Source: Pseudanabaena mucicola str. Chao 1806 (lineage in GTDB: Bacteria > Cyanobacteriota > Cyanobacteriia > Pseudanabaenales > Pseudanabaenaceae). From it: 64,000 nt of DNA. The stretch covers positions 1,519,001 through 1,583,000 of the forward strand of contig NZ_CP097329.1 in NCBI RefSeq assembly GCF_030323025.1, given 5' to 3'. Position numbers and translations under genes: made by a program. The notes beneath the pieces are model-generated. The model saw nothing but the letters and a program-made list of their open reading frames with translations, was not told the origin of the DNA and did not search any database. This document shows positions 1-64,000 of the stretch, piece after piece; within the stretch, counting starts at the first letter, position 1; each line of letters starts with the position of its first letter.

Positions 1-279
1 TATCTCTAGTTTATCTGTTCTAGTCGATTGAGGGTTAGATGTGGGGCTATCAATATCTATATGGCTATTTTGCAGGCGTGTGAACAATGCTTGGCATTGT
101 TTGTCTAAGTTCTCTAGCTGTGAGTCATCGTTTAGACCCTCAAGATGCGATCGCAATTGCTTGAGCTGATCCCTTAGATGAATTGTATCTGAAGTTGCCT
201 TTCTAGATACTGATCCTACAGGACGGCTCAGCAAAGTATTAATTTCATCGATCAAGTTACTAATCAGAACTTTTGACAT
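1..279 (-). CDS. Hypothetical protein, 3' end beyond window
   Basis: An open frame starts at an ATG at 279 on the minus strand and stays open for 93 codons to the window edge, so only the N-terminal part is visible. The product begins MSKVLISNLIDEINTLLSRP and is hydrophilic and predicted helical, with a stretch rich in Leu, Gln and charged residues (LRDQLKQLRSHLEGL) that looks coiled-coil-like. A purine-rich AGGGGGCG lies just upstream of the start and a GGAGG about 17 bases upstream. I recognise no family. It is transcribed divergently from the next gene. Confidence 0.55.
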   Translation of the reverse strand, partial: MSKVLISNLIDEINTLLSRPVGSVSRKATSDTIHLRDQLKQLRSHLEGLNDDSQLENLDKQCQALFTRLQNSHIDIDSPTSNPQSTRTDKLEI

Positions 280-424
280 AACGCCCCCTAGATGACCTCC
301 TTAATGAGCTAAACTTTAAAGCCAAATTTGTTAGCAGACAATAGCACACATCTTTCCCAATTTTTTGCTAATATCTTGGCGATTTTTCTTTAAACTCTTT
401 TGTGAGTTTCTGGCGAAGATAACT

Positions 425-841
425 ATGAAAAACAACTCGCATGTTTCTCCGATTTTTCCTATGTTAAAGCACTTGCATCGAGTTACTAACCAGTTGCTGG
501 TTTCTGCGATCGCCACTTTGTCAACGATGGCGATCGCTAGCAGTGCTGTGGCTGAAAGGCGTGAGGTCGATATTCGGATGCTCGTTAATCAAGATGAAGG
601 TTTCGAGGTGATGACTCGTAAGGCTGAGATACTTGCGCGATCGGCTGCCCAACGCGCCTTTGATCGTGAAATCCTTGTATCTGATGTATCTGTAAAAGTG
701 ACTGCTCAAGACCCATACCAAGATCAAGCCGCTATTATTTTGCAACTGATTGTTTCGCGAAATGAGTGGGTAAGTCGTCCTGATCCCAAAGTATGGGCAA
801 CTTATTTCCCAATGGCAAAGACTCTAATTGGGATCAGATAA
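425..841 (+). CDS. Hypothetical secreted protein
   Basis: Small protein of 138 residues from the chosen ATG. Residues 1-41 look like a signal peptide: a basic start, a hydrophobic stretch (LLVSAIATLSTMAIASS) and an AVA-E cleavage site. The mature part is about 95 residues, mixed charged/hydrophobic, with no motif I know. The frame is open upstream to an ATG at 365, but that start would put a Phe-rich stretch before the signal peptide; the ATG at 462 is also possible. A strong hairpin follows the stop, so the gene is probably monocistronic. Likely periplasmic; function unknown. Confidence 0.6.
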   Translation: MKNNSHVSPIFPMLKHLHRVTNQLLVSAIATLSTMAIASSAVAERREVDIRMLVNQDEGFEVMTRKAEILARSAAQRAFDREILVSDVSVKVTAQDPYQDQAAIILQLIVSRNEWVSRPDPKVWATYFPMAKTLIGIR

Positions 842-851
842 TCAAATGAAA

Positions 852-884
852 ATAGGGGTAGTGCTATACACCACCCCTATTTTT
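852..884. terminator. Bidirectional terminator between convergent genes
   Basis: Inverted repeat with arms ATAGGGGTAGTG and CACCACCCCTAT (one A/C mismatch) and a 7-base loop, followed by TTTTT. It lies between the secreted protein gene and the porin gene, which converge here, and can serve both. Confidence 0.75.
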
Positions 885-913
885 AAAAAGGGACGCAAAG
901 AGTTCTTTTTAGA

Positions 914-2551
914 TTAGAACGAGAATACAGTTCTCAAAGTACCAACAAAAATGGTGCTTCCAGTTGCATTATTAGGATTGAAAATAAACTGAATGTCAGG
1001 AGTAATACGAATATTGTTCGATACTGGGAAGTTATAGAACAATTCCAAGTTGGTTTGAGTTGCGTTGCCAACATTGCTTTCAATGAAAGGCTGACCAACA
1101 GCAATACCTGCCAAAGCACCTTCCTTAAATAGGTCTGGGAAAGCAAAGCCAAACATCCAAGTTTGAGGACTTAAGCTAGTTGCTAATGGATTAGTGGCAT
1201 TGGTAAATCCGTTGGTAAATGTGTTTACTGAATTGATAGCAAGACCACGATTATCTAGGCTACCAAATCCATAGCGACCAAATAACGCTGCACCCTTAGC
1301 AAACTTCCACTCAACGTTTACACCACCAGTATTAATATTGGTGTTGTTTACTGCACCATTGGTGTAAAGCAACTTAATTGCGAAAGGCTTTTCACCCTCA
1401 GAATTTTTAGGTGCAAACTCTAGTTCAGCAGTTGCTTGATAAGTGTCACCAAATAAACCACGGTTAATGCCATTACTTGCGGCTGGAGTATTACCATACG
1501 CAGCTAGATAAAGCCCACGGAGACTGAAAGCGCTCTTGGCGATATTCCAATCAAATGCAGCGCCTGCTCCACCAGTTTGTCCATTGACTAAAATGTGGAG
1601 AGGATTATTGATGAAGAAAGTAGAACTAAAGTCGTAAGCTTCGTTATTGGCATAGGAGTTTACGTCAATGTGATCATATGCATGGAGCACAGGACCAAGA
1701 GATACACGAGCATCACCAATATTGAAGTCGTAGCGCAATTTGGCGAGTGCAAAAGTGTTGCCTGAGGTTAATCCTGCATAATCTTGACCGTAGGTTGCAA
1801 AGCCAATGTTACTAGAGTTAGGACCACCAACAGTTGTACCAGTGTTAGCTTGAGCACCTGACAAAGCGTTAAAGGCTGTTGGGATACTAGTACCACCATT
1901 ACCAACTTCTAGTCTTGTGAGTAACAAGTCGCTACCTGTAAAGCTAGTGTTGAGGTTGAGACGAACACGGCTAGTCACAAAAACATTAGTACTTGTAGGA
2001 GCAACTGCATTACCACTTGCACCAGTGACAGCCATAATTGCTTCACCAGTCAGCTTGGTGGTGGTGGAGAACTGTTGAGCTTCAAGTTTGGTGACTTTGG
2101 CATCAAGAGCATCGACACGACCGCGAAGGGTTGCTAGTTCAGCTGCAAACTCTTCTTGAAGCTTTTGCAAAGTGGCGAGGTCTTCTTTGCTAACCTTGTC
2201 AGCCAGACCTGCGGAAATAATTTCGTTAATTTTGTCTAAACAAGCATTTAAACCAGCAGCAAACTCATAGCGGCTAGTTGCTTGCTTACCACGGAAAGTG
2301 CGATCAGGATAGCCAGCGATACAACCGTAGCGCTCTACCAAGGATTGCAACGCAGTAAAAGCCCAATCAGTAGGCTTGACATCGCTAAGCTGAGATACAG
2401 AAGTTACGTTTTGAGCAACGGGATCATTGCTCATGGCTTGGTTAATTTGCGAAACAGCTGTAGTTTCAGCAAGTGTTGGACTTGCGGCTACTGCGCCAAT
2501 AACACTTAGCAAGCCAAGGCTACCAGCCAAATTCAAAGATACTTTTTTCAT
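914..2551 (-). CDS. Iron uptake porin (SLH domain, OprB-type barrel)
   Basis: Cyanobacterial outer-membrane porin of 545 residues. Visible in order: signal peptide (1-28, cut near SPTLAE), an SLH domain around 55-105 (DVKPTDWAFTALQSLVERYG, GYPDRTFRG, TSRYEFAAGLN), a short coiled coil (about 110-160), then a beta-rich barrel ending in the aromatic VFSF typical of outer-membrane proteins. The SLH domain anchors such porins to peptidoglycan-linked polymers; family members pass inorganic ions including iron. I chose the ATG at 2551 because GAGGAG lies 6 bases upstream and the signal peptide starts there; an upstream in-frame start at 2629 would add 26 non-signal residues. Length is normal for the family. 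Confidence 0.9.
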   Translation of the reverse strand: MKKVSLNLAGSLGLLSVIGAVAASPTLAETTAVSQINQAMSNDPVAQNVTSVSQLSDVKPTDWAFTALQSLVERYGCIAGYPDRTFRGKQATSRYEFAAGLNACLDKINEIISAGLADKVSKEDLATLQKLQEEFAAELATLRGRVDALDAKVTKLEAQQFSTTTKLTGEAIMAVTGASGNAVAPTSTNVFVTSRVRLNLNTSFTGSDLLLTRLEVGNGGTSIPTAFNALSGAQANTGTTVGGPNSSNIGFATYGQDYAGLTSGNTFALAKLRYDFNIGDARVSLGPVLHAYDHIDVNSYANNEAYDFSSTFFINNPLHILVNGQTGGAGAAFDWNIAKSAFSLRGLYLAAYGNTPAASNGINRGLFGDTYQATAELEFAPKNSEGEKPFAIKLLYTNGAVNNTNINTGGVNVEWKFAKGAALFGRYGFGSLDNRGLAINSVNTFTNGFTNATNPLATSLSPQTWMFGFAFPDLFKEGALAGIAVGQPFIESNVGNATQTNLELFYNFPVSNNIRITPDIQFIFNPNNATGSTIFVGTLRTVFSF

Positions 2552-2830
2552 TTTCCACTCCTCACGAGAGTAAATTTTTGGGTTGATGCTTTTCGTATGT
2601 ATTCCGTTGGAATGATGTAAGACCGACATCTGATTAAATATCAGGTCAACCTATGGGAGTAGATTTGTTCAAATTACTCTTTCATAGTAACGGATACTGA
2701 TAAGTTACCTACATATGTATAACATCATTAGTATCCTAGCATACAATCATTTGATGTTTAGTCATCCAGTTGGGGCATTTCCTAAAATCCATTTAAATTA
2801 ACAGTCAAAATACTTTTTATACTTGTTTTT

Positions 2831-3514
2831 ATGACCTCTACTAATCAGAACTTAAATTTAAAAAATATCGCCCAGCAATTAGAGAGCGAAAATTCTCGCG
2901 ATCGCCTCCGTGCTTTAGTATCTCTCCGCGATTTATCTCCTGAGGATGCTGTGCCTTTAATCTTAAAAGTAATTGATGACGATAACTTGCAAATTCGCTC
3001 AATGGCTATATTTGCACTAGGACTAAAGCATACAGAAGATTGTTTTCCTGTATTATCAAAAATTCTTGAAACAGAGGATGATTATGGGATTCGTGCCGAT
3101 GCGGCGGGAGCCTTGGGCTATTTACAAGACAATCGTGCGGTTGAACCATTACTCAGAGCTTTCTATGAAGATACGGAATGGCTTGTGCGGTTTAGTGCGG
3201 CAGTCTCTTTAGGGAATTTAGGTGATATCCGTGCTTACGATGCCCTAATGCAAGCCTTGGACAGTGAAGAAACGATGTTGCATCAAGCGGCGATCTCGGC
3301 TTTGGGAGAGGTCGGCGATTTACGTTGTGTAGATAAGATCTTAAAGTTTGCCCAATCCGATGATTGGTTAACTAGACAACGTTTAGCTGAGGCTCTAGGA
3401 CATCTCAAATGTGATAAGAGTTTGTCCGCTTTAAACTATCTCGTTAAAGATCCCCATCCTCAAGTGGTAACTGCCGCAAGATACGCGCTTGATACATTTG
3501 AGACCAATAAGTAA
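2831..3514 (+). CDS. HEAT-repeat protein, NblB-like
   Basis: 227 residues built almost wholly of HEAT/PBS-lyase repeats: repeating units such as IRSMAIFALG, IRADAAGALGYL, VRFSAAVSLGNLGD, LHQAAISALGEVGD. Size and repeat arrangement resemble NblB, the protein needed for phycobilisome breakdown under nutrient stress, and the phycobilin-lyase HEAT proteins. I cannot separate these from sequence alone. It sits 16 bp upstream of the glucokinase start, same strand, so the two may be co-transcribed. Cytoplasmic; no catalytic motif is expected in this fold. Confidence 0.75.
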   Translation: MTSTNQNLNLKNIAQQLESENSRDRLRALVSLRDLSPEDAVPLILKVIDDDNLQIRSMAIFALGLKHTEDCFPVLSKILETEDDYGIRADAAGALGYLQDNRAVEPLLRAFYEDTEWLVRFSAAVSLGNLGDIRAYDALMQALDSEETMLHQAAISALGEVGDLRCVDKILKFAQSDDWLTRQRLAEALGHLKCDKSLSALNYLVKDPHPQVVTAARYALDTFETNK

Positions 3515-3530
3515 TAGCGATATCAAGATC

Positions 3531-4574
3531 ATGACAATAGTTTTGGCGGGTGATATTGGTGGCACTAAGACACTTTTGCGTCTAGCAGAACCTGAGGGGA
3601 CAGCATGGCGATCGCTATATGAGCAACGTTTTGCTAGCACTAACTATGCTAGTTTCTCCGATGTTTTATGTGAATTTCTTGCTCAGGCAAACCAGCATTT
3701 AGGTGATTTGCCAACTTTATCGGTGGCTTGTTTGGGCATTGCTGGACCTGTGCGTGATCGTCGATCACAATTGACAAATTTAGGTTGGGCGTTTGATAGC
3801 GATCGCCTTGCTATGGAATTTAATATTCCCAAGGTCAGCTTGATTAATGATTTTGTAGCGGTTGGTTATGGGGTTTTAGGATTGCAACCTCATGACTTGT
3901 ATACTTTACAAGACGGGAATGTGTTAGAACGAGCGCCAATAGGGGTAATTGGTGCAGGAACAGGATTGGGTGAGGCATATTTAGGATGGAATGGCGATCA
4001 TTATCAGGTTTATGCTACAGAGGGAGGACATACGGATTTTGCACCGAGGAATGAGCTAGAAATTGAGTTATTAAAGTATTTGCAAAAACGTCACGATCGC
4101 GTATCTGTAGAACGGGTAGTTTCAGGAATGGGGATTGTAGCAATTTATCAATTTTTGCGCGATCGCCAAGCTGCAACTGAATCTCTAGAAATTGCCGAAA
4201 AAGTGCGTCAATGGGAAAATGGAGATGTGGAGTCGGGAGCCGCCGCCGCGATCGCTAATGCCGCCTTAGCTAATTACAGAATCAATAGCGATCCTCATTG
4301 TGATTATCTTGCTACAAAGACAATGCAAATATTTGAGGAAGCCTATGCTACTGAGGTTGGGAATTTTGCATTAAAGTTAATTCCTAATGGCGGTCTATAC
4401 ATTGCAGGCGGCATTGCCCCAAAAATCTTACCCTTACTTCAGGCAGGCTCATTTCTGAGGATTCTCAAGGGTAAGGGGAGAGTTAGTTCTGTATTAGATG
4501 ATATTCCCATTCACATTGTGCTAAATCCTGAAGTGGGGCTAATTGGTGCGATGCTTTATGGAGCTAGCCTGTGA
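3531..4574 (+). CDS. glk: Glucokinase
   Basis: ROK/Glk-type glucokinase, 347 residues: ATP-dependent phosphorylation of glucose to glucose-6-phosphate. Visible motifs are the N-terminal phosphate loop LAGDIGGTKTLLRL, the second glycine-rich segment GVIGAGTGLGEAYL, the sugar-binding YATEGGHTDFAPR, and near the C-terminus GGLYIAGGIAPK. The ATG at 3531 starts right at the conserved MTIVLAGDIGGT; a longer frame from 3489 would overlap the upstream HEAT gene and add residues outside the family. The 3' end overlaps the convergent pdxH gene by 19 bp, so the two transcripts are antisense to each other at their ends. Confidence 0.93.
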   Translation: MTIVLAGDIGGTKTLLRLAEPEGTAWRSLYEQRFASTNYASFSDVLCEFLAQANQHLGDLPTLSVACLGIAGPVRDRRSQLTNLGWAFDSDRLAMEFNIPKVSLINDFVAVGYGVLGLQPHDLYTLQDGNVLERAPIGVIGAGTGLGEAYLGWNGDHYQVYATEGGHTDFAPRNELEIELLKYLQKRHDRVSVERVVSGMGIVAIYQFLRDRQAATESLEIAEKVRQWENGDVESGAAAAIANAALANYRINSDPHCDYLATKTMQIFEEAYATEVGNFALKLIPNGGLYIAGGIAPKILPLLQAGSFLRILKGKGRVSSVLDDIPIHIVLNPEVGLIGAMLYGASL

Positions 4575-5194
4575 ATATCCCAAGTTTGATTTTCTTGTAA
4601 GGTATATAAGAAGCGATCGTGCAAGCGATTGGTGCATCCTTGCCAAAATTCAAAGCTATTCGGAACTACGCGATATCCTCCCCAGAAATCAGGTAAGGGA
4701 ATTTCGCCATCCATAAATTTCTGTTTGATCTGTTCAAATTGCATCAGTAGAAGTTGTCGTGAAGAAATAATAGAGCTTTGTTGAGAAGTCCACGCTCCTA
4801 ACTGGCTACCACGAGGACGGGAGCTAAAGTATTCCCAAGATTCGGTGGTACTTACTTTCTCCGCAGTTCCTGTGATATGGACTTGGCGCTGTAGAGGTAG
4901 CCAAGTAAACAGAATAGAAACCTTGTGATTATGCTCAATTTGTTGCGCCTTGCGACTTTCATAGTTAGTAAAAAATACTAATCCCTTCTCATCAAAATAT
5001 TTTAGTAATACTGTCCGCATAAAGGGTTGACCATCAGCATTAACAGTTGATAGAGTCATGGCATTAGGTTCTAGCAACTCGGCATTACAGGCTTGCTGAA
5101 ACCATTTTTCAAACTGCTTAAAGGGATCATCATATAGGTCTTTGCGTCTTAGTTCCCCCTTTTTATAATCTTCTCTTAGTGCGTGTATATCCAT
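4556..5194 (-). CDS. pdxH: Pyridoxamine 5'-phosphate oxidase
   Basis: FMN-dependent oxidase of 212 residues that makes pyridoxal 5'-phosphate from pyridoxine- or pyridoxamine-phosphate, the last step of vitamin B6 synthesis or salvage. Typical segments: N-terminal LREDYKKGELRRKDL, the FMN-binding core RTVLLKYFDEKGLVFFTNYESRKA, QVHITGTAEKVS, SRPRGSQLGAWTSQQS, and the C-terminal substrate loop EFWQG...NRLHDRFLY ending in RLAP. Full length for the family. Tail-to-tail overlap of 19 bp with glk. Confidence 0.95.
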   Translation of the reverse strand: MDIHALREDYKKGELRRKDLYDDPFKQFEKWFQQACNAELLEPNAMTLSTVNADGQPFMRTVLLKYFDEKGLVFFTNYESRKAQQIEHNHKVSILFTWLPLQRQVHITGTAEKVSTTESWEYFSSRPRGSQLGAWTSQQSSIISSRQLLLMQFEQIKQKFMDGEIPLPDFWGGYRVVPNSFEFWQGCTNRLHDRFLYTLQENQTWDIHRLAP

Positions 5195-5375
5195 TTTCTA
5201 AACTCTATAGGAACAACTGATTTTAATCTCAGTATATAGCGATCGCTTCTTGAATTATGCCGAGATGTGGCACTTTACACTGCATCTTATTCTATAGCCA
5301 CTTAATGCCCATGATAAAATCAAGATTGCTATAGCAAGTATCAGCTAATGACAATGACTTAAGTGAGGCATATCA

Positions 5376-5963
5376 ATGCTAGTTCAAACTAAAAGGTTTA
5401 CGATCGCGGAATATCATCGCCTCAGTGATTTGGGAATGTTGCAAAGCGAGTTTGACTCCCCACGCACCGAATTAATTAAAGGAGAAATTGTATCAATGTC
5501 AGCTAAAGGTACTAAGCACACAGTTTGCTGTAGTAATTTAATTGCAGAACTGTCAGCATTAGTTAGGGGGCGAGCAATATTGAGATGTCAAGATCCAATT
5601 TTTTTGCCTCCTGATAGTGAACCTGAGCCAGATTTTACGATTGTGCGCGATCGCGAAGATAACTATCTCACAGGACATCCCATAGCCGATGATATTTTGT
5701 TAGTCATTGAAATTGCTGATTCTTCTCTTAATTACGATCGCGATGTCAAAGGTGCACTTTATGCCGAAGCGGGGATTGAGAACTACTGGCTATTTAACCT
5801 AGTAGATAATCGTTTAGAAGCTTATAGCGAACCTTATCGTGATGCTCAAGGGAAAGGTAACTATGCTCAAAGAAAATATGTTCTTGCCCATCAAGCAATC
5901 GCTTTACCCACATTGACTGATACGAGTATAGAACTGAGCAAAATTTTACCTGATGCCAAGTAG
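5376..5963 (+). CDS. Uma2 family endonuclease-like protein (DUF820)
   Basis: 195 residues of the PD-(D/E)XK-fold Uma2/DUF820 family, which is greatly expanded in cyanobacteria and whose function is not established. Visible: the N-terminal FTIAEYHRL, ELIKGEIVSMS, the acidic EPEPDFTIV, then LLVIEIADSSLNYDRDVKGALYAEAGIENYWLFNL, holding the E...D...K triad. Same domain as the tandem genes near 40 kb, but a different subfamily with low identity. A strong terminator overlaps its stop codon. Confidence 0.85.
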   Translation: MLVQTKRFTIAEYHRLSDLGMLQSEFDSPRTELIKGEIVSMSAKGTKHTVCCSNLIAELSALVRGRAILRCQDPIFLPPDSEPEPDFTIVRDREDNYLTGHPIADDILLVIEIADSSLNYDRDVKGALYAEAGIENYWLFNLVDNRLEAYSEPYRDAQGKGNYAQRKYVLAHQAIALPTLTDTSIELSKILPDAK

Positions 5964-5996
5964 GATGGGCGGAACTTCGCGCCGCCCATCCTTTTC
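5963..5996 (+). terminator. Rho-independent terminator
   Basis: Perfect 10-bp stem GGATGGGCGG/CCGCCCATCC with a 9-base loop and a TTTT tract, starting at the last base of the Uma2 stop codon. Confidence 0.85.
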
Positions 5997-6077
5997 TGTA
6001 GCTTTTTGTTAAGCAGTGTGAAAAACCACGATAAGATCTTAATCAGTTGAACCAAATTATTTAGCAATCCTGATCGC

Positions 6078-7577
6078 ATGATTTTCCCTGAGTATTCTGA
6101 CTTTATTAAGCTTGCTGAGCAGGGCAACTTTGTACCTGTATATATGGAACTGGTTGCAGATCTAGATACCCCTGTGTCAGCTTGGTATCGAGTCTGTCAA
6201 GGTCAACCCTATAGCTTTTTGTTAGAGTCAGTCGAAGGTGGCGAGAGAATTGGACGTTACAGTTTATTGAGTTGCGATCCCCTATGGGTATTAGAAGCAA
6301 GGGGAGATCGCACAACACAAACATTTCGTGATGGCACAACCAAAGAATTTATTGGTAATCCCTTTCAACATTTGAGTAATTGCCTCACACCAATTCATCC
6401 TGTGCATTTGCCAGAGTTGCCGCCAAGCCTGGGGGGACTATTTGGCTATTGGGGCTATGAATTAATTAATTGGATCGAGCCAAAAGTACCTGTGTTTCCC
6501 TGTCAGGAGGGAGATACACCCGATGGTGTATGGATGCAGGTCGATAGCTTATTGGTATTCGATCAGGTCAAACGTAAAATCTGGGCGATCGCCTATGCTG
6601 ATTTAAGTAATGGTAATGCTCCCGAAGCAGCCTATAAATCTGCTAGCGATCGCTTGACGATATTAGTGGATAAATTGAGATCGCCTTTAGATCGCAAAAA
6701 AACTGCAATCAAATGGACAAATCCTCGCTTACAGCCACCTGTCAACTTTACCAGCAATGTCACCCGTGAAAAATTCTGTAAGGGAGTTGAGCTAGGTAAG
6801 GAACATATCAAGGCTGGTGATATCTTCCAAGTTGTTCTCTCGCAGCGTCTGACAACGGAATTTAAAGGCGAGCCATTTAGTCTATATCGTTCCTTGCGCG
6901 TAGTTAATCCTTCGCCCTACATGGCCTTCTTTAACTTTAAAGATTGGCAGCTTATTGGCTCTAGCCCTGAAATTATGGTTAAGGCAGAGGTAATTAATGG
7001 GGTTTCCAAGACTGTGCTCCGACCAATCGCAGGTACAAGACCTAGAGGTGCAAACTCTTTAGAGGATGCAGAACTTGCCAAAGATTTACTTGCCGATCCT
7101 AAGGAAGTTGCGGAACATGTGATGCTCGTAGATTTAGGCAGAAATGATCTAGGTCGTGTATGCAAAAGTGGCACTGTCAGAGTCGATGAGCTAATGTCCA
7201 TTGAGCTTTATTCTCATGTCATGCATATCGTCAGTAATGTAGTCGGTGAAATTCGTCCTGAAAAAAATGCTTGGGACTTATTGCAAGCCTGTTTCCCTGC
7301 GGGTACGGTTAGCGGTGCGCCGAAGATTCGTGCCATGGAGATTATCCACAATTTAGAAGGCGATCGCCGAGGAACTTATGCAGGAGCTTATGGCTATTAC
7401 GATTTTGAAGGACAGTTGAATACTGCCATTACCATTCGCACAATGGTAGTCAAGGATGGCAAGGCAAGCGTACAGGCGGGTGCTGGTGTAGTTGCCGATT
7501 CTGATCCTCAGAAGGAATATCAGGAAACCTTGAATAAGGCAAAGGGAATGTTGGAATCTTTACGCTGCTTAGGTTAA
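6078..7577 (+). CDS. trpE: Anthranilate synthase component I
   Basis: 499 residues, full-length TrpE: converts chorismate and ammonia (from the TrpG subunit) to anthranilate, the first step of tryptophan synthesis. N-terminal regulatory half contains LLESVEGGERIGRYS, the LLES-type tryptophan feedback site. Catalytic half shows GDIFQVVLSQRL, NPSPYMAFF, GSSPEIMVK, RPIAGTRPRG, ELAKDLLADPKEVAEHVMLVDLGRNDLGRV, FPAGTVSGAPKIRAMEII and QAGAGVVADS. No glutaminase domain is fused, so TrpG must be encoded elsewhere. Monocistronic here; downstream is a pseudogene. Confidence 0.96.
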   Translation: MIFPEYSDFIKLAEQGNFVPVYMELVADLDTPVSAWYRVCQGQPYSFLLESVEGGERIGRYSLLSCDPLWVLEARGDRTTQTFRDGTTKEFIGNPFQHLSNCLTPIHPVHLPELPPSLGGLFGYWGYELINWIEPKVPVFPCQEGDTPDGVWMQVDSLLVFDQVKRKIWAIAYADLSNGNAPEAAYKSASDRLTILVDKLRSPLDRKKTAIKWTNPRLQPPVNFTSNVTREKFCKGVELGKEHIKAGDIFQVVLSQRLTTEFKGEPFSLYRSLRVVNPSPYMAFFNFKDWQLIGSSPEIMVKAEVINGVSKTVLRPIAGTRPRGANSLEDAELAKDLLADPKEVAEHVMLVDLGRNDLGRVCKSGTVRVDELMSIELYSHVMHIVSNVVGEIRPEKNAWDLLQACFPAGTVSGAPKIRAMEIIHNLEGDRRGTYAGAYGYYDFEGQLNTAITIRTMVVKDGKASVQAGAGVVADSDPQKEYQETLNKAKGMLESLRCLG

Positions 7578-7616
7578 TGAAATCAATGTTGGCAAATGTA
7601 CTAATTTTATTAATTT

Positions 7617-7694
7617 AGGACTTACGCAAACCGAATGAATTTATTACGCATTGGGTAGATGTGGTGCGCCACATCTACCCAATGCGTAAGTCCT
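7617..7694. repeat. Palindromic repeat family B, copy 1
   Basis: Ends AGGACTTACGCA and TGCGTAAGTCCT are perfect inverted repeats, enclosing the outer tract AACCGAATGAATTTATTA and an inner hairpin (TTGGGTAGATGTGGTGC and its complement). Further copies are at 11177, 14192, 19285, 27699, 52811 and 62715 in both orientations. It lies at the 5' break of the TIGR04222 pseudogene. Confidence 0.85.
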
Positions 7695-8578
7695 AATTAT
7701 TTTTGCCTATGGTCTTCGCTATTACTTACGGCTTCCTAGTAATAGTCTGATACAACCACCTGATCCTCTCGATGCATATGAAGTAGCCTATCTTGTTGAT
7801 GGCAACAAACGGGTTTTTGATACTGCGATCGCTAGTCTGTTTCTGAAAGGTTATATCAACATAGATTCCAAACTCCGTATGATATATTTAGACAGCCTCA
7901 ATGGATAGATTAGATTGTCCGATCCCATCGAAAAGGCAGTCGCAGAGGTGCTGCAATCCTATACCTACATTGACAGCATTACTAAATCAAATTTATCTGC
8001 AACCCAAGCAATTCGCGATCGCCTACAAAATTGGGATCTTCTGGTCAAGCCGCAACAAGCCTTTATTTGACAAGATTTACCCAGCAGTTTTAATCGCTTG
8101 CTTGTTAGGATTAGGTATTGCTAAGACTTTAGTAGGACTCTCCCGTGGTAAGCCTGTTGGTATTTTGATTGCAATGTGTGCGATTGTTGCAATCATTGGG
8201 CTAGTTTTTAGTCAGAAAGCAGTTCATCGTAGTCGCTATGGCGATCGCTTTCTCAGTAATCTGCGTAACCATATACCTAATAAGGGCTTTAGCCTTAATG
8301 ATGTCCAACTCCCTCTCGTCGTTGCACTTTTGAGTATAGCAATTTTGCCAAATGATGCATTTGCTGACTTAAAAAGTCTGCTAACACCAGTATCTAATAG
8401 TGGTGGTGATGGTATAGCGGTTTTCATTTTGCCTACGACAAAATGAAAACTCAAAACTCTTAATGGGACTGATTTTTTGTTTTCAAATGAGTGTGTACTC
8501 ATTTGAAAACCGCTATAGTAGTGACGGTGGTGATGGGGAGGAGCCTCACTACCCTATAATCTTGGGATTGGGGGCTTA
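7695..8578 (+). pseudogene. TIGR04222-type membrane protein, degraded
   Basis: Three blocks in shifting frames read as one decayed protein. 7697-7905 gives LPSNSLIQPPDPLDAYEVAYLVDGN and ends at a TAG; 7910-8068 gives LSDPIEKAVAEVLQSY and ends at a TGA; from about 8070 another frame gives two membrane helices (IACLLGLGIAKTLVGLSRGKPVG, then IAMCAIVAIIGLVF) and a Gly/Asp-rich tail (SNSGGDG...SSDGGDGEE) ending at 8578. This order (winged-helix-like part, transmembrane pair, glycine-rich tail) matches TIGR04222 domain proteins. The N-terminus is missing, and a family A element is inserted in the glycine-rich tail. Confidence 0.75.
8413..8517. mobile_element. MITE family A (105 bp, TA-flanked), copy 1
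   Basis: TATAGCGGTTTTCATTTTGC at one end and CATTTGAAAACCGCTATA at the other, with two inner hairpins (CATTTTGCC/GGCAAAATG type and CAAATGAGTGTG/TACTCATTTG). Removing the element and one TA joins GGTGATGG to TAGTAGTGAC and restores an open Gly-Asp-Ser frame in the host pseudogene, direct evidence of insertion with TA duplication. Copies at 10616, 14088, 18856 and 41878 have the same 105-bp length; a diverged one is at 19022. Confidence 0.88.
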
Positions 8579-8618
8579 AATGTAATGAATAGAGAACACT
8601 TCAAGGTCACCACTCGCT

Positions 8619-9269
8619 CTATTTTTTCATAAGCTTTGAGTAGATCAGAACAGTGATCGCCCCCACCATAAATCCACTGACATGAGCTAAATAAGCTACT
8701 CCTGGTAAATTTGGATTATGGATTGCTGCATATACAGTTTGCCCAGCAATCCATAATCCGAGAAATACAACTGCACGAATAGGAATGGGAATAAAAGAGA
8801 ATCCAATCCATAACAAGGTCACAATTTTAGCACGCGGGAATCTGACTAAATATGCACCCATAACTCCAGATATTGCCCCACTAGCTCCTACCATTGGTAA
8901 CTCCGACATTGGGGCAGTAATGACTTGTGCAAAGCCTGAGCAAGCCCCACAAAACAGATAAAAAAACAAAAATTTCCAATGACCAAGCTTATCTTCAATA
9001 TTGTTACCAAATAGATAGAGAAACCACATATTTCCAACTAAATGGAAAATATTGCCATGAAGAAATTGTGATGAAATGAAGGTGATTGCTTCCTTGAGTG
9101 GTTGCGTAACAAATTCCTTTGGAATCAAACCCCAATTTCTGATCCATTCAACAAATTGAAAGTTTAACAAACTCAACTGGTATCCAAAGATTAGTACATT
9201 TACCACGATTAGAAGATAGACAACAATGGAAGTATCTTGAGTCGGATTGTCATCATATAAAGGAAACAT
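8619..9269 (-). CDS. Rhomboid family intramembrane serine protease
   Basis: 216 residues, about six membrane helices. Rhomboid signatures are clear: FLHGNIFHLVGNMWFLYLFGNNIED (helix 2 His/Asn), GASGAISGVMGAYLV (the GxSG catalytic serine) and LAHVSGFMVGAI (catalytic His). These proteases cut substrate transmembrane helices. I take the ATG at 9269 rather than the in-frame TTG two codons upstream. A compact form with no extra domain, a common cyanobacterial type. Convergent with the TIGR04222 pseudogene. Confidence 0.92.
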   Translation of the reverse strand: MFPLYDDNPTQDTSIVVYLLIVVNVLIFGYQLSLLNFQFVEWIRNWGLIPKEFVTQPLKEAITFISSQFLHGNIFHLVGNMWFLYLFGNNIEDKLGHWKFLFFYLFCGACSGFAQVITAPMSELPMVGASGAISGVMGAYLVRFPRAKIVTLLWIGFSFIPIPIRAVVFLGLWIAGQTVYAAIHNPNLPGVAYLAHVSGFMVGAITVLIYSKLMKK

Positions 9270-9343
9270 TACCAATTAATCGCTACAGCATTATTAATAT
9301 ATCGTAGTTTTAATTAGCTCAGTATAATGTCAGTTTAATGAAT

Positions 9344-9388
9344 GCAAAAAATGGTAAAAATTGCTAAGCAATTTTTACCATTTTTTGC
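9344..9388. terminator. Long A/T-rich hairpin, probable terminator of the ABC permease gene
   Basis: A near-perfect inverted repeat built on AAAAAATGGTAAAAATTGC and its complement with a 2-3 base loop. It ends in runs of A on one side and T on the other, so it could terminate the minus-strand gene ending at 9502. Confidence 0.55.
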
Positions 9389-9501
9389 CATTTGTGGGGC
9401 ACTACACACCGCGCAAATGGTATTACCGAAATCACGTCAGCATAATTAAAATCCAAAATCTAAAAGCATGGGTCACCCACTAAGTGAACAACCTCAGAAC
9501 T

Positions 9502-10530
9502 TTATTCCATATCATCAAGCTTAATACGGGGATCGACAGCTTTAAGTAGTAAATCACCGATTAGATTTCCTACCACTAACATCAAAGTGCCGAGCATCAG
9601 TCCTGCCATCACTAAGTTGGTATCCTTTTCTTGAGTTGCTTGCAGAAGCAATTTCCCCAGCCCTGGCCAACTAAAAAAGAACTCGGTAATAAATGCGCCG
9701 CCTAGTAATCCGCCAAACTCAAAGCCCAATAGAGTCACAAGAGGGTTGATCGCATTACGCAGGGCATGGACATAAATTACTTTACTTTCTGGTAAACCCT
9801 TGGCGCGGGCAGTCTTGATATAATCTTGACGCAATACATCGAGCAAACTACCGCGCATGATCCTCTGCAAGCCTGCAAAGCTAACAATAGTTAGAGTCAA
9901 AGTTGGCAAGACCATGTGATGGGCAATGTCTAAGAGCTTACCAAAGGGAGAAAGATCAGCAAAATTGATGCTAGTCATCCCACCTACAGGAAACCAACCC
10001 GTATTTTGCGCCAGCATCAGTAATAAAATCGCTAAAACAAAGCTTGGAAAGCCCTGTGTAGCATAGCTAAATACTTGAATCAGGCGATCGCTCCATGTAT
10101 TTTGTTTAACGGCGCTATAAATACCGAGAGGGATTGCTAATAGCCATGTAGTAAATAATGAGGCAAGAGACATTAATAATGTATTACCTGCTCGTTCTAC
10201 AATTAAAGGTGTGACAGGCGTTAAACCTTGACAACGGACTCCCAGATTACCTTTTAGCGTATTCTGCAACCATAATAAGTATTGTTCCGCGTCACTTTTA
10301 TTGTAATTTAGTTGCTTCTCCAATAGCTCAATTGTTTTTTTGGGGGTACTAGGATTGTTCCGCAATTCTGAAAAGCAATTACCAGGTGATTTAGTAATTG
10401 CAAAGAAACTAAGAATCGAGACTCCCAAAATTACGACAACTGCTTGCCCTAAGCGCTTAATGACAAAGCCTGTCGTATCATTAAGTATAAAACGCCAGAA
10501 AGTTCGATTGCTTCTACTTGCTGTTGTCAT
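9502..10530 (-). CDS. Peptide/nickel-type ABC transporter permease (DppB-like)
   Basis: 342 residues, six predicted membrane helices, binding-protein-dependent transport inner-membrane fold. N-terminal FVIKRLGQAVVVILGVSILSF is the DppB/OppB-type first helix; LLWLQNTLKGNLGVRCQG, GLQRIMRGSLLDVLRQDYIKTARAKGLPESKVIYVHALRNAINPLVTLLG is the EAA loop for ATPase contact, and FFSWPGLGKLLLQA is family-typical. Partners (second permease, ATPases, binding protein) are not adjacent, which is common in cyanobacteria. Substrate cannot be read from the permease; oligopeptide is the usual assignment. Confidence 0.9.
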   Translation of the reverse strand: MTTASRSNRTFWRFILNDTTGFVIKRLGQAVVVILGVSILSFFAITKSPGNCFSELRNNPSTPKKTIELLEKQLNYNKSDAEQYLLWLQNTLKGNLGVRCQGLTPVTPLIVERAGNTLLMSLASLFTTWLLAIPLGIYSAVKQNTWSDRLIQVFSYATQGFPSFVLAILLLMLAQNTGWFPVGGMTSINFADLSPFGKLLDIAHHMVLPTLTLTIVSFAGLQRIMRGSLLDVLRQDYIKTARAKGLPESKVIYVHALRNAINPLVTLLGFEFGGLLGGAFITEFFFSWPGLGKLLLQATQEKDTNLVMAGLMLGTLMLVVGNLIGDLLLKAVDPRIKLDDME

Positions 10531-10615
10531 AGCTGGAAATTGCTAACTAATTACGTTTATTAATATTCAGTCATATTACAGCGCTTTGCCCTAACCTAAT
10601 ACTAGTTCAGCAAAG

Positions 10616-10720
10616 TATAGCGGTTTTCAAATGAGTACACACTCATTTGAAAACAAAAAATCAGTCCCATTAAGAGTTTTGAGTTTTCATTTTGCCTACG
10701 GCAAAATGAAAACCGCTATA
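10616..10720. mobile_element. MITE family A, copy 2
   Basis: Same 105-bp element as at 8413 in the opposite orientation, ends TATAGCGG/CCGCTATA, between the ABC permease promoter and a small gene. Nearly identical to the other copies, so recent. Confidence 0.88.
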
Positions 10721-10760
10721 GGGACTATATTTTGCCTTATCTCGGTAAAACTTAATGATT

Positions 10761-10797
10761 TGTGAGAGCTTACCACTTTGGGGGTAAGCTCTCACAA
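10761..10797 (+). terminator. Strong hairpin upstream of a small gene
   Basis: Stem of about 14 bp (TGTGAGAGCTTACC with GGTAAGCTCTCACA) and a short loop, no T tract. It lies 49 bp before the next start codon. Could be an attenuator, an mRNA 5' structure or a solitary repeat; I cannot tell which. Confidence 0.4.
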
Positions 10798-10845
10798 ACA
10801 GCAATTCCATAAACGCTCTCTAAGTATTTAAAACTAATCATTCAG

Positions 10846-11145
10846 ATGCGTGCCAAGATCGATAATGAAGTTCTATTTATACACCGTGATGATGTGCCAA
10901 AGTATAATAAACAAGGCTCAATTGTCCGCAATAGTTATTTTTGGGCTTTACGATCGATCGCAGGTCGGTCTAACTCTCGCTATGATTGGGAATTTGAGTC
11001 AGAAATATGGATAGCTTTACAGCGTATGTTGCTTTCGTTTGGCGAATCAGGATATTTACCAACCCGTGAAACTCTATTGGAATTTGATGCAGAAACTGAG
11101 GAGATCCCTCAAAACCTACGAATAATCTCTACAAGAATAGATTAA
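10846..11145 (+). CDS. Small hypothetical protein
   Basis: 99 residues, soluble, acidic at the C-terminus. It begins MRAKIDNEVLFIHRDDVPKY and contains aromatic-rich SYFWALRSI and YDWEFESEIWIALQRMLLSF. No family recognised. Codon use is like its neighbours and the frame is free of stops, but the Shine-Dalgarno is weak (CAG ATG). Isolated between two repeat elements, so it might be an accessory gene. Confidence 0.5.
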   Translation: MRAKIDNEVLFIHRDDVPKYNKQGSIVRNSYFWALRSIAGRSNSRYDWEFESEIWIALQRMLLSFGESGYLPTRETLLEFDAETEEIPQNLRIISTRID

Positions 11146-11176
11146 TCAATTACTGTAAAGCATCTCATTACTTATG

Positions 11177-11266
11177 GGACTTACGCATTGGGTAGATGTG
11201 GTGCAGGCTTCACCTGCACCACATCTACCCAATGCGTAATAAATTCGTTCGGTTTGCTTAAGTCCT
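11177..11266. repeat. Palindromic repeat family B, copy 2
   Basis: Opposite orientation to copy 1: starts GGACTTACGCATTGGGTAGA, has an inner hairpin GGTGCAGGCTTCACCTGCACC, and ends AATAAATTCGTTCGGTTTGC then TTAAGTCCT. It lies 7 bp beyond the tonB stop codon. Confidence 0.82.
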
Positions 11267-11273
11267 AACTTAT

Positions 11274-12692
11274 TTATTTACTTGTCTCGACTTTAGTGGA
11301 AGATGGAGAAGGCTTTCCTTGATTGCTAGGTGACTCAGGATGTATGACTGGAGCAGGGGTTATCGATGGTTCTATAAGCGATGGGGTTGTTTGAGGAGTT
11401 ATTGGTGACCTAGGTATTGGCTCAACGGGTATAGATGTTGATGGCGTTAGCGACGTTGGTGACGTTGGCGGAATAATTGCTTTAGGAATATCAACATTTG
11501 TTGGTTGCACAGGAACAGTTTTAGGGGCTACTGGTTCTTGTTGAATTTGATTCTGAGATGCTTGGTTAGGCTGGATGGGTGCAGCAATTGGAGCAATGTT
11601 TTCCTCTCGCCTTGGCTCTAATTTTCTTTGTTCTTGCCTGCGTTTGGCATAATCTGAGTTCTCGATTTGAAAATTGATGCTGGCGGGGATTGCCTGCTTA
11701 CCATTTTGAGAAGGATCAAACTTCCAATTCCACGCAGCTTGCTTCGCGGCTTCGTCTAATTCAGCATGACCGCTAGAGTTGAGCAATCGCACATTAATCA
11801 CATTGCCATTGCTATCAACATCAACAGCTACTTTTGTTTGTCCTTCTAAACCACGCTCTCTAGCATTAACAGGGTAATCAGGCTTTGCACAGCTTTGACA
11901 ACGAACTTTAGTATTGGGGGAATTGTTGGATGGATTAACAGGAGTAGCAGAATTTGGGGAATTATTGGAGTTATTGGTAGATGTAGAGTTGACATTGCCA
12001 GTCGGAAGTCCTAAAGGCGCACCAATTTTCCCTAAAGTACTACTAGATGATCGCCCGTTACCAAAAGTACTATGGCGATCGCCAGTTTTACCCCAGCCAA
12101 GCCCTGTCGCGTTTTTATTATTACCATTAGGTACTAGAGAGCCTAAAGTTCCTTTACTCTGAAAAAGATTGGGCTTGTTGGGATCAATTTTTAAGGTATT
12201 GGGTAGAGAATTAGACAAAATTGAACTAGTAGTTTTAACAATATCCTTAGCTGCTTCCGCAGGATGTTGGCTGTCTATGAGCTTCTCACTATCTATCTGT
12301 GAAAGATTGCCAGCACCATTTACTGAGTCAATCGAAGTATTATTAGATTCAGTGCTGCCAATTGTAGATGAATCCCTAAGATTATTGGCTGGGGCAAAGG
12401 CGATCGATTCTTCTATATTTTCGGATTGACGAAGGTCAAATATTTGATTGATATCTTCTAGCTTGGTGTCTTGAGTATCTTCTACAATCTTAAATTCTAG
12501 TAATCCCTCTTGGGAGTCACGACTAGAATTATCAAATTGTCCACCAATGTGAGGAAGATTCGAGAGGATAACGAAATGTAAAGCAACTGAACAAGGAATG
12601 CTAACTGACATAAAAATTTTAAGTGCTTTCCATTCTCGATCGCGGTGTGAGTTTGCAAGCGGTTGACGTAGTTCTTGCTGAGTATCATTCAT
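11274..12692 (-). CDS. tonB: Energy transducer TonB
   Basis: 472 residues. One N-terminal membrane helix (about 25-45, FMSVSIPCSVALHFVIL), a long Ser/Asn/Gly-rich periplasmic spacer, then the TonB C-terminal domain (about 255-345: KPDYPVNARERGLEGQTKVAVDVDSNG...AAWNWKFDPSQNG). Couples inner-membrane proton motive force to outer-membrane receptors. Unusually, a Pro/Ser/Thr-rich tail of about 110 residues follows the C-terminal domain, which normally ends the protein. ATG at 12692 preferred over an in-frame GTG at 12713. Divergent from exbB-exbD, with the receptor gene downstream of those, so one uptake system. Confidence 0.9.
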   Translation of the reverse strand: MNDTQQELRQPLANSHRDREWKALKIFMSVSIPCSVALHFVILSNLPHIGGQFDNSSRDSQEGLLEFKIVEDTQDTKLEDINQIFDLRQSENIEESIAFAPANNLRDSSTIGSTESNNTSIDSVNGAGNLSQIDSEKLIDSQHPAEAAKDIVKTTSSILSNSLPNTLKIDPNKPNLFQSKGTLGSLVPNGNNKNATGLGWGKTGDRHSTFGNGRSSSSTLGKIGAPLGLPTGNVNSTSTNNSNNSPNSATPVNPSNNSPNTKVRCQSCAKPDYPVNARERGLEGQTKVAVDVDSNGNVINVRLLNSSGHAELDEAAKQAAWNWKFDPSQNGKQAIPASINFQIENSDYAKRRQEQRKLEPRREENIAPIAAPIQPNQASQNQIQQEPVAPKTVPVQPTNVDIPKAIIPPTSPTSLTPSTSIPVEPIPRSPITPQTTPSLIEPSITPAPVIHPESPSNQGKPSPSSTKVETSK

Positions 12693-12790
12693 AGTTGCTT
12701 TTAACACTTTCACAAAGTGGTAGAGATCAGTCAGAATGGCAGGACTTTTTAGAATCTAATTTGACAGTTTTACCATAATTTATAGTTCTC

Positions 12791-12815
12791 AAAGTTTGAC
12801 AGGCTGTCAAACTTT
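12791..12815. promoter_or_regulatory. Operator candidate: perfect palindrome between tonB and exbB
   Basis: Two perfect 12-bp arms, AAAGTTTGACAG and CTGTCAAACTTT, around a single G. It sits in the divergent promoter region, 84 bp before exbB. An extra half-site TTTGACAG lies near 12761 and a partial copy near 14010 before the receptor gene. The shape suits a dimeric repressor; it is not a Fur box. Confidence 0.6.
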
Positions 12816-12898
12816 CTTTAGTAATAAAAAAGCGATATGGTTAAGAATCAAACAAAAATTCAATCTTTTACGCTTTTTACCCGCTAATTTAATTTTCT

Positions 12899-13573
12899 AT
12901 GGATATTGGACGAGTTTTTGTTGCTGGTGGAATTGTTATGTATCCACTGACGGCTTTCTCAGTTTTGGCTGTTGCTCTTGCGGCTGAACGTGTGAAGTTT
13001 TGGTTAACGATTAAACGTAAGCAAAAACGTCTGGTACGCGATGTTTTAAAAATTTATGCTAGCGATCGCGACACAGCCTTAGTAAAGTTACAAAACAATT
13101 TACAATTTCCGATCACCCGCATTTTTTTAGCTGCTCTTGAATTAGAATCTCCTAATCCCGAAGAATTCAGACTGGCTCTTGAGAGCGAAGCTCAGGCTGA
13201 AGTTCCAATTCTCAAGCGATTTAATACTGCTTTTGAAACAATAATCAGTCTTGCTCCTTTATTAGGATTACTGGGAACAGTACTCGGATTGATTACTTCG
13301 TTTGCCTCACTCACACTTGGCGATGTCGGAGGCAGTCGCACAGCTAATGTGACCGCAGGCATTAGCGAAGCTCTGGTCTCAACCGCCTCGGGATTAGTAG
13401 TTGCTATCTTTACCTTAATTTTTGCAAATACATTTCGGGGATTTTATCAACAGGAAATTGCTTTAATTCAAGAATATGGTGGGCAATTAGAGCTTCTCTA
13501 TCGCCGTTATTACTATGAGCCAGAGCAAACTTTAAGCAAAGATATCAGAAGGGATAACTATGCGACTTCCTGA
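12899..13573 (+). CDS. exbB: MotA/TolQ/ExbB proton channel family protein
   Basis: 224 residues with three membrane helices: N-terminal (VAGGIVMYPLTAFSVLAVALAAE), then a central pair (FETIISLAPLLGLLGTVLGLITSF and GISEALVSTASGLVVAIFTLIFANTF). LAPLLGLLGTVLG and ISEALVSTASGL are the ExbB/TolQ/MotA channel signatures. With ExbD it forms the inner-membrane proton channel that energises TonB. Overlaps exbD by 14 bp, so the two are translationally linked. Confidence 0.92.
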   Translation: MDIGRVFVAGGIVMYPLTAFSVLAVALAAERVKFWLTIKRKQKRLVRDVLKIYASDRDTALVKLQNNLQFPITRIFLAALELESPNPEEFRLALESEAQAEVPILKRFNTAFETIISLAPLLGLLGTVLGLITSFASLTLGDVGGSRTANVTAGISEALVSTASGLVVAIFTLIFANTFRGFYQQEIALIQEYGGQLELLYRRYYYEPEQTLSKDIRRDNYATS

Positions 13574-13958
13574 AGAACCTGAATCTCCTTTTCAAATCAA
13601 TATCATTCCAATGATTGATGTTGTTTTTGCAATTTTGACTTTTTTTATTACTGCAACACTTGTACTCAATCGTACTGAAGGTATCCCAGTGAGCCTACCG
13701 CAAGCTTCGACTGCCAAGTCTCAAACTCAGAATAAAATTGTCGTTTCCTTAGATGCTCAAGGCAATCTCTTTCTCAATCGCCAGCTGATCGCTTTAGAGC
13801 AACTGGAGCCACAGGTGCGATCGCTAATACTCCAAGAGAAGCAAAATATTGTAGTAATTAACGCTGATGAAAATGTTGCTCATGGGAAAGCAATCACTAT
13901 CATGGATCGTATTCGCAAGATTGATAACGTAAAAATGGCGATCGCTGCAAAAAAATAG
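13560..13958 (+). CDS. exbD: ExbD/TolR biopolymer transport protein
   Basis: 132 residues: a short cytoplasmic N-terminus (RLPEEPESPFQINIIPMIDV), one membrane helix (VVFAILTFFITATLVL) with the conserved Asp of the PMIDV motif that carries the proton, and a periplasmic domain. Standard ExbD length. Same operon as exbB (14-bp overlap); the TonB-dependent receptor follows after a cluster of mobile elements. Confidence 0.92.
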   Translation: MRLPEEPESPFQINIIPMIDVVFAILTFFITATLVLNRTEGIPVSLPQASTAKSQTQNKIVVSLDAQGNLFLNRQLIALEQLEPQVRSLILQEKQNIVVINADENVAHGKAITIMDRIRKIDNVKMAIAAKK

Positions 13959-14009
13959 CTTAGTCGTAATAAATGCCTAAAAAAGTCAAAAAATGCTTGA
14001 AAATAAGTA

Positions 14010-14030
14010 AGTTTGACATTCTGTCTTTTG
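14010..14030. promoter_or_regulatory. Partial copy of the tonB/exbB operator palindrome
   Basis: AGTTTGACATTCTGTC matches the left arm (GTTTGACA) and the inner part of the right arm (CTGTC) of the palindrome at 12791. It lies upstream of the receptor gene but now about 390 bp away because mobile elements have been inserted in between. Weak on its own. Confidence 0.35.
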
Positions 14031-14087
14031 ACATTAACTATTCAGAAAGCAGATAATCCACTGGTTTAGATTTAACTTTAATCAAAT

Positions 14088-14192
14088 TATAGCGGTTTTC
14101 ATTTTGCCTACGGCAAAATGAAAACTCAAAACTCTTACTGGGACTGATTTTTTGTTTTCAAATGAGTGTGTACTCATTTGAAAGCCGCTATA
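14088..14192. mobile_element. MITE family A, copy 3
   Basis: 105 bp, ends TATAGCGG and CCGCTATA, same orientation as copy 1. It abuts a family B element: the last bases of this element run directly into AGGACTTACG. Confidence 0.88.
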
Positions 14193-14370
14193 GGACTTAC
14201 GCAGTGGGTAGATGAGGTATGGGCTTCATCTGCACCTAATTTACTCAAAGCCAATAAATTCGGGTAGTCATGCAATGTAATTGTGTTGCGGGTGCTTCGC
14301 ACCCGCAACACAATTACTAAAAAAATTACTTTGCACCACTACCTAAATTCGTTCGGTTTCCGTAAGTCCT
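14192..14370. repeat. Palindromic repeat family B, copy 3, interrupted by family E
   Basis: Begins AGGACTTACGCAGTGGGTAG and ends CGTAAGTCCT. The element is split at its AATAAATTCG tract by the 81-bp family E element; the tract is duplicated as TAAATTCG on both sides. Confidence 0.85.
14263..14343. mobile_element. MITE family E (81 bp), copy 1, inside family B
   Basis: GGTAGTCATGCAATGTAATT...TTGCACCACTACC with a central GC-rich hairpin (GTTGCGGGTGC/GCACCCGCAAC). Flanked by a perfect 8-bp direct repeat TAAATTCG (14255-14262 and 14344-14351), the target duplication made on entering the family B element. Confidence 0.92.
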
Positions 14371-14417
14371 CCAAATCTAAAGCAATGTGATCAAACTTGT
14401 GAGGAGTTGAAGCAAAT

Positions 14418-16532
14418 ATGAATTGTGTGAAGTTGCTACTCTTAGCTTCTAGCTATGTTGTAGCTATTTTAAGTGCTGCTGATCTGGCTAAATCAGAACC
14501 TGTAGTTACGCCCAAAGAGATTAATCAGGCTAACTCAAATATCAATATTTTGACAGTTGGGGAATTGCAAGCTCAAGCATCTCAAGTAAGCTCAGATTTA
14601 CTGTCTGAGCAAGCTAATTTAGGATTTAAGCCTAAACCTGAAGCCATTGCTGAAAATCCTGATAGTGATGAAATTCAGCTTGAGGTAACGGGAAAAAAAT
14701 CTCCATTTGTTCCTACTTCAGCACCTGCCTATATTATTCCGAAAGAAGAGATTGAGAAACGGAATCCTAGTACCGCAGCCGAACTTTTACGAAACTTGCC
14801 AGGATTCGCAATTAATGACTATGGTTTTGGTGCAGATATCCATACTGGAACTTTTTTGCGTGGCTTTTCGATTAACCAAACAATTTTCCAAATTAACGGT
14901 CGCTCTATAGGTAGTAATATCAGTACCTATCATGGTGCAACTGATTTAAATAGCATTCCCGTTGATGCGATTGAAAGTGTAGAGTTAACAGGCGGCACAA
15001 GTGCTACTCTCTATGGCTCAGAAGCTTTTGGTGGTGTTGTCAACTTAATTACTAAGAAAGAGCCTCAACCGCTTAAGGCAACTGCTGGCATCGAATTAGG
15101 CTCCTATGGCTATCAACGTTATCGTGTTGGTTATGGCGGTACAAGTGGCAATGTCAATTTCCGTTTAGGCTATGAGCGTTTCTCAACAGATAATAACTAT
15201 CCCGTACCTGTAGGAGCCGCTAATCGTAATCCTGCTGACGGTCGTCTTTTTAATGGTGACACAAGGCTCGATAATTTTTATGGTAACGTTGATTTTGCCC
15301 TTGATTCTCGTAATTCTTTGAGCATTGATGCGTATAAGATCGCTAGTCGGCGTGGGCTGCTCTACTTTGGTTTTCCACTGCAACGCGATCGCCTCGACCA
15401 TGATTTGTTTAATATTGGTGCAACGCTTACTAGCAGGTTAGGTAATGGTGATGACTCGATCTTAAAGACGACAATTGCTTTTAACCAAGATTTTTTCAAT
15501 ACTTACAATCCTAGTGGTAACGCTTTTCGCAATGGTGCTTTGGACTCCAGAGCTTTGAGTGGTCGTGTTGAGCATCAATGGCAACTTGCAGCAAATAATA
15601 AACTCACTTGGGGCTTTGACATCAATAGCAGTTCTTTACGTGGTGATGTTTTTAGTACCGTTCCTGCATTAGTTCGTTTTAATGGCACTGTTAATCGCGA
15701 TCGCTCCCTGATAGCTCTCTTTGCTCTGAATACATGGAAAATCGATAATAATTTTCAATTAGAAGCAGGGCTGCGCCAGAATTTCACCAACGATTTTGGG
15801 AGCTATCTTAATCCCACTATTGGCACAAGATGGAATATCACTCCCGATATTGCATTTCGGAATAGCTTTGCTGTGCTTCAGCGCAACCCTGGACTTGATC
15901 AGCTTTATGTATTTGATACAGTGCATAACTGGCAGCCTAATCCCAATCTCATTCCTGAGAGGGGCATTGCGTGGACGGTTGGACTAGACATCAATGTGAC
16001 GGAATCTTTGCTAGCACAACTTACTTATTTTGGCAGTAGCTTTAGCGATCGCCTAGGAATTATCTTAGGGCAATGGCAAAACATTGGACAGGTTAACACC
16101 AATGGTATTGAGGCTGCGGTGAAATGGAAAATTTCCCCTGAGTTTTCATCTTTCCTCAACTATACCTATACAGATGCCAAAATCACCAGTAGCAAGACAG
16201 CTTCAGAAATTGGTTTGCAGTTATCCACTGTTCCCTATTCTGTTGGCAAGTTGGGTGTGAGCTACGAATCTAATGGTTGGCAAGCGAATCTATTCTTTAA
16301 CTATTCCAGTGGCTCACGACGTTCAGTATTCCCCCTAGGTACACCAGGTCAGACTGCTACCGACTTTTCACCTTCCTATTTAAGTCTAGACTTTAATGCC
16401 AAAGCTCCTTTATCAAAAAATCTAGCGTTAACCCTAAATCTCGAAAATCTGACTGACAATAGTTACGAAAAAACGAATCGGATCTATCAACCAGGGTTGA
16501 CTTATCGAGTAGGACTACAAGCAAGCTTTTAA
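14418..16532 (+). CDS. TonB-dependent outer-membrane receptor
   Basis: 704 residues. Signal peptide at 1-27; a plug domain (about 90-210) with the TonB-box-like start IQLEVTGKK, AAELLRNLPGFAIND, FLRGFSINQTIFQINGRSIG and IESVELTGGTSATLYGSEAFGGVVNLITKK; then a 22-strand-type barrel ending YRVGLQASF with terminal Phe. The plug resembles BtuB/siderophore receptors, but the ligand cannot be read from sequence. The neighbouring TonB-ExbB-ExbD set probably powers it. No riboswitch seen upstream, so cobalamin control is not supported. Confidence 0.93.
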   Translation: MNCVKLLLLASSYVVAILSAADLAKSEPVVTPKEINQANSNINILTVGELQAQASQVSSDLLSEQANLGFKPKPEAIAENPDSDEIQLEVTGKKSPFVPTSAPAYIIPKEEIEKRNPSTAAELLRNLPGFAINDYGFGADIHTGTFLRGFSINQTIFQINGRSIGSNISTYHGATDLNSIPVDAIESVELTGGTSATLYGSEAFGGVVNLITKKEPQPLKATAGIELGSYGYQRYRVGYGGTSGNVNFRLGYERFSTDNNYPVPVGAANRNPADGRLFNGDTRLDNFYGNVDFALDSRNSLSIDAYKIASRRGLLYFGFPLQRDRLDHDLFNIGATLTSRLGNGDDSILKTTIAFNQDFFNTYNPSGNAFRNGALDSRALSGRVEHQWQLAANNKLTWGFDINSSSLRGDVFSTVPALVRFNGTVNRDRSLIALFALNTWKIDNNFQLEAGLRQNFTNDFGSYLNPTIGTRWNITPDIAFRNSFAVLQRNPGLDQLYVFDTVHNWQPNPNLIPERGIAWTVGLDINVTESLLAQLTYFGSSFSDRLGIILGQWQNIGQVNTNGIEAAVKWKISPEFSSFLNYTYTDAKITSSKTASEIGLQLSTVPYSVGKLGVSYESNGWQANLFFNYSSGSRRSVFPLGTPGQTATDFSPSYLSLDFNAKAPLSKNLALTLNLENLTDNSYEKTNRIYQPGLTYRVGLQASF

Positions 16533-16585
16533 TAATTGTTATGCTTGCCCTAAAAAATCCAGCACTTAGCGCTAAAAAATAATAT

Positions 16586-16612
16586 AAAAGGCGGCGCAAT
16601 GCGCCGCCTTTT
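16586..16612 (+). terminator. Rho-independent terminator of the receptor gene
   Basis: AAAAGGCGGCGCAATGCGCCGCCTTTT: a GC-rich stem with a 2-4 base loop flanked by A and T runs, 54 bp after the stop codon. Confidence 0.85.
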
Positions 16613-16718
16613 ACTTTGAGCTTAATTCTAAAGAGCGATCCCAGATTGTGTAACAAATTGTTAAAATAATCTATAGCCAATTCTAAACCAAGTCTATAAG
16701 TGAGTTTACAAAAATCCT

Positions 16719-18677
16719 ATGTCTAACCCCAAATCAGACTTTGAGTTAGATCGTTATGACATTGAGGCGATCGCCAATTACTACCGTAACCAACCTCTGC
16801 GGGTCTGGTGGCGCTGTGTAGTGATTTTTGTGCCACTAATTTGGTTGTTTCTCAGATTGCGTCTCAATTCTAAAGCATCGGCAGACAAATTAAGAAAATT
16901 GGCAATCGAGTCGCGTCAACTCCTAACTCAATTGGGTCCAGCCTTCATCAAGATTGGTCAAGCACTATCAACACGTCCAGATATCGTACCGCCGATATTT
17001 ATGGATGAACTTGCCGAATTGCAAGACCAATTACCTGCTTTTGACAATGATATTGCCTTCCAATTTATCCGCGAGGCTCTAGGGGCTGATCCATCAGAAG
17101 TCTATGCAGAAATATCCGAAAACCCGATCGCTGCTGCGTCTCTAGGACAAGTCTACAAGGGGAGATTGCGAACGGGAGAACTTGTTGCCATCAAAGTGCA
17201 GCGTCCTGATATCGCCGCAGGTATTGCCCTTGATATGTATATCCTTAGAGGCATTGCCACATGGTTGAGAAAGACTTTCAAATTTGTGCGGAGTAACTTA
17301 GCTGCCATTCTTGATGAGTTTGCCAGTCGCATTTTTGAGGAAATGGACTATACCTTTGAGGGACATAATGCCGAGAAATTTGCTAAATATTATGGTGAAT
17401 TAGAAGGAATCTATGTGCCAAAAATCTATTGGCAGTATACCGCCAAGCGAGTACTGACAATGGAATGGATTGAAGGAATTAAGTTAACTAATGTCCAAAA
17501 AGTGAAAGAAGCTGGCTTTGATAGTCGGCATATCATTGAAGTTGGAGTGCAATGCTCTTTACGGCAATTACTCGATTATGGCTATTTTCATGCTGATCCA
17601 CATCCTGGAAATCTATTAGTAATGGAAGATGGTAAACTTGCCTATTTAGATTTTGGGATGATGAGCGAAGTTTCGTCAGAGCAGAGATTTGGGTTGATTG
17701 AAGCGATCGTGCATTTGGTGAATCGTGATTTTGCTGCACTTTCTAAAGACTATGTGCGTTTAGGCTTCCTAACCGAGGATATTGATTTTAGTGCGATCGT
17801 ACCTGCTTTATCAGAAGTCTTTAATCCGCCTGAAGGTCAGAGCTTGACGCAAATGGATTTTAAAGACATGACTGATCAACTTTCGCAGATCATGTATGAC
17901 TATCCCTTCCAAGTTCCTGCTTACTATGCACTAATTATCCGATCACTAGTTACTCTTGAAGGCATTGCTTTTAGTGTTGATCGCAATTTCAAGGTATTGG
18001 CAGTCGCCTATCCCTATGTTGCCAACCGCTTACTTACCGATCCCGCCCCAGAGTTACGTATGGCGCTTAAGGATTTACTATTCCGCGATGGTGAATTCCG
18101 TTGGAATCGCCTCGAAAATCTCTTGAGTAATGCTCAAACGAATCCTGACTATAATTTGAATGGTACTCTCGACAAAGGCATAGATTTCTTACTGTCTGAG
18201 CGCAGTGAGTTCATACATGAACGCATTATTGATGAAATTGTCAAAGGGATTGAAGTGGAAGCCAGTAAGCGTTTACCTGAGCGACTGCGTACTTCGTTAA
18301 TTGGTGATATTGTGGTTGACACTCAAGTTAAAGAAGGAATCACTAAAACAGAACCGCCATCGAGTTTAGGATATATCGCCAGACTATGGTCAATCCTCCA
18401 AAAAGATAAAGCAATTACTCCCAATGAGATTTTGCCACTAGCAACTCGCATTCTCAGTAAACCTCAAACTCTAAGTCTTGGTCGTGATGTTATCTCTAAG
18501 CTAGCCTTGCGATCGCTAGTTAGGACAATTCGTGGAGTTTTACTCCGTGATGAGCAAAAGTACCAGACCGATAAACAGGAAAGTCTAGTCAAGGATGCTA
18601 AACCTAGTCCTCAAGGTGAAGAAAGGGAATTAGTGGGATCTGGTTTAAGACGATCAGTTAATGGACGCAGTTGGTAA
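16719..18677 (+). CDS. ABC1/UbiB family atypical kinase
   Basis: 652 residues. Family motifs: LGPAFIKIGQALSTRPDIVPP (the KxGQ helix covering the active site), AAASLGQVYKGRLRTG (alanine-rich nucleotide loop), VAIKVQRPD (catalytic Lys), YFHADPHPGNLLV (catalytic loop) and LAYLDFGMMSE (metal-binding DFG). N-terminal hydrophobic stretch CVVIFVPLIWLFLRLRL suggests membrane association. In bacteria UbiB/AarF ATPases support quinone-lipid metabolism; cyanobacteria and plastids have several paralogues linked to plastoquinone and tocopherol turnover. Full length, with a hydrophilic C-terminal tail. Confidence 0.92.
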   Translation: MSNPKSDFELDRYDIEAIANYYRNQPLRVWWRCVVIFVPLIWLFLRLRLNSKASADKLRKLAIESRQLLTQLGPAFIKIGQALSTRPDIVPPIFMDELAELQDQLPAFDNDIAFQFIREALGADPSEVYAEISENPIAAASLGQVYKGRLRTGELVAIKVQRPDIAAGIALDMYILRGIATWLRKTFKFVRSNLAAILDEFASRIFEEMDYTFEGHNAEKFAKYYGELEGIYVPKIYWQYTAKRVLTMEWIEGIKLTNVQKVKEAGFDSRHIIEVGVQCSLRQLLDYGYFHADPHPGNLLVMEDGKLAYLDFGMMSEVSSEQRFGLIEAIVHLVNRDFAALSKDYVRLGFLTEDIDFSAIVPALSEVFNPPEGQSLTQMDFKDMTDQLSQIMYDYPFQVPAYYALIIRSLVTLEGIAFSVDRNFKVLAVAYPYVANRLLTDPAPELRMALKDLLFRDGEFRWNRLENLLSNAQTNPDYNLNGTLDKGIDFLLSERSEFIHERIIDEIVKGIEVEASKRLPERLRTSLIGDIVVDTQVKEGITKTEPPSSLGYIARLWSILQKDKAITPNEILPLATRILSKPQTLSLGRDVISKLALRSLVRTIRGVLLRDEQKYQTDKQESLVKDAKPSPQGEERELVGSGLRRSVNGRSW

Positions 18678-18684
18678 TTTAGAA

Positions 18685-18746
18685 AAACCTATGGCTTCGA
18701 CTTCGCTCAGCCATAGGTTTATGTTTGGCTGAGCAAAGCCGTAGCC
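18685..18746. repeat. Palindromic repeat family I, copy 1 (possible terminator of the UbiB gene)
   Basis: A 12-bp stem AAACCTATGGCT/AGCCATAGGTTT with loop TCGACTTCGCTC, then GGCTGAGCAAAGCCGTAGCC. The same GGCT-(A/T)CGACTTCGCTCAGC theme returns near 42970 and 59190, so this is a dispersed repeat that may double as a terminator. Confidence 0.55.
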
Positions 18747-18771
18747 AATGATGTTGACAACTGGATTGCTT

Positions 18772-18969
18772 TATAGCGTTTTTCAAACAATCGAGTTATA
18801 TAGGTGTGTTTGCCCGCCAAAGGCGGGCAAACACACCTGTACTTCACCAGACTTGTATAGCGGTTTTCAAATGAGTGTGTACTCATTTGAAAACAAAAAA
18901 TCAGTCCCATTAAGAGTTTTGAGTTTTCATTTTGCCGTAGGCAAAATGAAAACCGCTATAAACGCTATA
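18772..18969. mobile_element. MITE family C, copy 1, carrying a nested family A element
   Basis: Ends TATAGCGTTTTTCAAACAAT and AAACGCTATA; inner hairpin GGTGTGTTTGCCCGCC/GGCGGGCAAACACACC. A family A element interrupts it at a TA: left part ends CAGACTTGTA, right part begins TAAACGCTATA. The intact relative at 54689 reads CTGATAAACGCTA at this place. Confidence 0.85.
18856..18960. mobile_element. MITE family A, copy 4, nested in family C
   Basis: 105 bp with TATAGCGG/CCGCTATA ends, flanked by the TA pair described for the host element. Almost identical to copies 2 and 5. Confidence 0.9.
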
Positions 18970-19021
18970 TACCCAATTGGGGTGACGATGGTTATAATAT
19001 AATTGCTGTAAATTACTAGAT

Positions 19022-19126
19022 TATTGCAGTTTTCACTTTTCCGTACAGAAAATGAAAAACCAAAAACCTTATGATGATTGTTTCTTGGTTGTCAAATGAG
19101 TAAGTACCCATTTAAAAACTGCAATA
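19022..19126. repeat. Diverged family A relative next to a tRNA gene
   Basis: TATTGCAGTTTTCACTTTTC...CCATTTAAAAACTGCAATA; exactly 105 bp, same inner organisation (FTTTCC-type hairpin then TCAAATGAGTAAGTACCCATTT) but about one third of positions differ. An old copy or subfamily. It ends 8 bp before tRNA-Arg. Confidence 0.65.
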
Positions 19127-19134
19127 TATTCGTT

Positions 19135-19208
19135 GGGGCTGTGGCTCAGTTGGATAGAGCAAGCGCCTCCTAAGCGCTAGGTCATCGGTTCGATCCCGAT
19201 CAGTCCCG
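19135..19208 (+). tRNA. tRNA-Arg (CCU)
   Basis: Complete cloverleaf: acceptor GGGGCTG/CAGTCCC, D arm GCTC AGTTGGATA GAGC, anticodon stem AGCGC/GCGCT with loop CTCCTAA (anticodon CCT), T arm ATCGG TTCGATC CCGAT, discriminator G. CCA is not encoded. No group I intron, though tRNA-Arg(CCU) is one of the cyanobacterial tRNAs that can carry one. Confidence 0.95.
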
Positions 19209-19284
19209 TTCATCGAATACCCTGCGATCTCCATGGCAACACACCAAGGAAGTATCCTCTTTCAGAATCAAAATTAAGACTGTA

Positions 19285-19375
19285 AGGATTTACGCAAACC
19301 GAACAAATTTATTTGATTTGAGGAACATGAGGTGCAGTCAAAGCCCGCACCTCATCAAAACAGTGCGTAAGCCCT
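19285..19375. repeat. Palindromic repeat family B, copy 4 (diverged)
   Basis: AGGATTTACGCAAACCGAAC, an inner hairpin GAGGTGC/GCACCTC, ending GTGCGTAAGCCCT. Several mismatches against the other copies, so older. Confidence 0.75.
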
Positions 19376-19465
19376 AATTGTGTAGAGAGACTTCAAAGTT
19401 ATAGCTGCAAGTCACGGTAGAATAAGCGTAGCTGAGCAAGAGTTATTTGTTTGTAGGAGTTGAGT

Positions 19466-20731
19466 TTGATTTCTTCAGCAGCATTGTCTAAAAGTTTAGA
19501 GTCTGATACTTTAGAACGTGATCGCGAACAAGCATTATCTATGCATCGATCACATTTTCCTGCTTTAGAAATTAAAAATCGCACTTACTTTAACTACGGC
19601 GGTCAAGGAGTTTTATGTGAATCTGCATTAGAATCAATTACCAGAAACTTTCATCATATTGAACAATTAGGTTGCTTCTCCAATGCCGCAGGTGACTGGA
19701 TGATGTCAGAATATGCAGCTACTAAAGAAGCGATCGCCCAAGAGTTTCAAGTGAGTGCCAATACAATTACCCTCACTGAAAATACAACGATTGGCTGCAA
19801 TATTGCATTGTGGTCTGTGGATTGGCAACAAGGCGATCGCCTATTGCTATCGGACTGCGAACATCACGGAATTATCGCTAGTGCCGTCCAAATTCAAAAA
19901 CGCTTTGGTGTGGAAATCGATTATTTCCCTCTGAGTAATACTCATAATGCTAGTGCCAATGGTAAAGATAGTACTGACGTTGTGGACTTACTAGTACAGC
20001 ATTTACAACCAAAGACTCGTATGGTCATGATCAGCCACATTTGCTGGAATACAGGACAGGTTTTGCCACTACAAGCAATAGTTAAAGCTTGCCATGAGCA
20101 TCAGGTCTTGGTTGCGGTTGATGCAGCGCAGTCAGTAGGTGTATTACCCCTCAACCTTGGGGAAATTGCCGCAGATTTTTATGCCTTTACTACCCATAAA
20201 TGGTGGTGTGCGCCCCTTGGGTTGGGAGCCTTGTATATTCGTCCTGAAATCTTTGCCCAAATTGAGCCTGTCTTCGTCGGTTGGCGCGGACTCACAAGCA
20301 AAACACCAATTCCTCAGTGGAAACAGGATGGCTCTAAGTTTGAAGTAGCTAGTTCAACCTATACCCTTTACGAGGCTTTACGCATAGCGATCGCCTATGC
20401 CCACAGTTGGGGTACACAACAACAACGCTATCAACGCATCTGTGAATTAAGCCAGTTACTATGGCAACAACTTAATGAGCTACCCCACATTAATTGCGTT
20501 CGTCAATCACCTCCAGAATCGGGTTTAGTTTCCTTCCAAATTAATCGAGATATCGCTAAAAGTGTGATCGCGCAAAAGTCTCACGGGCTAATTGCCAGAC
20601 AACTAGAATCGGAACATCAAGTATTTATCCGTGCTCTTCCTAAACCAGACTGTCTTAGGGCTTCAGTGCATTACCTAACTTCGATGGCAGATCTTGATCG
20701 CCTCACCTCTACCATCGCCACTCTCGCTTAA
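19466..20731 (+). CDS. Class V aminotransferase-fold PLP enzyme (cysteine desulfurase/C-S lyase-like)
   Basis: About 421 residues. PLP signatures: NYGGQGVL near the start, LTENTTIGCNIALW, LLSDCEHHGI, MISHICWNTGQVLPLQAI, AVDAAQSVGVLPLNL (PLP-binding Asp) and the lysine in FYAFTTHKWWCAPLGLGALYI. The NYGGQG start resembles the cyanobacterial L-cysteine/cystine C-S lyase (C-DES type) more than housekeeping IscS/SufS; such enzymes release sulfide or persulfide from cysteine/cystine. Start is uncertain: AGGAG at 19455 suits the TTG at 19466 (6-base spacing); an in-frame ATG at 19541 lies right before the conserved core. Confidence 0.82.
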   Translation: MISSAALSKSLESDTLERDREQALSMHRSHFPALEIKNRTYFNYGGQGVLCESALESITRNFHHIEQLGCFSNAAGDWMMSEYAATKEAIAQEFQVSANTITLTENTTIGCNIALWSVDWQQGDRLLLSDCEHHGIIASAVQIQKRFGVEIDYFPLSNTHNASANGKDSTDVVDLLVQHLQPKTRMVMISHICWNTGQVLPLQAIVKACHEHQVLVAVDAAQSVGVLPLNLGEIAADFYAFTTHKWWCAPLGLGALYIRPEIFAQIEPVFVGWRGLTSKTPIPQWKQDGSKFEVASSTYTLYEALRIAIAYAHSWGTQQQRYQRICELSQLLWQQLNELPHINCVRQSPPESGLVSFQINRDIAKSVIAQKSHGLIARQLESEHQVFIRALPKPDCLRASVHYLTSMADLDRLTSTIATLA

Positions 20732-20806
20732 AACACTTGAAACACAAGTGCATCTTTTACATCCGAATCTTAACTAAACTAACTCAATAATTACTAGGCT
20801 CTCGTC

Positions 20807-21406
20807 ATGGCTCTTTTCTCACAGGCTCCTCAACAAAATAAAAAAAGCGAAATTTTATCGAGATCGCAGGTTCTCATTGCTATGGCAGTAACCGCGATTA
20901 TCTTCTTAGGAATTTCTAAGGGTTGGGTCTACTTAACAGGTATACCAATGGTTCCGCTTTACTGGCAAACAGAACATGGAGTGATCGGTTTTGGCATAGG
21001 TCTAGGAGTGGCTTTGCTCAGTAGTCTAATTTATGAAATATGGGAAAGCTATCGACTTGCGGCTCAAGAATATCTGGAAATGGTACTTAGACCCTTAGAA
21101 CTGATCGATTTAATTTGGTTAGGTTTATTACCAGGATTGAGCGAGGAGATGTTATTTCGTGGTGTGGCTCTACCTGCTCTGGGAATGAATGGAATAGCCT
21201 TGATTATTACCAGTGTTGTGTTTGGCGTATTGCACATGGCAAGTGCCAAGCATATGTCCTACACTGTTTGGGCGATCGCTGTGGGGATGATGCTTGGTGC
21301 AGTGACGATGTATACGGGTAATCTTTTATCAGCAATCATGGCTCATGTGTTGACCAATGCACTCTCAGGTTTAATTTGGAAATACAAGCAATCAAAGAAT
21401 GTCTAA
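20807..21406 (+). CDS. CPBP family intramembrane glutamic endopeptidase
   Basis: 199 residues with about five membrane helices. The ABI/CPBP motifs are present: PGLSEEMLFRGVALPALG (EExxxR), FGVLHMASAKH (second His motif) and LLSAIMAHVLTNALSGLIW (HxxxN). The family includes CAAX-processing-type proteases and bacteriocin-immunity proteins. In cyanobacteria many paralogues exist with unknown substrates. Follows the PLP enzyme by 75 bp on the same strand; may be co-transcribed. Confidence 0.9.
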   Translation: MALFSQAPQQNKKSEILSRSQVLIAMAVTAIIFLGISKGWVYLTGIPMVPLYWQTEHGVIGFGIGLGVALLSSLIYEIWESYRLAAQEYLEMVLRPLELIDLIWLGLLPGLSEEMLFRGVALPALGMNGIALIITSVVFGVLHMASAKHMSYTVWAIAVGMMLGAVTMYTGNLLSAIMAHVLTNALSGLIWKYKQSKNV

Positions 21407-22074
21407 ACCTTAATCCGAGTTTGTCAATAAGATTGTATCAAGAAAGAATAGAGGGGAAAGCGATCGCCAAGTTCAATGGCAAAACGATTGAGAGCAACTT
21501 TCCAAATCGACCAGTCCAAATGTGAAATCATTTGTGGAATGAGCATTGTCAGCAGTGTATCGGCGGAAATAGTCAAGCTTGTATAAATCACTAAAAGACA
21601 GTCGTCCCAACCGAGGAAGGATAAGACGGATATGTGGAATAAATACCCAAAAACATCCGCCTCTTGCTAGTAGGAGCCCATAAAGGATGGGGAAGACCCC
21701 ATACCAAAACGCTAAAAGATAGGAGTTTCGTGCATCAACCGAATTTGGTTGAATGCAACAAACCGATCGTGCTAGGGTCTGACTACAGTACCTTGGCATG
21801 GATACCAGAGATGACAGGGAGTTGGGCAATGGGATACGTCTCTCTGATCCTAGCTCTAGCATTGTTTGCAGGGTTTGCCAATGTTTCTCACAGAAATCGG
21901 CTAATGGTCTATATCCATGATAATTACACAGTAATCCCTACCCTACAATCCTTTCCGAAAATAAAACCACCCTGCTCTCCCATTAAGGGGAGATCGGCTA
22001 AAAATTTCTGATTCCCCCTTCTCTCAGAAGGTTTTAGGGGATTAGGGAATTCTAAGTTGTACATCGAGTTTAAC
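21407..22074. other. Gene-poor stretch with possible decayed coding sequence
   Basis: No gene I can defend. Two overlapping opposite-strand open frames exist (minus 21473-21862; plus 21664-22011). On the minus strand hydrophobic segments switch frame (SYLLAFWYGVFPILYGLLLA in one, YLFHISVLSFLGWDDCLLVI then LDWSIWKVALNRFAIELGD in another), as in a frameshifted membrane protein; I could not name a family. 21960-22060 is repeat-like. Confidence 0.35.
21960..22055. repeat. REP-like double hairpin (family K)
   Basis: Contains CTCCCATTAAGGGGAG and then CCCCCTTCTCTCAGAAGG followed by TTTTAGGGGATTAGGG: two small inverted repeats of the pyrimidine/purine type common between cyanobacterial genes. A related sequence sits inside ligA near 50800. 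Confidence 0.5.
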
Positions 22075-22437
22075 CTAACTAATTAACTGCTTAATGGTTT
22101 TAATTAATTCAGGTGGATGATAAGGCTTGGTTAAGTATGCATCTGCCCCCTGTTTCATACCCCAGTACTTATCAAATTCCTCACTTTTGGTTGTACACAT
22201 AATTACGGGCAAATCCTTCGTAGAGGCATTACTTTTGATCCAACGGCATAACTCATAGCCATTCATCCGAGGCATAACCACATCGGTGACAACAAGATCG
22301 GGAGTTGAAGCCTTAAGTTTTTCCACTGCATCAGCACCATCATGGGCTTCTATAACTTCTAGACCATGCTGTTTTAAATGTGCCGAGACCATCTCCAACA
22401 CCATCGGACTATCGTCCACTACAAGGACTTTTACCAT
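22075..22437 (-). CDS. Single-domain response regulator, PilH/PixH-like
   Basis: 120 residues, a lone CheY-like receiver. Acidic pocket in VLVVDDSP, phosphoacceptor Asp in DLVVTDVVMPRMNGYELC, conserved Thr in IMCTTKSEE and Lys in YLTKPYHPPEL. The sequence style (MVKVLVVDDSPMVLEMVSAHLKQHG, WGMKQGADAYLTKP) matches the PilH/PixH regulators of type IV pilus motility and phototaxis. No pil/pix partner genes adjoin, so the role is inferred. ATG at 22437 has AGGAAGG upstream; a longer frame adds 10 unlikely residues. Confidence 0.85.
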   Translation of the reverse strand: MVKVLVVDDSPMVLEMVSAHLKQHGLEVIEAHDGADAVEKLKASTPDLVVTDVVMPRMNGYELCRWIKSNASTKDLPVIMCTTKSEEFDKYWGMKQGADAYLTKPYHPPELIKTIKQLIS

Positions 22438-22730
22438 AACTGCCTTCCTGCTTTTCCGGTTGTGCATTAGCTAAGATCTTCGCGAACATTCAATTCAAAA
22501 AAGAATTAATGCAATTTCCAAAGATCAATCACTACTGCAATCATAAAATTTCTAAAACCTTAAAAATAAGATAAGGTTAAGAATATTAGCTAATCAACAT
22601 TAACTGTTTTTTGATTGCTTCTTTACAGAATTGTTGACCCAACTCAAGCTGATCAATGAACAATCTCAATGAAAAGCGTCGTTATTGTTGACAGTATATC
22701 AGAATGCATCTTAGTTAGAGTGCGATAGTA

Positions 22731-23711
22731 ATGGTTACAGTTGAAGGTTTGAGCAAAATTTATAATATTGCGGTCAAGGAATCAGGACTATTTGGTACTC
22801 TTAAGCATTTTTGGCATCGTCAATATCGTGAGATCGCGGCAGTTAGAGATATCTCCTTTAAGATATCCTCTGGTGAAATGGTGGGATTTTTAGGTCCAAA
22901 TGGCGCAGGCAAAACCACGACACTAAAAATGCTGACAGGTTTAATTCATCCGTCATCGGGTAAAGTACATGTCGCAGGACATATTCCCTTTCGTCGTGAT
23001 GCGGGCTTTCTCCAAAAAATCACCTTAGTCATGGGGCAGAAACAGCAATTAATTTGGGATTTGCCAGCCCTAGACTCATTACGCATGAATGCGGCAGTGT
23101 ATGACATTCCCGAAAAAATATTTAAACACCGTGTTAGTGAATTGACCGAGATGCTATCGCTTGAAGGCAAACTGTCGCAACCAATGCGGAAACTATCCCT
23201 TGGTGAGCGCATGAAGGCGGAGTTGCTCGCGGCGCTCTTACATCAACCACAGGTGTTGTTTTTAGATGAACCGACCTTGGGGCTAGATGTTAATGCTCAG
23301 GCAAATGTACGCGAATTTTTGAGGGAATATAATCAGCGTTATCAAGCTACGATTTTGTTAACCAGTCACTATATGGCAGATATTACGGCTTTATGTAAGC
23401 GAGTATTGTTAATTCATCAAGGGGGACTGATCTATGACGGTAGTTTGGATAGATTGCATAATAATTTTGCGCCCTATCGGGAAGTGCGGATAGAGTTAGC
23501 CAAACCTATAGGTGATCGCAATGATTTACAGAAATATGGTCAAATCCTAAATATCGATAGTCAAGCAGTTTGCTTTTTAGTACCAAGAGAAAATCTGACA
23601 AAGGTAGTTTCTCAGATGCTTGCCGAACTAGAAATCTTGGATTTATCAGTAAATGAGCCCGCGATTGAGGAAGTAATTGGTAGTGTTTTTAATGCTGGCA
23701 CTGTCAATTAA
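22731..23711 (+). CDS. ABC transporter ATP-binding protein (ABC-2 exporter type)
   Basis: 326 residues. Walker A GPNGAGKTT, signature LSLGERMKAELLAALL, Walker B VLFLDEPTLGLD, H-loop LLTSHYMADI. The long N-terminus and C-terminal extension match the ATPases that pair with ABC-2 permeases of the YadH/DUF990 kind. No permease follows; instead a family E element is inserted at the stop codon and the next gene is on the other strand, so the permease is elsewhere or lost. Substrate unknown. Confidence 0.88.
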   Translation: MVTVEGLSKIYNIAVKESGLFGTLKHFWHRQYREIAAVRDISFKISSGEMVGFLGPNGAGKTTTLKMLTGLIHPSSGKVHVAGHIPFRRDAGFLQKITLVMGQKQQLIWDLPALDSLRMNAAVYDIPEKIFKHRVSELTEMLSLEGKLSQPMRKLSLGERMKAELLAALLHQPQVLFLDEPTLGLDVNAQANVREFLREYNQRYQATILLTSHYMADITALCKRVLLIHQGGLIYDGSLDRLHNNFAPYREVRIELAKPIGDRNDLQKYGQILNIDSQAVCFLVPRENLTKVVSQMLAELEILDLSVNEPAIEEVIGSVFNAGTVN

Positions 23712-23717
23712 AAAATC

Positions 23718-23798
23718 GATAGTGCGGCAAAGTAATTTTTTTAGTAACTGTGTTGCGGGCGCGAAGCGCCCGCAACACAGTTACATTGCATGACCACC
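23718..23798. mobile_element. MITE family E, copy 2 (reverse), at a stop codon
   Basis: 81 bp: GATAGTGCGGCAAAGTAATT...TTACATTGCATGACCACC with the central hairpin GTTGCGGGCGC/GCGCCCGCAAC. Perfect 8-bp duplication AAAAAATC (23710-23717 and 23799-23806). The left copy overlaps the last two bases of the ABC ATPase stop codon TAA. Confidence 0.93.
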
Positions 23799-23863
23799 AA
23801 AAAATCAAAAGTATCTGCATCTGAGAATACAGGACATAGACGGCAATCCAAGCACCCTATGTC

Positions 23864-25246
23864 CTATATTCTGTTGAGGTACTTAGCAACCTCATCAACT
23901 GTGATTGGTTCATTGGATTTACTGGGGACATCGACAACGATCAAAAATCCTTCAACTTTGCCCTTACCGACTGTATTTAAAGCATCAAGAATCTTGGGCA
24001 TATCTGCCTTGATTAGGCTTCCACGCTGATCATAGATTTCTAGTGCCGAGAGACAGCCTAAGGTTGCATTCCAATCAAAATATTTGGTATTGACTACTTT
24101 ATCTTTATTTCGGAAGAAGTCGATCGCTGCCCCGCTGCCATGAATACGAAATAGCGATCGCCCAACATTACCAGCCCAATAGCTTTGAAGTATAGGTTGA
24201 TAATTACGCCATGTGGGAGGGAGGAGTGCTTGATAAGATTGGAGATTACCTGTGAATTTCCCTTTTTGATTGGGTAAAAAAGCCTGAACACCATCCTCAA
24301 AAGGCAAAAATAGATTCACTAATGAAAATTGTCCATAGGCATGAAATAATTCATCATCAGGTTGCAATGAGACTCCTTCCATTCGATAAATCCCCTGTGG
24401 TGTGCGTCCATTAGTAAAGTACCAATCAAGATTTCGTAAGGATTGTAGTAATAGAGGAACTGACCAAAGTTGTTTACCTTGTTTTAGGAATTTTCCTTTA
24501 CTATCCTTGACTACTGCCAAACATAAAACCTTGCGATTTGGTCGGCAAAGAACGTACATCTGGGACTGTTGTGGCGCAATTTGCCATTTCAACAAATCTG
24601 CAAGGTTGGGAATTGTGGAGTCTTGAGTCGATTCATTGCGAGCTGTTTCGATGGTTGCTCGTAAATATAAGTCTTGCTGCCAATTGGGAAAACGTTGCTG
24701 AATTTTAAGAATGAGATTTTCAAGTTGTGCTTTGTTAAGGCTTTGAGCAGGATCGGTGGATTTAGTTAGAGCTGACAGCGATAGTGCGATCCATTGCGAA
24801 TCGCTACTTTCATTGACTGTGCGAACAAAATAGGGCTTCAGTTTGCCATATACAGCAGGTTTGAGTGTATATAGTTGCATCCCTACCTGCATTGCCGTAT
24901 CGATGATGCCCTTTTGCGGATCGGTGAGCTTTGGAGCCGTTGTCATCTGCAAAACATTGGCTAGGGCTTGCACAGCGTAGTTTTCTTCCAGAGTTAATAC
25001 CCCGATCGCCCATAGAGAATCTTGCCAATGCCCAGCGTTACTGTCAGTAATTGGATATTTTTTGAGATCAAATCTACTAGGATGCGCCTTTTGCTGTTGA
25101 TCTTGAATTTGGGAATTTCTGGCTGTTTCAGTGGCTTTGGGTTGATAAGAACGGATCGGCGGAGTCTGTGCCTTTGCCATTTGGGCTGAAGTAGAGGCGG
25201 CAAAAAAGGCGATCGCTGCCAAAGCACTAGACATGAATTGATACAT
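23864..25246 (-). CDS. Secreted L,D-transpeptidase-like (YkuD-like) protein
   Basis: 460 residues from the chosen ATG. Signal peptide MYQFMSSALAAIAFFAASTSAQMAKAQ, an alpha-helical N-terminal half of unknown role, then a beta-rich C-terminal part with FRIHGSGAAIDFF and ATLGCLSALEIYD: the spaced His-Gly and Ser/Gly-Cys pattern of the L,D-transpeptidase catalytic site (H...G...GC). GRTPQGIYRMEG is also typical of that fold. I infer a periplasmic cell-wall enzyme. ATG at 25246 is used because the signal peptide begins there; the frame is open to 25300. Confidence 0.65.
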   Translation of the reverse strand: MYQFMSSALAAIAFFAASTSAQMAKAQTPPIRSYQPKATETARNSQIQDQQQKAHPSRFDLKKYPITDSNAGHWQDSLWAIGVLTLEENYAVQALANVLQMTTAPKLTDPQKGIIDTAMQVGMQLYTLKPAVYGKLKPYFVRTVNESSDSQWIALSLSALTKSTDPAQSLNKAQLENLILKIQQRFPNWQQDLYLRATIETARNESTQDSTIPNLADLLKWQIAPQQSQMYVLCRPNRKVLCLAVVKDSKGKFLKQGKQLWSVPLLLQSLRNLDWYFTNGRTPQGIYRMEGVSLQPDDELFHAYGQFSLVNLFLPFEDGVQAFLPNQKGKFTGNLQSYQALLPPTWRNYQPILQSYWAGNVGRSLFRIHGSGAAIDFFRNKDKVVNTKYFDWNATLGCLSALEIYDQRGSLIKADMPKILDALNTVGKGKVEGFLIVVDVPSKSNEPITVDEVAKYLNRI

Positions 25247-25312
25247 AGTTTCTCGAACCGCACAGTGTTCGTGTAATGTATCACAAACTTTTTTTCTCAA
25301 AAATAAAGAGAT

Positions 25313-25353
25313 TCCTTAGTAGATGTGATTTTGCAGTAGGCAAAATCACATCT
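25313..25353. repeat. Short perfect inverted repeat
   Basis: TAGATGTGATTTTGC and GCAAAATCACATCTA around an AGTAG centre, just upstream of the transpeptidase-like gene and abutting a family F element. The centre resembles the TTTTGCCTACGGCAAAA core of family A. Confidence 0.6.
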
Positions 25354-25354
25354 A

Positions 25355-25454
25355 AGTAGCTAGACATAAGTAAACTGAAAACCGAGAGTTTTGTTCCGCC
25401 CACTTAGCGGGCGGAACAAAACTCTGGTTTGGGTTTTAATTAAGTTGAGCTACT
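25355..25454. mobile_element. MITE family F, copy 1
   Basis: AGTAGCTAGACATAAGTAAA...TTAAGTTGAGCTACT with a strong inner hairpin GAGTTTTGTTCCGCCC/GGGCGGAACAAAACTC. Preceded by TA. The second copy is at 54037, nested in a family E element. Confidence 0.8.
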
Positions 25455-25523
25455 AAGCACAACTAACCTTTTTAGGATTACCTGAATGAGTATGTACTAA
25501 TTTCTAATGCGTTATGTTAAGTA

Positions 25524-25596
25524 TGGAGCTAAGGGAACTCGAATCCCTGACCCCCTCAATGCCATTGAGGTGCGCTACCAACTGCGCTATAGCCCC
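25524..25596 (-). tRNA. tRNA-Ala (GGC)
   Basis: Reading the minus strand: acceptor GGGGCTA/TAGCTCC, D arm GCGC AGTTGGTA GCGC, anticodon stem CCTCA/TGAGG with loop ATGGCAT (anticodon GGC), T arm CAGGG ATTCGAG TTCCCTT-type, discriminator A. CCA not encoded. Confidence 0.93.
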
Positions 25597-25779
25597 GAAG
25601 TATGATTTATGAGCTAATCAATTTATTAGCTTGATTATAATCGCTTAAATTAGATTTTATGTCAAATGCGATCGCCTTAATAATGCAAATAATTTTTCCT
25701 TCGCTAAAGTGATTGGCATTGCTAAGGGACTTGCAGGGAAGTAAGTAACTAAACCTATACAAAACACAAAAATAAATAT

Positions 25780-27684
25780 ATGTCAGATTCCGTAAGCAAA
25801 ACCCTTACTACCTTCGAGCGCTACCTTATTTTTGTGGAGCGGATAATTCTCAACATTAATAATGGCAAATTGCTATCTAAAGAACATGTCTATCGCATTC
25901 TCAGTGAAAGCTTAGAATCTGGTACAGGGGAAATTTTTGAGCGATCGCTTGCCGAACATAGCAAGCAGTTACAGGCAAATTTTGATGCTCAGACTGATAC
26001 AGTCAAGCAAGCTAAAGCAACTCAAAGTCTGCGTGCTATGAAAATCCTTAAAGATGCTTGGGAGCAGTGGCAAACCAACTATCAAGTTCAGGATACCTGC
26101 GCTCGAGGTTTACAGAAGATCTTGGAAACTGAGGAACAAGATCGTTTTTTGGCTTTAATCCAAGTTCTAGATCCTAATCACACGCCCGTCTTTGAACGTC
26201 AACATCTTCAAATCCTTACGGAATTGTTGAAAAAAACTGCGGAGACATTAGCCGATGATTTGGGAGCTTTCCAGTTGCGTCAATTTGCGATCGGGTTAAC
26301 TCGTGGTTTAGCATCGTTTGACCTATTGGAAGGATTTCTTGTGAGTTGGCTCTATGAGTCACAGCAACAGGTAGGCTTTGAGCGAACAAAAGTATTGGGT
26401 CCTTGGCAAATCTGGGCTCAACAGATTGAGAGTCCCTTACCTAAGGAACTATTTGCAGGACAGGCTCTCAACCAATCAGCAGCAGCGATCGCCCAATCGC
26501 AACGGAGCATTGATATTAGCGCTTGGGTGGAGTTATCTATTCTCTTGCGGTATTTACAGAATGGGCTAGTACGCTGGTTCGATCAGCAACCCTATGATAC
26601 CAAAGCGGGATTACATATGACGGGCATTACCTTTGTTGCATTCGCGATGATTTGGGGTGAACTCAGCAGTGGTTTCCAAAAAGCTCAGAATTTATCAGAA
26701 AGAGATCGCCAATATTTTGCCAAAATCTGCTTCCGTCTGAGCCTCCAAACATTACGAACCTTTGCCCAGCGCGACAACTTCCCCCTCTATGGTGGTGTAT
26801 TTGCGTCATTCTCAGGGGAAAGCTTTCGTGAAACGATTAACTATCTTGATCAACCCCTTAAGGAAGCGGAAAACACTCAAGAGAAAGCCCGAATTCTCAC
26901 AGTGTTAGGTTATTCTCAAGCTAGGATGGGACAGCATCATCAAGCGATCGCCTTGCATCAAGAAGCATTAAGCCTTGCCCGTGAAGTCGGTGATCAACGC
27001 TGCGAAATCGCTAATCTCAATCATTTGAGTCGAATTAGCCTCATTCAAAAAGATTTCCGTAATAGTGAATCTCAAGCACAGAGAGCAGTGATTTTAGCAA
27101 GGCAAAATGGCGATCGACAAGGAGAGGCTAATGCTCTGGCAAATTTGGGCTATAGTGAAGTGATGCTGACTCGGCAACAGGAATATGTGACTCCTGAAGA
27201 GATGGAAACGCCAATCAATCATTTGGAACGCGGACAAAAGCTATCTGAGAAACTGAATGATTTGCAAAATCAAGCTCTTTGTTGGGTAGCTTTGGGAACT
27301 GCCTACGTAGCGCTCGATCAACCGCAACAAGCCCAAATCCATTTAGAGTTGGGTCTAACCATCAGTCAACAAATTGGCGATCGCGATTTACAGGCTCTCA
27401 GTCATGCTTATCTCGGTGAAGCTTTCTATCAACTTAATCAACTGGAGTCTGCTACTTATCACGCTTGTTTAGGAATGTATCTACTAGAACAACGGCTTAG
27501 CAAAGCTTGGCAACATTCCGCAGCTTTGATCGTAGTTTTGCAAGGTAAATTAAGCTCTGAGTCATTTTCTAATATTTTGCAACAAATGCGATCGCAGTTT
27601 ATTGCTCTTATTGGTATCGATGGCTTTGATCATTTACCAAATTTAATTGAACGTTATCGCCAAGGAGATACAAAAACATCTTGA
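25780..27684 (+). CDS. TPR-repeat protein, unknown function
   Basis: 634 residues, all helical, no signal peptide. N-terminal 360 residues carry no motif I know; about 370-590 hold tetratricopeptide repeats (for example ARILTVLGYSQARMGQHHQAIALHQEALSLAREVGD, EANALANLGYSEVML, QALCWVALGTAYVALDQPQQAQIHLELGLTISQQIGD, SHAYLGEAFYQLNQLESA). Such repeats mediate protein-protein contacts. Lone gene between two tRNAs; partner unknown. Confidence 0.85.
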   Translation: MSDSVSKTLTTFERYLIFVERIILNINNGKLLSKEHVYRILSESLESGTGEIFERSLAEHSKQLQANFDAQTDTVKQAKATQSLRAMKILKDAWEQWQTNYQVQDTCARGLQKILETEEQDRFLALIQVLDPNHTPVFERQHLQILTELLKKTAETLADDLGAFQLRQFAIGLTRGLASFDLLEGFLVSWLYESQQQVGFERTKVLGPWQIWAQQIESPLPKELFAGQALNQSAAAIAQSQRSIDISAWVELSILLRYLQNGLVRWFDQQPYDTKAGLHMTGITFVAFAMIWGELSSGFQKAQNLSERDRQYFAKICFRLSLQTLRTFAQRDNFPLYGGVFASFSGESFRETINYLDQPLKEAENTQEKARILTVLGYSQARMGQHHQAIALHQEALSLAREVGDQRCEIANLNHLSRISLIQKDFRNSESQAQRAVILARQNGDRQGEANALANLGYSEVMLTRQQEYVTPEEMETPINHLERGQKLSEKLNDLQNQALCWVALGTAYVALDQPQQAQIHLELGLTISQQIGDRDLQALSHAYLGEAFYQLNQLESATYHACLGMYLLEQRLSKAWQHSAALIVVLQGKLSSESFSNILQQMRSQFIALIGIDGFDHLPNLIERYRQGDTKTS

Positions 27685-27698
27685 AATTTATAAATCTT

Positions 27699-27733
27699 AG
27701 GACTTACGCAAACCGAACGAATTTATAAGTCCT
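27699..27733. repeat. Palindromic repeat family B, minimal 35-bp derivative
   Basis: AGGACTTACGCAAACCGAAC, then GAATTTAT, then AAGTCCT: both ends and the outer tract are kept but the inner hairpin is absent. A deletion derivative or an ancestral short form. Confidence 0.75.
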
Positions 27734-27843
27734 AAATCTAATGAAGTACTGGTATTTCTCTATCAAAATTAGAAAAACAGACCTCTATGTCTCTCATAAT
27801 TGAGCGCAGTAAAATCAAGATTTTAAGAATTGAGATTTTAAAA

Positions 27844-27917
27844 TCGGAATGTTGGGATTTGAACCCAAGACCCCCACTACCCCAAAGTGGTGCGCTACCA
27901 AGCTGCGCTACATCCCG
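27844..27917 (-). tRNA. tRNA-Pro (GGG)
   Basis: Minus strand: acceptor CGGGATG/CATTCCG, D arm GCGC AGCTTGGTA GCGC, anticodon stem CCACT/AGTGG with loop TTGGGGT (anticodon GGG), T arm TTGGG TTCAAAT CCCAA, discriminator A. CCA not encoded. Confidence 0.94.
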
Positions 27918-27998
27918 TTACATTTTTGATGCTTTCCAAGCATAGCATAACTATTAGCAAATTTTGCTTAACCACAAAATAAATTGCTTAAATATACT

Positions 27999-28571
27999 CT
28001 ACTTACCCAAATTACGTTTGAGCCTTTCAAGTTCTTCATCCATTTCCCAACGACGAAAGGTTTCCTCTAGCTTATCATTAGGATCACGGAAGGGTGGGGT
28101 ATAGAGATTATCCCAATTTAATGGAGTTGTGGACGGAGACTTTGCCTTAGCAGTTTTTGCCTCCTCCTCAATTTTTGCCTGTACTTCCTTACGCCTTTCT
28201 TGGATTTGGACTTGTAAGGCTTGGCTATCGATCGCCCGTTTTTTGACTATTTCCATCTGCGCCCAAACTTGATTACCCTGGCGTAGCAATGCTGCTTCAC
28301 GCTCTTTCGCAAGATTTGCCAAATCAGATCGATTAAAGGACTCAGCTTTAACCGTGCGATCATGCCAGACCCGAATTTCTTCCGCTATTTCCAGAATCCG
28401 ATCCTGCAACTGTTTTTCCTCTTGTTTGGAGCTAACGATTAACTTCGTTATTTCTTCATCTTGTTGGCGTAACTTATCTTCGAGAATTTGCAACTCAATT
28501 TGGGGATTATTGCGAATAAACTCCTCTAGACGAGTTTCTAAAAAGCGTGAGATATCATCTATCAACCCCAT
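27999..28571 (-). CDS. TIGR04376 family protein (coiled coil)
   Basis: 190 residues, almost entirely helical and charged: MGLIDDISRFLETRLEEFIR, a long coiled coil (about 25-135), then a conserved C-terminal part LNWDNLYTPPFRDPNDKLEETFRRWEMDEELERLKRNLG. The amphipathic start and the (F/W)-rich tail match the cyanobacteria-specific family TIGR04376, function unknown. It precedes tRNA-Pro on the same strand. Confidence 0.82.
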   Translation of the reverse strand: MGLIDDISRFLETRLEEFIRNNPQIELQILEDKLRQQDEEITKLIVSSKQEEKQLQDRILEIAEEIRVWHDRTVKAESFNRSDLANLAKEREAALLRQGNQVWAQMEIVKKRAIDSQALQVQIQERRKEVQAKIEEEAKTAKAKSPSTTPLNWDNLYTPPFRDPNDKLEETFRRWEMDEELERLKRNLGK

Positions 28572-28642
28572 ATGATTTTCCTTAAATAGTTGAAGTTTAG
28601 TGATTTACTTAGACTTACAGCCTATTGAGGCTTTGAGTACTA

Positions 28643-28693
28643 CAGAAATATTTTTAAAAGTGGAGCAATGCGCCACTTTTAAAAGTATTTCTG
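28643..28693. repeat. Long inverted repeat between two genes
   Basis: CAGAAATATTTTTAAAAGTGG and its near-complement around loop AGCAATGCG. A second inverted pair (GGTTTTAAGTA/TACTTAAACC) follows at 28694-28726. Could terminate the gene ending at 28757, or be a solitary mobile-element-like repeat. Confidence 0.5.
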
Positions 28694-28756
28694 GGTTTTA
28701 AGTAAGCGCAAAGCGTTGTACTTAAACCATAAGTTGTTATAAATTGTCATATCTTG

Positions 28757-29863
28757 TTAGAACTTTTGTCCAACAAATATAGTTTTCGTTTCCTTACCAC
28801 GTTTTGCCACCACCTCTTGCTGGCTAACGCGAGCTAAAGTCCAGCCTGTATTACCGATCACTTTACCTAGTCCGACTGACTGCACAGATCCATTCATATC
28901 AAACATTGCTGTGGAGCGATCGCCTAAATCCAGCACACCGATTAATGTATATGATGGCATAGGCGCAGCAGCTTGTGTGAATGTAGAGTTGGGCTTGGCA
29001 ATTGCAGACGGATTAGATGCATCAATGGAATTGTTTGCCGTAAGAGGGGGCAGCGCTAATGGGGATGGTACATTGCTAGTATTACTACTAGCGAGGTTAG
29101 GTGGTTGATATACGGGCACATACATGGGCTGATTTCCGTTGGCAAAGGGATTCGGCGCAACGGATAGGGGCATATTGCCAACTAAAGGAGATGCCATCAG
29201 TGGCAGATTGCTACCAATATTACCGTTAGAATTAGCAGCGATCGCTCGATTTTTATCTGTAATATCAGATAGCATTCGCTTAATTTCATCGGCAAATGGC
29301 TTATTATCAGGTGAAATCTTAGAATTGGTGGGGATAACAGTTACTGATTGCCGTCCTAGCCAAATACCGTGATTAATTGTCCACATCACTGCTGCTAAGA
29401 GAGCAGAGCTACAAGCGGCAACTAATAAAATGCGATCTAATAAATTATTCTTTTGAACTACAGATTCAGGTGGTGTTGGGGGAATATTAGAAGGTGGTTC
29501 TAGATCCCGCATGATGTAGGGTTGAATCCACAGAACATCTTGTTTGGAAATCGGTGGTAAAGAAATATCAGCCAAATCGAGCTTGGTAATATTAACAGTA
29601 TCTTTAGATGTGGCAACATCACGATTTTCTGGCTCAATTTTGGATAAGGCAACTATATCTGAACTAGATGCTTTCTTAGAGGCATATGGATCAAACTGTT
29701 TCTGTGTTTTTTGGGCTTTTGGCGATCGCTGCTTGGCATAATCAACGTGCAGAGTACTTTCAACCTCTCCAAATAGATCATCCATTAAGTTATCTACGCT
29801 GTCTGTATAGGCATCAAAGTCCTGTGTTACATAAAATTGATTTTTATCAGTATCTTGCATCAT
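28757..29863 (-). CDS. Single-pass membrane protein with GspC/PilP-like C-terminal domain
   Basis: 368 residues: disordered acidic N-terminus (about 1-130), one membrane helix (LLDRILLVAACSSALLAAVMWTI), a Pro/Asn/Ser-rich linker, then a small C-terminal beta domain PSYTLIGVLDLGDRSTAMFDMNGSVQSVGLGKVIGNTGWTLARVSQQEVVAKRGKETKTIFVGQKF. That last block has the pattern of type II secretion protein C / PilP homology-region domains, which connect inner- and outer-membrane parts of secretion or pilus machines. No pilus genes adjoin, so the assignment rests on the domain alone. Confidence 0.68.
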   Translation of the reverse strand: MMQDTDKNQFYVTQDFDAYTDSVDNLMDDLFGEVESTLHVDYAKQRSPKAQKTQKQFDPYASKKASSSDIVALSKIEPENRDVATSKDTVNITKLDLADISLPPISKQDVLWIQPYIMRDLEPPSNIPPTPPESVVQKNNLLDRILLVAACSSALLAAVMWTINHGIWLGRQSVTVIPTNSKISPDNKPFADEIKRMLSDITDKNRAIAANSNGNIGSNLPLMASPLVGNMPLSVAPNPFANGNQPMYVPVYQPPNLASSNTSNVPSPLALPPLTANNSIDASNPSAIAKPNSTFTQAAAPMPSYTLIGVLDLGDRSTAMFDMNGSVQSVGLGKVIGNTGWTLARVSQQEVVAKRGKETKTIFVGQKF

Positions 29864-30123
29864 ATGCCGACCTTACTCACTCCATGATTCACACGCACCC
29901 ACCACAAAAACTGCCAAACTTAAAAAAGTGCTGTTTGAATGGCTATTTTAGCCAAATCAGAATACTCGAAAGTTGTCTTTTACAAAACAAGAAAAAATAA
30001 TACTGGTAAGTCATAGCATAGATTGGCAATGAAATCCACAGCTTTAGGCTAGATTTCGCAAATATTTTTACTTTGTTTACAGATATTGCGTGAGAGCATC
30101 ACTAGGTTAACCTATCTTGTATA

Positions 30124-30204
30124 GGTAGTCATACAATGTAATTGTGTTGCGGGCGCTTCGCGCCCGCAACACAATTACTAAAAAAATTACTTTGCAGCAT
30201 TACC
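30124..30204. mobile_element. MITE family E, copy 3
   Basis: 81 bp, GGTAGTCATACAATGTAATT...CTTTGCAGCATTACC, central hairpin GTTGCGGGCGC TTC GCGCCCGCAAC. Perfect 8-bp target duplication CTTGTATA (30116-30123 and 30205-30212). The 29864-30123 stretch before it shows no gene. Confidence 0.94.
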
Positions 30205-30223
30205 CTTGTATAAAGTTAACTAA

Positions 30224-30258
30224 CCAAGAGAGGCAGTACTGATTACTGCCTCTCTTGG
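30224..30258 (-). terminator. Terminator of the DUF1517 gene
   Basis: CCAAGAGAGGCAGTA/TACTGCCTCTCTTGG, a 15-bp perfect stem with a 5-base loop, 22 bp beyond the stop codon of the minus-strand gene. No long T run, so efficiency is uncertain. Confidence 0.6.
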
Positions 30259-30279
30259 TGTAATTTAAGCATCCCATGC

Positions 30280-31260
30280 TTAAATTCTGACTAGTTCGGG
30301 GTAGATGGTCAGAACTTCATCATTGGTGAGAGTGTATTCCTCAGATTGAGGCTCCCAAAGAATTTCCACAGCTAAGAGATTATCTTCAGGGACAGAACCG
30401 ATTGCTGAGAGTGCAGATGTCAAATCATCAGAGGATCGTAAGGTTGGTAACTTGCTGAGGGAATCACCAGCGACCGCTAACAGAATGGTGACGACAATAT
30501 ATTCACTAGGAGCTTCGAGGCTCAAAGTACCTTCACTAGGCAAAGCTGCCGCAGTTTTGCCTTGAAGTACCCGACCGCCAACATTACTTAAAACCTCTGT
30601 ATTGAGCTTGCTACGCTCAGACATAACTAAGCTATTAAATTTCTGCTCAGCAAGGGCAAACTTAGTATTTTCACTAGCACTGCTGACATATACCCAATAT
30701 TCGGGATGACGCATCAAGGAAACGGCTGTTTCGCGAGTGACGACGGCTAAACCTTCAACGGATGAAGTATCAGACTCTAGTGCCAGACGGGTTAATTCTT
30801 GTTGTAGCGATCGCGCCGAGGCAAGTAAACCTACTTGGATTTTAGCAACGCTCACTTTGCTGTCCATACCTGTAAGACCTTCGCCATCTCCACGACCACG
30901 GAATGCTTGAATGATTGCACCTGCAACAATTACCAGTAATAAAATGGTAAATAAGCCGCCACCGAATCCGCCGCCAAAGAACATAGGGAAAAAGAAAAAT
31001 CCGCCGCCACTATTGTTATAGTAAGGAGTGCTATTGCCACTATAGCTAGGGTTCGATGGAGCAGATCTGCTGGGTGCAGATCTGCTGGGTGCAGATTTAA
31101 AAGAGCTACCGCCAATTCGACCGCCTGAGCGTCTAGCAAAAGCCTCGTGAGCATTACCAAAGATTGTCATGGCAACTAGGGATATAGCGACTAGCGAACG
31201 TGTCCAGACCTTGGCGTTATTTTTAATCTTTTTCATAAATTCTGGGCTGAAAATTTTCAT
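30280..31260 (-). CDS. DUF1517 domain-containing membrane protein
   Basis: 326 residues. N-terminal hydrophobic signal/anchor (RSLVAISLVAMTIFGNAHEAFA), a Ser/Gly/Pro-rich stretch with RSAPSRSAPSRSAPS repeats, a Phe/Gly-rich segment FFFFPMFFGGGFGGGLFTILLLVIVAGAIIQAF (membrane), then a soluble alpha/beta domain (VAKIQVGLLASARSLQQELTRLAL...). This order is DUF1517, found in cyanobacteria and chloroplasts; function not established. The RSAPS repeat comes from near-exact 15-bp DNA repeats around 31060-31095. Confidence 0.87.
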   Translation of the reverse strand: MKIFSPEFMKKIKNNAKVWTRSLVAISLVAMTIFGNAHEAFARRSGGRIGGSSFKSAPSRSAPSRSAPSNPSYSGNSTPYYNNSGGGFFFFPMFFGGGFGGGLFTILLLVIVAGAIIQAFRGRGDGEGLTGMDSKVSVAKIQVGLLASARSLQQELTRLALESDTSSVEGLAVVTRETAVSLMRHPEYWVYVSSASENTKFALAEQKFNSLVMSERSKLNTEVLSNVGGRVLQGKTAAALPSEGTLSLEAPSEYIVVTILLAVAGDSLSKLPTLRSSDDLTSALSAIGSVPEDNLLAVEILWEPQSEEYTLTNDEVLTIYPELVRI

Positions 31261-31352
31261 AGGTAAAAGAAATGTAACTGAAAGTTTTGCTGTAGATGTT
31301 CTAACCCTATTTTAACTCTAGTCAAGATTGCTAGGTTTTGAAGTGAGAGAAA

Positions 31353-32312
31353 TTAAAAAACTGCCAACCAATCCATCACTCGATCGCCGAGCGAAACTCC
31401 GTCGAGGCGATCAATTTCGCGGACACCTGTGGGGCTAGTCACATTCACTTCGGTCAGATAGCCACCGATTACGTCAATACCCACAAACATTAATCCATCA
31501 CGTTTGAGAGTAGGGGCAAGTTGTTTACATATTTCCCTTTCGCGAGGCGTAATATCTACTTGCACAGCACTACCGCCTGCTGCCATGTTGCCACGAAACT
31601 CTCCTGATTTGGGGACTCGATTTACTGCGCCAATGGGGTTGCCATCAAGGAGAATGATCCGCTTATCACCCAATTGAGCATCAGGCAAATATTCCTGCAC
31701 CATCACAGGTGTTTTGCCAATATTGGTACTGATTTCGATTAGCGAGTTAATATTGCGATCGCCTACTTCGAGAAATAAAATTCCTTCACCCCCTTTACCT
31801 CCCAAGGGCTTCATCACAGCTTTACCTTCTGCTTTCACAAAGTCGATGATTGTACCTTTATCGGCAGTGACAATCGTTTTTGGGATTGCGTCTGTAAACT
31901 GCAACGCATACATTTTCTCATTGGCTGCACGAATGCCCTGTGGTGAGTTAAGAACTTTGGTTTTATTGGTATCTACATAATCGAGAATATAGGTTGCATA
32001 GAGATATTCCGTTGTTACAGGTGGATCAGGACGCATCCACACAAATTGCATATTCTCTAAGGGCTGAAATGATCCTTCAGCAACTTCATACCAAGGATGT
32101 GGAACTTGCCATTTGCCATCTACAAGAGGAATAGGATGAATCTTGGTTGCTTGAAGAAAAGCCCATGCCTTACTATCTCTAACACTGAGCGTATTCATAT
32201 CTGTGATAAATACTTCATAGCCCTTGCGACAAGCCGCTTCCATGAGGGCAACACTGGTATCGTGAGCGGCATCGAGTCTAGCGATCGGATCGATAATAAA
32301 TGCAAGTTTCAT
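31353..32312 (-). CDS. gshB: Glutathione synthetase
   Basis: 319 residues, ATP-grasp ligase that adds glycine to gamma-glutamylcysteine. Motifs: MKLAFIIDPIARLDAAHDTSVALM at the start, FVWMRPDPPVTTEYLYATY, AVMKPLGGKGGEGILFL (nucleotide-binding loop), VMVQEYLPDAQLGDKRIIL and the metal-binding C-terminal VTSPTGVREIDRL. Full length. Divergent from coaBC, about 115 bp apart. Confidence 0.96.
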   Translation of the reverse strand: MKLAFIIDPIARLDAAHDTSVALMEAACRKGYEVFITDMNTLSVRDSKAWAFLQATKIHPIPLVDGKWQVPHPWYEVAEGSFQPLENMQFVWMRPDPPVTTEYLYATYILDYVDTNKTKVLNSPQGIRAANEKMYALQFTDAIPKTIVTADKGTIIDFVKAEGKAVMKPLGGKGGEGILFLEVGDRNINSLIEISTNIGKTPVMVQEYLPDAQLGDKRIILLDGNPIGAVNRVPKSGEFRGNMAAGGSAVQVDITPREREICKQLAPTLKRDGLMFVGIDVIGGYLTEVNVTSPTGVREIDRLDGVSLGDRVMDWLAVF

Positions 32313-32428
32313 TTTTAAGTAATTTTTAGTGATTAACCGTCAGCAGAGTTAATGTAGCCTTTAGATGCACCAACTCTACCAAAAACCGAATTAACTAAAA
32401 AATAGATTTTCCCTAGGAGATGAAATTT

Positions 32429-33646
32429 ATGCCTGTAAATCATGTACTCATTGGCATATCTGGAGGTATTGCTGCTTATAAAGTTTGTGAAGTGGTATCT
32501 AGCTTGGCGAAATGGGGGATAGAAGTGCGGGTGATCCTCTCGCGATCGGCTGCTGAATTTGTTACGCCCCTTACTTTTGCCACGTTATCACGTCAACTAG
32601 CTTATACTGATGCTGATTTTTGGCAACCAACTAATGGAAGACCCCTGCATATTGAACTCGCAGAATGGGCTGATGTATTTTTGCTTGCGCCTGTGACCGC
32701 AAATACTTTAGCGAAGCTTGCCTATGGTATGGCAGATAATTTACTGACAAATACAGTTCTTGCTTCCAGTTGCCCAATTCTCTTTGCTCCAGCAATGAAT
32801 ACGACCATGTGGCTACAACCCACTGTGCAGGAAAATTGGCAGAAATTATTAAAAGATTCTCGCTATGCAGCGATCGCACCAACGGATGGTATTCTCGCCT
32901 GTGACGCTGTAGGTACTGGGCGCATGGCGGAACCAAAAATAATTTTGGAATATATCGAATCTTTTCTGTTTACTCATGGTAAACAGGATTTAAAAGGGAA
33001 AAAGATTTTAGTTAATGCAGGTGGAACTCGCGAATTTATTGACTCTGTGCGCTTTATCGGTAATCCATCAACTGGTAAGCAGGGAATAGCGATCGCTAAA
33101 GCTGCCATCCATCGCGGTGCAACAGTTACCCTCATCACCACATCTAATTCCCCTCTTCCAGTTGGAGAAGTAACGCCATCGGTGCGATTAGTTAGTACTT
33201 CAGCGGAAATGCACCAAGCGATGATCGATGAATTTCCCTTTGCGGATATGACGATCGCTGCTGCTGCAATTGGTGATGTGCGCTCTAAAATAACCAGTGA
33301 TTACAAGTTACCAAAATCAGAATTACCCTTAAATCTTGAACTAGAATATGTTCCTGATATCGTGGCTGATCTAGCTAGTCGTAAACGTCCTGACCAAATC
33401 TTAGTGGGTTTTGCGGCACAAACTGGCACAGATCAAGAAGTTGTGACTGCGGCAAAAGATAAATTAATTCGGAAAGGATTAGATGCGATCGCGGCTAACG
33501 CGGTGAATAGTTCCCAAACTGGTTTTGGTACAGATACTAATCAAGCCACCTTAATTCATCAAAATGGTAATGTTCTCTCCACACCACTTTGCTCTAAATT
33601 AGAACTTGCCCATCGATTGTTAGATTTTCTGATACAAGCTATTTAG
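32429..33646 (+). CDS. coaBC: Bifunctional phosphopantothenoylcysteine decarboxylase/synthase
   Basis: 405 residues, coenzyme A synthesis. The CoaC flavoprotein half shows VLIGISGGIAAYKVCEVVS, the catalytic His in RPLHIELAEWADVFLLAPVTANTLAK, PAMNTTMW and the Cys of LACDAVGTGRMAEP; the CoaB half shows NAGGTREFIDSVRFIGNPSTGKQG and AAAIGDVRSK. I use the ATG at 32429 because AGGAG lies 9 bases upstream; an ATG at 32420 is only one base from it. The stop codon is TAG because a family E element inserted exactly there; the pre-insertion sequence would give TAA. Confidence 0.95.
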   Translation: MPVNHVLIGISGGIAAYKVCEVVSSLAKWGIEVRVILSRSAAEFVTPLTFATLSRQLAYTDADFWQPTNGRPLHIELAEWADVFLLAPVTANTLAKLAYGMADNLLTNTVLASSCPILFAPAMNTTMWLQPTVQENWQKLLKDSRYAAIAPTDGILACDAVGTGRMAEPKIILEYIESFLFTHGKQDLKGKKILVNAGGTREFIDSVRFIGNPSTGKQGIAIAKAAIHRGATVTLITTSNSPLPVGEVTPSVRLVSTSAEMHQAMIDEFPFADMTIAAAAIGDVRSKITSDYKLPKSELPLNLELEYVPDIVADLASRKRPDQILVGFAAQTGTDQEVVTAAKDKLIRKGLDAIAANAVNSSQTGFGTDTNQATLIHQNGNVLSTPLCSKLELAHRLLDFLIQAI

Positions 33647-33726
33647 GTATTCATACAATGTAATTGTGTTGTGGGCGCTTCGCGCCCACAACACAATTAC
33701 TAAAAAAATTACTTTGCAGCACTACC
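33646..33726. mobile_element. MITE family E, copy 4, completing the coaBC stop codon
   Basis: 81 bp, GGTATTCATACAATGTAATT...CTTTGCAGCACTACC. Perfect 8-bp duplication GCTATTTA (33638-33645 and 33727-33734). The first G of the element is the third base of the coaBC stop codon TAG; excision would leave GCTATTTAAAGC, that is Ala-Ile-TAA. Confidence 0.95.
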
Positions 33727-33768
33727 GCTATTTAAAGCGGCTATAAAAGAAGTAAAACTCCTTTCATC

Positions 33769-34956
33769 TTAGGCGATGCTGCTCCGCTTGCGAGATTCTT
33801 TGTAGGAGGTGGTGATATTGCGTAAACCTGACTTCACCATGTGCTGTTCTAAAATTGCAAAAAAACGACGGCGATCGCTACTCGTAACTACGGCTTGATT
33901 ATGTGCCTCCGCCAGTGCCACAGGATAGCCATAACCTTTCTGGACTTGGGCGAGAATGATTCGCAAAGCTTGTGATCGCATTTCTGCATCAAGGGCAGTC
34001 CAAACGGGCATCTCGATTCTGGCAATTTCTGAACCTACATGGAGATAACAAAAATAAATCTGATGTTCGCCATATTCCTCCAAAATTCTCGCCTGACTTT
34101 GCCAGAGAGGACTACATTCGCCAACTTTTAATAAACGACTCCATAATGTGCCATCGCGCAAGGGTTGAATTTGGCTACAGGGTGCAGCATCTAGCGGTTT
34201 TGCAGAACAGTGGGTATGACAATCGGGTTGCTCAAAAGGACAGATTTGCAAGCGCAAAAAATTAGTTACCTCCGCCGCGCGGGGGGCGCTGATATAGCCT
34301 GCGAGAGGAATCCGTTGTGCTTTTAAGTTATCCCATGCCGACAGAATATCTGGTAAAAGCTGAGATCGCGCATCGGCAGGAATCTCATCCAGTTCCCAAT
34401 GGACTAAGGCTCCATCGCTAAAAGCGAGTATTGGTGACTGAGGGTAAGTCGCTATTGTAGCGATCGCTAAATTCGCGAGGGTGACATTCTCAGCAACAGT
34501 GCGCTTGAGGGTCATCCATTGTTCTGTCTGAATTCCCCATTGACGCGCTTTATAGAGATCTTCCGTTTTATAAAAGACTTCAGGAACATTATCGAGTAAT
34601 GGATAAATGCCAGAATTATAGTAAATGGCAACTCGACCGATATTAATCAAATAGCAATAGGCGATTTCATGGCGGCTAGGGGCAATCTGTGAGCCATCGG
34701 TAGCAAGAACAATATGTGGTGTGGTTATAGGTGCTATTGCCTGGATTTGCCTTAGTGGTTCTGCTGGTTCCGCGCAATTAAACATGAAGCGATCGCGCCA
34801 TAGCTCACTATGCTGACAAAGATGAGATTGATTGGCAATGGCTTCAGTAAATAAAGTTTCTGCGTGATCGAGCTTAGCAGTCAATTGCTGAGCTTCTTTC
34901 TGCAATTGTTCAGACATCCCTTGCATCTGTCCCATCAATTTCTGTAAATCAAGCAT
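33769..34956 (-). CDS. NurA domain-containing protein
   Basis: 395 residues. The NurA-type nuclease core is seen in VLATDGSQIAPSRHE (metal-binding Asp), LAFSDGALVHWELDE and later ARIEMPVWTA. N-terminal 40 residues form a short coiled coil (LMGQMQGMSEQLQKEAQQL). NurA nucleases act in DNA end processing with HerA in archaea; cyanobacteria have this domain without an obvious HerA partner nearby. It contains a Cys/His-rich patch (CPFEQPDCHTHCS) that could bind metal. Divergent from the non-coding RNA region. Confidence 0.82.
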   Translation of the reverse strand: MLDLQKLMGQMQGMSEQLQKEAQQLTAKLDHAETLFTEAIANQSHLCQHSELWRDRFMFNCAEPAEPLRQIQAIAPITTPHIVLATDGSQIAPSRHEIAYCYLINIGRVAIYYNSGIYPLLDNVPEVFYKTEDLYKARQWGIQTEQWMTLKRTVAENVTLANLAIATIATYPQSPILAFSDGALVHWELDEIPADARSQLLPDILSAWDNLKAQRIPLAGYISAPRAAEVTNFLRLQICPFEQPDCHTHCSAKPLDAAPCSQIQPLRDGTLWSRLLKVGECSPLWQSQARILEEYGEHQIYFCYLHVGSEIARIEMPVWTALDAEMRSQALRIILAQVQKGYGYPVALAEAHNQAVVTSSDRRRFFAILEQHMVKSGLRNITTSYKESRKRSSIA

Positions 34957-35066
34957 AGTTATCTCTAAAGTTCAAGAGAACAGGAAATGCAATCATCTCA
35001 CTTTGAGCATAATTTACATCAATGTACTACTTAATGAATAGGTTGTAACATTTTTGGCGATCGCTA

Positions 35067-35101
35067 TTGCATTCTTGTAGTACGTGTAGTATAAATGTAG
35101 T
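35067..35101 (+). promoter_or_regulatory. Sigma70-type promoter candidate for the tRNA-like RNA array
   Basis: TTGCAT at 35067-35072, 17 bp, then TATAAA at 35090-35095, predicted start near 35102. The spacer and -10 region hold three close direct repeats of (T)GTAGT (35076, 35086, 35097), which could be a regulator site. No coding frame follows for almost 1 kb, so a transcript from here would be non-coding until the Ro60 gene. Confidence 0.55.
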
Positions 35102-35177
35102 GCAACATGGTTCAAGCGCGTAGAACGCCTAGTCTAATTGCGATTACAAGTACTGCTCCAGTATTTGTATATCAATT

Positions 35178-35304
35178 AGGAAAGGAGATGCAGCCTCGCA
35201 AACTGCTGAATTCCTTTATGCAATGACTTGCCTATTTGGGCTGAAGCATTCAGGGTTATTGCTACCAGATAGGTGCTACTTGCGAACAAGCAGCACCTAT
35301 CCCA
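35178..35304 (+). ncRNA. Structured RNA candidate 0 of the Ro60 array (Y-RNA-like)
   Basis: No long frame. First a stem GGAAAGGA/TTCCTTT enclosing GCAG/CTGC; then ACTTGCC-TATTT-GGGC, the conserved TTCAGGGTTATTGC (motif at 35252-35262), and a strong 3' hairpin GATAGGTGC...GCACCTATC with inner CTTG CGAA CAAG. It aligns with RNA candidates 1 and 3 across the ACTT..CC...GG...GCA..TTCAGGGTTAT(C/T)GC block but lacks the acceptor and T arm. Limits are approximate. Confidence 0.5.
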
Positions 35305-35320
35305 AAATCAAAACTCTTAT

Positions 35321-35349
35321 TTTAAATTTTGCCTACGGCAAAATTTAAA
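35321..35349. repeat. Inverted repeat family J, copy 1
   Basis: TTTAAATTTTGC CTACG GCAAAATTTAAA, a near-perfect palindrome 10 bp before RNA candidate 1. The longer copy at 35978 has the same outer ends TTTAAATTTTG/CAAAATTTAAA. Confidence 0.65.
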
Positions 35350-35359
35350 TTGAATACAT

Positions 35360-35484
35360 TGACGGATAGCTCAGTGGGTAGAGCATTGAAAACATCCTTT
35401 GTCGTCACTTACCTGCAAAGGTCGCAGATTTAGGGTTATCGCCTGAAACGCCAAGTGTCGAGGGTTCGAGTCCCTCTCCGTCAA
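35360..35484 (+). ncRNA. tRNA-like RNA candidate 1 of the Ro60 array (Y-RNA-like)
   Basis: 125 nt. Canonical 7-bp acceptor TGACGGA/TCCGTCA with discriminator A, TA at positions 8-9, D arm GCTC AGTGGGTA GAGC, and T arm GAGGG TTCGAGT CCCTC. Where a tRNA has a 17-nt anticodon arm plus variable loop there are 75 nt: a stem CCTTTG/CAAAGG, a small ACC-TGCAA-AGGT hairpin, and the motif TTTAGGGTTATCGC (35432-35442). Too short for a group I intron. Elbow elements are intact, so tRNA-processing enzymes could recognise it; decoding is unlikely. Confidence 0.7.
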
Positions 35485-35566
35485 TTGGGAGTTTGATTTT
35501 GAGTAATGTTTTGGAGAGATAGTTATGCGATCGCAATCGAAACTTCTCTTTGCCCAAGATAAAAAT

Positions 35567-35587
35567 GTGTGGTGCTTCGCACCACAC
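35567..35587. repeat. UUC-loop hairpin between RNA candidates 1 and 2
   Basis: GTGTGGTGC TTC GCACCACAC, a perfect 9-bp stem just before RNA candidate 2. No T run. Could separate or stabilise the RNAs. Confidence 0.5.
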
Positions 35588-35595
35588 GTTAATTC

Positions 35596-35672
35596 AAGGG
35601 ACGAATTGGTGAGGGTTATCGCTTTGGTTGCATCACCTCCATGAGGTGATTGGGTTCGACTCCCATCCCTTC
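35596..35672 (+). ncRNA. tRNA-like RNA candidate 2 of the Ro60 array (Y-RNA-like)
   Basis: 77 nt. Outer stem AAGGGA/TCCCTT and T arm TGGG TTCGACT CCCA. Next to the T arm is an 8-bp hairpin ATCACCTC CAT GAGGTGAT, in the place of a long variable arm. No canonical D arm; instead AATTGGTGAGGGTTATCGCT carries the shared motif at 35612-35622, followed by TTTGGTT. I find no proper anticodon stem, so this is not an ordinary tRNA. Confidence 0.6.
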
Positions 35673-35831
35673 CTAAACTAGAGGTTTTGCCTGCTGGTTG
35701 CCATCTTTCTTTAACAAAGCACAAAATCAAAATTCCAAATCGGTAGTCCTAAAGAATTAATGGAGTGTTGCGCGTAGTGTGGCACTTCATTACTCAAAAT
35801 CTCTACTTCTTTAGCTCTACCCTCAATCTTG

Positions 35832-35951
35832 GGGTGGATAGTTCAACTGGTAGAACGCACTTTGCCCGTAAGGGATGCAGACTCAGGGTTATCGCTTCTA
35901 ACGATCTCCCCCCTTTGTCGCGAGATGTGGGTTCGATTCCCATTCCACCCC
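35832..35951 (+). ncRNA. tRNA-like RNA candidate 3 of the Ro60 array (Y-RNA-like)
   Basis: 120 nt. Acceptor GGGTGGA/TCCACCC (an extra G-C pair is possible), TA, D arm GTTC AACTGGTA GAAC, T arm GTGGG TTCGATT CCCAT. The anticodon-arm position holds 70 nt: CACTTTGCCCGTAAGGG (CCC-GTAA-GGG tetraloop hairpin), GCAGACTCAGGGTTATCGC (motif 35885-35895), then a 7-base loop CTTCTAA closed by ATCG/CGAT and a hairpin ATCTC...GAGAT. CTTCTAA looks like an Arg(UCU) anticodon loop. The closest RNA to the Ro60 gene. Confidence 0.7.
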
Positions 35952-35977
35952 CTTCTAAAAGCTTTTAGCTTTTAGGC

Positions 35978-36020
35978 TTTTAAATTTTGAATGCACTTAC
36001 AGTGCATTCAAAATTTAAAA
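35978..36020. repeat. Inverted repeat family J, copy 2
   Basis: 20-bp perfect arms (TTTTAAATTTTGAATGCACT and complement) around TAC, between the last tRNA-like RNA and the Ro60 gene, followed by AAAA. It may act as a processing or termination signal that separates the RNAs from the mRNA. Confidence 0.65.
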
Positions 36021-36089
36021 AAATATCCTTCTCTTTGGTCGAGGTGAAGGAAGTTCTCTTTAACTTTCCCTTACGGGACGGAGAATGTC

Positions 36090-37694
36090 ATGTCATATAA
36101 ATTCTTATTCCAGAAACCCAAAGGTACTCCTCAAACTCAAGCGATCGCAGGTCGTGAAGCCGAAATGATCCAAGGGCGATCGGGTGGCTTTGCCTTTGAT
36201 GCGGGTATCTGGCGCATGTTGCGTCGTTGCTTGCTGATTGGTACGGCTCAAAGTACCTACTACGCTGGCAAGCACGAACTGTCCACCGATTTCATTGATA
36301 CGGTGCAGAAATGCGTTGCTGAAAATCCCGATCGCGTGGCGAGCGAAATTCTCTATGCTAGCGATGGTCGTGCGGTGAATAACAGCGCTCCCATTCTGGC
36401 TCTAGTCTTGCTATCGATGGGTGACAGTCAAGCGGCAAAACGGAACTTCATGGAAATCTTTCCTCAAGTTGTCCGCACAGGTAGCCACTTCTATGAATGG
36501 ATGAACTACACCAAGTCCATGCGTGGCTTCGGTAAAGTCATTCGTGAAAGCGGTAAGGCATGGCTCTCCAATCCCGACACCAATGCGCTAGCCTACCAAT
36601 TGCTGAAGTACCAACAACGGCAAGGCTTCTCGCACCGTGATGCGTTGCGTTTGTTTCACGTCAAGCCTGCAACCGACGATCAACAAGCGCTATATCAATG
36701 GGTGGTCAAGGGTTGGGATGAACTTCCTTCAAAAATTCCATCGGATGCGCTAGCGCAAATCTGGTGGTATGAATGGCTCAAGCGTCACCCTGACAAGACC
36801 CATGAAGCGATCGCCAAGGGTAAACTCACCCATGAAATGGCGGCTCCCATCGGACAGATGGATGTGCGTGCATGGCAGTTGCTCTTTAACGAAATGCCCA
36901 TCGGTGCGCTATTGCGGAACCTTGGTTCTTTGACGGAACTTGGTGTCTTGACTGCGAAAAACAAGGATAACTTGAAGCATGTTGCCAATGTCTTGAACAA
37001 TCGCGATCGCCTGAAGAAGGGACGCATTCACCCCATTGATGTTTTGAAAGCTCTCAAGACCTATCAATCGGGCGGTGCGCTCGGACGTAGCCAAAAGACT
37101 TGGCAACCAATTCCGCGCATTGTCGATATTCTGGAAACTGCTCTGGAAATGTCCTTCGATGCGATCGCGCCTACGGGTGCGACTTTCCTCCATGCGATCG
37201 ATGTGTCAGGTTCGATGGCTTACTACACCGTTAGTTCCATTGGCTTGACCTGCTGCGAAATCGCGGCAACGATGGCTTTGGCAACGGTGAAGGCGGAAAC
37301 CAACTATGCGATCCGTGGATTTGCAACCGACTTCCGCGATTTGGGAATCACCAAAAAGGATTCCTTTACATCGGCAATGCAAAAGGCATCAAGCCAAAAC
37401 TTCGGTGGTACGGATGCGTCGGTGGCTTACGATTGGGCGATTAAGAATAAGTTCTATGCGGATGTGTTCTGCTTCTGGACTGATTCCGAATCTTGGGCAG
37501 GTCGTCGTCATCCTAGTGAAGCTTTGGCAGAATATCGCCGCAAGGTTAATGCTAATGCAAAAGCAATCTATGTGACCTTGGCTCCCTACAAGCTTTCGCT
37601 AGTCGATCCCAAAGATCCTAATTCTTGGGATATGGGAGGTTTCGACCCTGCAATGCCCCGTGCGATCCAAATGGTAGCAATGGGTGAAGTCTAA
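36090..37694 (+). CDS. rsr: TROVE domain Ro60 ribonucleoprotein homologue
   Basis: 534 residues. N-terminal two thirds are the alpha-helical TROVE ring (SGGFAFDAGIWRMLRRCLLIGTAQSTYYAG, SMRGFGKVIRESGKAWL, HRDALRLFHVKP, the positively charged inner surface that holds single-stranded RNA ends and Y RNA). The last third is a von Willebrand A domain with a full MIDAS: HAIDVSGSMAYYT (DxSxS), GGTDASV (Thr) and CFWTDSESW (Asp). Ro60/Rsr binds misfolded RNAs and Y RNAs and in bacteria works with PNPase or near RtcB. Start ATG has ACGGAG upstream. Preceded by an array of tRNA-like RNAs, the expected setting for Y RNA genes. Confidence 0.93.
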   Translation: MSYKFLFQKPKGTPQTQAIAGREAEMIQGRSGGFAFDAGIWRMLRRCLLIGTAQSTYYAGKHELSTDFIDTVQKCVAENPDRVASEILYASDGRAVNNSAPILALVLLSMGDSQAAKRNFMEIFPQVVRTGSHFYEWMNYTKSMRGFGKVIRESGKAWLSNPDTNALAYQLLKYQQRQGFSHRDALRLFHVKPATDDQQALYQWVVKGWDELPSKIPSDALAQIWWYEWLKRHPDKTHEAIAKGKLTHEMAAPIGQMDVRAWQLLFNEMPIGALLRNLGSLTELGVLTAKNKDNLKHVANVLNNRDRLKKGRIHPIDVLKALKTYQSGGALGRSQKTWQPIPRIVDILETALEMSFDAIAPTGATFLHAIDVSGSMAYYTVSSIGLTCCEIAATMALATVKAETNYAIRGFATDFRDLGITKKDSFTSAMQKASSQNFGGTDASVAYDWAIKNKFYADVFCFWTDSESWAGRRHPSEALAEYRRKVNANAKAIYVTLAPYKLSLVDPKDPNSWDMGGFDPAMPRAIQMVAMGEV

Positions 37695-37730
37695 TAAAAA
37701 AGGAGTCGCTTTGCGACTCCTTTTTTATTA
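37692..37730. terminator. Bidirectional terminator between Ro60 and NDH-2 genes
   Basis: Perfect palindrome TAATAAAAAAGGAGTCGC...GCGACTCCTTTTTTATTA. It fills the whole space between the convergent genes and both stop codons are part of its ends. Confidence 0.9.
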
Positions 37731-39104
37731 GGCAACTTCTACAGGTTCCCTTGCTTCTAACGAAAGACCACCTGCGCGGATTCCTTCCATTTCTTCCAAT
37801 ACCTGCAAGTATCGACCAGTAATAATTCTCGCGCCACGACGATGGGTGAAATAGTTCCATCCCCATTGAACCATTACAAGAAGCTTATTATCAAATTCAA
37901 TCAGATAATAAACATGCACAAATGTCCAAATAAACCACGCTAACCAACCCTTTAGACGGATAAACTTAAAGTCCACAACCGCCTCATGGCGACCAATTAC
38001 GGCGAGGCTACCAAAATCTAAATATCTGAATTTAGCAGGTTCCTTTTGTTGCACCTTCGCCTCGATATGGTGCGCTACATATTCGCCCTGCTGCATCGCC
38101 ACAGGCGCAACCCCCGGAAGTGGGCGATCGCCTTGGTGCGGATAGTTCGCCAAATCACCAATCACATAGACATTGGGATAATTAGCGATCGACATATCAG
38201 GCTGGACAATTACGCGACCAACGCGATCTAGCTCGGCTTTTAGGCGATCGCCTAATACTTTACCCATCGGTGAAGCCTTCACACCTGCCGCCCAGAGAAT
38301 CGTTTGGGCTTGAATCTGATCAAATTGATCACCACATTTTAAGGTGACAACGTGATCTTCAATATTCGTCACCATCGCACTGGTTTTGACTTCCACACCC
38401 AACTTTAGGAGTGATTGCTTTGCCGCCTCCGAGAGATCGGCATGGTAGGGAGGTAATACGCGATCGGTTCCTTCAATCAAGATGATTCGCGCTTTCTTGG
38501 TATCAATATGTGTGAATTCATCACTGAGAGTACGATGGGCAAGCTCCGCCAACGTTCCCGCAAGTTCTACGCCCGTTGGACCTCCACCGATGACCACGAA
38601 GTTCATCAATGCTTCTTTAAACTTAGGATCATGGGTCTTTTCGGCTGCCTCAAAAGCGCTCAGGATGCGGCGACGCATATTAATCGCATCTTCAATGGTT
38701 TTTAATCCAGGGGCTTGCTCTGACCATTGATCGTTACCAAAGTAATGGTGACTAACTCCTGTTGCCACGATCAGCGAGTCATAGCTTATGTCTAAGTGAT
38801 TTTTTAATTTAACTACCTGCGCTTTGGGATCAATATCTAACACTTCGCCCATGACGACGCTAGTATTTTTGTTTTCGGCGAGGACGGCCCGCAATGGTGA
38901 AGCGATATCGGCGGGAGAGAGGCTGCCTGTGGCGACTTGGTAAAGTAGCGGCTGGAAGAGGTGAAAGTTGCGTTTGTCAATGAGGGTAACTTTGAGGGGA
39001 ACCTTTGATTTGCCTAGTTTTTGGGCGGCATATAGTCCCCCAAAGCCACCGCCAATAATAACAACATGATGGGGTGCGCTTTCATTTTGAGTGCTTAGAG
39101 ACAT
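37728..39104 (-). CDS. Type II NADH dehydrogenase (NAD(P)/FAD oxidoreductase)
   Basis: 458 residues, NDH-2 family: non-proton-pumping transfer of electrons from NAD(P)H to quinone. Two Rossmann motifs: VVIIGGGFGGLYAAQKLG (FAD) and NFVVIGGGPTGVELAGTLAEL (NADH); also ATGVSHHYFGNDQW, IEGTDRVLPPYHADLSE, LWAAGVKASPMG and VYVIGDLANYPH (FAD ATG/GD motif). The C-terminal FVHVYYLIEFDNKLLVMVQWGWNYF is a membrane-associating stretch. Cyanobacteria have NdbA-C; I cannot say which this is. Confidence 0.92.
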   Translation of the reverse strand: MSLSTQNESAPHHVVIIGGGFGGLYAAQKLGKSKVPLKVTLIDKRNFHLFQPLLYQVATGSLSPADIASPLRAVLAENKNTSVVMGEVLDIDPKAQVVKLKNHLDISYDSLIVATGVSHHYFGNDQWSEQAPGLKTIEDAINMRRRILSAFEAAEKTHDPKFKEALMNFVVIGGGPTGVELAGTLAELAHRTLSDEFTHIDTKKARIILIEGTDRVLPPYHADLSEAAKQSLLKLGVEVKTSAMVTNIEDHVVTLKCGDQFDQIQAQTILWAAGVKASPMGKVLGDRLKAELDRVGRVIVQPDMSIANYPNVYVIGDLANYPHQGDRPLPGVAPVAMQQGEYVAHHIEAKVQQKEPAKFRYLDFGSLAVIGRHEAVVDFKFIRLKGWLAWFIWTFVHVYYLIEFDNKLLVMVQWGWNYFTHRRGARIITGRYLQVLEEMEGIRAGGLSLEAREPVEVA

Positions 39105-39242
39105 GGCAAGTATTTAAGTTGGGTGTGATGTTTTTGTTGGTGGCATCTTTAAAAATTTATTATATATGTAAATAAAAATATCTTTTTGTATCTTTTTGTT
39201 CTGGAATGCTAATGTTTAGATTAGTAACCCCAAATACTCGTT

Positions 39243-39473
39243 ATGAATGTATCGGATAAACTGCGATCGCTAACTTATAGCCTAGATATCCAAATGGTTG
39301 GGGTATATTTTTGGTGCGGAAATTTTGTAATTCAGTTCGGTGGTACTGAGGTGGATGATGAGCCTTTTTACTATCCTTTTGTGGTTCCTACGTTTATTGG
39401 GTTTGGGTTTGTGCTTCCCAATTATTTTTCGTGGCATACTCCGTTTGATCAGTTAAAAAACATAATAGTGTGA
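39243..39473 (+). CDS. Possible small hypothetical protein
   Basis: 76 residues, rich in Phe, Tyr and Gly (YFWCGNFVIQFGGTEVDDEPF, FIGFGFVLPNYFSW). There is no clear Shine-Dalgarno and I recognise no family. It contains a HIP1 site near the start like true genes here. It may be a real small gene or a chance frame. Confidence 0.3.
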   Translation: MNVSDKLRSLTYSLDIQMVGVYFWCGNFVIQFGGTEVDDEPFYYPFVVPTFIGFGFVLPNYFSWHTPFDQLKNIIV

Positions 39474-39536
39474 TGGCTGTCTATAATCCTGCGAATGATA
39501 GAATCGTTACTGCTTATCAGTTAGACTGAGATTTGT

Positions 39537-41132
39537 AACGTAAAGTACAAAAGACTATGGTTACTGTACCTTCTCAATACCGTTTGCCAACTGCGGAAGA
39601 CCTACCCGATTCCGATGAAACGCCTGTGGATAATGAACTCCAAAATGACATTCCCAATATTCTATTAAACCTATTACGAGAGATTTGGAGCGATCGCACT
39701 GATTGGTTTTGGGGTGTGGATATGGGAGTGTATTACGAGCCAAACATTGAGGAGCCAGCCAAGTCTAAGGCAATTATTCCCGACGGATTTCTCGCTTTGG
39801 GTGTACCGAAGCAAACTGGTGAAGGTGGACGTTTGAGCTATGTGGTTTGGCAGGAAAAAGTCATGCCAATTCTGGCTTTAGAAGTAGTTTCTAAAAAATA
39901 TAATGGGGAATACGACACCAAGTTAGCCAAATATGCAGAGGTAGGAATTCTCTATTATGTGGTTTACAATTCCACAACTGGTCGCCGATTGTATAAGGAT
40001 CATCAATCTCTAGAAGTATACAAGCTAGTCGATGGGAAGTATCAACTTTTGCCTGCGGTGACGCTTTTAGCAGAAAGCGGAAGAATGGTATGGCTTCCTG
40101 AGATTGGTTTGGGAATTGGTAGTGAGCAGGGTATTTATGATGGTTGGCAGCGCGAATGGGTCTATTGGTACGATCGCTCTGGCAAGAGATATCCCACTGC
40201 TCAAGAACTTGTGAACCTAGAACGTCAGGTGAGACTTGAGGCTGAGGTGATCGCTGAGCAAGAAAAATTAATTTCGCAACAGGAGCGTCAGGAGAAAGAA
40301 AAACTTGCCGCTTATCTGCGATCGCTTGGTATCAATCCTGATGAAATCTAATCTTTGATATTTTGGGGACATAGTGCGATCGCTACGGTAAAGCTCAAAA
40401 AAACATGTCAGAATAGTAACAACGTAAAGTACCAAAAAACTATGGTTACTGTACCTTCTCAATACCGTTTGCCAACTGCGGAAGACCTACCCGATTCCGA
40501 TGAAACGCCTGTGGATAATGAACTCCAAAATGACATTCCTAATATTCTATTAAACCTATTACGAGAGATTTGGAGCGATCGCACTGATTGGTTTTGGGGT
40601 GTGGATATGGGAGTGTATTACGAGCCAAACATTGAGGAGCCAGCCAAGTCTAAGGCAATTGTTCCCGACGGATTTCTCGCTTTGGGTGTACCGAAGCAAA
40701 CTGGTGAAGGTGGACGTTTGAGCTATGTGGTTTGGCAGGAAAAAGTCATGCCAATTCTGGCTTTAGAAGTAGTTTCTAAAAAATATAATGGGGAATACGA
40801 CACCAAGTTAGCCAAATATGCAGAGGTAGGAATTCTCTATTATGTGGTTTACAATTCCACAACTGGTCGCCGATTGTATAAGGATCATCAATCTCTAGAA
40901 GTATACAAGCTAGTCGATGGGAAGTATCAACTTTTGCCTGCGGTGACGCTTTTAGCAGAAAGCGGAAGAATGGTATGGCTTCCTGAGATTGGTTTGGGAA
41001 TTGGTAGTGAGCAGGGTATTTATGATGGTTGGCAGCGCGAATGGGTCTATTGGTACGATCGCTCTGGCAAGAGATATCCCACTGCTCAAGAACTTGTGAA
41101 CCTAGAACGTCAGGTGAGACTTGAGGCTGAGG
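39537..41132. repeat. Tandem duplication of a Uma2 gene (two 711-bp units)
   Basis: Unit 1 is 39537-40247 and unit 2 is 40421-41132. From ATG to the break the two run in register 885 bp apart with only a few single-base differences (for example CCC/CCT early and ATT/GTT in the isoleucine/valine codon before PDGFLALG). Similarity starts about 20 bp before the ATG and stops abruptly in the codons for EAE. Confidence 0.9.
39557..40351 (+). CDS. Uma2 family protein, tandem copy 1
   Basis: 264 residues. Uma2 fold: PDGFLALGVPKQTGEGG, then ILALEVVSKKYNGEYDTKLAKYAEVGILYYVVYN with the E...D...K nuclease-like triad, and VWLPEIGLGIGSEQGIYDGWQREWVYWYD. Its C-terminus is a charged coiled coil ending AEQEKLISQQERQEKEKLAAYLRSLGINPDEI, the usual family ending. 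Function of the family is unknown; PD-(D/E)XK fold suggests nucleic-acid cleavage. Copy 2 begins 90 bp downstream. Confidence 0.88.
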   Translation: MVTVPSQYRLPTAEDLPDSDETPVDNELQNDIPNILLNLLREIWSDRTDWFWGVDMGVYYEPNIEEPAKSKAIIPDGFLALGVPKQTGEGGRLSYVVWQEKVMPILALEVVSKKYNGEYDTKLAKYAEVGILYYVVYNSTTGRRLYKDHQSLEVYKLVDGKYQLLPAVTLLAESGRMVWLPEIGLGIGSEQGIYDGWQREWVYWYDRSGKRYPTAQELVNLERQVRLEAEVIAEQEKLISQQERQEKEKLAAYLRSLGINPDEI

Positions 41133-41179
41133 CGTTATTACAAAAGTATCGCGATCGCTTCGGTGATATCTCTGAATGA
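40442..41179 (+). CDS. Uma2 family protein, tandem copy 2 with different C-terminus
   Basis: 245 residues from the ATG that matches the start of copy 1 (the frame is open upstream to 40355). Identical to copy 1 over about 230 residues except Ile to Val before PDGFLALG, then it diverges after LEAE to a short ALLQKYRDRFGDISE ending instead of the coiled coil. The sharp switch marks the edge of the duplication or a gene-conversion tract. Confidence 0.88.
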   Translation: MVTVPSQYRLPTAEDLPDSDETPVDNELQNDIPNILLNLLREIWSDRTDWFWGVDMGVYYEPNIEEPAKSKAIVPDGFLALGVPKQTGEGGRLSYVVWQEKVMPILALEVVSKKYNGEYDTKLAKYAEVGILYYVVYNSTTGRRLYKDHQSLEVYKLVDGKYQLLPAVTLLAESGRMVWLPEIGLGIGSEQGIYDGWQREWVYWYDRSGKRYPTAQELVNLERQVRLEAEALLQKYRDRFGDISE

Positions 41180-41419
41180 TCAAAAAGCGATCAACTATTT
41201 TGCTAGGGGGATGTTTTTTGTAAAACAAGATAAGTTGTTTAATATAGCCCTATTTAGCGAATGTCTACCCCTTACTCAAGAGGATTTATATGCAATCTAA
41301 ATTTTTTTGCTATAGATATGGATCTTAAGCAATATAGTTATTGCCGCCCCAGTCTCATCAGGAGCAAGATTTAGTGTGTATGATAATGAACGAAACCTAA
41401 CTGTCTGAAGTTGTAATTC

Positions 41420-41869
41420 ATGAAAGAAGTTCGCCTTACAGATCTTGACGAACTAGCTCTTAAAGTAAGAGATAGAATAGCACGGTCTTATATCTTGGAA
41501 GCGATAGACGCATATCGAGGAGGTGCATACCGTTCAGCAATAGTATCCACTTGGATTGCTGTTACTTTTGATGTGATATCAAAAATAAGAGAGTTATCAA
41601 ATCAAGGTGATCCAATGGCACAAGATTTTATAAATAAATTGGATCAAGCTATTGCAGCTAAACAGATTAGACAACTTCAAAACATTGAAGAAGATTTACT
41701 AAAAACAGCAACTATCGATTTCGAGTTTTTGTCAGATCAGGAGCAGGTTGACATTACTCGATACTGGATCGAAAGAATCCGTATTTCTCTTGATTCAGTT
41801 GTTTATGCTTTTTTGAATGCTAAGTCACCTGAAAGCATTGCCCAAGAATTTCTCCATTACTCTCACTAG
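41420..41869 (+). CDS. Hypothetical helical protein
   Basis: 149 residues, helical: MKEVRLTDLDELALKVRDRIARSYILEAIDAYRGGAYRSAIVSTWIAVTFDVISKIREL, later DITRYWIERIRISLDSVVYAFLNAKSPES. The start resembles the N-terminal domain of larger abortive-infection-like or HEPN-like cyanobacterial proteins, which would continue past this point; the stop lies 9 bp before a MITE in a zone of broken genes, so truncation is likely. Not identified. Confidence 0.55.
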   Translation: MKEVRLTDLDELALKVRDRIARSYILEAIDAYRGGAYRSAIVSTWIAVTFDVISKIRELSNQGDPMAQDFINKLDQAIAAKQIRQLQNIEEDLLKTATIDFEFLSDQEQVDITRYWIERIRISLDSVVYAFLNAKSPESIAQEFLHYSH

Positions 41870-41877
41870 AACAGGTT

Positions 41878-41982
41878 TATAGCGGTTTTCAAATGAGTGT
41901 GTACTCATTTGAAAACAAAAAATTAGTCCCATTAAGAGTTTTGAGTTTTCATTTTGCCTACGGCAAAATGAAAACCACTATA
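41878..41982. mobile_element. MITE family A, copy 5
   Basis: 105 bp, TATAGCGGTTTTCAAATGAG...AAAACCACTATA (one substitution in the right end). It abuts a truncated DUF433-like remnant whose 5' part is missing. Confidence 0.88.
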
Positions 41983-41983
41983 T

Positions 41984-42144
41984 GGTGCGATCGCCTTTTA
42001 TCTTGGCAGCCGCAAGTTAGTTGACGCATATCTCAAGGAAGGTGAAGAAGAATTTGAGAAACTGCAAAAATCCTGTAGACAAAAGAATCCGCTTCTGTAT
42101 CAAAAGTTGAAAACTGCTCAAACCCAGAAGCTAATCAAATCATG
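41984..42144 (+). pseudogene. DUF433-like antitoxin, C-terminal fragment
   Basis: Open frame from the MITE edge to TGA: GAIAFYLGSRKLVDAYLKEGEEEFEKLQ... This resembles the C-terminal helix of DUF433 antitoxins (AAIAYYLxxRxEVDAYL). The N-terminal DNA-binding part is gone. Its stop overlaps the start of the following toxin-like frame by ATGA, the usual operon junction of this toxin-antitoxin pair. Confidence 0.5.
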
Positions 42145-42430
42145 ACAGCAGTTCATTTTCAAGCAGATGCTGACCTTAATTAAGCAATTGTTACTGGTGC
42201 GTTACGCAGGCAGCCCAATCTGAGTTTTCAATCAGCGTACAGTGCAAAACTTGAGGGCAAGAAAGACCCAGAAGTATTAGCAATAGCGGCGCAAGATGGG
42301 AGAGTACTTGTTACCCATGATCGCAAAGCGATGCCTGCTGAATTTGGCAAATTTATACTGACAAAAAACAGCTCATGCGTTTTGATTATCTCCCATAAAT
42401 GAGCAAATATTATTGCATCAATTATGGGTT
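42141..42430 (+). pseudogene. DUF5615 PIN-like toxin, inactivated
   Basis: Starts MTAVHFQADADLN, then a TAA stop in the place of the conserved Gln, then AIVTGALRRQPNLSFQSAYSAKLEGKKDPEVLAIAAQDGRVLVTHDRKAMPAEFGKFI...CVLIISHK and another stop. DADLN, GKKDPEVLAIAA and VLVTHDRKAMP are the acidic and core motifs of DUF5615 PIN-like proteins. Two in-frame stops make it dead. Confidence 0.75.
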
Positions 42431-42708
42431 GGAGCAATTGTTGCTATAGACAATTTGCCAGTCCATTACGCCGAAATTGTAAAAACTCTGATTGAATCTG
42501 TTGGTGCTAAGGTCAAGTTTTTACCTCCCTATTTCCCTGATTTATTGAGCTGTGTTGGTCAAAGTTGAAAGAAATTATTCACTCAGATAAAGCTCGTACA
42601 ATTGAGGCTCTTAATGCAGCTATCACTAAGGCTATTAATGCTATTACTGATGAAGATCCTCTTAATTGGTTTCATCATTGTGACATCTGCTTTGAGCCTT
42701 TTAGGTAG
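42431..42708 (+). pseudogene. IS630 family transposase, C-terminal remnant
   Basis: GAIVAIDNLPVHYAEIVKTLIESVGAKVKFLPPYFPD, a small deletion and frameshift, then ELCWSKLKEIIHSDKARTIEALNAAITKAINAITDEDPLNWFHHCDICF and a stop. MDNLPxHxA, FLPPYSPD and ELCWSKLK are the last two acidic motifs of the IS630/Tc1-mariner DDE domain. The first half is absent. IS630 elements duplicate TA, as MITE families A, C and F do here. Confidence 0.82.
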
Positions 42709-42801
42709 CTTCTTTTGTGGTGGGTTTGATCAGAATTTGCTGTATATGCGAAGCATACTGAATGACTACAACGCACAGTCACGGTACAACTCTTAATTCA
42801 C

Positions 42802-42930
42802 AATTGGGTACGACCTCATGTGAGCTTGGGCTAAAACAAGACTTCTGCTATGGCTATCGGACTTTTTCATCGTCCCATTTATTTCTATGCTGGAATTATT
42901 ATCCTCAACAGGCTTTTATTGTCTCACTAG
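42802..42930 (+). pseudogene. IS1-like transposase, C-terminal scrap
   Basis: NWVRPHVSLG, stop, NKTSAMAIGLFHRPIYFYAGI...: the tail NWVRPHxSLxKKTTPAMAMG of cyanobacterial IS1-type transposases with an in-frame stop. 42709-42801 and 42931-42964 hold nothing I can name. Confidence 0.5.
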
Positions 42931-42964
42931 TTAACTGACCAGTGCCCAGTTGTTTTGAATAACT

Positions 42965-43027
42965 TTTAGAGGGGCTACGACTCAGATCAGCCCTCGGTGT
43001 AAGCTAGCTGAGCAAAGTCGTAGTTGT
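42965..43027. repeat. Palindromic repeat family I, copy 2
   Basis: GAGGGGCTACGACTCAGATC...AGCTGAGCAAAGTCGTAGTT: inverted ends CTACGACT/AGTCGTAG. It shares the TTTTGAATAACTT..AGAG lead-in and GGTGTAAGCTAGCTGAGC with the copy at 59187. Confidence 0.6.
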
Positions 43028-43185
43028 AATTTTATTTGAATTATCTTTATGAGCTGGAAGTCACTAAGTATCAAAAGTTCATGACGGCTGGTGAAAGGCT
43101 TTGACTAATCCAAAAACTTTTATTACAGAATCATTTCACTACAGATTTGAATTCTAATTTATAATTGCAGAATAAAATGCTGTAA

Positions 43186-43653
43186 TTACATTTGTGATTG
43201 GAGATAATTGGGTAAGCCAATTTGGTCAATTAACCTGAGTTGTTTTTCTAACCAGTAGGCATGATCTTCTTCAGTATCCGAGAGAATACCCGATAAAATC
43301 TTGCGGCTTTGATAATCTTGTTCGCTCTCACAAACAGCGATCGCTGCTTTAAGATCACCGATCACACTATATTCAAAGTCCAAATCATTCTGCAACATCT
43401 CAGGCACAGTTTTCCCAATCTTAATTGCATCTTGTTGCGACAGATCGGGAGTACCACCAAGCAATAGAATTCGTTCAATCAATAAAGTCGCATGTTGAGT
43501 TTCATCCTGCATCTCATGATTGATTCGTTCATACAGTTTATTTAGTCCCCAATCGAGATACATGCGTGAGTGGGTAAAGTATTGATCTCGCGCTGCTAAT
43601 TCACCACGCAACAACTTCGATAATTGTTGTAAGACTTTCTCACTACCTTTCAT
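43186..43653 (-). CDS. bfr: Bacterioferritin, ferroxidase-type subunit
   Basis: 155 residues from the ATG at 43653, which has GAGGAAAATT upstream and the conserved start [15 protein letters not shown]. Ferroxidase ligands are present: Glu in [13 protein letters not shown], the E..H pair in [16 protein letters not shown] and Glu/His in [10 protein letters not shown]. The haem-ligand Met position (DEMKHA in classical Bfr) is Thr (DETQHA). The neighbour has the opposite pattern, so a mixed 24-mer is likely, as described for the Synechocystis pair. Iron storage, cytoplasm. Confidence 0.92.
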
Positions 43654-43723
43654 AATTTTCCTCAATTGATTTTTAATTAATAGTTCAAGAATCGATGTCA
43701 TATGTCATCAATTTGCCCATATG

Positions 43724-44188
43724 CTAAATCATCGACTGCAAGAAGTTGGGCAAACCTGTGTTATCAATCAGCCAAATTTGTGATTCTAGCCAATCGATCT
43801 GCTCCTCCGTCTCCTCTAGCAACTTGGCGAACAAATCTCGACTGACGAAATCTTGCTGAGTCTCAGAGGTGATTACTGATGCTTTTAGTCCATCACGAAT
43901 CTCCGTACAGAGCGTCAAGTCATTTTGCAATAATTCGGGAACATCCTCACCGATGAGCAACTTTCCTAAACTTTGCAAATTGGGCAAGCCTTCTAAAAAG
44001 AGAACTCGCTCAATTAATTCATCAGCCTGCTTCATGGCTTTAATAGAGTAACGATATTCGCGATCGTTAAGCTGATTTAATCCCCAGTTTTTGCACATCC
44101 GCGCATGGAGAAAATATTGGTTAATTGCGGTCAGTTGAGCTTTGAGAGCTTCGTTGAGCTGACGTTTTACATCGATGTTTCCTTGCAT
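43724..44188 (-). CDS. bfr: Bacterioferritin, haem-ligand-type subunit
   Basis: 154 residues, starts MQGNIDVKRQLNEALKAQL. Here KAMKQADELIERVLFL keeps the Met that binds haem but lacks the Glu and His of the di-iron site (A and Q instead), and the distal TEEQIDWLE lacks the His. So it cannot oxidise iron by itself but can hold haem. It lies 70 bp upstream of the ferroxidase-type bfr, same strand, surely one operon. Confidence 0.92.
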   Translation of the reverse strand: MQGNIDVKRQLNEALKAQLTAINQYFLHARMCKNWGLNQLNDREYRYSIKAMKQADELIERVLFLEGLPNLQSLGKLLIGEDVPELLQNDLTLCTEIRDGLKASVITSETQQDFVSRDLFAKLLEETEEQIDWLESQIWLIDNTGLPNFLQSMI

Positions 44189-44431
44189 TACTACCTATCT
44201 TTATATCTAGATCAATAAGATTAGCTTGTTTACAGTCTATTGCAATAGTAATAGCCATTATAGAGATTAATTGCAAATGGCAAAATCCAAATTTGCAAAT
44301 ATTCAACTTGCAATATAGCGGTTTTTAATCTCAAGAGTAAGAAGATCTCAGAGTTTAATCAGAGACAATAAGCATATATGCCCTAGGGCTTAAAGGGCTT
44401 TATCCTACTTGACTAACTTATCACTGTAGAT

Positions 44432-44450
44432 GATAATGAGAATATATTTC
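44432..44450. promoter_or_regulatory. Fur-box candidate upstream of the BFD ferredoxin gene
   Basis: GATAATGAGAATATATTTC fits adjoining NAT(A/T)AT-like hexamers of the Fur consensus (GATAAT GAGAAT). It lies about 45 bp before the BFD start, where a repressor would cover the promoter. Between here and bfr (44189-44431) I see no other gene; a lone family-A-like end TATAGCGGTTTTTA is near 44315. Confidence 0.45.
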
Positions 44451-44493
44451 AATAAAATTGAATTTTTAAGCTTTGCTTAGGGATTAGAGAAAA

Positions 44494-44664
44494 TGTATAT
44501 TTGTGTTTGCCATGCAGTGACAGAAAAAGATATCAAGCAAGCCGTCAGGAAGGGAGTTTCATCCATTTCTAGGCTATCGGAATTAACCATGCTGGGTACA
44601 CAATGCGGCTGTTGCACAGAATATGCCAATCAAGTTTTGCATCAATGCTCAGATAAGTCTTAGT
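44494..44664 (+). CDS. bfd: Bacterioferritin-associated ferredoxin (BFD-like [2Fe-2S])
   Basis: 56 residues. Four cysteines in BFD spacing: MYICVCHAVTEKDIKQAV (C4, C6) and LGTQCGCCTEYANQVL (C38, C41; an extra C40). This is the short ferredoxin that reduces bacterioferritin iron for release. Divergent from the two bfr genes, with a Fur-box candidate in front, consistent with induction under iron starvation. Start ATG has GAGA upstream. Confidence 0.88.
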
Positions 44665-44774
44665 CCTCGATTGAGCATCTTAAAAAGTATCTAAAAGCTC
44701 AGTAGAATTTAAAAGATTTAAAAAATTACTTGTCTAAATGTACACACTAGTTTTATTATATAGAACGGTTAAAT

Positions 44775-44848
44775 GGCGAGCGTAGCCAAGTGGTTAAGGC
44801 AGAGGATTGTGGTTCCTCCACTCGTGGGTTCAATTCCCATCGTTCGCC
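44775..44848 (+). tRNA. tRNA-His (GUG)
   Basis: Extra G-1 paired to C73 as in all tRNA-His; acceptor GCGAGCG/CGTTCGC, D arm GCC AAGTGGTTAA GGC, anticodon stem GAGGA/TCCTC with loop TTGTGGT (anticodon GTG), T arm GTGGG TTCAATT CCCAT. CCA not encoded. Confidence 0.95.
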
Positions 44849-44853
44849 CTAAT

Positions 44854-44891
44854 AAAAAAAAGAGACCTTGCCTAGCTTGGTCTCTTTTTTT
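44854..44891 (+). terminator. Terminator after tRNA-His
   Basis: AAAAGAGACC / GGTCTCTTTT stem with an 11-base loop and a T7 run, 6 bp after the tRNA. Confidence 0.9.
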
Positions 44892-45006
44892 GTATTTTGA
44901 CGCTATCTCTTAGGGATAAAATTGCTAGAGAGTTTTTATATATCGATCGCAGCGTAAAGCACTGAAATCGTATCTAATTTTATAGTTTTAGGACGGCTGT
45001 ATTTTA

Positions 45007-47265
45007 ATGGGTAAGACAGTTGCAAAATTTTGGATGATCGCCTTAATTACGCTTTTTAGTGTGATCTCGCTTGGCGGTTTATTCCCACAGGGTTCAAGGG
45101 CTCAGAATAATGCAATCACGATCGCGGTTGCTGCTCCACTAAGTGGAGATGGTGCTAGTGGGGGGCAGGAAATCGTGGATAGCATCAAGCTATATATTGA
45201 TGCGACGAACCGTGAGGGTGGCATTAACGGTCGTCCACTTAAATTAAATACTTATGACGACAAGGGCAATGCGAATGGGGCAACTCAAGTTGCTAACGAC
45301 ATTGCTAAAAGTGATGCATTGGTGGTGTTGGGACATCGCTCCTCTGATGCCTCGATCGCTGCGGGTAGCATTTACCAAGACAAGAAATTACCAGCAATTA
45401 CAGGTACGGCAAATAGTCCGAAGGTAACAAGCGATCGCCCCTATTACTTTCGGATAATCTATACCAATCCTGCTCTTGCGAAAACCCTATCGATATATGC
45501 CCAGCAAGTATTGCAGATCAAAACCGCAAGTGTGATCTATGACAAAGCTAGCAAAAATGAACTTGCTCAGTCTGAGGTAATTAAGTCCGCTTTTGAAGCT
45601 AACGATAATGGCAAAATTCAAAAGATCTGGGGGATCGATTCTGACCCGAATAACCGCAAAGCTTCAGTGCAACAAATTGTCAATGAAATTGCTACCGAGC
45701 CTGAAGCGGGCATTTTATTTTTAACTTTATCCAAAGAAGAGGTTGCTGAAGATTTTTTGGTAGCACTCAAACAAAAGGGGTTAAAGAATTTGGTTTTGGG
45801 TGAGCAGGCTCTCGGTCGAGAAAGTTTTGCCAAACGCTTTGAAAAATATGATGAAGAAAAGAAAAATGCTGGATTCTTTACCGATGGAATGTATGTGCCA
45901 TTGCCGATCCTGTTTGATAGTGCAGGAGCCGATGCTCAGGACTTCTTAACTGCCTATCAAAAAGCCTATAACAAAACCCCCTCATATTTAGGGGCAAAGT
46001 TTTATGAAGCAGCGATCATCGCAGTTGACGCAATTCGTAAGGCTAATTCCAAAGGCACAAATGTAGAAGGCGATCGCGAACAGGTGCGTGATGCCCTGTC
46101 AAAACTCAATAATCGCAAGGTAGGGATCAGAGGATTAACGGGCTTACTGTACTTTAATAGCGATCGCAATAGTGATCAACCTGTTCGCCTTGCCCAGTTC
46201 CAAAATCAAAAACTAATTTCAGCATCGCAGCAATTTACACCAATCACTAATCCTGAGCGGTTAAATTTACCGAAAGAATTACAATCAGGCAGCATTGTCC
46301 AGACTGGTGATCAGTATTTTTGGCGGCAGCGTGTAGTTTATGCAGGCATGGATATCAATAAGTTGAATCGCATTGACAAATCCTCCTTTACCGCCGACTT
46401 CTATGTATGGTTCCGTTATAGCGGCAGCGATGAACCTACGGAAATTCAATTCCCTGATGCCGTTACGAATAGCGTCAATCCTACGGCTCCCGTATTTGAC
46501 GGTAAAGCTCCAATCAAGGCGCAGGTGGTTAATGGCTTAAACTATCGACTCTATCGGGTGCGTGGCGAATTCCGTAATGCTTTCGATTTTCGAGATTATC
46601 CCTTTGACTCGCAAAAATTAAATTTACGCTTTGACAATCCCATTTTGTCTACGGAGCGACTGGTCTACGCGATCGATACCGTTGGCTTAAAGTTGCCTAG
46701 GGCAAAGGATGCTGAACGTAGACCATTCCAAGGGCTACAGCTTTGGAACTTCAAAGACATCACTTATTTCCAAGATTCTTCGCGCAGTACATCCACTCAA
46801 GGCGATCCCGATTTGGTGCAATCCAATGCTCAAATTGAATATCCTGGATTGAGCATTCGCATGACTTTCCAGCGCAAAACTATAGTGTTTCTCTCTAAGA
46901 ATGTCTCGCCTTTAATCTTGCTGTCGCTGCTAACCTATTGCTGCCTATTCTTTCCCTATACAATGTTTGTGCCTCGCACGATGGCTCCTGCCTCAGCGCT
47001 ACTATCAGGGATTGTGTTATTACTCTCTTTTAACAATCAACTTCCTGAAGTTGGCTATACCGTTGCGATGGAATATGTGTTTTATGTCTATTTCTGTTTA
47101 TGTTTGCTACCTATTATCGTGACAGCGATCGGTACTAAGCTCGACAAAGATGGTCATAAAAAAGCCTTTAAATATTTAAACATTGCCTCATGGATTGCCT
47201 ATCCATTAATTTTGATTACTACTGTTGCCGCCTTCGCAATTAGTTACAGTGATCGCCTAATTTAA
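45007..47265 (+). CDS. Periplasmic-binding-protein / pentameric ligand-gated ion channel fusion
   Basis: 752 residues. Signal peptide 1-32; about 36-400 is a type I periplasmic binding protein (LivJ/receptor-ligand fold: AITIAVAAPLSGDGASGGQEIVDSI, YDDKGNANGATQVANDI, YFRIIYTNPALAKTL). About 430-620 is a Cys-loop/Pro-loop receptor extracellular domain (ADFYVWFRYSGSD, RVRGEFRNAFDFRDYPFDSQKLNLRF). From about 630 come four membrane helices: ILLSLLTYCCLFFPYTMFV, ASALLSGIVLLLSF (M2, pore), VFYVYFCLCLLPIIVTAI, IAYPLILITTVAAFAI. The binding protein probably senses a small ligand that gates the channel. Confidence 0.9.
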   Translation: MGKTVAKFWMIALITLFSVISLGGLFPQGSRAQNNAITIAVAAPLSGDGASGGQEIVDSIKLYIDATNREGGINGRPLKLNTYDDKGNANGATQVANDIAKSDALVVLGHRSSDASIAAGSIYQDKKLPAITGTANSPKVTSDRPYYFRIIYTNPALAKTLSIYAQQVLQIKTASVIYDKASKNELAQSEVIKSAFEANDNGKIQKIWGIDSDPNNRKASVQQIVNEIATEPEAGILFLTLSKEEVAEDFLVALKQKGLKNLVLGEQALGRESFAKRFEKYDEEKKNAGFFTDGMYVPLPILFDSAGADAQDFLTAYQKAYNKTPSYLGAKFYEAAIIAVDAIRKANSKGTNVEGDREQVRDALSKLNNRKVGIRGLTGLLYFNSDRNSDQPVRLAQFQNQKLISASQQFTPITNPERLNLPKELQSGSIVQTGDQYFWRQRVVYAGMDINKLNRIDKSSFTADFYVWFRYSGSDEPTEIQFPDAVTNSVNPTAPVFDGKAPIKAQVVNGLNYRLYRVRGEFRNAFDFRDYPFDSQKLNLRFDNPILSTERLVYAIDTVGLKLPRAKDAERRPFQGLQLWNFKDITYFQDSSRSTSTQGDPDLVQSNAQIEYPGLSIRMTFQRKTIVFLSKNVSPLILLSLLTYCCLFFPYTMFVPRTMAPASALLSGIVLLLSFNNQLPEVGYTVAMEYVFYVYFCLCLLPIIVTAIGTKLDKDGHKKAFKYLNIASWIAYPLILITTVAAFAISYSDRLI

Positions 47266-47272
47266 AAAATCC

Positions 47273-47300
47273 ACAGAAAGATTGCATGCAGTCTTTCTGT
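47273..47300 (+). terminator. Hairpin between channel and sensor genes
   Basis: ACAGAAAGA/TCTTTCTGT stem with an inner TTGCATGCA, 8 bp after the stop. Only a few T follow. It could attenuate rather than end transcription into the sensor gene. Confidence 0.5.
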
Positions 47301-47362
47301 TATCTGTCAAATAACAACTCAAAAGTGTAATCAGCGTCCTGCTATTTAGTTGTAAAAGAACT

Positions 47363-48538
47363 ATGAATATTAAGTTGAGATCTCAACTGTTGTTGTTTAT
47401 GGTCGCTATAACCACTTCAGTGGTGTCCGCATATTCAGGTTTTCAGGCAAACAATGCCATGATCGAAAGTGCGAAGAAACGCGAACTAAATATCACAGCT
47501 ACTCTCATCCAAAGCAACATCAACGAGCAGATTAACAAAGCTTCCGCCCGTGCTTCATTGGTTTCCTCGTTACCATCAATCAAACAGGCTTTTCGGGCAA
47601 AGAATCGAGAAGATCTCACCACCCGTCTATTACCCGCCATGATAATCCAACGTGATCAGTTTGGGGTTAGAGAAGGACAGTTTATTCTGCCACCTGCGAT
47701 TTCCTTTCTTCGCATCTATGCCCTCAAAGATGGACATGGTGAAGATTTGAGTGGATTTCGGCAGATGGTGCTGGTCGCTAATCGCACTGGCGAGCCACAA
47801 CGCGGTATGGAAATCGGTCGTCGTGGGCTTAGCATTCGCGCAGTCTATCCTGTCAAAGATGATGAGGGGATCATCGGTAGCTTTGAAATCGGCTTGAGTT
47901 TCTCATCGGTACTATCACAAACTAAGACTAATACTGGTTTTGATGTTGGCGTATTCATTGATGATAAGTTGATGACTGAGGTTGCCAAATTGCAGCCACG
48001 TCCCGATAATGAGCGCATAGTGGGTGGCTATCAAGCTGTTGAGGTTACTGACTGGGGGGTTCTTAAGCCATTGATGTCTCCAGCCATATTTGCCAAGGCT
48101 CGCGATATTGCAGTTGACCTGCTCACAGTAAATGGGAATGACTATGGAGTAGTATTAGTACCAGTGCTGGATTACAAGGGTGAACGAATAGGTGTGGTGG
48201 TGGCAGTTCGTGACTTTAGTGAGTTTCAGAATCAGCAACGGTGGGCACTCACAGGCACAGTCGCGATGGCGGGATTACAGATCATATTGCTGACGGGTGC
48301 ATTGTTAATTGTGGTTAATGCCATGTTACTTAAGCCTTTTGAAGCGATCGCTAAGGCTAGCAAAGATCTTGGCGACGGAAATGTAGTTCCCGATCTCGAA
48401 GAATTAGCTAACCGTCGCGATGAGATTGGTGATATGGCGCGATCGCTACAAACCATTGCAACTCAAACCATCGCTTCCCAGAGTAATGGCAATGGTCATA
48501 CTGAAGTTGAAGCGAAGAAGGAGTTAGGAAATGCCTAG
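47363..48538 (+). CDS. Cache-HAMP membrane sensor without output domain
   Basis: 391 residues. First membrane helix about 8-26 (LLLFMVAITTSVVSAYSGF), periplasmic domain about 27-290 with the long-helix and beta pattern of Cache sensors (LIQSNINEQINKASARASLVSSLP, SFLRIYALKDGHGEDLSGF, SIRAVYPVKDDEGIIGSFEIGLSF), second helix about 297-320, HAMP linker about 320-372 (MLLKPFEAIAKASKDLGDG...RRDEIGDMARSLQTIA). It ends soon after HAMP: no kinase, methyl-accepting or cyclase domain. Its 3' end overlaps the following channel gene by 8 bp, so the two are co-translated. Confidence 0.85.
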   Translation: MNIKLRSQLLLFMVAITTSVVSAYSGFQANNAMIESAKKRELNITATLIQSNINEQINKASARASLVSSLPSIKQAFRAKNREDLTTRLLPAMIIQRDQFGVREGQFILPPAISFLRIYALKDGHGEDLSGFRQMVLVANRTGEPQRGMEIGRRGLSIRAVYPVKDDEGIIGSFEIGLSFSSVLSQTKTNTGFDVGVFIDDKLMTEVAKLQPRPDNERIVGGYQAVEVTDWGVLKPLMSPAIFAKARDIAVDLLTVNGNDYGVVLVPVLDYKGERIGVVVAVRDFSEFQNQQRWALTGTVAMAGLQIILLTGALLIVVNAMLLKPFEAIAKASKDLGDGNVVPDLEELANRRDEIGDMARSLQTIATQTIASQSNGNGHTEVEAKKELGNA

Positions 48539-49901
48539 ATTACGAACATTTTCGATATATCGATTATTAATTTTCTGTTTACTGTGCATTTCCTTCTACT
48601 TAGCTACCTATATTGGATCAGGACCAAATCTATCCACAACCGCTATCTTTGCTCAATCGAAAATTAATCCATCTGTTACTGAAATAGCAACGCCGTCAGT
48701 TAATACGCCTGTCAATCCACCTGTCAACAGAGATAATGTGACTGATGCTGCAAATCCAGTTAGTAAAAATAATGCAATTGAGGTCGTAAATCCAGTCAAT
48801 TCGGGTAATAAAGATAATACTACTGATGCAGCAAAGCTTCCAGTAACCAAAAATAACGCTAAGGATAACACCAAAAAAACGACTGTCTCAGATGCAAACT
48901 CTCTAGGGTTGAATAATCTTGTGCCTTTCCCAACTAATGTGGCTCTGCCAATCAAGGTAGGTGTTGCATTATTTGTCAATAACATCAGTAAAATCAATGA
49001 AGCCTCAAATACCTTTGAGAGTCAGTTTGATTTGAGGTATGTCTGGAAAGATCCACAGCTAGCGTTCGATACGGGTGAGATGGGAACCAATCGTTTGGAG
49101 TTTGGGCAAGAGGCGGCGGTAGCGAAGTTAGCCACTATCTGGAATCCACAGATTAAAATCACCAACATAGTTGAGAAGGAAGCTCAAATTGTTCCAGGAT
49201 TATTTATTCACTATGACGGAAAAGTGGAACTCATTCAGCGTGTCAAGGCGACCTTCGAGACTAAATTAAATTTAGATGCTTTTCCCTTTGATACTCAGTC
49301 CCTACTGGTGGCCATGTTGTCGTCTAAGTACAACTCCAATCAGATTGCATTGACTCAGGATCAGGAAGATATAAATGAATCAGGACTCGATCCTGAACTC
49401 AAGGTTAATGGATGGAATCCACAGGGCATCACTTTTAAAATGAACCAGATCCGCGCTTGGAATGGTGCTTTTCTGCGACAGATTGAGGCTCGTGTGGTGA
49501 TGAAGCGCATACCGAATGCAATTCTCGGATCTATCTTTACGCCTTTCCTATTGACCCTGATTGTTCCGACTATCTTTACTTTCTTTACGAATGTGGAATT
49601 AGCTCCGCGTCTGGTCGCTTGGAGTGGCTCGATTTTAGCGTTGGTGGCACTCACCTTTACTTTTTCAGTACGCTATCCTTGGCTCGGTAGCAATAGTCTT
49701 GTATCTCAGGTATTCACTTCTGGTCATGCCTATCAACTGATTTCTGTACTTCTATCGCTTACTCTCTTTAATCCAGATGTTACTCGACGGATGGATCGAT
49801 TTATTGTTGAAGAACTGGTTAGATATCTTCGGTGGCTCGTTCCTATCGGTTTCTTAGGTGTTTTGATCACAAAGTCTTTGCTTACGGCTTTTGATTGGTA
49901 A
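48531..49901 (+). CDS. Pentameric ligand-gated ion channel subunit
   Basis: 456 residues. Signal anchor about 7-25, a low-complexity Asn/Pro/Val/Lys linker (about 40-125, PVNPPVN, NPVSKNN, NPVNSGN), then a channel extracellular domain (LPIKVGVALFVNNISKINEASNTFESQFDLRYVWKDP) with the Pro-loop LNLDAFPFDTQSLLVAML and the membrane part: AILGSIFTPFLLTLIVPTIFTFF, VAWSGSILALVALTFTFSV, YQLISVLLSLTLF, LVPIGFLGVLITKSLL. Unlike the first channel it has no binding-protein domain. Two different subunits in one cluster suggest a heteromeric channel or two channels served by one sensor. Confidence 0.88.
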   Translation: MPRLRTFSIYRLLIFCLLCISFYLATYIGSGPNLSTTAIFAQSKINPSVTEIATPSVNTPVNPPVNRDNVTDAANPVSKNNAIEVVNPVNSGNKDNTTDAAKLPVTKNNAKDNTKKTTVSDANSLGLNNLVPFPTNVALPIKVGVALFVNNISKINEASNTFESQFDLRYVWKDPQLAFDTGEMGTNRLEFGQEAAVAKLATIWNPQIKITNIVEKEAQIVPGLFIHYDGKVELIQRVKATFETKLNLDAFPFDTQSLLVAMLSSKYNSNQIALTQDQEDINESGLDPELKVNGWNPQGITFKMNQIRAWNGAFLRQIEARVVMKRIPNAILGSIFTPFLLTLIVPTIFTFFTNVELAPRLVAWSGSILALVALTFTFSVRYPWLGSNSLVSQVFTSGHAYQLISVLLSLTLFNPDVTRRMDRFIVEELVRYLRWLVPIGFLGVLITKSLLTAFDW

Positions 49902-52172
<2,271 letters not shown>

Positions 52173-52199
52173 CCTAATACAAATCAGCACTAATTAGAA

Positions 52200-52574
52200 A
52201 TGATTGAATTTGCAGTTAATGGTACTTTGATGAGAGGTTTGGAATTAAATGGGAATTTACAGAAAGTAGGTGCTACATTTGTTAGAGAAGACGCAACTGC
52301 TCCCATTTATCGACTTTGGTCAATTAGCGATCGCCATCCCGCTATGCTCAGAGTTAAAGAAAATGGACAAGCGATCACTTTAGAGCTCTGGTCAATTACA
52401 CCTGCTGCTCTTGGGGAAATTCTCTTAGCAGAACCTGCTGGATTATGTATTGGCAAAATTATTCTGGCAAATCAACAGGAAGTATTAGGTGTCTTAGGGG
52501 AACCATTTCTGTGCGAAGGTCAGAAGGAAATAACTAGTTATGGTGGCTGGCGCAGTTATACGGCAGCCCAATAA
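52200..52574 (+). CDS. Allophanate hydrolase C-terminal domain-like protein
   Basis: 124 residues matching, end to end, the C-terminal domain of allophanate hydrolase (AtzF/Dur1): FAVNGTLMRGLELNGNLQKVGATFVRE, APIYRLWSISDRHPAMLRV, LCIGKIILANQQEVLGVLGEPFLCEGQKEITSYGGWRSY. In the full enzyme this domain decarboxylates after the amidase domain. As a stand-alone protein it belongs to the gamma-glutamylcyclotransferase-like fold; its own activity is not settled. Follows ligA by 27 bp. Confidence 0.82.
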   Translation: MIEFAVNGTLMRGLELNGNLQKVGATFVREDATAPIYRLWSISDRHPAMLRVKENGQAITLELWSITPAALGEILLAEPAGLCIGKIILANQQEVLGVLGEPFLCEGQKEITSYGGWRSYTAAQ

Positions 52575-52612
52575 TAGGGAAGACTCTGAGTATAGGCTTC
52601 CTCATTATTGGG
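52568..52612 (+). terminator. Imperfect hairpin after the allophanate-hydrolase-like gene
   Basis: CCAATAATAGGGAAG pairs with CTTCCTCATTATTGG across a 14-base loop. It overlaps the stop codon. No long T run. Confidence 0.5.
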
Positions 52613-52676
52613 TTACAGCGCAAAGTAACGCAACTATCTGACAAATAGCAACGCGATTTTGATTCTTAGTACTAAG

Positions 52677-52967
52677 TACAGGACAAAAAATTAATTCATT
52701 TGGAGAAAGGAGAGGAATTGGCATGAATAAGAAGGTTAAGGATGATATCACGGAGGAAATCAAAACCAAGGCGAAAAATACTCTTAGGTAAACGTCCATT
52801 TTTTTTGGTTAGGACTTATGCAAACCGAATGAATTTATTAGGCTTGAGGTAGATGTGGTGCGGGCTTCGCCCGCACCACATCTACCCAATGCGTAAGTCC
52901 TATATTTGTGATGTGGTTATCTTTATAAAATCCCTTCCTCCCTACTTTTGCAACTTTTTGTCCTGTA
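52677..52967. mobile_element. Mobile element remnant with 5-bp duplication, host of a family B copy
   Basis: Left end TACAGGACAAAAAATT, right end AACTTTTTGTCCTGTA (inverted, one mismatch). Flanked by CTAAG on both sides (52672-52676 and 52968-52972). Inside are a family B element (52811-52901) and a 22-codon frame at 52723-52791 (MNKKVKDDITEEIKTKAKNT) with GGAGAGG upstream, perhaps the stump of a transposase. Net length without family B is about 200 bp. Confidence 0.6.
52811..52901. repeat. Palindromic repeat family B, copy 6
   Basis: AGGACTTATGCAAACCGAAT...CCAATGCGTAAGTCCT with inner hairpin GTGCGGGC TTC GCCCGCAC. Nested in the element at 52677. Confidence 0.85.
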
Positions 52968-53093
52968 CTAAGATCATTTTTACAAAAATTGTTAGGTCTA
53001 TCATGTTTTCAGTTCTGCAAGAAGTCTAGTAGTGTTTCGCATAACAAATCCACTTTACCAATATTTTTTTAGATTAACTTTGGATATAGACCC

Positions 53094-53834
53094 ATGCCCC
53101 AAACTTTAGAAGCATCACTAAGAGAGAAACAGTATCCTTTAATCCGTGATTTAGCTAATTGCATCGAAACCGTATGGCGAGAGAACCTAGATTTATTTCC
53201 CTATCAAATTCCAGAAGGGCTCGGTTATGTAGAAGGTGCATTAGAAGGTGAACGGCTAGTAATCGAAAATCATTGCTATAGTACACAACAGTTTAGAAAG
53301 ATCCACTTAGAACTAGCACAGGTAGGCAATGGATTAGATATTCTCCATTGTGTGATGTTTCCTAATGCTGAATATGATATTCCCATCTTTGGATCCGACT
53401 TAGTGGGTAGTCGTGCAGGAATTAGTGCAGCGATCGCTGATTTATCTCCTCTTTATCCTGATTTTGCCTTACCACCTAGCTATCACCAAGCTTTATCAAA
53501 CCTACCTGTAGCCAACTTCACTCAACCTCGCGAATTACCAAAATGGGGTGATATTTTCTCGCAATTTTGTTTGTTTATCCGACCAATAGATGATCGCGAA
53601 GAGGCAGATTTTCTAGACCGAGTGCGATCGATCTTGACTTTGCATTGTCAACTTGCTGTTGCTACAACTCCTTTTAATACTTCAGAAGAAATTAATAAAA
53701 TTCGGAATGGTCATCGCTACTATTGCCAAAAGCAACAGCAAAATGATAAAACGCGACGGGTACTCGAAAAATCCTTTGGAGAAGAATGGACGGAACGGTA
53801 CATGACAACCATGCTTTTTGATTACTTTGAGTAA
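53094..53834 (+). CDS. pcyA: Phycocyanobilin:ferredoxin oxidoreductase
   Basis: 246 residues. Four-electron reduction of biliverdin to phycocyanobilin, the chromophore of phycocyanin and allophycocyanin. Conserved catalytic segments: VIENHCYSTQQFRKIHLELA (Glu76 region), ILHCVMFPNAEYDIPIFGSDLVG (His88 and Asp105 equivalents), LPKWGDIFSQFCLFIRP and FGEEWTERYMTTMLFDYF at the end. Full length. Upstream of a phycobilisome linker cluster but separated by 1.4 kb of mobile elements and its own terminator. Confidence 0.96.
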   Translation: MPQTLEASLREKQYPLIRDLANCIETVWRENLDLFPYQIPEGLGYVEGALEGERLVIENHCYSTQQFRKIHLELAQVGNGLDILHCVMFPNAEYDIPIFGSDLVGSRAGISAAIADLSPLYPDFALPPSYHQALSNLPVANFTQPRELPKWGDIFSQFCLFIRPIDDREEADFLDRVRSILTLHCQLAVATTPFNTSEEINKIRNGHRYYCQKQQQNDKTRRVLEKSFGEEWTERYMTTMLFDYFE

Positions 53835-53867
53835 AAGAGAAGGGGGACTTTGACCCCCTTCTCTTTT
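53833..53867 (+). terminator. Terminator of pcyA
   Basis: AAAAGAGAAGGGGG/CCCCCTTCTCTTTT, a 14-bp perfect stem with a 7-base loop; begins at the stop codon. Confidence 0.9.
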
Positions 53868-53963
53868 GGCAAAAAATAAATAAATGTAAACAATTGCATA
53901 ACGGTATACTTTTAACAATTATTTACTTATAAGTAAATTTTAGTAAGCCAAATTAAAAATTTA

Positions 53964-54142
53964 GGTAGTTATGCAATGTAGTTGTGTTACGGGTGCTTCG
54001 CATCTGCAACATAATTACTAAAAAAATTACTTTGTAAGTAGCTCGACTTAATTAAAACCTAAAACCAGAGTTTGTTCCGCCCGCGTAGCGGGCGGAACAA
54101 ACTTTTCGGTTTTTAACTTATGTCGAGCTACTTAGCACTACC
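53964..54142. mobile_element. MITE family E, copy 5, split by family F
   Basis: GGTAGTTATGCAATGTAGTT...ATTACTTTG, then family F with its TA pair, then GCACTACC. Subtracting 96 bp of F and one TA leaves exactly 81 bp, the standard family E length. Flanks AAAATTTA and AAAAATTA agree at 7 of 8 positions. The central hairpin has several mismatches, so this is the oldest E copy here. Confidence 0.88.
54037..54132. mobile_element. MITE family F, copy 2, nested in family E
   Basis: AGTAGCTCGACTTAATTAAA...ACTTATGTCGAGCTACT, inner hairpin GTTTGTTCCGCCCGC/GCGGGCGGAACAAAC. Flanked by TA on both sides (54035-54036 and 54133-54134). Nothing else is recognisable in 54143-54601. Confidence 0.87.
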
Positions 54143-54601
54143 AAAAATTAAAAATAGTGTAGCTAAATTACATACTCATCGTTATATTCAGCAAATAAGC
54201 ATAAGCAAAAAAGCCAAAATCTAAGTTTGTTACTAATCCTTATATTGTAAAGAAATAAAACCAAATGCAACAATCAGTTCATATTTTAAGGTTAGGTACA
54301 AAAGCTTAGACACCCCAATAAATCAAGGTTTATAGATATTCTTCAGAAATTTTAGTTAACTTTATTTCGTGCTTTTAATAGATTGCACAAAATCTGCACA
54401 AATTAGTTGTTTTAATCAATTCAATCCAAAAGCCACATGAACCAAAAAACTTAAAAAGTTAAGGTTTATTTCCATATAAGCAAATTGAAGATATTGATTA
54501 TCACTTTACTCAATTAACGCTTTAGGAATCTTATGTATTGGGTATTTTGCAAAATAGATATTCCAATAAATTAAGAAGTTACAGAATAAATTCTCAATTT
54601 A

Positions 54602-54692
54602 TATAGCAATCCTAAAGGGTTTGTAGAAGCTCACCCCGAAGGGGTGCACTTCCACAAACCCAAAAATATACAAATGATTTAGGATTGCTATA
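54602..54692. mobile_element. MITE family D
   Basis: TATAGCAATCCTAAAGGGTT and its partner TTTAGGATTGCTATA at the ends; inner GTTTGTAGAAGC...CTTCCACAAAC and a CACCCCGAAGGGGTG hairpin. It shares its last TATA with the following family C element. Fragments with the same core (CTTCCACAAAC, GAGGATTGTTATA) occur near 57585-57615. Confidence 0.75.
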
Positions 54693-54783
54693 GTGTTTTT
54701 CAAGCAAACGAGGTACATAGGTTTGTTTCCCCGCCTTTGGCGGGGAAACAAACCTATGTACTTCACTAAGCTGATAAACGCTA
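54689..54783. mobile_element. MITE family C, copy 2
   Basis: TATAGTGTTTTTCAAGCAAA...CTGATAAACGCTA with inner hairpin GTTTGTTTCCCCGCC/GGCGGGGAAACAAAC. Uninterrupted counterpart of the family C element at 18772. Confidence 0.78.
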
Positions 54784-54830
54784 CATAAATATCTAATTAA
54801 TAAATAATTAATAAAAAGGAGACTCTTTAA

Positions 54831-55009
54831 ATGCTAGATGCTTTTACTTAAGTAGTTGCTCAGGCAGATAGAAGATCAGCCTCAGTTGATCGCTTCTGAT
54901 GGGAATGCTTATCCTCATTCGTATTATCAGTTGCTGTCTAGTTGCTGGTAGCACTAAACTTTTGGATGAATACCTCATCAGTGACTATGCTATCAATGCG
55001 TTGGTATAG
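54831..55009 (+). pseudogene. cpcBA: Collapsed cpcBA (phycocyanin beta/alpha) remnant
   Basis: Behind AAGGAG, an ATG starts MLDAFT, a TAA in the place of Lys, then VVAQAD, the CpcB N-terminus. A jump leads to DQPQLIASDGNAY (CpcB QPQLI.PGGNAYT). Another frame gives RIISCCLVAGSTKLLDEYLI (alpha-subunit R.VTYCLV.GGT.PLDEYLI) and then SDYAINALV and stop (alpha C-terminus IDYAINALS). So both genes of the operon are present only as fused scraps. Rod linker genes in the normal downstream order remain intact. Confidence 0.82.
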
Positions 55010-55316
55010 GTTTTAAAATTCTGCAAACAGAATCTAAAAAGCCCCAAAAGGTGGCAAGTCTACTCTGCAGGGTGTGCTTACCATATTTTTATGTATCTAA
55101 AAGTATTCTTAAAATAAAAAATATTTGTAATGGATTATACTTAATTTTTATAAAACTCTTGATTTAGATTCTTACATAGATAGTAATTCTCCCCTTTTTT
55201 TCTTTTTCGTTCAATATTTAGCTAACGCAATATTATAGCAACATTACTGAATATTAAACATCCAACCTTAACACTAAATTTTTATTAAAGTCAAAATTAA
55301 AAAAGGAAGATTAACT

Positions 55317-56135
55317 ATGGCAATTACAAATGCCGCATCTCATTTAGGAACTGCTGCTTTTAGCGATTCTAATCCATTAGAATTGCGTTCTCATTTTTCT
55401 CAAGATGAGGCAAAGGCTGTGATCAACGCTGTCTACCGCCATGTATTAGGCAATGATCACATCTTGCAAGCAGATCGTTTGGTTGGACTTGAATCTTTGT
55501 TGACTAATCGTCAAATCACTGTGCGTGAATTTGTACGTGGTGTTGCCAAGTCTGAACTATACAAGAAGAAGTTTCTCTATTCCAACTTTCATAGCCGTGT
55601 AATTGAATTAAACTTCAAACACTTGCTGGGACGTGCTCCTTTCTCTGAAGCCGAGATCATTGAGCACCTCGATCGCTATCAAAACGAAGGCTACGATGCC
55701 GATATTGATTCTTATATTGACTCTGATGAGTACGATGCCAGCTTTGGTGAATCAGTTGTTCCTTACTACCGTGGTTTCAATAACAAGGTAGGTGACAGAA
55801 CTGTTGGCTTTACCAGACTTTTCAGTCTCTACCGTGGTTATGCCAGTAGTGATCGTGCTCAAGGCAGAAGCAAAGGAGCTTGGTTGACAACCGAACTTGC
55901 CCATAATTCTGCTAGTGCAATTCGTACTCCTAGTTTTGGTCTTGGTCTAGCTGGCAACACCAGTGATGATCGCGGTCAACTCTATCGTGTCAGCGTCATT
56001 CAAACTAATAATAGACGGACTACCCAAATTCGTCGTAGTGCTACTGATTACTTAGTTCCTTACGACCAGCTTTCTAGCACTATACAGCGTTTAAGCAAGC
56101 GTGGTGGTCGTATTACTCAAGTTTCTCTTGCTTAA
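55317..56135 (+). CDS. cpcC: Phycobilisome rod linker, CpcC-type (copy 1)
   Basis: 272 residues. Residues 1-185 are the PBS linker domain ([118 protein letters not shown]). Residues about 222-272 are a CpcD-like domain ([11 protein letters not shown]...[25 protein letters not shown]). It joins phycocyanin hexamers in the rod. Start has AAGGAAG upstream. Second of the remaining cpc-type operon. Confidence 0.93.
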
Positions 56136-56321
56136 TGCAATTGATTAGAGATATTCTGTAGAAAGAGCAGTATAAAGTGCTACTGTTTCTAGGTTTGATT
56201 TTTCTCAAAGATAACAAGATTTAAAAGTTAAGATTAGGTGTTCATTTTGACTCGCTTGTCTCAACTGTTTGATCTATACACTATTTTTTTATTTTTAAAG
56301 TAAGACTAAGGAAAATAAACT

Positions 56322-57191
56322 ATGGCAATTACAAATGCCGCCTCCAGTTTGGGAACTGCTGCTTATAGCAATGCTAGTCCAGTAGAGCTACGTCCTAACT
56401 TTTCTCAAGATGATGTCAAGGTAGTCATTAACGCTGTTTATCGACATGTATTGGGAAATGACTACATCTTGGCAGCAGATCGTTTGGTTGGACTTGAGTC
56501 TTTATTGACAAATGGTCAAATTACAGTACGTGAATTCGTGCGTGCAGTTGCTAAGTCTGAGCTATACAAGAGCAAGTTTCTCTATCCCAACTTCCACACC
56601 CGTGTAATTGAATTGAACTTCAAGCACTTGTTAGGACGTGCTCCTTTCTCTGAAGCTGAAGTAATTGAACACCTCGATCGCTACCAAAACGAAGGCTATG
56701 ATGCCGATATCGATTCTTATATCGATTCTGATGAGTATGAAACTAGTTTTGGTGATGCCGTTGTTCCTTACTATCGTGGATTTACCAATAAGGTTGGCGA
56801 CAGAACTGTTGGCTTTACTAGAATCTTCCGCCTCTATCGTGGCTATGCTAACAGCGATCGCGCTCAAGTTGCAGGTAGTGCATCTAGACTAGCAACCGAA
56901 CTCGCTCAAAACAGCGTTTCTCCTATTGTTGGCGCTTCTGGCGGTAATGCTGGTTGGGCTTATCAACCAGCAAAACAAGGCAATACTCCTACCCGTGCCT
57001 TTGGTCGTTCTTCAGTGGGTTCTGAAGATCGTCTATACAGAATTGAAGTTGCTGCGATTTCTCTACCTAGATACCCTCAAGTTCGTCGTAGCAATAGAGA
57101 GTACATTGTTTCTTATAAAGAGTTGAACAACACATTGCAACGCATCAGCAAGTTGGGTGGCAAAGTTGCTAGTGTCACGATCGCTCAATAG
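56322..57191 (+). CDS. cpcC: Phycobilisome rod linker, CpcC-type (copy 2)
   Basis: 289 residues, same layout as copy 1 and clearly a paralogue (about three quarters identical in the linker domain); the inter-domain region is longer ([25 protein letters not shown]) and the CpcD-like end is [11 protein letters not shown]...[28 protein letters not shown]. Two such linkers followed by CpcD recall the cpcH2-cpcI2-cpcD2 order of red-light-induced phycocyanin-2 operons. Confidence 0.93.
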
Positions 57192-57293
57192 ACTCTCAAT
57201 AGTCATTTATTAAAGACTCATCTACTGGTTGAGCATTTAATAATCTTTCAAAATCAACTATCCACCTTTCAAAATATAGTAAAACTGAGTTTT

Positions 57294-57512
57294 ATGATTA
57301 CTTCCTCTAAAGATAATCGCGTTTTCGTTTACGAAGTATCTGGCTTACGTCAAAGTGATGCAACCGATCTTAACGGTTATCCTATTCGTAACAGCAGCAG
57401 CATTTTTATTAAAGTGCCTTTTAGCCGTCTCAATGAGCAAACCCGTAGAATCACCCGTCTCGGTGGCACAATTGTTGATGTACGTCCACTAAATGCTTCT
57501 ACTGAAGGTTAA
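57294..57512 (+). CDS. cpcD: Rod-capping linker CpcD
   Basis: 72 residues, a single CpcD domain: NRVFVYEVSGLRQSDATDLNGYPIRNSSSIFIKVPFSRLNEQTRRITRLGGTIVDVRPL. This small linker caps the distal rod end. Normal size (about 70-80 residues). Last gene before the operon terminator. Confidence 0.92.
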   Translation: MITSSKDNRVFVYEVSGLRQSDATDLNGYPIRNSSSIFIKVPFSRLNEQTRRITRLGGTIVDVRPLNASTEG

Positions 57513-57531
57513 ATTGGTTTCTCGTTAACAC

Positions 57532-57573
57532 AAAAAAGAAGGACGATGCTTCTTTGCATCGTCCTTCTTTTTT
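57532..57573 (+). terminator. Terminator of the linker operon
   Basis: AAAAAAGAAGGACGATG/CATCGTCCTTCTTTTTT, 17-bp perfect stem with an 8-base loop. Confidence 0.93.
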
Positions 57574-57643
57574 GTATGTGGGTATGCTTCCACAAACAAT
57601 TGAGGATTGTTATATTTATGTCTTGACTTGGAAATTAACAGAC

Positions 57644-59119
57644 ATGCAACTTAGTCCCCGATTTAAATGGTTTTCGCAGCCTCTCGATCGCTATGCCATA
57701 GGTTTTTTGGCGGTGCTTAGTTTAGTGATCGCAATTTTGATAGTGGTTGGAGATCGGACTGCACCACAGGTGAGAGACTTTAGTTGGCAAGGTCAACGCA
57801 TTGATGCCAGCAATGCATCATTTGTATTGACCTTTAACCGTCCGATGAATCGTGAAAGCGTCGAGCGAAATCTCAAATTCGATCCACCCCTTGCAGGTAA
57901 AATTAGTTGGTCATCACGTCGTATGTCCTACACTCCATTAGCACCTGCGACCTATGGCAAAACCTATACGATAAAACTTGAGAATGCCTTTGATCGCTTT
58001 GCGAATGAGTCTGGTAAAAAAATTGCGATTGAGCCTTTTGTAGGCAGTTTTAAGACTCCTAATCCTTATTTCGCTTACATTGGCTCACAGGGTGAAGAAA
58101 AAGGTCGCCTTGTACTTTACGATGTGTTGCAAAAGGAAAAGCGAGTTTTAACACCTCCCAATCTGACAGTTCTAGATTTTCGGATTTATCCTGATCGCCA
58201 AAAGATTCTCTTTGGGGCGATCGAAAATGCGGAGCAAAGCTTACTTGACCAAAAACTTTATGTAGTTACAACGGGAATTGATCGTGAAGATCATTTGTCG
58301 TTTGCTTCACCTGAAATTAAACCTATTCTAGGTAGTGATGACTATCAAAACTCTAAATTTGATCTCTCTCCCGATGGTAAAAACATCTTGGTGCAGCGTA
58401 TCAGTCGTCAGCAATACCAAGGATATGGACTCTGGCTTATCAAAGAGAATCAACAACCGCGATCGCTAGACAACCAAGGGGGCGATTTTATGTTTACGCC
58501 CGACAGCGCATCAGTGGCGATCGCTCAAAACGAAGGTATTGCAATTTTGCCTCTTGAGCCGCAAGCACCACCGTTAGACTTTCTGCCAAGATTCGGTACT
58601 GTTTTAAATTTCAGTAGAAGTGGCACACAGGCGGCAACTATTAAATATAATAAGGACTATACGAAATCTCTTTATTTGGTAAATAATCAAGGCATCCAAA
58701 AGGAACTTATTAAAATTAATGGTTCAATTCTTAGAGCTCAATTTGCCCCACAAGAAAAAACTCTCTATTGCCTATTGACTGATTTTGAGCAGGATGCCAC
58801 CAATATCTTACGTGAGAAGCCTTATATCGCGGCGATCGATTTAGATTCTGCACAATTACGCCGTATCCTCGAACTCCCATCCCAAAGAGAAATTCAATTT
58901 AATGTGGCTCCCGATGGTCAAGCCATACTCCTCAACTCCGCAGTAACTAACAATGATGACTCTACGCCTGAAGATTCAGCTAGAGCTACTCGCATTGGAC
59001 GCACTTCCAAAGTTCCTACCCAATTAATTGTGTTACCAATTAATACAACGGATAGTAACAAATTGCCGCAACCTGATGTTTTACCGTTGTTTGGCACATT
59101 GCCCAAATGGTTACCCTAG
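57644..59119 (+). CDS. Membrane-anchored Ig-like/beta-propeller protein
   Basis: 491 residues from the ATG at 57644 (upstream in-frame sequence from 57554 overlaps a repeat and is less likely). One N-terminal helix (AIGFLAVLSLVIAILIVV), then an Ig-like SbsA-type domain (FVLTFNRPMNRESVERNLKFDPPLAGKISW...YTPLAPATYGKTYTIKL), then beta-propeller-like repeats (KFDLSPDGKNILVQRI, FMFTPDSASVAIAQNEGIAI, FNVAPDGQAILLNSA). Probably periplasmic. Function unknown, conserved in cyanobacteria by recall. Confidence 0.8.
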   Translation: MQLSPRFKWFSQPLDRYAIGFLAVLSLVIAILIVVGDRTAPQVRDFSWQGQRIDASNASFVLTFNRPMNRESVERNLKFDPPLAGKISWSSRRMSYTPLAPATYGKTYTIKLENAFDRFANESGKKIAIEPFVGSFKTPNPYFAYIGSQGEEKGRLVLYDVLQKEKRVLTPPNLTVLDFRIYPDRQKILFGAIENAEQSLLDQKLYVVTTGIDREDHLSFASPEIKPILGSDDYQNSKFDLSPDGKNILVQRISRQQYQGYGLWLIKENQQPRSLDNQGGDFMFTPDSASVAIAQNEGIAILPLEPQAPPLDFLPRFGTVLNFSRSGTQAATIKYNKDYTKSLYLVNNQGIQKELIKINGSILRAQFAPQEKTLYCLLTDFEQDATNILREKPYIAAIDLDSAQLRRILELPSQREIQFNVAPDGQAILLNSAVTNNDDSTPEDSARATRIGRTSKVPTQLIVLPINTTDSNKLPQPDVLPLFGTLPKWLP

Positions 59120-59186
59120 GTTATCGAAATTCTTGACCGAGGTGATTTGCTTCATCAATAATTTATATTTGTTTTGAATAACATAT

Positions 59187-59242
59187 AGAGTGGCTTCAAC
59201 TTCGCTCAGCCCAAGGGGTAAGCTAGCTAAGCGAAGTTGGTC
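59187..59242. repeat. Palindromic repeat family I, copy 3
   Basis: GAGTGGCTTCAACTTCGCTC...AGCTAAGCGAAGTTGGTCAC with inverted ends CTTCAACTTCGCT/AGCGAAGTTGG. Same GGGGTAAGCTAGCT core as the copy at 42965. Confidence 0.65.
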
Positions 59243-59339
59243 ACGATGATAATTGAAGTTGACTCAATAGGTGGATCGGGGAGGTAAAGAAAGGCAGAAA
59301 TTGATAAATTTGTAGTGAACAGCAAAAGCAGCAAAAACT

Positions 59340-60041
59340 ATGCTGAGTGTGAACTTAACCCATCTAATCGATGATGCAAAAAGTTATGAAACAGTGAGTC
59401 AGATGCGATGGATAGGAAGAGTAAGCTGTCCAAAATCCAAAAGTTCGGAGGCGATCAAGCGTGACAAAGATGAAACCCATCCAGCCCGTCAACGATACCA
59501 GTATAAAACTTGTAACACTACAGCAGTTTTCGATCGAACGAACCACAAGATATTTCCTGAAAGGATTGCGAAGCAATCCTTTCAGGAAATATCTTGGTTT
59601 AATTTTGAGCGTAAAGCGCTATTTGCAGGACACCATCAACCACTACGGATGTGGATATTGTGCCTATACTTGATGGGATTAAACCGCTCAAACTGACAAA
59701 TTGCCCAAGAACTAGACCTAGACAAGGATGTAGAGCAAGATATGACTACTCAATTACGAGAAGATATTGACCAAAGCAAGGCTGAAGTAAACTTATCTGG
59801 CGCAGTCGAGTGTGACGATGTATATGCGACAGCAGGATACAAAGGCAACCCCGCAGAAATTAAAAAAGGTCGTCAAGGAAGACGTAATTGGTTACGACCT
59901 CATCGTGGTATTTCTCAAGAAAAGTTATCTTTGTATTTGAGCTTCTTTGAGTTTGTCCATAATGCCAAGAGAAGGGGTAAAGCTTTGCTGAGTGCTTTGC
60001 TAGACTCCCTTCTGTCTTTACCTCCCCGAAACACTTATTGA
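59340..60041 (+). pseudogene. IS1595-like transposase, internally deleted
   Basis: 59340-59693 reads MLSVNLTHLIDDAKSYETVSQMRWIG..., zinc-ribbon cysteines lost, then FAGHHQPLRMWILCLYLMGLN. After a frame break: IAQELDLDKDVEQDMTTQLREDIDQSKAEVNLSGAVECDDVYATAGYKGNPAEIKKGRQGRRNW joined directly to LRPHRGISQEKLSLYLSFFEFVHNAKRRG. The central catalytic part between these is missing. A 49-bp palindrome (59547-59595) is inserted in frame in the N-terminal part. Confidence 0.8.
59547..59595. repeat. 49-bp perfect palindrome inside a transposase pseudogene
   Basis: Two 23-bp perfect arms (from AAGATATTTCCTGAAAGG onward) around GAA. Not present in related proteins, where the zinc ribbon is followed directly by FAGHHQPL, so it is an insertion. 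Confidence 0.75.
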
Positions 60042-60060
60042 GACATTCTTTAGTGCATGT

Positions 60061-60104
60061 AGCATTCCTAAATGGTTTGCTTCTACAAAGCATTTAGGAA
60101 TGCT
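60061..60104. repeat. Short inverted repeat, family D-like
   Basis: AGCATTCCTAAATG/CATTTAGGAATGCT around GTTTGCTTCTACAAAG. The GCATTCCTAAA and GTTTG..CTTCTACAAA parts recall family D (GCAATCCTAAAGGGTTTGTAGAAG). Confidence 0.55.
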
Positions 60105-60153
60105 TTATCACGTTTGAGTTACTTTTTCCCTCAATTTTTTGCAAGCCCAATCG

Positions 60154-61590
60154 CTAAATTTTTCTAAGCCTACGCAGATCAACTTTGGCGCGGAGTTCGT
60201 CTTTGATTCTTGCCAAGATTGATTCTTCGTCAATGGTTTCCAAAATTCTTTTAACAACAGCTTTGGGACCATCGGCTCCCCATGATGATCCATTGGCGAG
60301 ATATTCCTTGGTGACTAGTCCGAGTGCATAGGTTGAGAAACCTGCTACACCTGCTTGGGCGATCGCTACCGACACATAACCACCCATCGTCAGACCACCC
60401 GTGACAGGAACAGCGATACCGAGCAAACTTTTGAGGGAACTCAAGCCGAAGGTCGCTAAAAATTCACTTGCGCCGATGCCGCCCATTCCCAGTGCAATTT
60501 TTTGCATCAGGGAAATTGCGCCACGATTACTCATATTAATGCCATAAAGCTTAGATAGTGCCACAATCATTGACACATCGATAATGGCTGTACTAATGAT
60601 ATCAATAACGGTTATTGGGTTAACGGCAATCGCCACGGCTTGCGTCATTACACAGTTCCAGATGATACGATTGGCTTGGCGATCGCGTACAAACATTTTG
60701 CGTTGGACGACTCGCTCCTGTACCATATCCGCAAACATCATAGTATTGAGGGCAATCAGAGATTTACCTTCGCGATCAAGCACCTCAAGAATTTTCAGTT
60801 TTAAATCTTCGATCTGTGGTTTACCTGCAACTAGCTCGGCTTCAAAGGTGCCATCGGGCTGACGGATTGCCTTTGCCACAAGGGGGGACGCTGCGGTCAT
60901 CACGATTTCGTCTTTGGTTAAGAGTTCCCGCACCCTCTCATCGCGAATTTTGGCATAGATTGCCATTCGATCTTCTGGGGGATATTGGTCAATTTTGTTA
61001 AATACTAACAAAATCGGTTTACTAGCGCCACGCAATTCCGAAAGAGCATCATATTCAACTTTAGTAATGTCTCCCGCTACGACAAACAAGATTAAATCCG
61101 CCTGTTGCGCGATTCTTTTAGCCAGTTCCGCTCGACCTTCGCCATCAACCTCATCAATTCCAGGGGTGTCGATTAATTCAATCCGTGCCTCGCCGCGTCC
61201 TTGAAATGATGCTTTGAGGATAGTGCGATTACCATTAGATTGCATTTCTTCACGAGAGATCTGCCACTCTACTGCTTGCCGAGCAGTCGTCACCCCATGC
61301 AGTGGACCAGTCTCAAAAACCTGTCCACCCAACAAGGCATTCAGCACCGATGATTTACCACGACCGACCATCCCAAATACAGCTATTTGCAGAACTTGCC
61401 GCTCTAATTTATCCAGCATTTGCTGAAGTTCTTCGAGTGGCTCCTCTAGACCGCGCCGTTCTCTTTCTGATAAGTCGAGGTTAGAAACAATGTCGCGTAA
61501 TGTCCGTTGTGCTTGCCGATAATTTAGCTCCTCAAAAATCTCATCAAAGCTGAGAAAATTGTCATCTTGTGGCATAACTTCACTAGGCAT
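60154..61590 (-). CDS. Era-like GTPase with DUF697 membrane domain
   Basis: 478 residues. GTPase domain about 65-270: P-loop GMVGRGKSSVLNALLG, switch/G2 GVTTARQAVEW, G3 LIDTPGIDEVDGEG, G4 NKIDQYP, G5 TAASPL. C-terminal part about 300-450 has several hydrophobic helices (VAIAVNPITVIDIISTAIIDVSMIVAL, LGIAVPVTGGLTMGGYVSVAIAQAGVAGFSTYALG), the DUF697/YcjF-type domain that tethers it to membranes. N-terminal coiled coil. Such proteins are common in cyanobacteria; role unknown. Confidence 0.88.
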   Translation of the reverse strand: MPSEVMPQDDNFLSFDEIFEELNYRQAQRTLRDIVSNLDLSERERRGLEEPLEELQQMLDKLERQVLQIAVFGMVGRGKSSVLNALLGGQVFETGPLHGVTTARQAVEWQISREEMQSNGNRTILKASFQGRGEARIELIDTPGIDEVDGEGRAELAKRIAQQADLILFVVAGDITKVEYDALSELRGASKPILLVFNKIDQYPPEDRMAIYAKIRDERVRELLTKDEIVMTAASPLVAKAIRQPDGTFEAELVAGKPQIEDLKLKILEVLDREGKSLIALNTMMFADMVQERVVQRKMFVRDRQANRIIWNCVMTQAVAIAVNPITVIDIISTAIIDVSMIVALSKLYGINMSNRGAISLMQKIALGMGGIGASEFLATFGLSSLKSLLGIAVPVTGGLTMGGYVSVAIAQAGVAGFSTYALGLVTKEYLANGSSWGADGPKAVVKRILETIDEESILARIKDELRAKVDLRRLRKI

Positions 61591-61828
61591 ATATATTTGC
61601 AGGAACTATAATTATGTTATTCAAGTCTGAGAAAGTAGCAATTTAGTCGCCGAATTGCTATAAAACTGTTATAAAAAGGTTGTCTTTTGGAGCAAGATAT
61701 TGTTAAAGTTGCGAGCGCGTAACTTCCAAGTAATTAATCTCTTTTGATTTTTACCTTTTGCATCATTTACTTGTGTCTCACTCACTTTCCCAAACATATC
61801 CAATAAGCATATTGTAGCTAGGAGAAAT

Positions 61829-62653
61829 ATGTCCGTATTTAAGTCGTTGGTCAAGCTAGCAGCCACCGCAAGTGTCGCAGGGGCGATCGCTGTTAGTCCC
61901 ATATTTACTCTCAAGGCTGAAGCTCTGACTGAGGCGCAAGTTTTAGAAAGGTTGGGGAGTATTCCTGTTTTCACGATTACCGATGACAAGGGCTCGCCAC
62001 TTTTAGGGGCAATACCTCAGCAACCGAATACTAAGACTGATGATAGTCAGCTTTTATTTTTCTTCCTTGGTCCTGAAGAAGCGCAGCAAATGCTAAGTCA
62101 GGTGCAGAAATCTAATCCTGAAGTTGGTAAGAAAGCACAGATCATTGTGCGATCAATGAATGATGCTTACCAAGTGATCCGCCAAAATAAAGACAAGAAA
62201 GTTCTATTTCAGTTTATCCCTGCTAAAGCTAGCATCGAATCTGCAAGAACTATTTTGAGTGCACAGGGTGTTGCGGCTGACAAAATACCAAATGTACCTG
62301 TTTTCTTTGCGATCGGTGGACAAGCTAATAGTCAAGGCTTGTTAACTATGAGCATCGATCAAAATGGCAAGAAGGAGCAAGTCGTTCCTTTCTTCCTTGA
62401 CAAAGCAGATCTGCAAAACCTGCTTGATCGCGCTAGCAAGGATCAACCAGATATTACCAAAGCGACTAAAATTCAGGTTGCATCGTTGTTCCAAGTCTTA
62501 GACTCAATGGTCACTAAGGATAACAAACCCAATCCTGAGGTCGAGCGATTTCAGTTTGTGCCGTCACGGACTTCGTTTGAGTACATTCTCAAAAACACTA
62601 AGCAATCAGCTAATCCTCAGTTAGCACCTCAGACTACCCCAGCTAAGAAATAG
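61829..62653 (+). CDS. Tic22 family protein
   Basis: 274 residues. Signal peptide 1-32 (LVKLAATASVAGAIAVSPIFTLKAEA), then the Tic22 repeat-like fold: VLERLGSIPVFTITDDKGSPLL, LFFFLGPEEAQQMLSQVQKSNPE, IIVRSMNDAYQV, NVPVFFAIGG...VPFFLDKADLQNLLDRA. Tic22 is the periplasmic/intermembrane-space chaperone-like factor of outer-membrane biogenesis in cyanobacteria and of import in plastids. Full length with a short Pro/Gln-rich C-terminal tail. Confidence 0.92.
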   Translation: MSVFKSLVKLAATASVAGAIAVSPIFTLKAEALTEAQVLERLGSIPVFTITDDKGSPLLGAIPQQPNTKTDDSQLLFFFLGPEEAQQMLSQVQKSNPEVGKKAQIIVRSMNDAYQVIRQNKDKKVLFQFIPAKASIESARTILSAQGVAADKIPNVPVFFAIGGQANSQGLLTMSIDQNGKKEQVVPFFLDKADLQNLLDRASKDQPDITKATKIQVASLFQVLDSMVTKDNKPNPEVERFQFVPSRTSFEYILKNTKQSANPQLAPQTTPAKK

Positions 62654-62655
62654 CC

Positions 62656-62684
62656 AAAAGAGGGCGCAAAGCGCTCTCTTTTTT
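62656..62684 (+). terminator. Terminator of the Tic22 gene
   Basis: AAAAGAGGGCGC AAA GCGCTCTCTTTTTT: stem with one mismatch and a T6 run directly after the stop codon. Confidence 0.9.
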
Positions 62685-62714
62685 AATGCCAGTTCAGTTC
62701 AAGTTGGCAAATTT

Positions 62715-62806
62715 AGGGTTTACGCAAACCGAACGAGTTTATTAGGCTTGAAGTAGATTTGGTGTGGGGGCGAAGCCCGCACCAAATCTACCCAATGCGT
62801 AAGTCC
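62715..62806. repeat. Palindromic repeat family B, copy 7
   Basis: AGGGTTTACGCAAACCGAAC...CCAATGCGTAAGTCCT, inner hairpin GGTGTGGGGGC/GCCCGCACC imperfect. Sits between two terminators. Confidence 0.82.
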
Positions 62807-62815
62807 TAAAATTTT

Positions 62816-62867
62816 AAAAATCCAGAAATGAAGACCTTGCTAAGCAAGGTCTTCATTTCTGGATTTT
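62816..62867 (-). terminator. Terminator of the DUF3086 gene
   Basis: A stem of about 22 bp (AAATCCAGAAATGAAGACC... and complement) with a TAA loop, 33 bp beyond the minus-strand stop codon, with T-rich sequence on that strand. Confidence 0.75.
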
Positions 62868-62899
62868 GAGAGAGTTACAAATTATCCTGAACTCGTTTT

Positions 62900-64000
62900 T
62901 TACCAATCCCAATCAGAGTCTTGATTGTTACGACTGCGACTACTTCCGTAGCCCGTATCACGACTGTCCCGATCGCTATAGTTGCGACTTGAATAATCGC
63001 GTGAGCCATAATCTCGGCTATCTCTGTCTCTCTTGCCATAATCTCTCTGGGGTTCACGCCCGTAGTCACGACTATCACGGCTATTTTGGTTATCACGATT
63101 GTTATCGCGGTTTATGTAAGCAGATGGAGCCGCCGACTTAACATCAGGTGCTCCGCCAAAGGCAATTAATAGCGGGAAGCGGAGTAAATCTACGGAAATA
63201 AGCTCTTCAGATTCATCAATCACGACTAGGGGGCTAAATCCTTCTTTGACAAGGCGATCTCCTTTAGTTGCTAAAGGCTCAGGATCTTCAAATAGGGCAA
63301 TGCCTTTATCAGAACCAAAATGCTCTCTGGTCAAGCCTAAACAGTCTTGAAATCCACGTCGCCATTCACCCAGACGCTCTGGAGAAGTTGCTAAAACAAG
63401 TACCCGCAATTTTTCCCCATAAATGGCTTTAAGGACGGAGATTGCTGCTGAAGTAACCAGAATATTTTGTAAGCGTGTTCCCATGGTGCGGATTGCACCA
63501 CGTCCTGACTGCTCAAAAAACCATTTAGATACGCGATCAGCATGAACCTGCTCAAAGGTACGCCGCAGTTTCCATGCTGGTCCATAATAATCAGGCAAAG
63601 TCCGATAACGCTCTAGCAACTGCTCTACCCTTTGCTTGTAATCAGCAAAGGTTTGCTCAGATAAGAGTAATGGCTCAACTTCCTTGGTGGGCTTCTTGTC
63701 ATTAACTACTATGGTTTCGGCTTCAACTTTAGCAGGTGGGGCTATGAGGTTTAGTTTTTCGGCACTAGCAACCAAATCTTGTAAGCTGCCTACTAAATAA
63801 TCCTTAAAGCCTTGCACACGCACCGCAATATCCTGTGATGCCCCAGCATAGGTGCTAGTCATTTCTTTGTCGAGTCGTTCTTTGCGCTTCTCCAGCACAG
63901 CGATCGCCGCTTGTAGTTCTTGCTTTTGATATTCTAACCTTGCAACATCGGCTTGAGCGAGGCGAATAATTCCAGCTTGCAGATCATCTATTTGATCCTG
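62900..64000 (-). CDS. DUF3086 domain protein, 5' end beyond window
   Basis: The frame is open from the right window edge, so the N-terminus is missing; 366 residues visible. An N-terminal coiled coil (QDQIDDLQAGIIRLAQADVA, LEYQKQELQAAIAVLEKRK), then the conserved core: VQGFKDYLVGSLQDLV, LLERYRTLPDYYGPAWKLRRTFEQVHADRVSKWFFEQSGRGAIRTMGTRLQNILV, GEWRRGFQDCLGL. This is the cyanobacterial DUF3086 family. It ends in about 75 residues of Arg/Asp/Ser/Tyr repeats (SRDYG, NRDN), predicted disordered. Function unknown. Confidence 0.85.
   Translation of the reverse strand, partial: QDQIDDLQAGIIRLAQADVARLEYQKQELQAAIAVLEKRKERLDKEMTSTYAGASQDIAVRVQGFKDYLVGSLQDLVASAEKLNLIAPPAKVEAETIVVNDKKPTKEVEPLLLSEQTFADYKQRVEQLLERYRTLPDYYGPAWKLRRTFEQVHADRVSKWFFEQSGRGAIRTMGTRLQNILVTSAAISVLKAIYGEKLRVLVLATSPERLGEWRRGFQDCLGLTREHFGSDKGIALFEDPEPLATKGDRLVKEGFSPLVVIDESEELISVDLLRFPLLIAFGGAPDVKSAAPSAYINRDNNRDNQNSRDSRDYGREPQRDYGKRDRDSRDYGSRDYSSRNYSDRDSRDTGYGSSRSRNNQDSDWDW

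Follow-up and report, generated by a model that had tools for sequence, protein, structure and literature searches.

Candidate Y RNAs built as unpermuted tRNA look-alikes beside cyanobacterial Ro60 genes

The small tRNA-like elements that precede the Ro60 gene of Pseudanabaena mucicola str. Chao 1806, and their counterparts in other cyanobacteria, are very probably Y RNAs of the adjoining Ro60 with an unpermuted architecture. Judged from sequence, two of the four elements at this locus are tRNA-bodied. In the predominant form (class 1), a presumed Ro60-binding stem-loop, hereafter the module, is inserted between tRNA nucleotides 28 and 29, and none of the four tRNA arms (acceptor, D, anticodon, T) is lost. 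Such tRNA look-alikes beside Ro60 offer a concrete way to test what role the tRNA-like portion plays in bacterial Y RNAs, and they resemble a natural experiment run repeatedly, in which the same presumed Ro60 handle is kept, the anticodon is varied and the rest is mostly held. Because the acceptor is open, processing, CCA addition and charging become testable, which a closed acceptor precludes.

The Ro60 locus of Pseudanabaena mucicola

The window, that is, the whole 64-kb stretch analysed, contains a complete Ro60 gene, as an earlier note on this DNA had claimed; its product matches vWA_Ro60 (8.7e-39) and TROVE (5.6e-17) in Pfam, and 2nvo (Rsr, 4e-78) and 9nen (RO60, 6e-66) in the PDB. The four elements that the note had placed upstream of the gene are also confirmed from the sequence and have a common core, GGGTTATYGC. 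The shorter string GGTTATYG has seven copies in the window, all on the + strand, and four of them (35254, 35434, 35614 and 35887) belong to the elements. The features are as follows, R1 being a covariance model of relatives with element 2 among its rows, and A1 the class-1 alignment described below.

35178-35304, + strand: element 1, a core-bearing hairpin (CTTGCC, loop, GGGCTGAAGCATTCAGGGTTATTGC) that lacks both T arm and acceptor
35360-35484, + strand: element 2 (class 1), a tRNA-like cloverleaf, by R1 match and covariation on A1
35388-35439, + strand: the presumed Ro60-binding module within element 2, made up in A1 of strands B' and A', the cap loop, strands A and B, and GUUAU
35595-35672, + strand: element 3, with core, T arm and terminal stem AAGGGA/TCCCTT, no D arm
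35832-35951, + strand: element 4 (class 2), a cloverleaf body with A'-A-B-anticodon-like hairpin-B' between the D and T arms
35891-35905, + strand: anticodon-like hairpin of element 4, AUCG-CUUCUAA-CGAU
36067-36083, + strand: leader hairpin TCCC-TTAC-GGGA, then CGGAG (ribosome-binding site), a proposed autoregulatory site
36090-37694, + strand: Ro60 (TROVE + vWA) gene, 534 aa, by Pfam and PDB matches

Element 2 comprises an open acceptor (TGACGGA/TCCGTCA), a D arm, an anticodon loop CUGAAAC and a T arm. The module follows nucleotide 28 and splits the anticodon stem, which pairs 35386-87 with 35453-54 and 35440-42 with 35450-52. R1 matches it at 35358-35486 with 117 bits, a score to be read with the element's own place in the R1 alignment in mind. 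In element 4, the Rfam tRNA model scores 43 bits over 35832-35951, a 63-nt stretch replaces the anticodon arm, R1 matches 35830-35953 at 55 bits and B pairs with B' at 7/9 positions. The earlier statement that a normal anticodon arm is lacking is thus wrong for element 2, where the arm is split by the module, and for element 4, which has an anticodon-like hairpin. None of the four has the uninterrupted cloverleaf of a tRNA as a tRNA scanner defines it, and ARAGORN called no tRNA at any of them. In the whole genome, R1 has 29 matches at E <= 0.001, and the only two that exceed 96 nt are elements 2 and 4.

The support for elements 1 and 3 consists of the shared core and of presence in other Pseudanabaena, where the cores of both recur. 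Their R1 scores are at chance level (16.5 bits, E 0.14, over 35177-35305; 12.9 bits, E 0.89, over 35511-35676). In single-sequence folding element 1 reaches -44.7 kcal/mol with z -3.2, and it is possibly a Y RNA without a tRNA body; the z values of elements 3 and 4 (-0.98 and -1.24) are uninformative. The good promoter described previously is not borne out, as a sigma-70 scan of the window gave 2 sites where 3.8 were expected, with no + strand site near 35067. At E up to 1, Rfam returned the tRNA match over the region together with chance matches, mostly to microRNA families. A palindrome at 35978-36020 attracts these microRNA-family matches.

Occurrence beside Ro60 and conservation of the fold

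Full tRNA cloverleaf elements, 206 in all and 1-5 per locus, are found in 80/82 cyanobacterial Ro60 loci and at 0/492 control positions. Many of these loci are close relatives, so that the locus counts are not independent events. Picosynechococcus PCC 7002 and Chlorogloeopsis fritschii PCC 6912 each have the array. Two or three cloverleaf elements occur in 67/82 loci and a single one in five, and arrays of several, considered unusual in the earlier note, are therefore common. Viral scans with two patterns gave one match for one pattern and none for the other.

The covariance-model search that had been suggested as a check supports the reading as a Y RNA system. Across 386 genomes of the phylum, R1 matches at E <= 6.5e-10 in 32/32 genomes with this Ro60 type, and the best match in any Ro60-negative genome is weaker (E 9.8e-9) and 76 nt long. 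Because R1 also scores ordinary tRNAs, a length limit and a floor of 57.9 bits were applied, the floor being set after the list had been inspected. At >=57.9 bits and >=105 nt, 78/78 listed matches share contig and strand with Ro60 and 77 adjoin it; among the matches listed from this strictly filtered search of 386 genomes, none of at least 57.9 bits is distant from Ro60. Of the 38 Ro60 genomes, five lack a long R1 match, all of them with Ro60 of other or weak types, and a repeated search of eight genomes with more candidates scored left these five unchanged. In addition, a tRNA-like gene of 121 nt in the Ro60-negative genome G116 (52.2 bits, core absent) bears an insert ahead of its anticodon arm, which indicates that insert-bearing tRNA-like genes are not restricted to Ro60 loci.

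Alignment A1 holds class-1 elements of regular length only, namely 35/37 representatives plus the window element (36 rows). Two irregular representatives, from loci L039 and L047, were left out, and the window element is nearly identical to the row of locus L002. Over these 36 elements 95.7% of cells are paired, against 40-52% in slid controls, and double changes are seen in 24/33 pairs, with such pairs in each of the seven helices. The module is conserved, shows some covariation (helices 4 and 5) and accounts for much of the RNA's best conserved sequence. It may resemble the vertebrate Y stem.

The tRNA-like sequence by itself would fit tRNA pseudogenes or tRNA-derived repeats lying at Ro60 by chance. 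This is extremely improbable given the two-sided pair changes in every one of the seven helices and the confinement to Ro60 of the listed matches of at least 57.9 bits. The plain tRNA pseudogene at a random place, by which the earlier note would have been refuted, is ruled out unless the alignment is wrong, since the stems covary and the listed strong matches sit at Ro60.

Acceptor pairing bears on a further reading, in which these are ordinary YrlA-type permuted Y RNAs that bridge from one T arm to the next D arm, and the open cloverleaf is an impression created by tandem repeats. The Rfam YrlA model does score one such bridge in PCC 7002 (31 bits), and two bridges with 6/7 acceptor pairs occur, in L020 and L070. 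However, acceptor strands form 6-7 Watson-Crick pairs within their own element in 169/206 and rarely pair with the neighbouring element (16/126). In the eight neighbour pairs with spacers <=20 nt, the elements themselves have 5-7 pairs and the bridge 4-6, never above either element's own value. Further, the median spacer between elements is 65 nt, five loci have one cloverleaf only, and no closed acceptor with 7/7 pairs was found in 83 cyanobacterial-type loci, against nine in 13 phage or other-Ro60 loci. Bridging is accordingly very unlikely.

In the unpermuted elements the anticodon loop is mostly retained, with U33 in 123/129, and the triplet at 34-36 is the most variable part, 22 triplets being found behind U33. 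Where position 36 is G, G37 follows. The commonest triplet is AGG, which is not known as an anticodon of bacterial tRNAs; the triplets are therefore not necessarily taken over from real tRNAs. A good anticodon stem is absent in 33/171 class-1 elements, and the inserted arm should block entry to the ribosome. Another reading is that these are tRNA genes bearing an intron of a novel type, the module being spliced out to leave a working tRNA. In many elements, among them one with a lysine CUU loop in L029, a proper anticodon arm does result when the insert is removed, and the gene in G116 is built in a comparable way. Yet near-alike bodies bear differing triplets, which would make amino-acid identity inconsistent, AGG prevails, element 3 has no D arm, and much of the best conserved sequence sits in the very part to be removed. 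Together with the elements that lack a good anticodon stem, this makes an intron very unlikely.

Class 2 was counted as the 35 elements outside class 1 minus six odd ones. The anticodon-like hairpin has a 7-nt loop in 21/29 elements, all 21 starting with CU. MAFFT set strand B' out of register (alignment A2), and class 2 was therefore assessed by own-versus-swapped pairing, which separates weakly (7.83 pairs of 9 for own B/B' and 7.10 for swapped partners).

Possible roles with Ro60 and RtcB

The leader hairpin on the ribosome-binding site of the window gene is a look-alike of the module's cap. A wide form of its pattern, drawn up after inspecting leaders, occurs in 76/82 Ro60 leaders and 104/19677 control 40-mers; an earlier, narrow pattern gave 44/82. 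Free Ro60 could bind this hairpin in its own leader and so limit its own synthesis, an idea for and against which we see about equal weight. The elements might also act wholly in cis, as an attenuator or operator array in the Ro60 mRNA leader that never becomes free RNA, which is compatible with the Y RNA reading. They lie on the same strand directly upstream, the last element is near the start codon in many Nostocales, and the module-like hairpin sits on the ribosome-binding site. This is nevertheless unlikely to be the full account, as many Nostocales loci have a further core about 0.1 kb downstream of Ro60 (sequence inspected in L079), and complete tRNA ends exceed a leader's needs.

As free Y RNAs, the elements would be transcribed as one leader and then cut to single RNAs, probably by tRNA-processing enzymes because the acceptor is open. 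Ro60 would bind the module and present the tRNA body, which may recruit proteins that act on tRNAs, in translation or when tRNAs are damaged. The most likely role is that of tRNA mimics bound to Ro60 that act in translation or under tRNA stress, with RtcB as a probable partner. RtcB is present in 38/38 Ro60 genomes and 88/348 others, and within one family in 21/21 and 14/21, a co-occurrence that lineage partly explains. In Chlorogloeopsis fritschii PCC 9212, two papers report TROVE mRNA up with erythromycin, and up jointly with RtcB mRNA in coculture (PMC6424891, PMC11423583). The erythromycin induction, published but unexplained, supplies a starting condition for experiments; the array itself was seen in strain PCC 6912.

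Tentatively, the elements may act as decoys for nucleases that cut anticodons, or as sensors of them, and RtcB could re-seal the cuts made by these nucleases. Alternatively, and with slightly lower probability, the tRNA body could be the part by which a nuclease partner, for instance PNPase, is held. A wider and speculative proposal, which we do not expect to hold in full, is that of a second Y RNA topology in cyanobacteria: whole tRNAs with a Ro60 handle would form a renewable panel of exchangeable anticodon baits (decoys or sensors) in translation stress. RtcB would repair them, and the hairpin copy at the Ro60 start site would set the dose of Ro60. The triplet would be free or driven to diversify under retention of U33, a purine at 37 and the G36-G37 rule, and the tandem arrays would show how permuted YrlA arose.

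Comparison with YrlA and other known systems

No earlier description of whole-tRNA, unpermuted Y RNAs was found in the open-licence literature searched. YrlA (RF02553) likewise adjoins Ro60 and joins a Ro60-binding stem, in the cyanobacterial elements a presumed one, to three parts of a tRNA, namely D arm, T arm and acceptor. All three occur together in window elements 2 and 4 and in the 206 overall, and not in elements 1 and 3. YrlA, however, is a circularly permuted tRNA with the Ro60 stem at its ends and a closed acceptor. Its order (Rfam model and three sub-threshold matches) is A-B-T arm-acceptor closed by loop-D arm-B'-A', whereas class 1 runs acceptor-D-B'-A'-loop-A-B-anticodon arm-T-acceptor. 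In the cyanobacterial elements the cut point has moved, an anticodon arm is present, and the acceptor pairs around the whole element instead of being closed by a loop between ends formed by the Ro60 stem. RF02553 has no match over its gathering threshold (69 bits) in this genome or in the control genomes, a weak test given that phage and plasmid elements of YrlA order also fall below it (42, 37 and 37 bits), and no match up to E 1 in 35000-36100.

In Deinococcus, Ro60 (Rsr, the PDB 2nvo match at 4e-78) is described with a tethering Y RNA in RYPER (Rsr-Y RNA-PNPase; PMC8394870). There the partner is PNPase, and the comparison here covers the protein. The Salmonella rsr-yrlBA-rtcBA RNA repair operon ties Ro60, tRNA-like Y RNAs and RtcB to tRNA damage (PMC7790460); in Pseudanabaena mucicola RtcB lies about 0.2 Mb away, and the cyanobacterial RNAs are unpermuted. 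The IMG/VR contig 3300034072_000973 (L097) has no Ro60-sized ORF within the 11.4 kb examined of its 40 kb. Its element shares the modules and has CUUCUAA as anticodon loop, but in permuted order with the acceptor closed by a 10-nt loop, and class-1 sequences align to it better rotated than unrotated in 37/37 cases.

Ro60 and its upstream elements

The 4.53-Mb, single-contig genome of Pseudanabaena mucicola str. Chao 1806 holds one copy of the Ro60 gene, and four elements with the core GGGTTATYGC lie within the 1.1 kb upstream of it. The main features are as follows.

35360-35484, + strand: element 2, tRNA-like
35832-35951, + strand: element 4, tRNA-like, matched by the Rfam tRNA model around a long insert
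36067-36083, + strand: Ro60 leader hairpin, match to a cap-like pattern
36090-37694, + strand: Ro60 ORF, with vWA_Ro60 and TROVE domains (Pfam) and Rsr (2nvo) and RO60 (9nen) in the PDB

Elements 1 and 3 carry the core, lack the full tRNA-like body and, under R1, a covariance model of relatives, do not score above chance; ARAGORN recognised none of the four. Palindromes between the elements (35321-35349, 35564-35590 and 35978-36020), with perfect or near-perfect arms of 12-20 nt, are possibly processing sites or repeats. The neighbour divergent from the array (33769-34956, minus strand) has a NurA domain, and the nearly identical tandem ORFs at 39557-40351 and 40355-41179 are a recent duplication.

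Relatives were sought in public genomes with the window's Ro60, and the best 80 of 135 (71-99% identical), all from cyanobacterial records, were used. With the PCC 7002 locus, added from a plasmid collection, these gave 81 loci, or 82 with the window, many of them close relatives of each other. In the 82 loci, 363 core motifs were parsed, located within 1750 nt ahead of Ro60 or 1590-2100 nt beyond its start. A complete open-acceptor cloverleaf was found at 206, all upstream of Ro60, and at none of 492 random minus-strand positions was the same score reached. Cloverleaf elements occurred in 80 of the 82 loci, with two or three each in 67; of the remaining two loci, one (L035) has an element visible by eye below the cut-off and the other (L078) a truncated leader. 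The Picosynechococcus PCC 7002 locus and its three elements are borne on plasmid pAQ7. Also, CACCA immediately follows the acceptor in 59 of the 206, so the DNA may specify a CCA-like 3' end. Many Nostocales loci have an additional element downstream of Ro60 (about 5640-5780 in locus L079), with acceptor, core and T arm, no clear D arm and a T-rich stretch after it; it possibly also serves as a terminator.

In 76 of 82 loci, the last 40 nt ahead of Ro60 match a cap-like hairpin pattern joined to the ribosome-binding site; among control 40-mers, 104 of 19677 do. This pattern also precedes the core in 150 of the 206 elements. The leader hairpin is proposed as a likely autoregulation site.

Structure and anticodon loop of class 1

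In class 1, the presumed Ro60-binding module is inserted in the anticodon stem. In an alignment of 36 such elements of regular length, 95.7% of 1180 cells were paired, against 40-52% in slid controls, a comparison in which a structure written from a single row (here that of locus L016) tends to be favoured by construction. Changes on both sides were seen in 24 of the 33 pairs. Among the pairs are 27/43 and 28/42, which lie outside the module, and 31/39, which lies within it; the anticodon stem is thus genuine and is interrupted after nucleotide 28. The strands of the acceptor form six or seven of seven Watson-Crick pairs with their own partner in 169 of 206 elements, versus 16 of 126 with that of a neighbouring element, and eight close-neighbour pairs behave like the rest.

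Stem pairing alone was used to pick 129 class-1 elements whose loop has 7 nt. Of these, 123 keep U33 and 125 have a purine at position 37, while the triplet behind U33 takes 22 different forms. G37 goes with G36 (40/43 vs. 2/86; over 42 distinct loops, 11/14 vs. 2/28, Fisher 5e-6), and the window's own tRNA-His likewise has G36-G37. In 44 elements from the equivalent position ahead of Ro60, no columns of the RNA vary more than 34, 35 and 36, and column 33 is invariant. These observations fit a triplet that changes freely, or is driven, under a kept loop.

Linkage to Ro60 and possible function

Ro60 scored above the cut-off in 38 of 386 genomes of the phylum. The window type (vWA score of 123-143 bits, a range set after inspecting the list) is present in 32, all of which have R1 matches at E <= 6.5e-10; the strongest match listed in any Ro60-negative genome reached 9.8e-9 over 76 nt. 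Each of the 78 listed matches that reach 57.9 bits and 105 nt shares its contig and strand with a Ro60 gene; 77 adjoin the gene and one, in G032, lies 3.1 kb downstream. Five further Ro60 genomes (G121, G021, G029, G018 and G354) gave, among the matches listed, only tRNA-sized ones, and still did so when more candidates were scored. In one Ro60-negative genome (G116), where Ro60 was not found, a tRNA-like gene carries about 45 nt of inserted sequence ahead of an intact anticodon arm (loop CUGAUAA) and lies near ordinary tRNAs (positions within L099, G116:C1:57400-58100).

273-393, minus strand: tRNA-like gene, 121 nt, 52.2 bits
397-521, minus strand: second, weaker match, 37 bits

The former gene tempers the linkage, as it shows that tRNAs with an insert at this site also occur away from Ro60. 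It is devoid of the core (GGTTATC) and possibly represents an unrelated kind; among the matches listed, core-bearing insert tRNAs are confined to Ro60.

RtcB is present in all 38 Ro60 genomes versus 88 of 348 others, and within one family in 21/21 versus 14/21. TROVE mRNA of Chlorogloeopsis fritschii PCC 9212 'increased dramatically' with erythromycin, an effect that the authors left unexplained (PMC6424891), and in coculture under far-red light TROVE and RtcB mRNA of this strain rose together, by 4.5 and 3.5 log2 units (PMC11423583); the array is present in PCC 6912, a close relative. A Salmonella operon that responds to tRNA damage combines Ro60, YrlA and RtcB, and its authors suggest that the tRNA-like part may inhibit the anticodon nuclease (PMC7790460). 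Based on the RtcB co-occurrence, the C. fritschii mRNA data and the Salmonella operon, we favour the view that array and Ro60 would form a stress RNP presenting tRNA mimics. The tRNA body may be a decoy or sensor or, about equally probably, a PNPase tether.

Ro60 lineages and relation to known Y RNAs

A Ro60 tree was built from 37 proteins: that of the window, those of 24 among the 81 cyanobacterial-type loci, and 12 others. It placed the 25 cyanobacterial-type proteins on one side of a branch (98/95), with the bootstrap not settled and several long branches. The Ro60 protein of G121, which is a genome of the same class, groups with that of a Streptomyces phage (100/100); its leader, read by eye, has YrlA-order elements, which neither the Rfam YrlA model nor a closed-acceptor search recovered. 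A tRNA array in G032, a genome with 7% contamination, combines a YrlA match (38 bits, below the Rfam cut-off) with a class-1 element (72.7 bits). Other-type Ro60 genes adjoin tRNA arrays in G121, G032 and G018 (loci L090, L093 and L094, where Rfam gives 20, 19 and 7 tRNA matches), a hint that Ro60 and supernumerary tRNAs may be more broadly connected.

Y RNAs near Ro60 were reportedly found in more than 250 species by Chen et al. in 2014, and cyanobacteria may be included. In the portions of the open-licence literature consulted, no account was found of an unpermuted form, an anticodon arm or cyanobacterial Y RNAs. Bacterial Y RNAs are described as having a large stem, in which the 5' and 3' termini pair, beside a tRNA-like domain (PMC8394870).

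The closed-acceptor search returned 12 places. Nine, all with 7/7 pairs and two of them resembling neighbouring ordinary tRNAs, came from 13 phage, plasmid, viral and other-Ro60 loci; three, none with 7/7, came from 83 cyanobacterial-type loci. Class 2 (29 elements) retains the tRNA body with the strand order A'-A-B-hairpin-B', where the hairpin has a 7-nt anticodon-like loop starting with CU in 21. The YrlA order is seen in three Rfam matches beside Ro60, all below the family cut-off (Gordonia phage Cashline, a Bosea plasmid and Mycobacterium phage Farewell). On a metagenomic viral contig (L097, minus strand), three permuted Y-like RNAs at about 4560-4680, 7300-7420 and 7690-7850, of differing tRNA types (one leucine-like), lie among tRNA-sized matches. 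This contig has the modules of class 1, including the anticodon loop, but in YrlA order, and for 37 of 37 class-1 sequences the rotated version aligned to it better than the unrotated one (mean identity 0.68 vs. 0.57). In the Rfam model, YrlA runs from a Ro strand through the T arm, a loop-closed acceptor and the D arm to the second Ro strand, that is A-B-T-acceptor(loop)acceptor-D-B'-A', whereas class 1 runs acceptor-D-B'-A'(loop)A-B-anticodon arm-T-acceptor; the two are circular permutations of each other.
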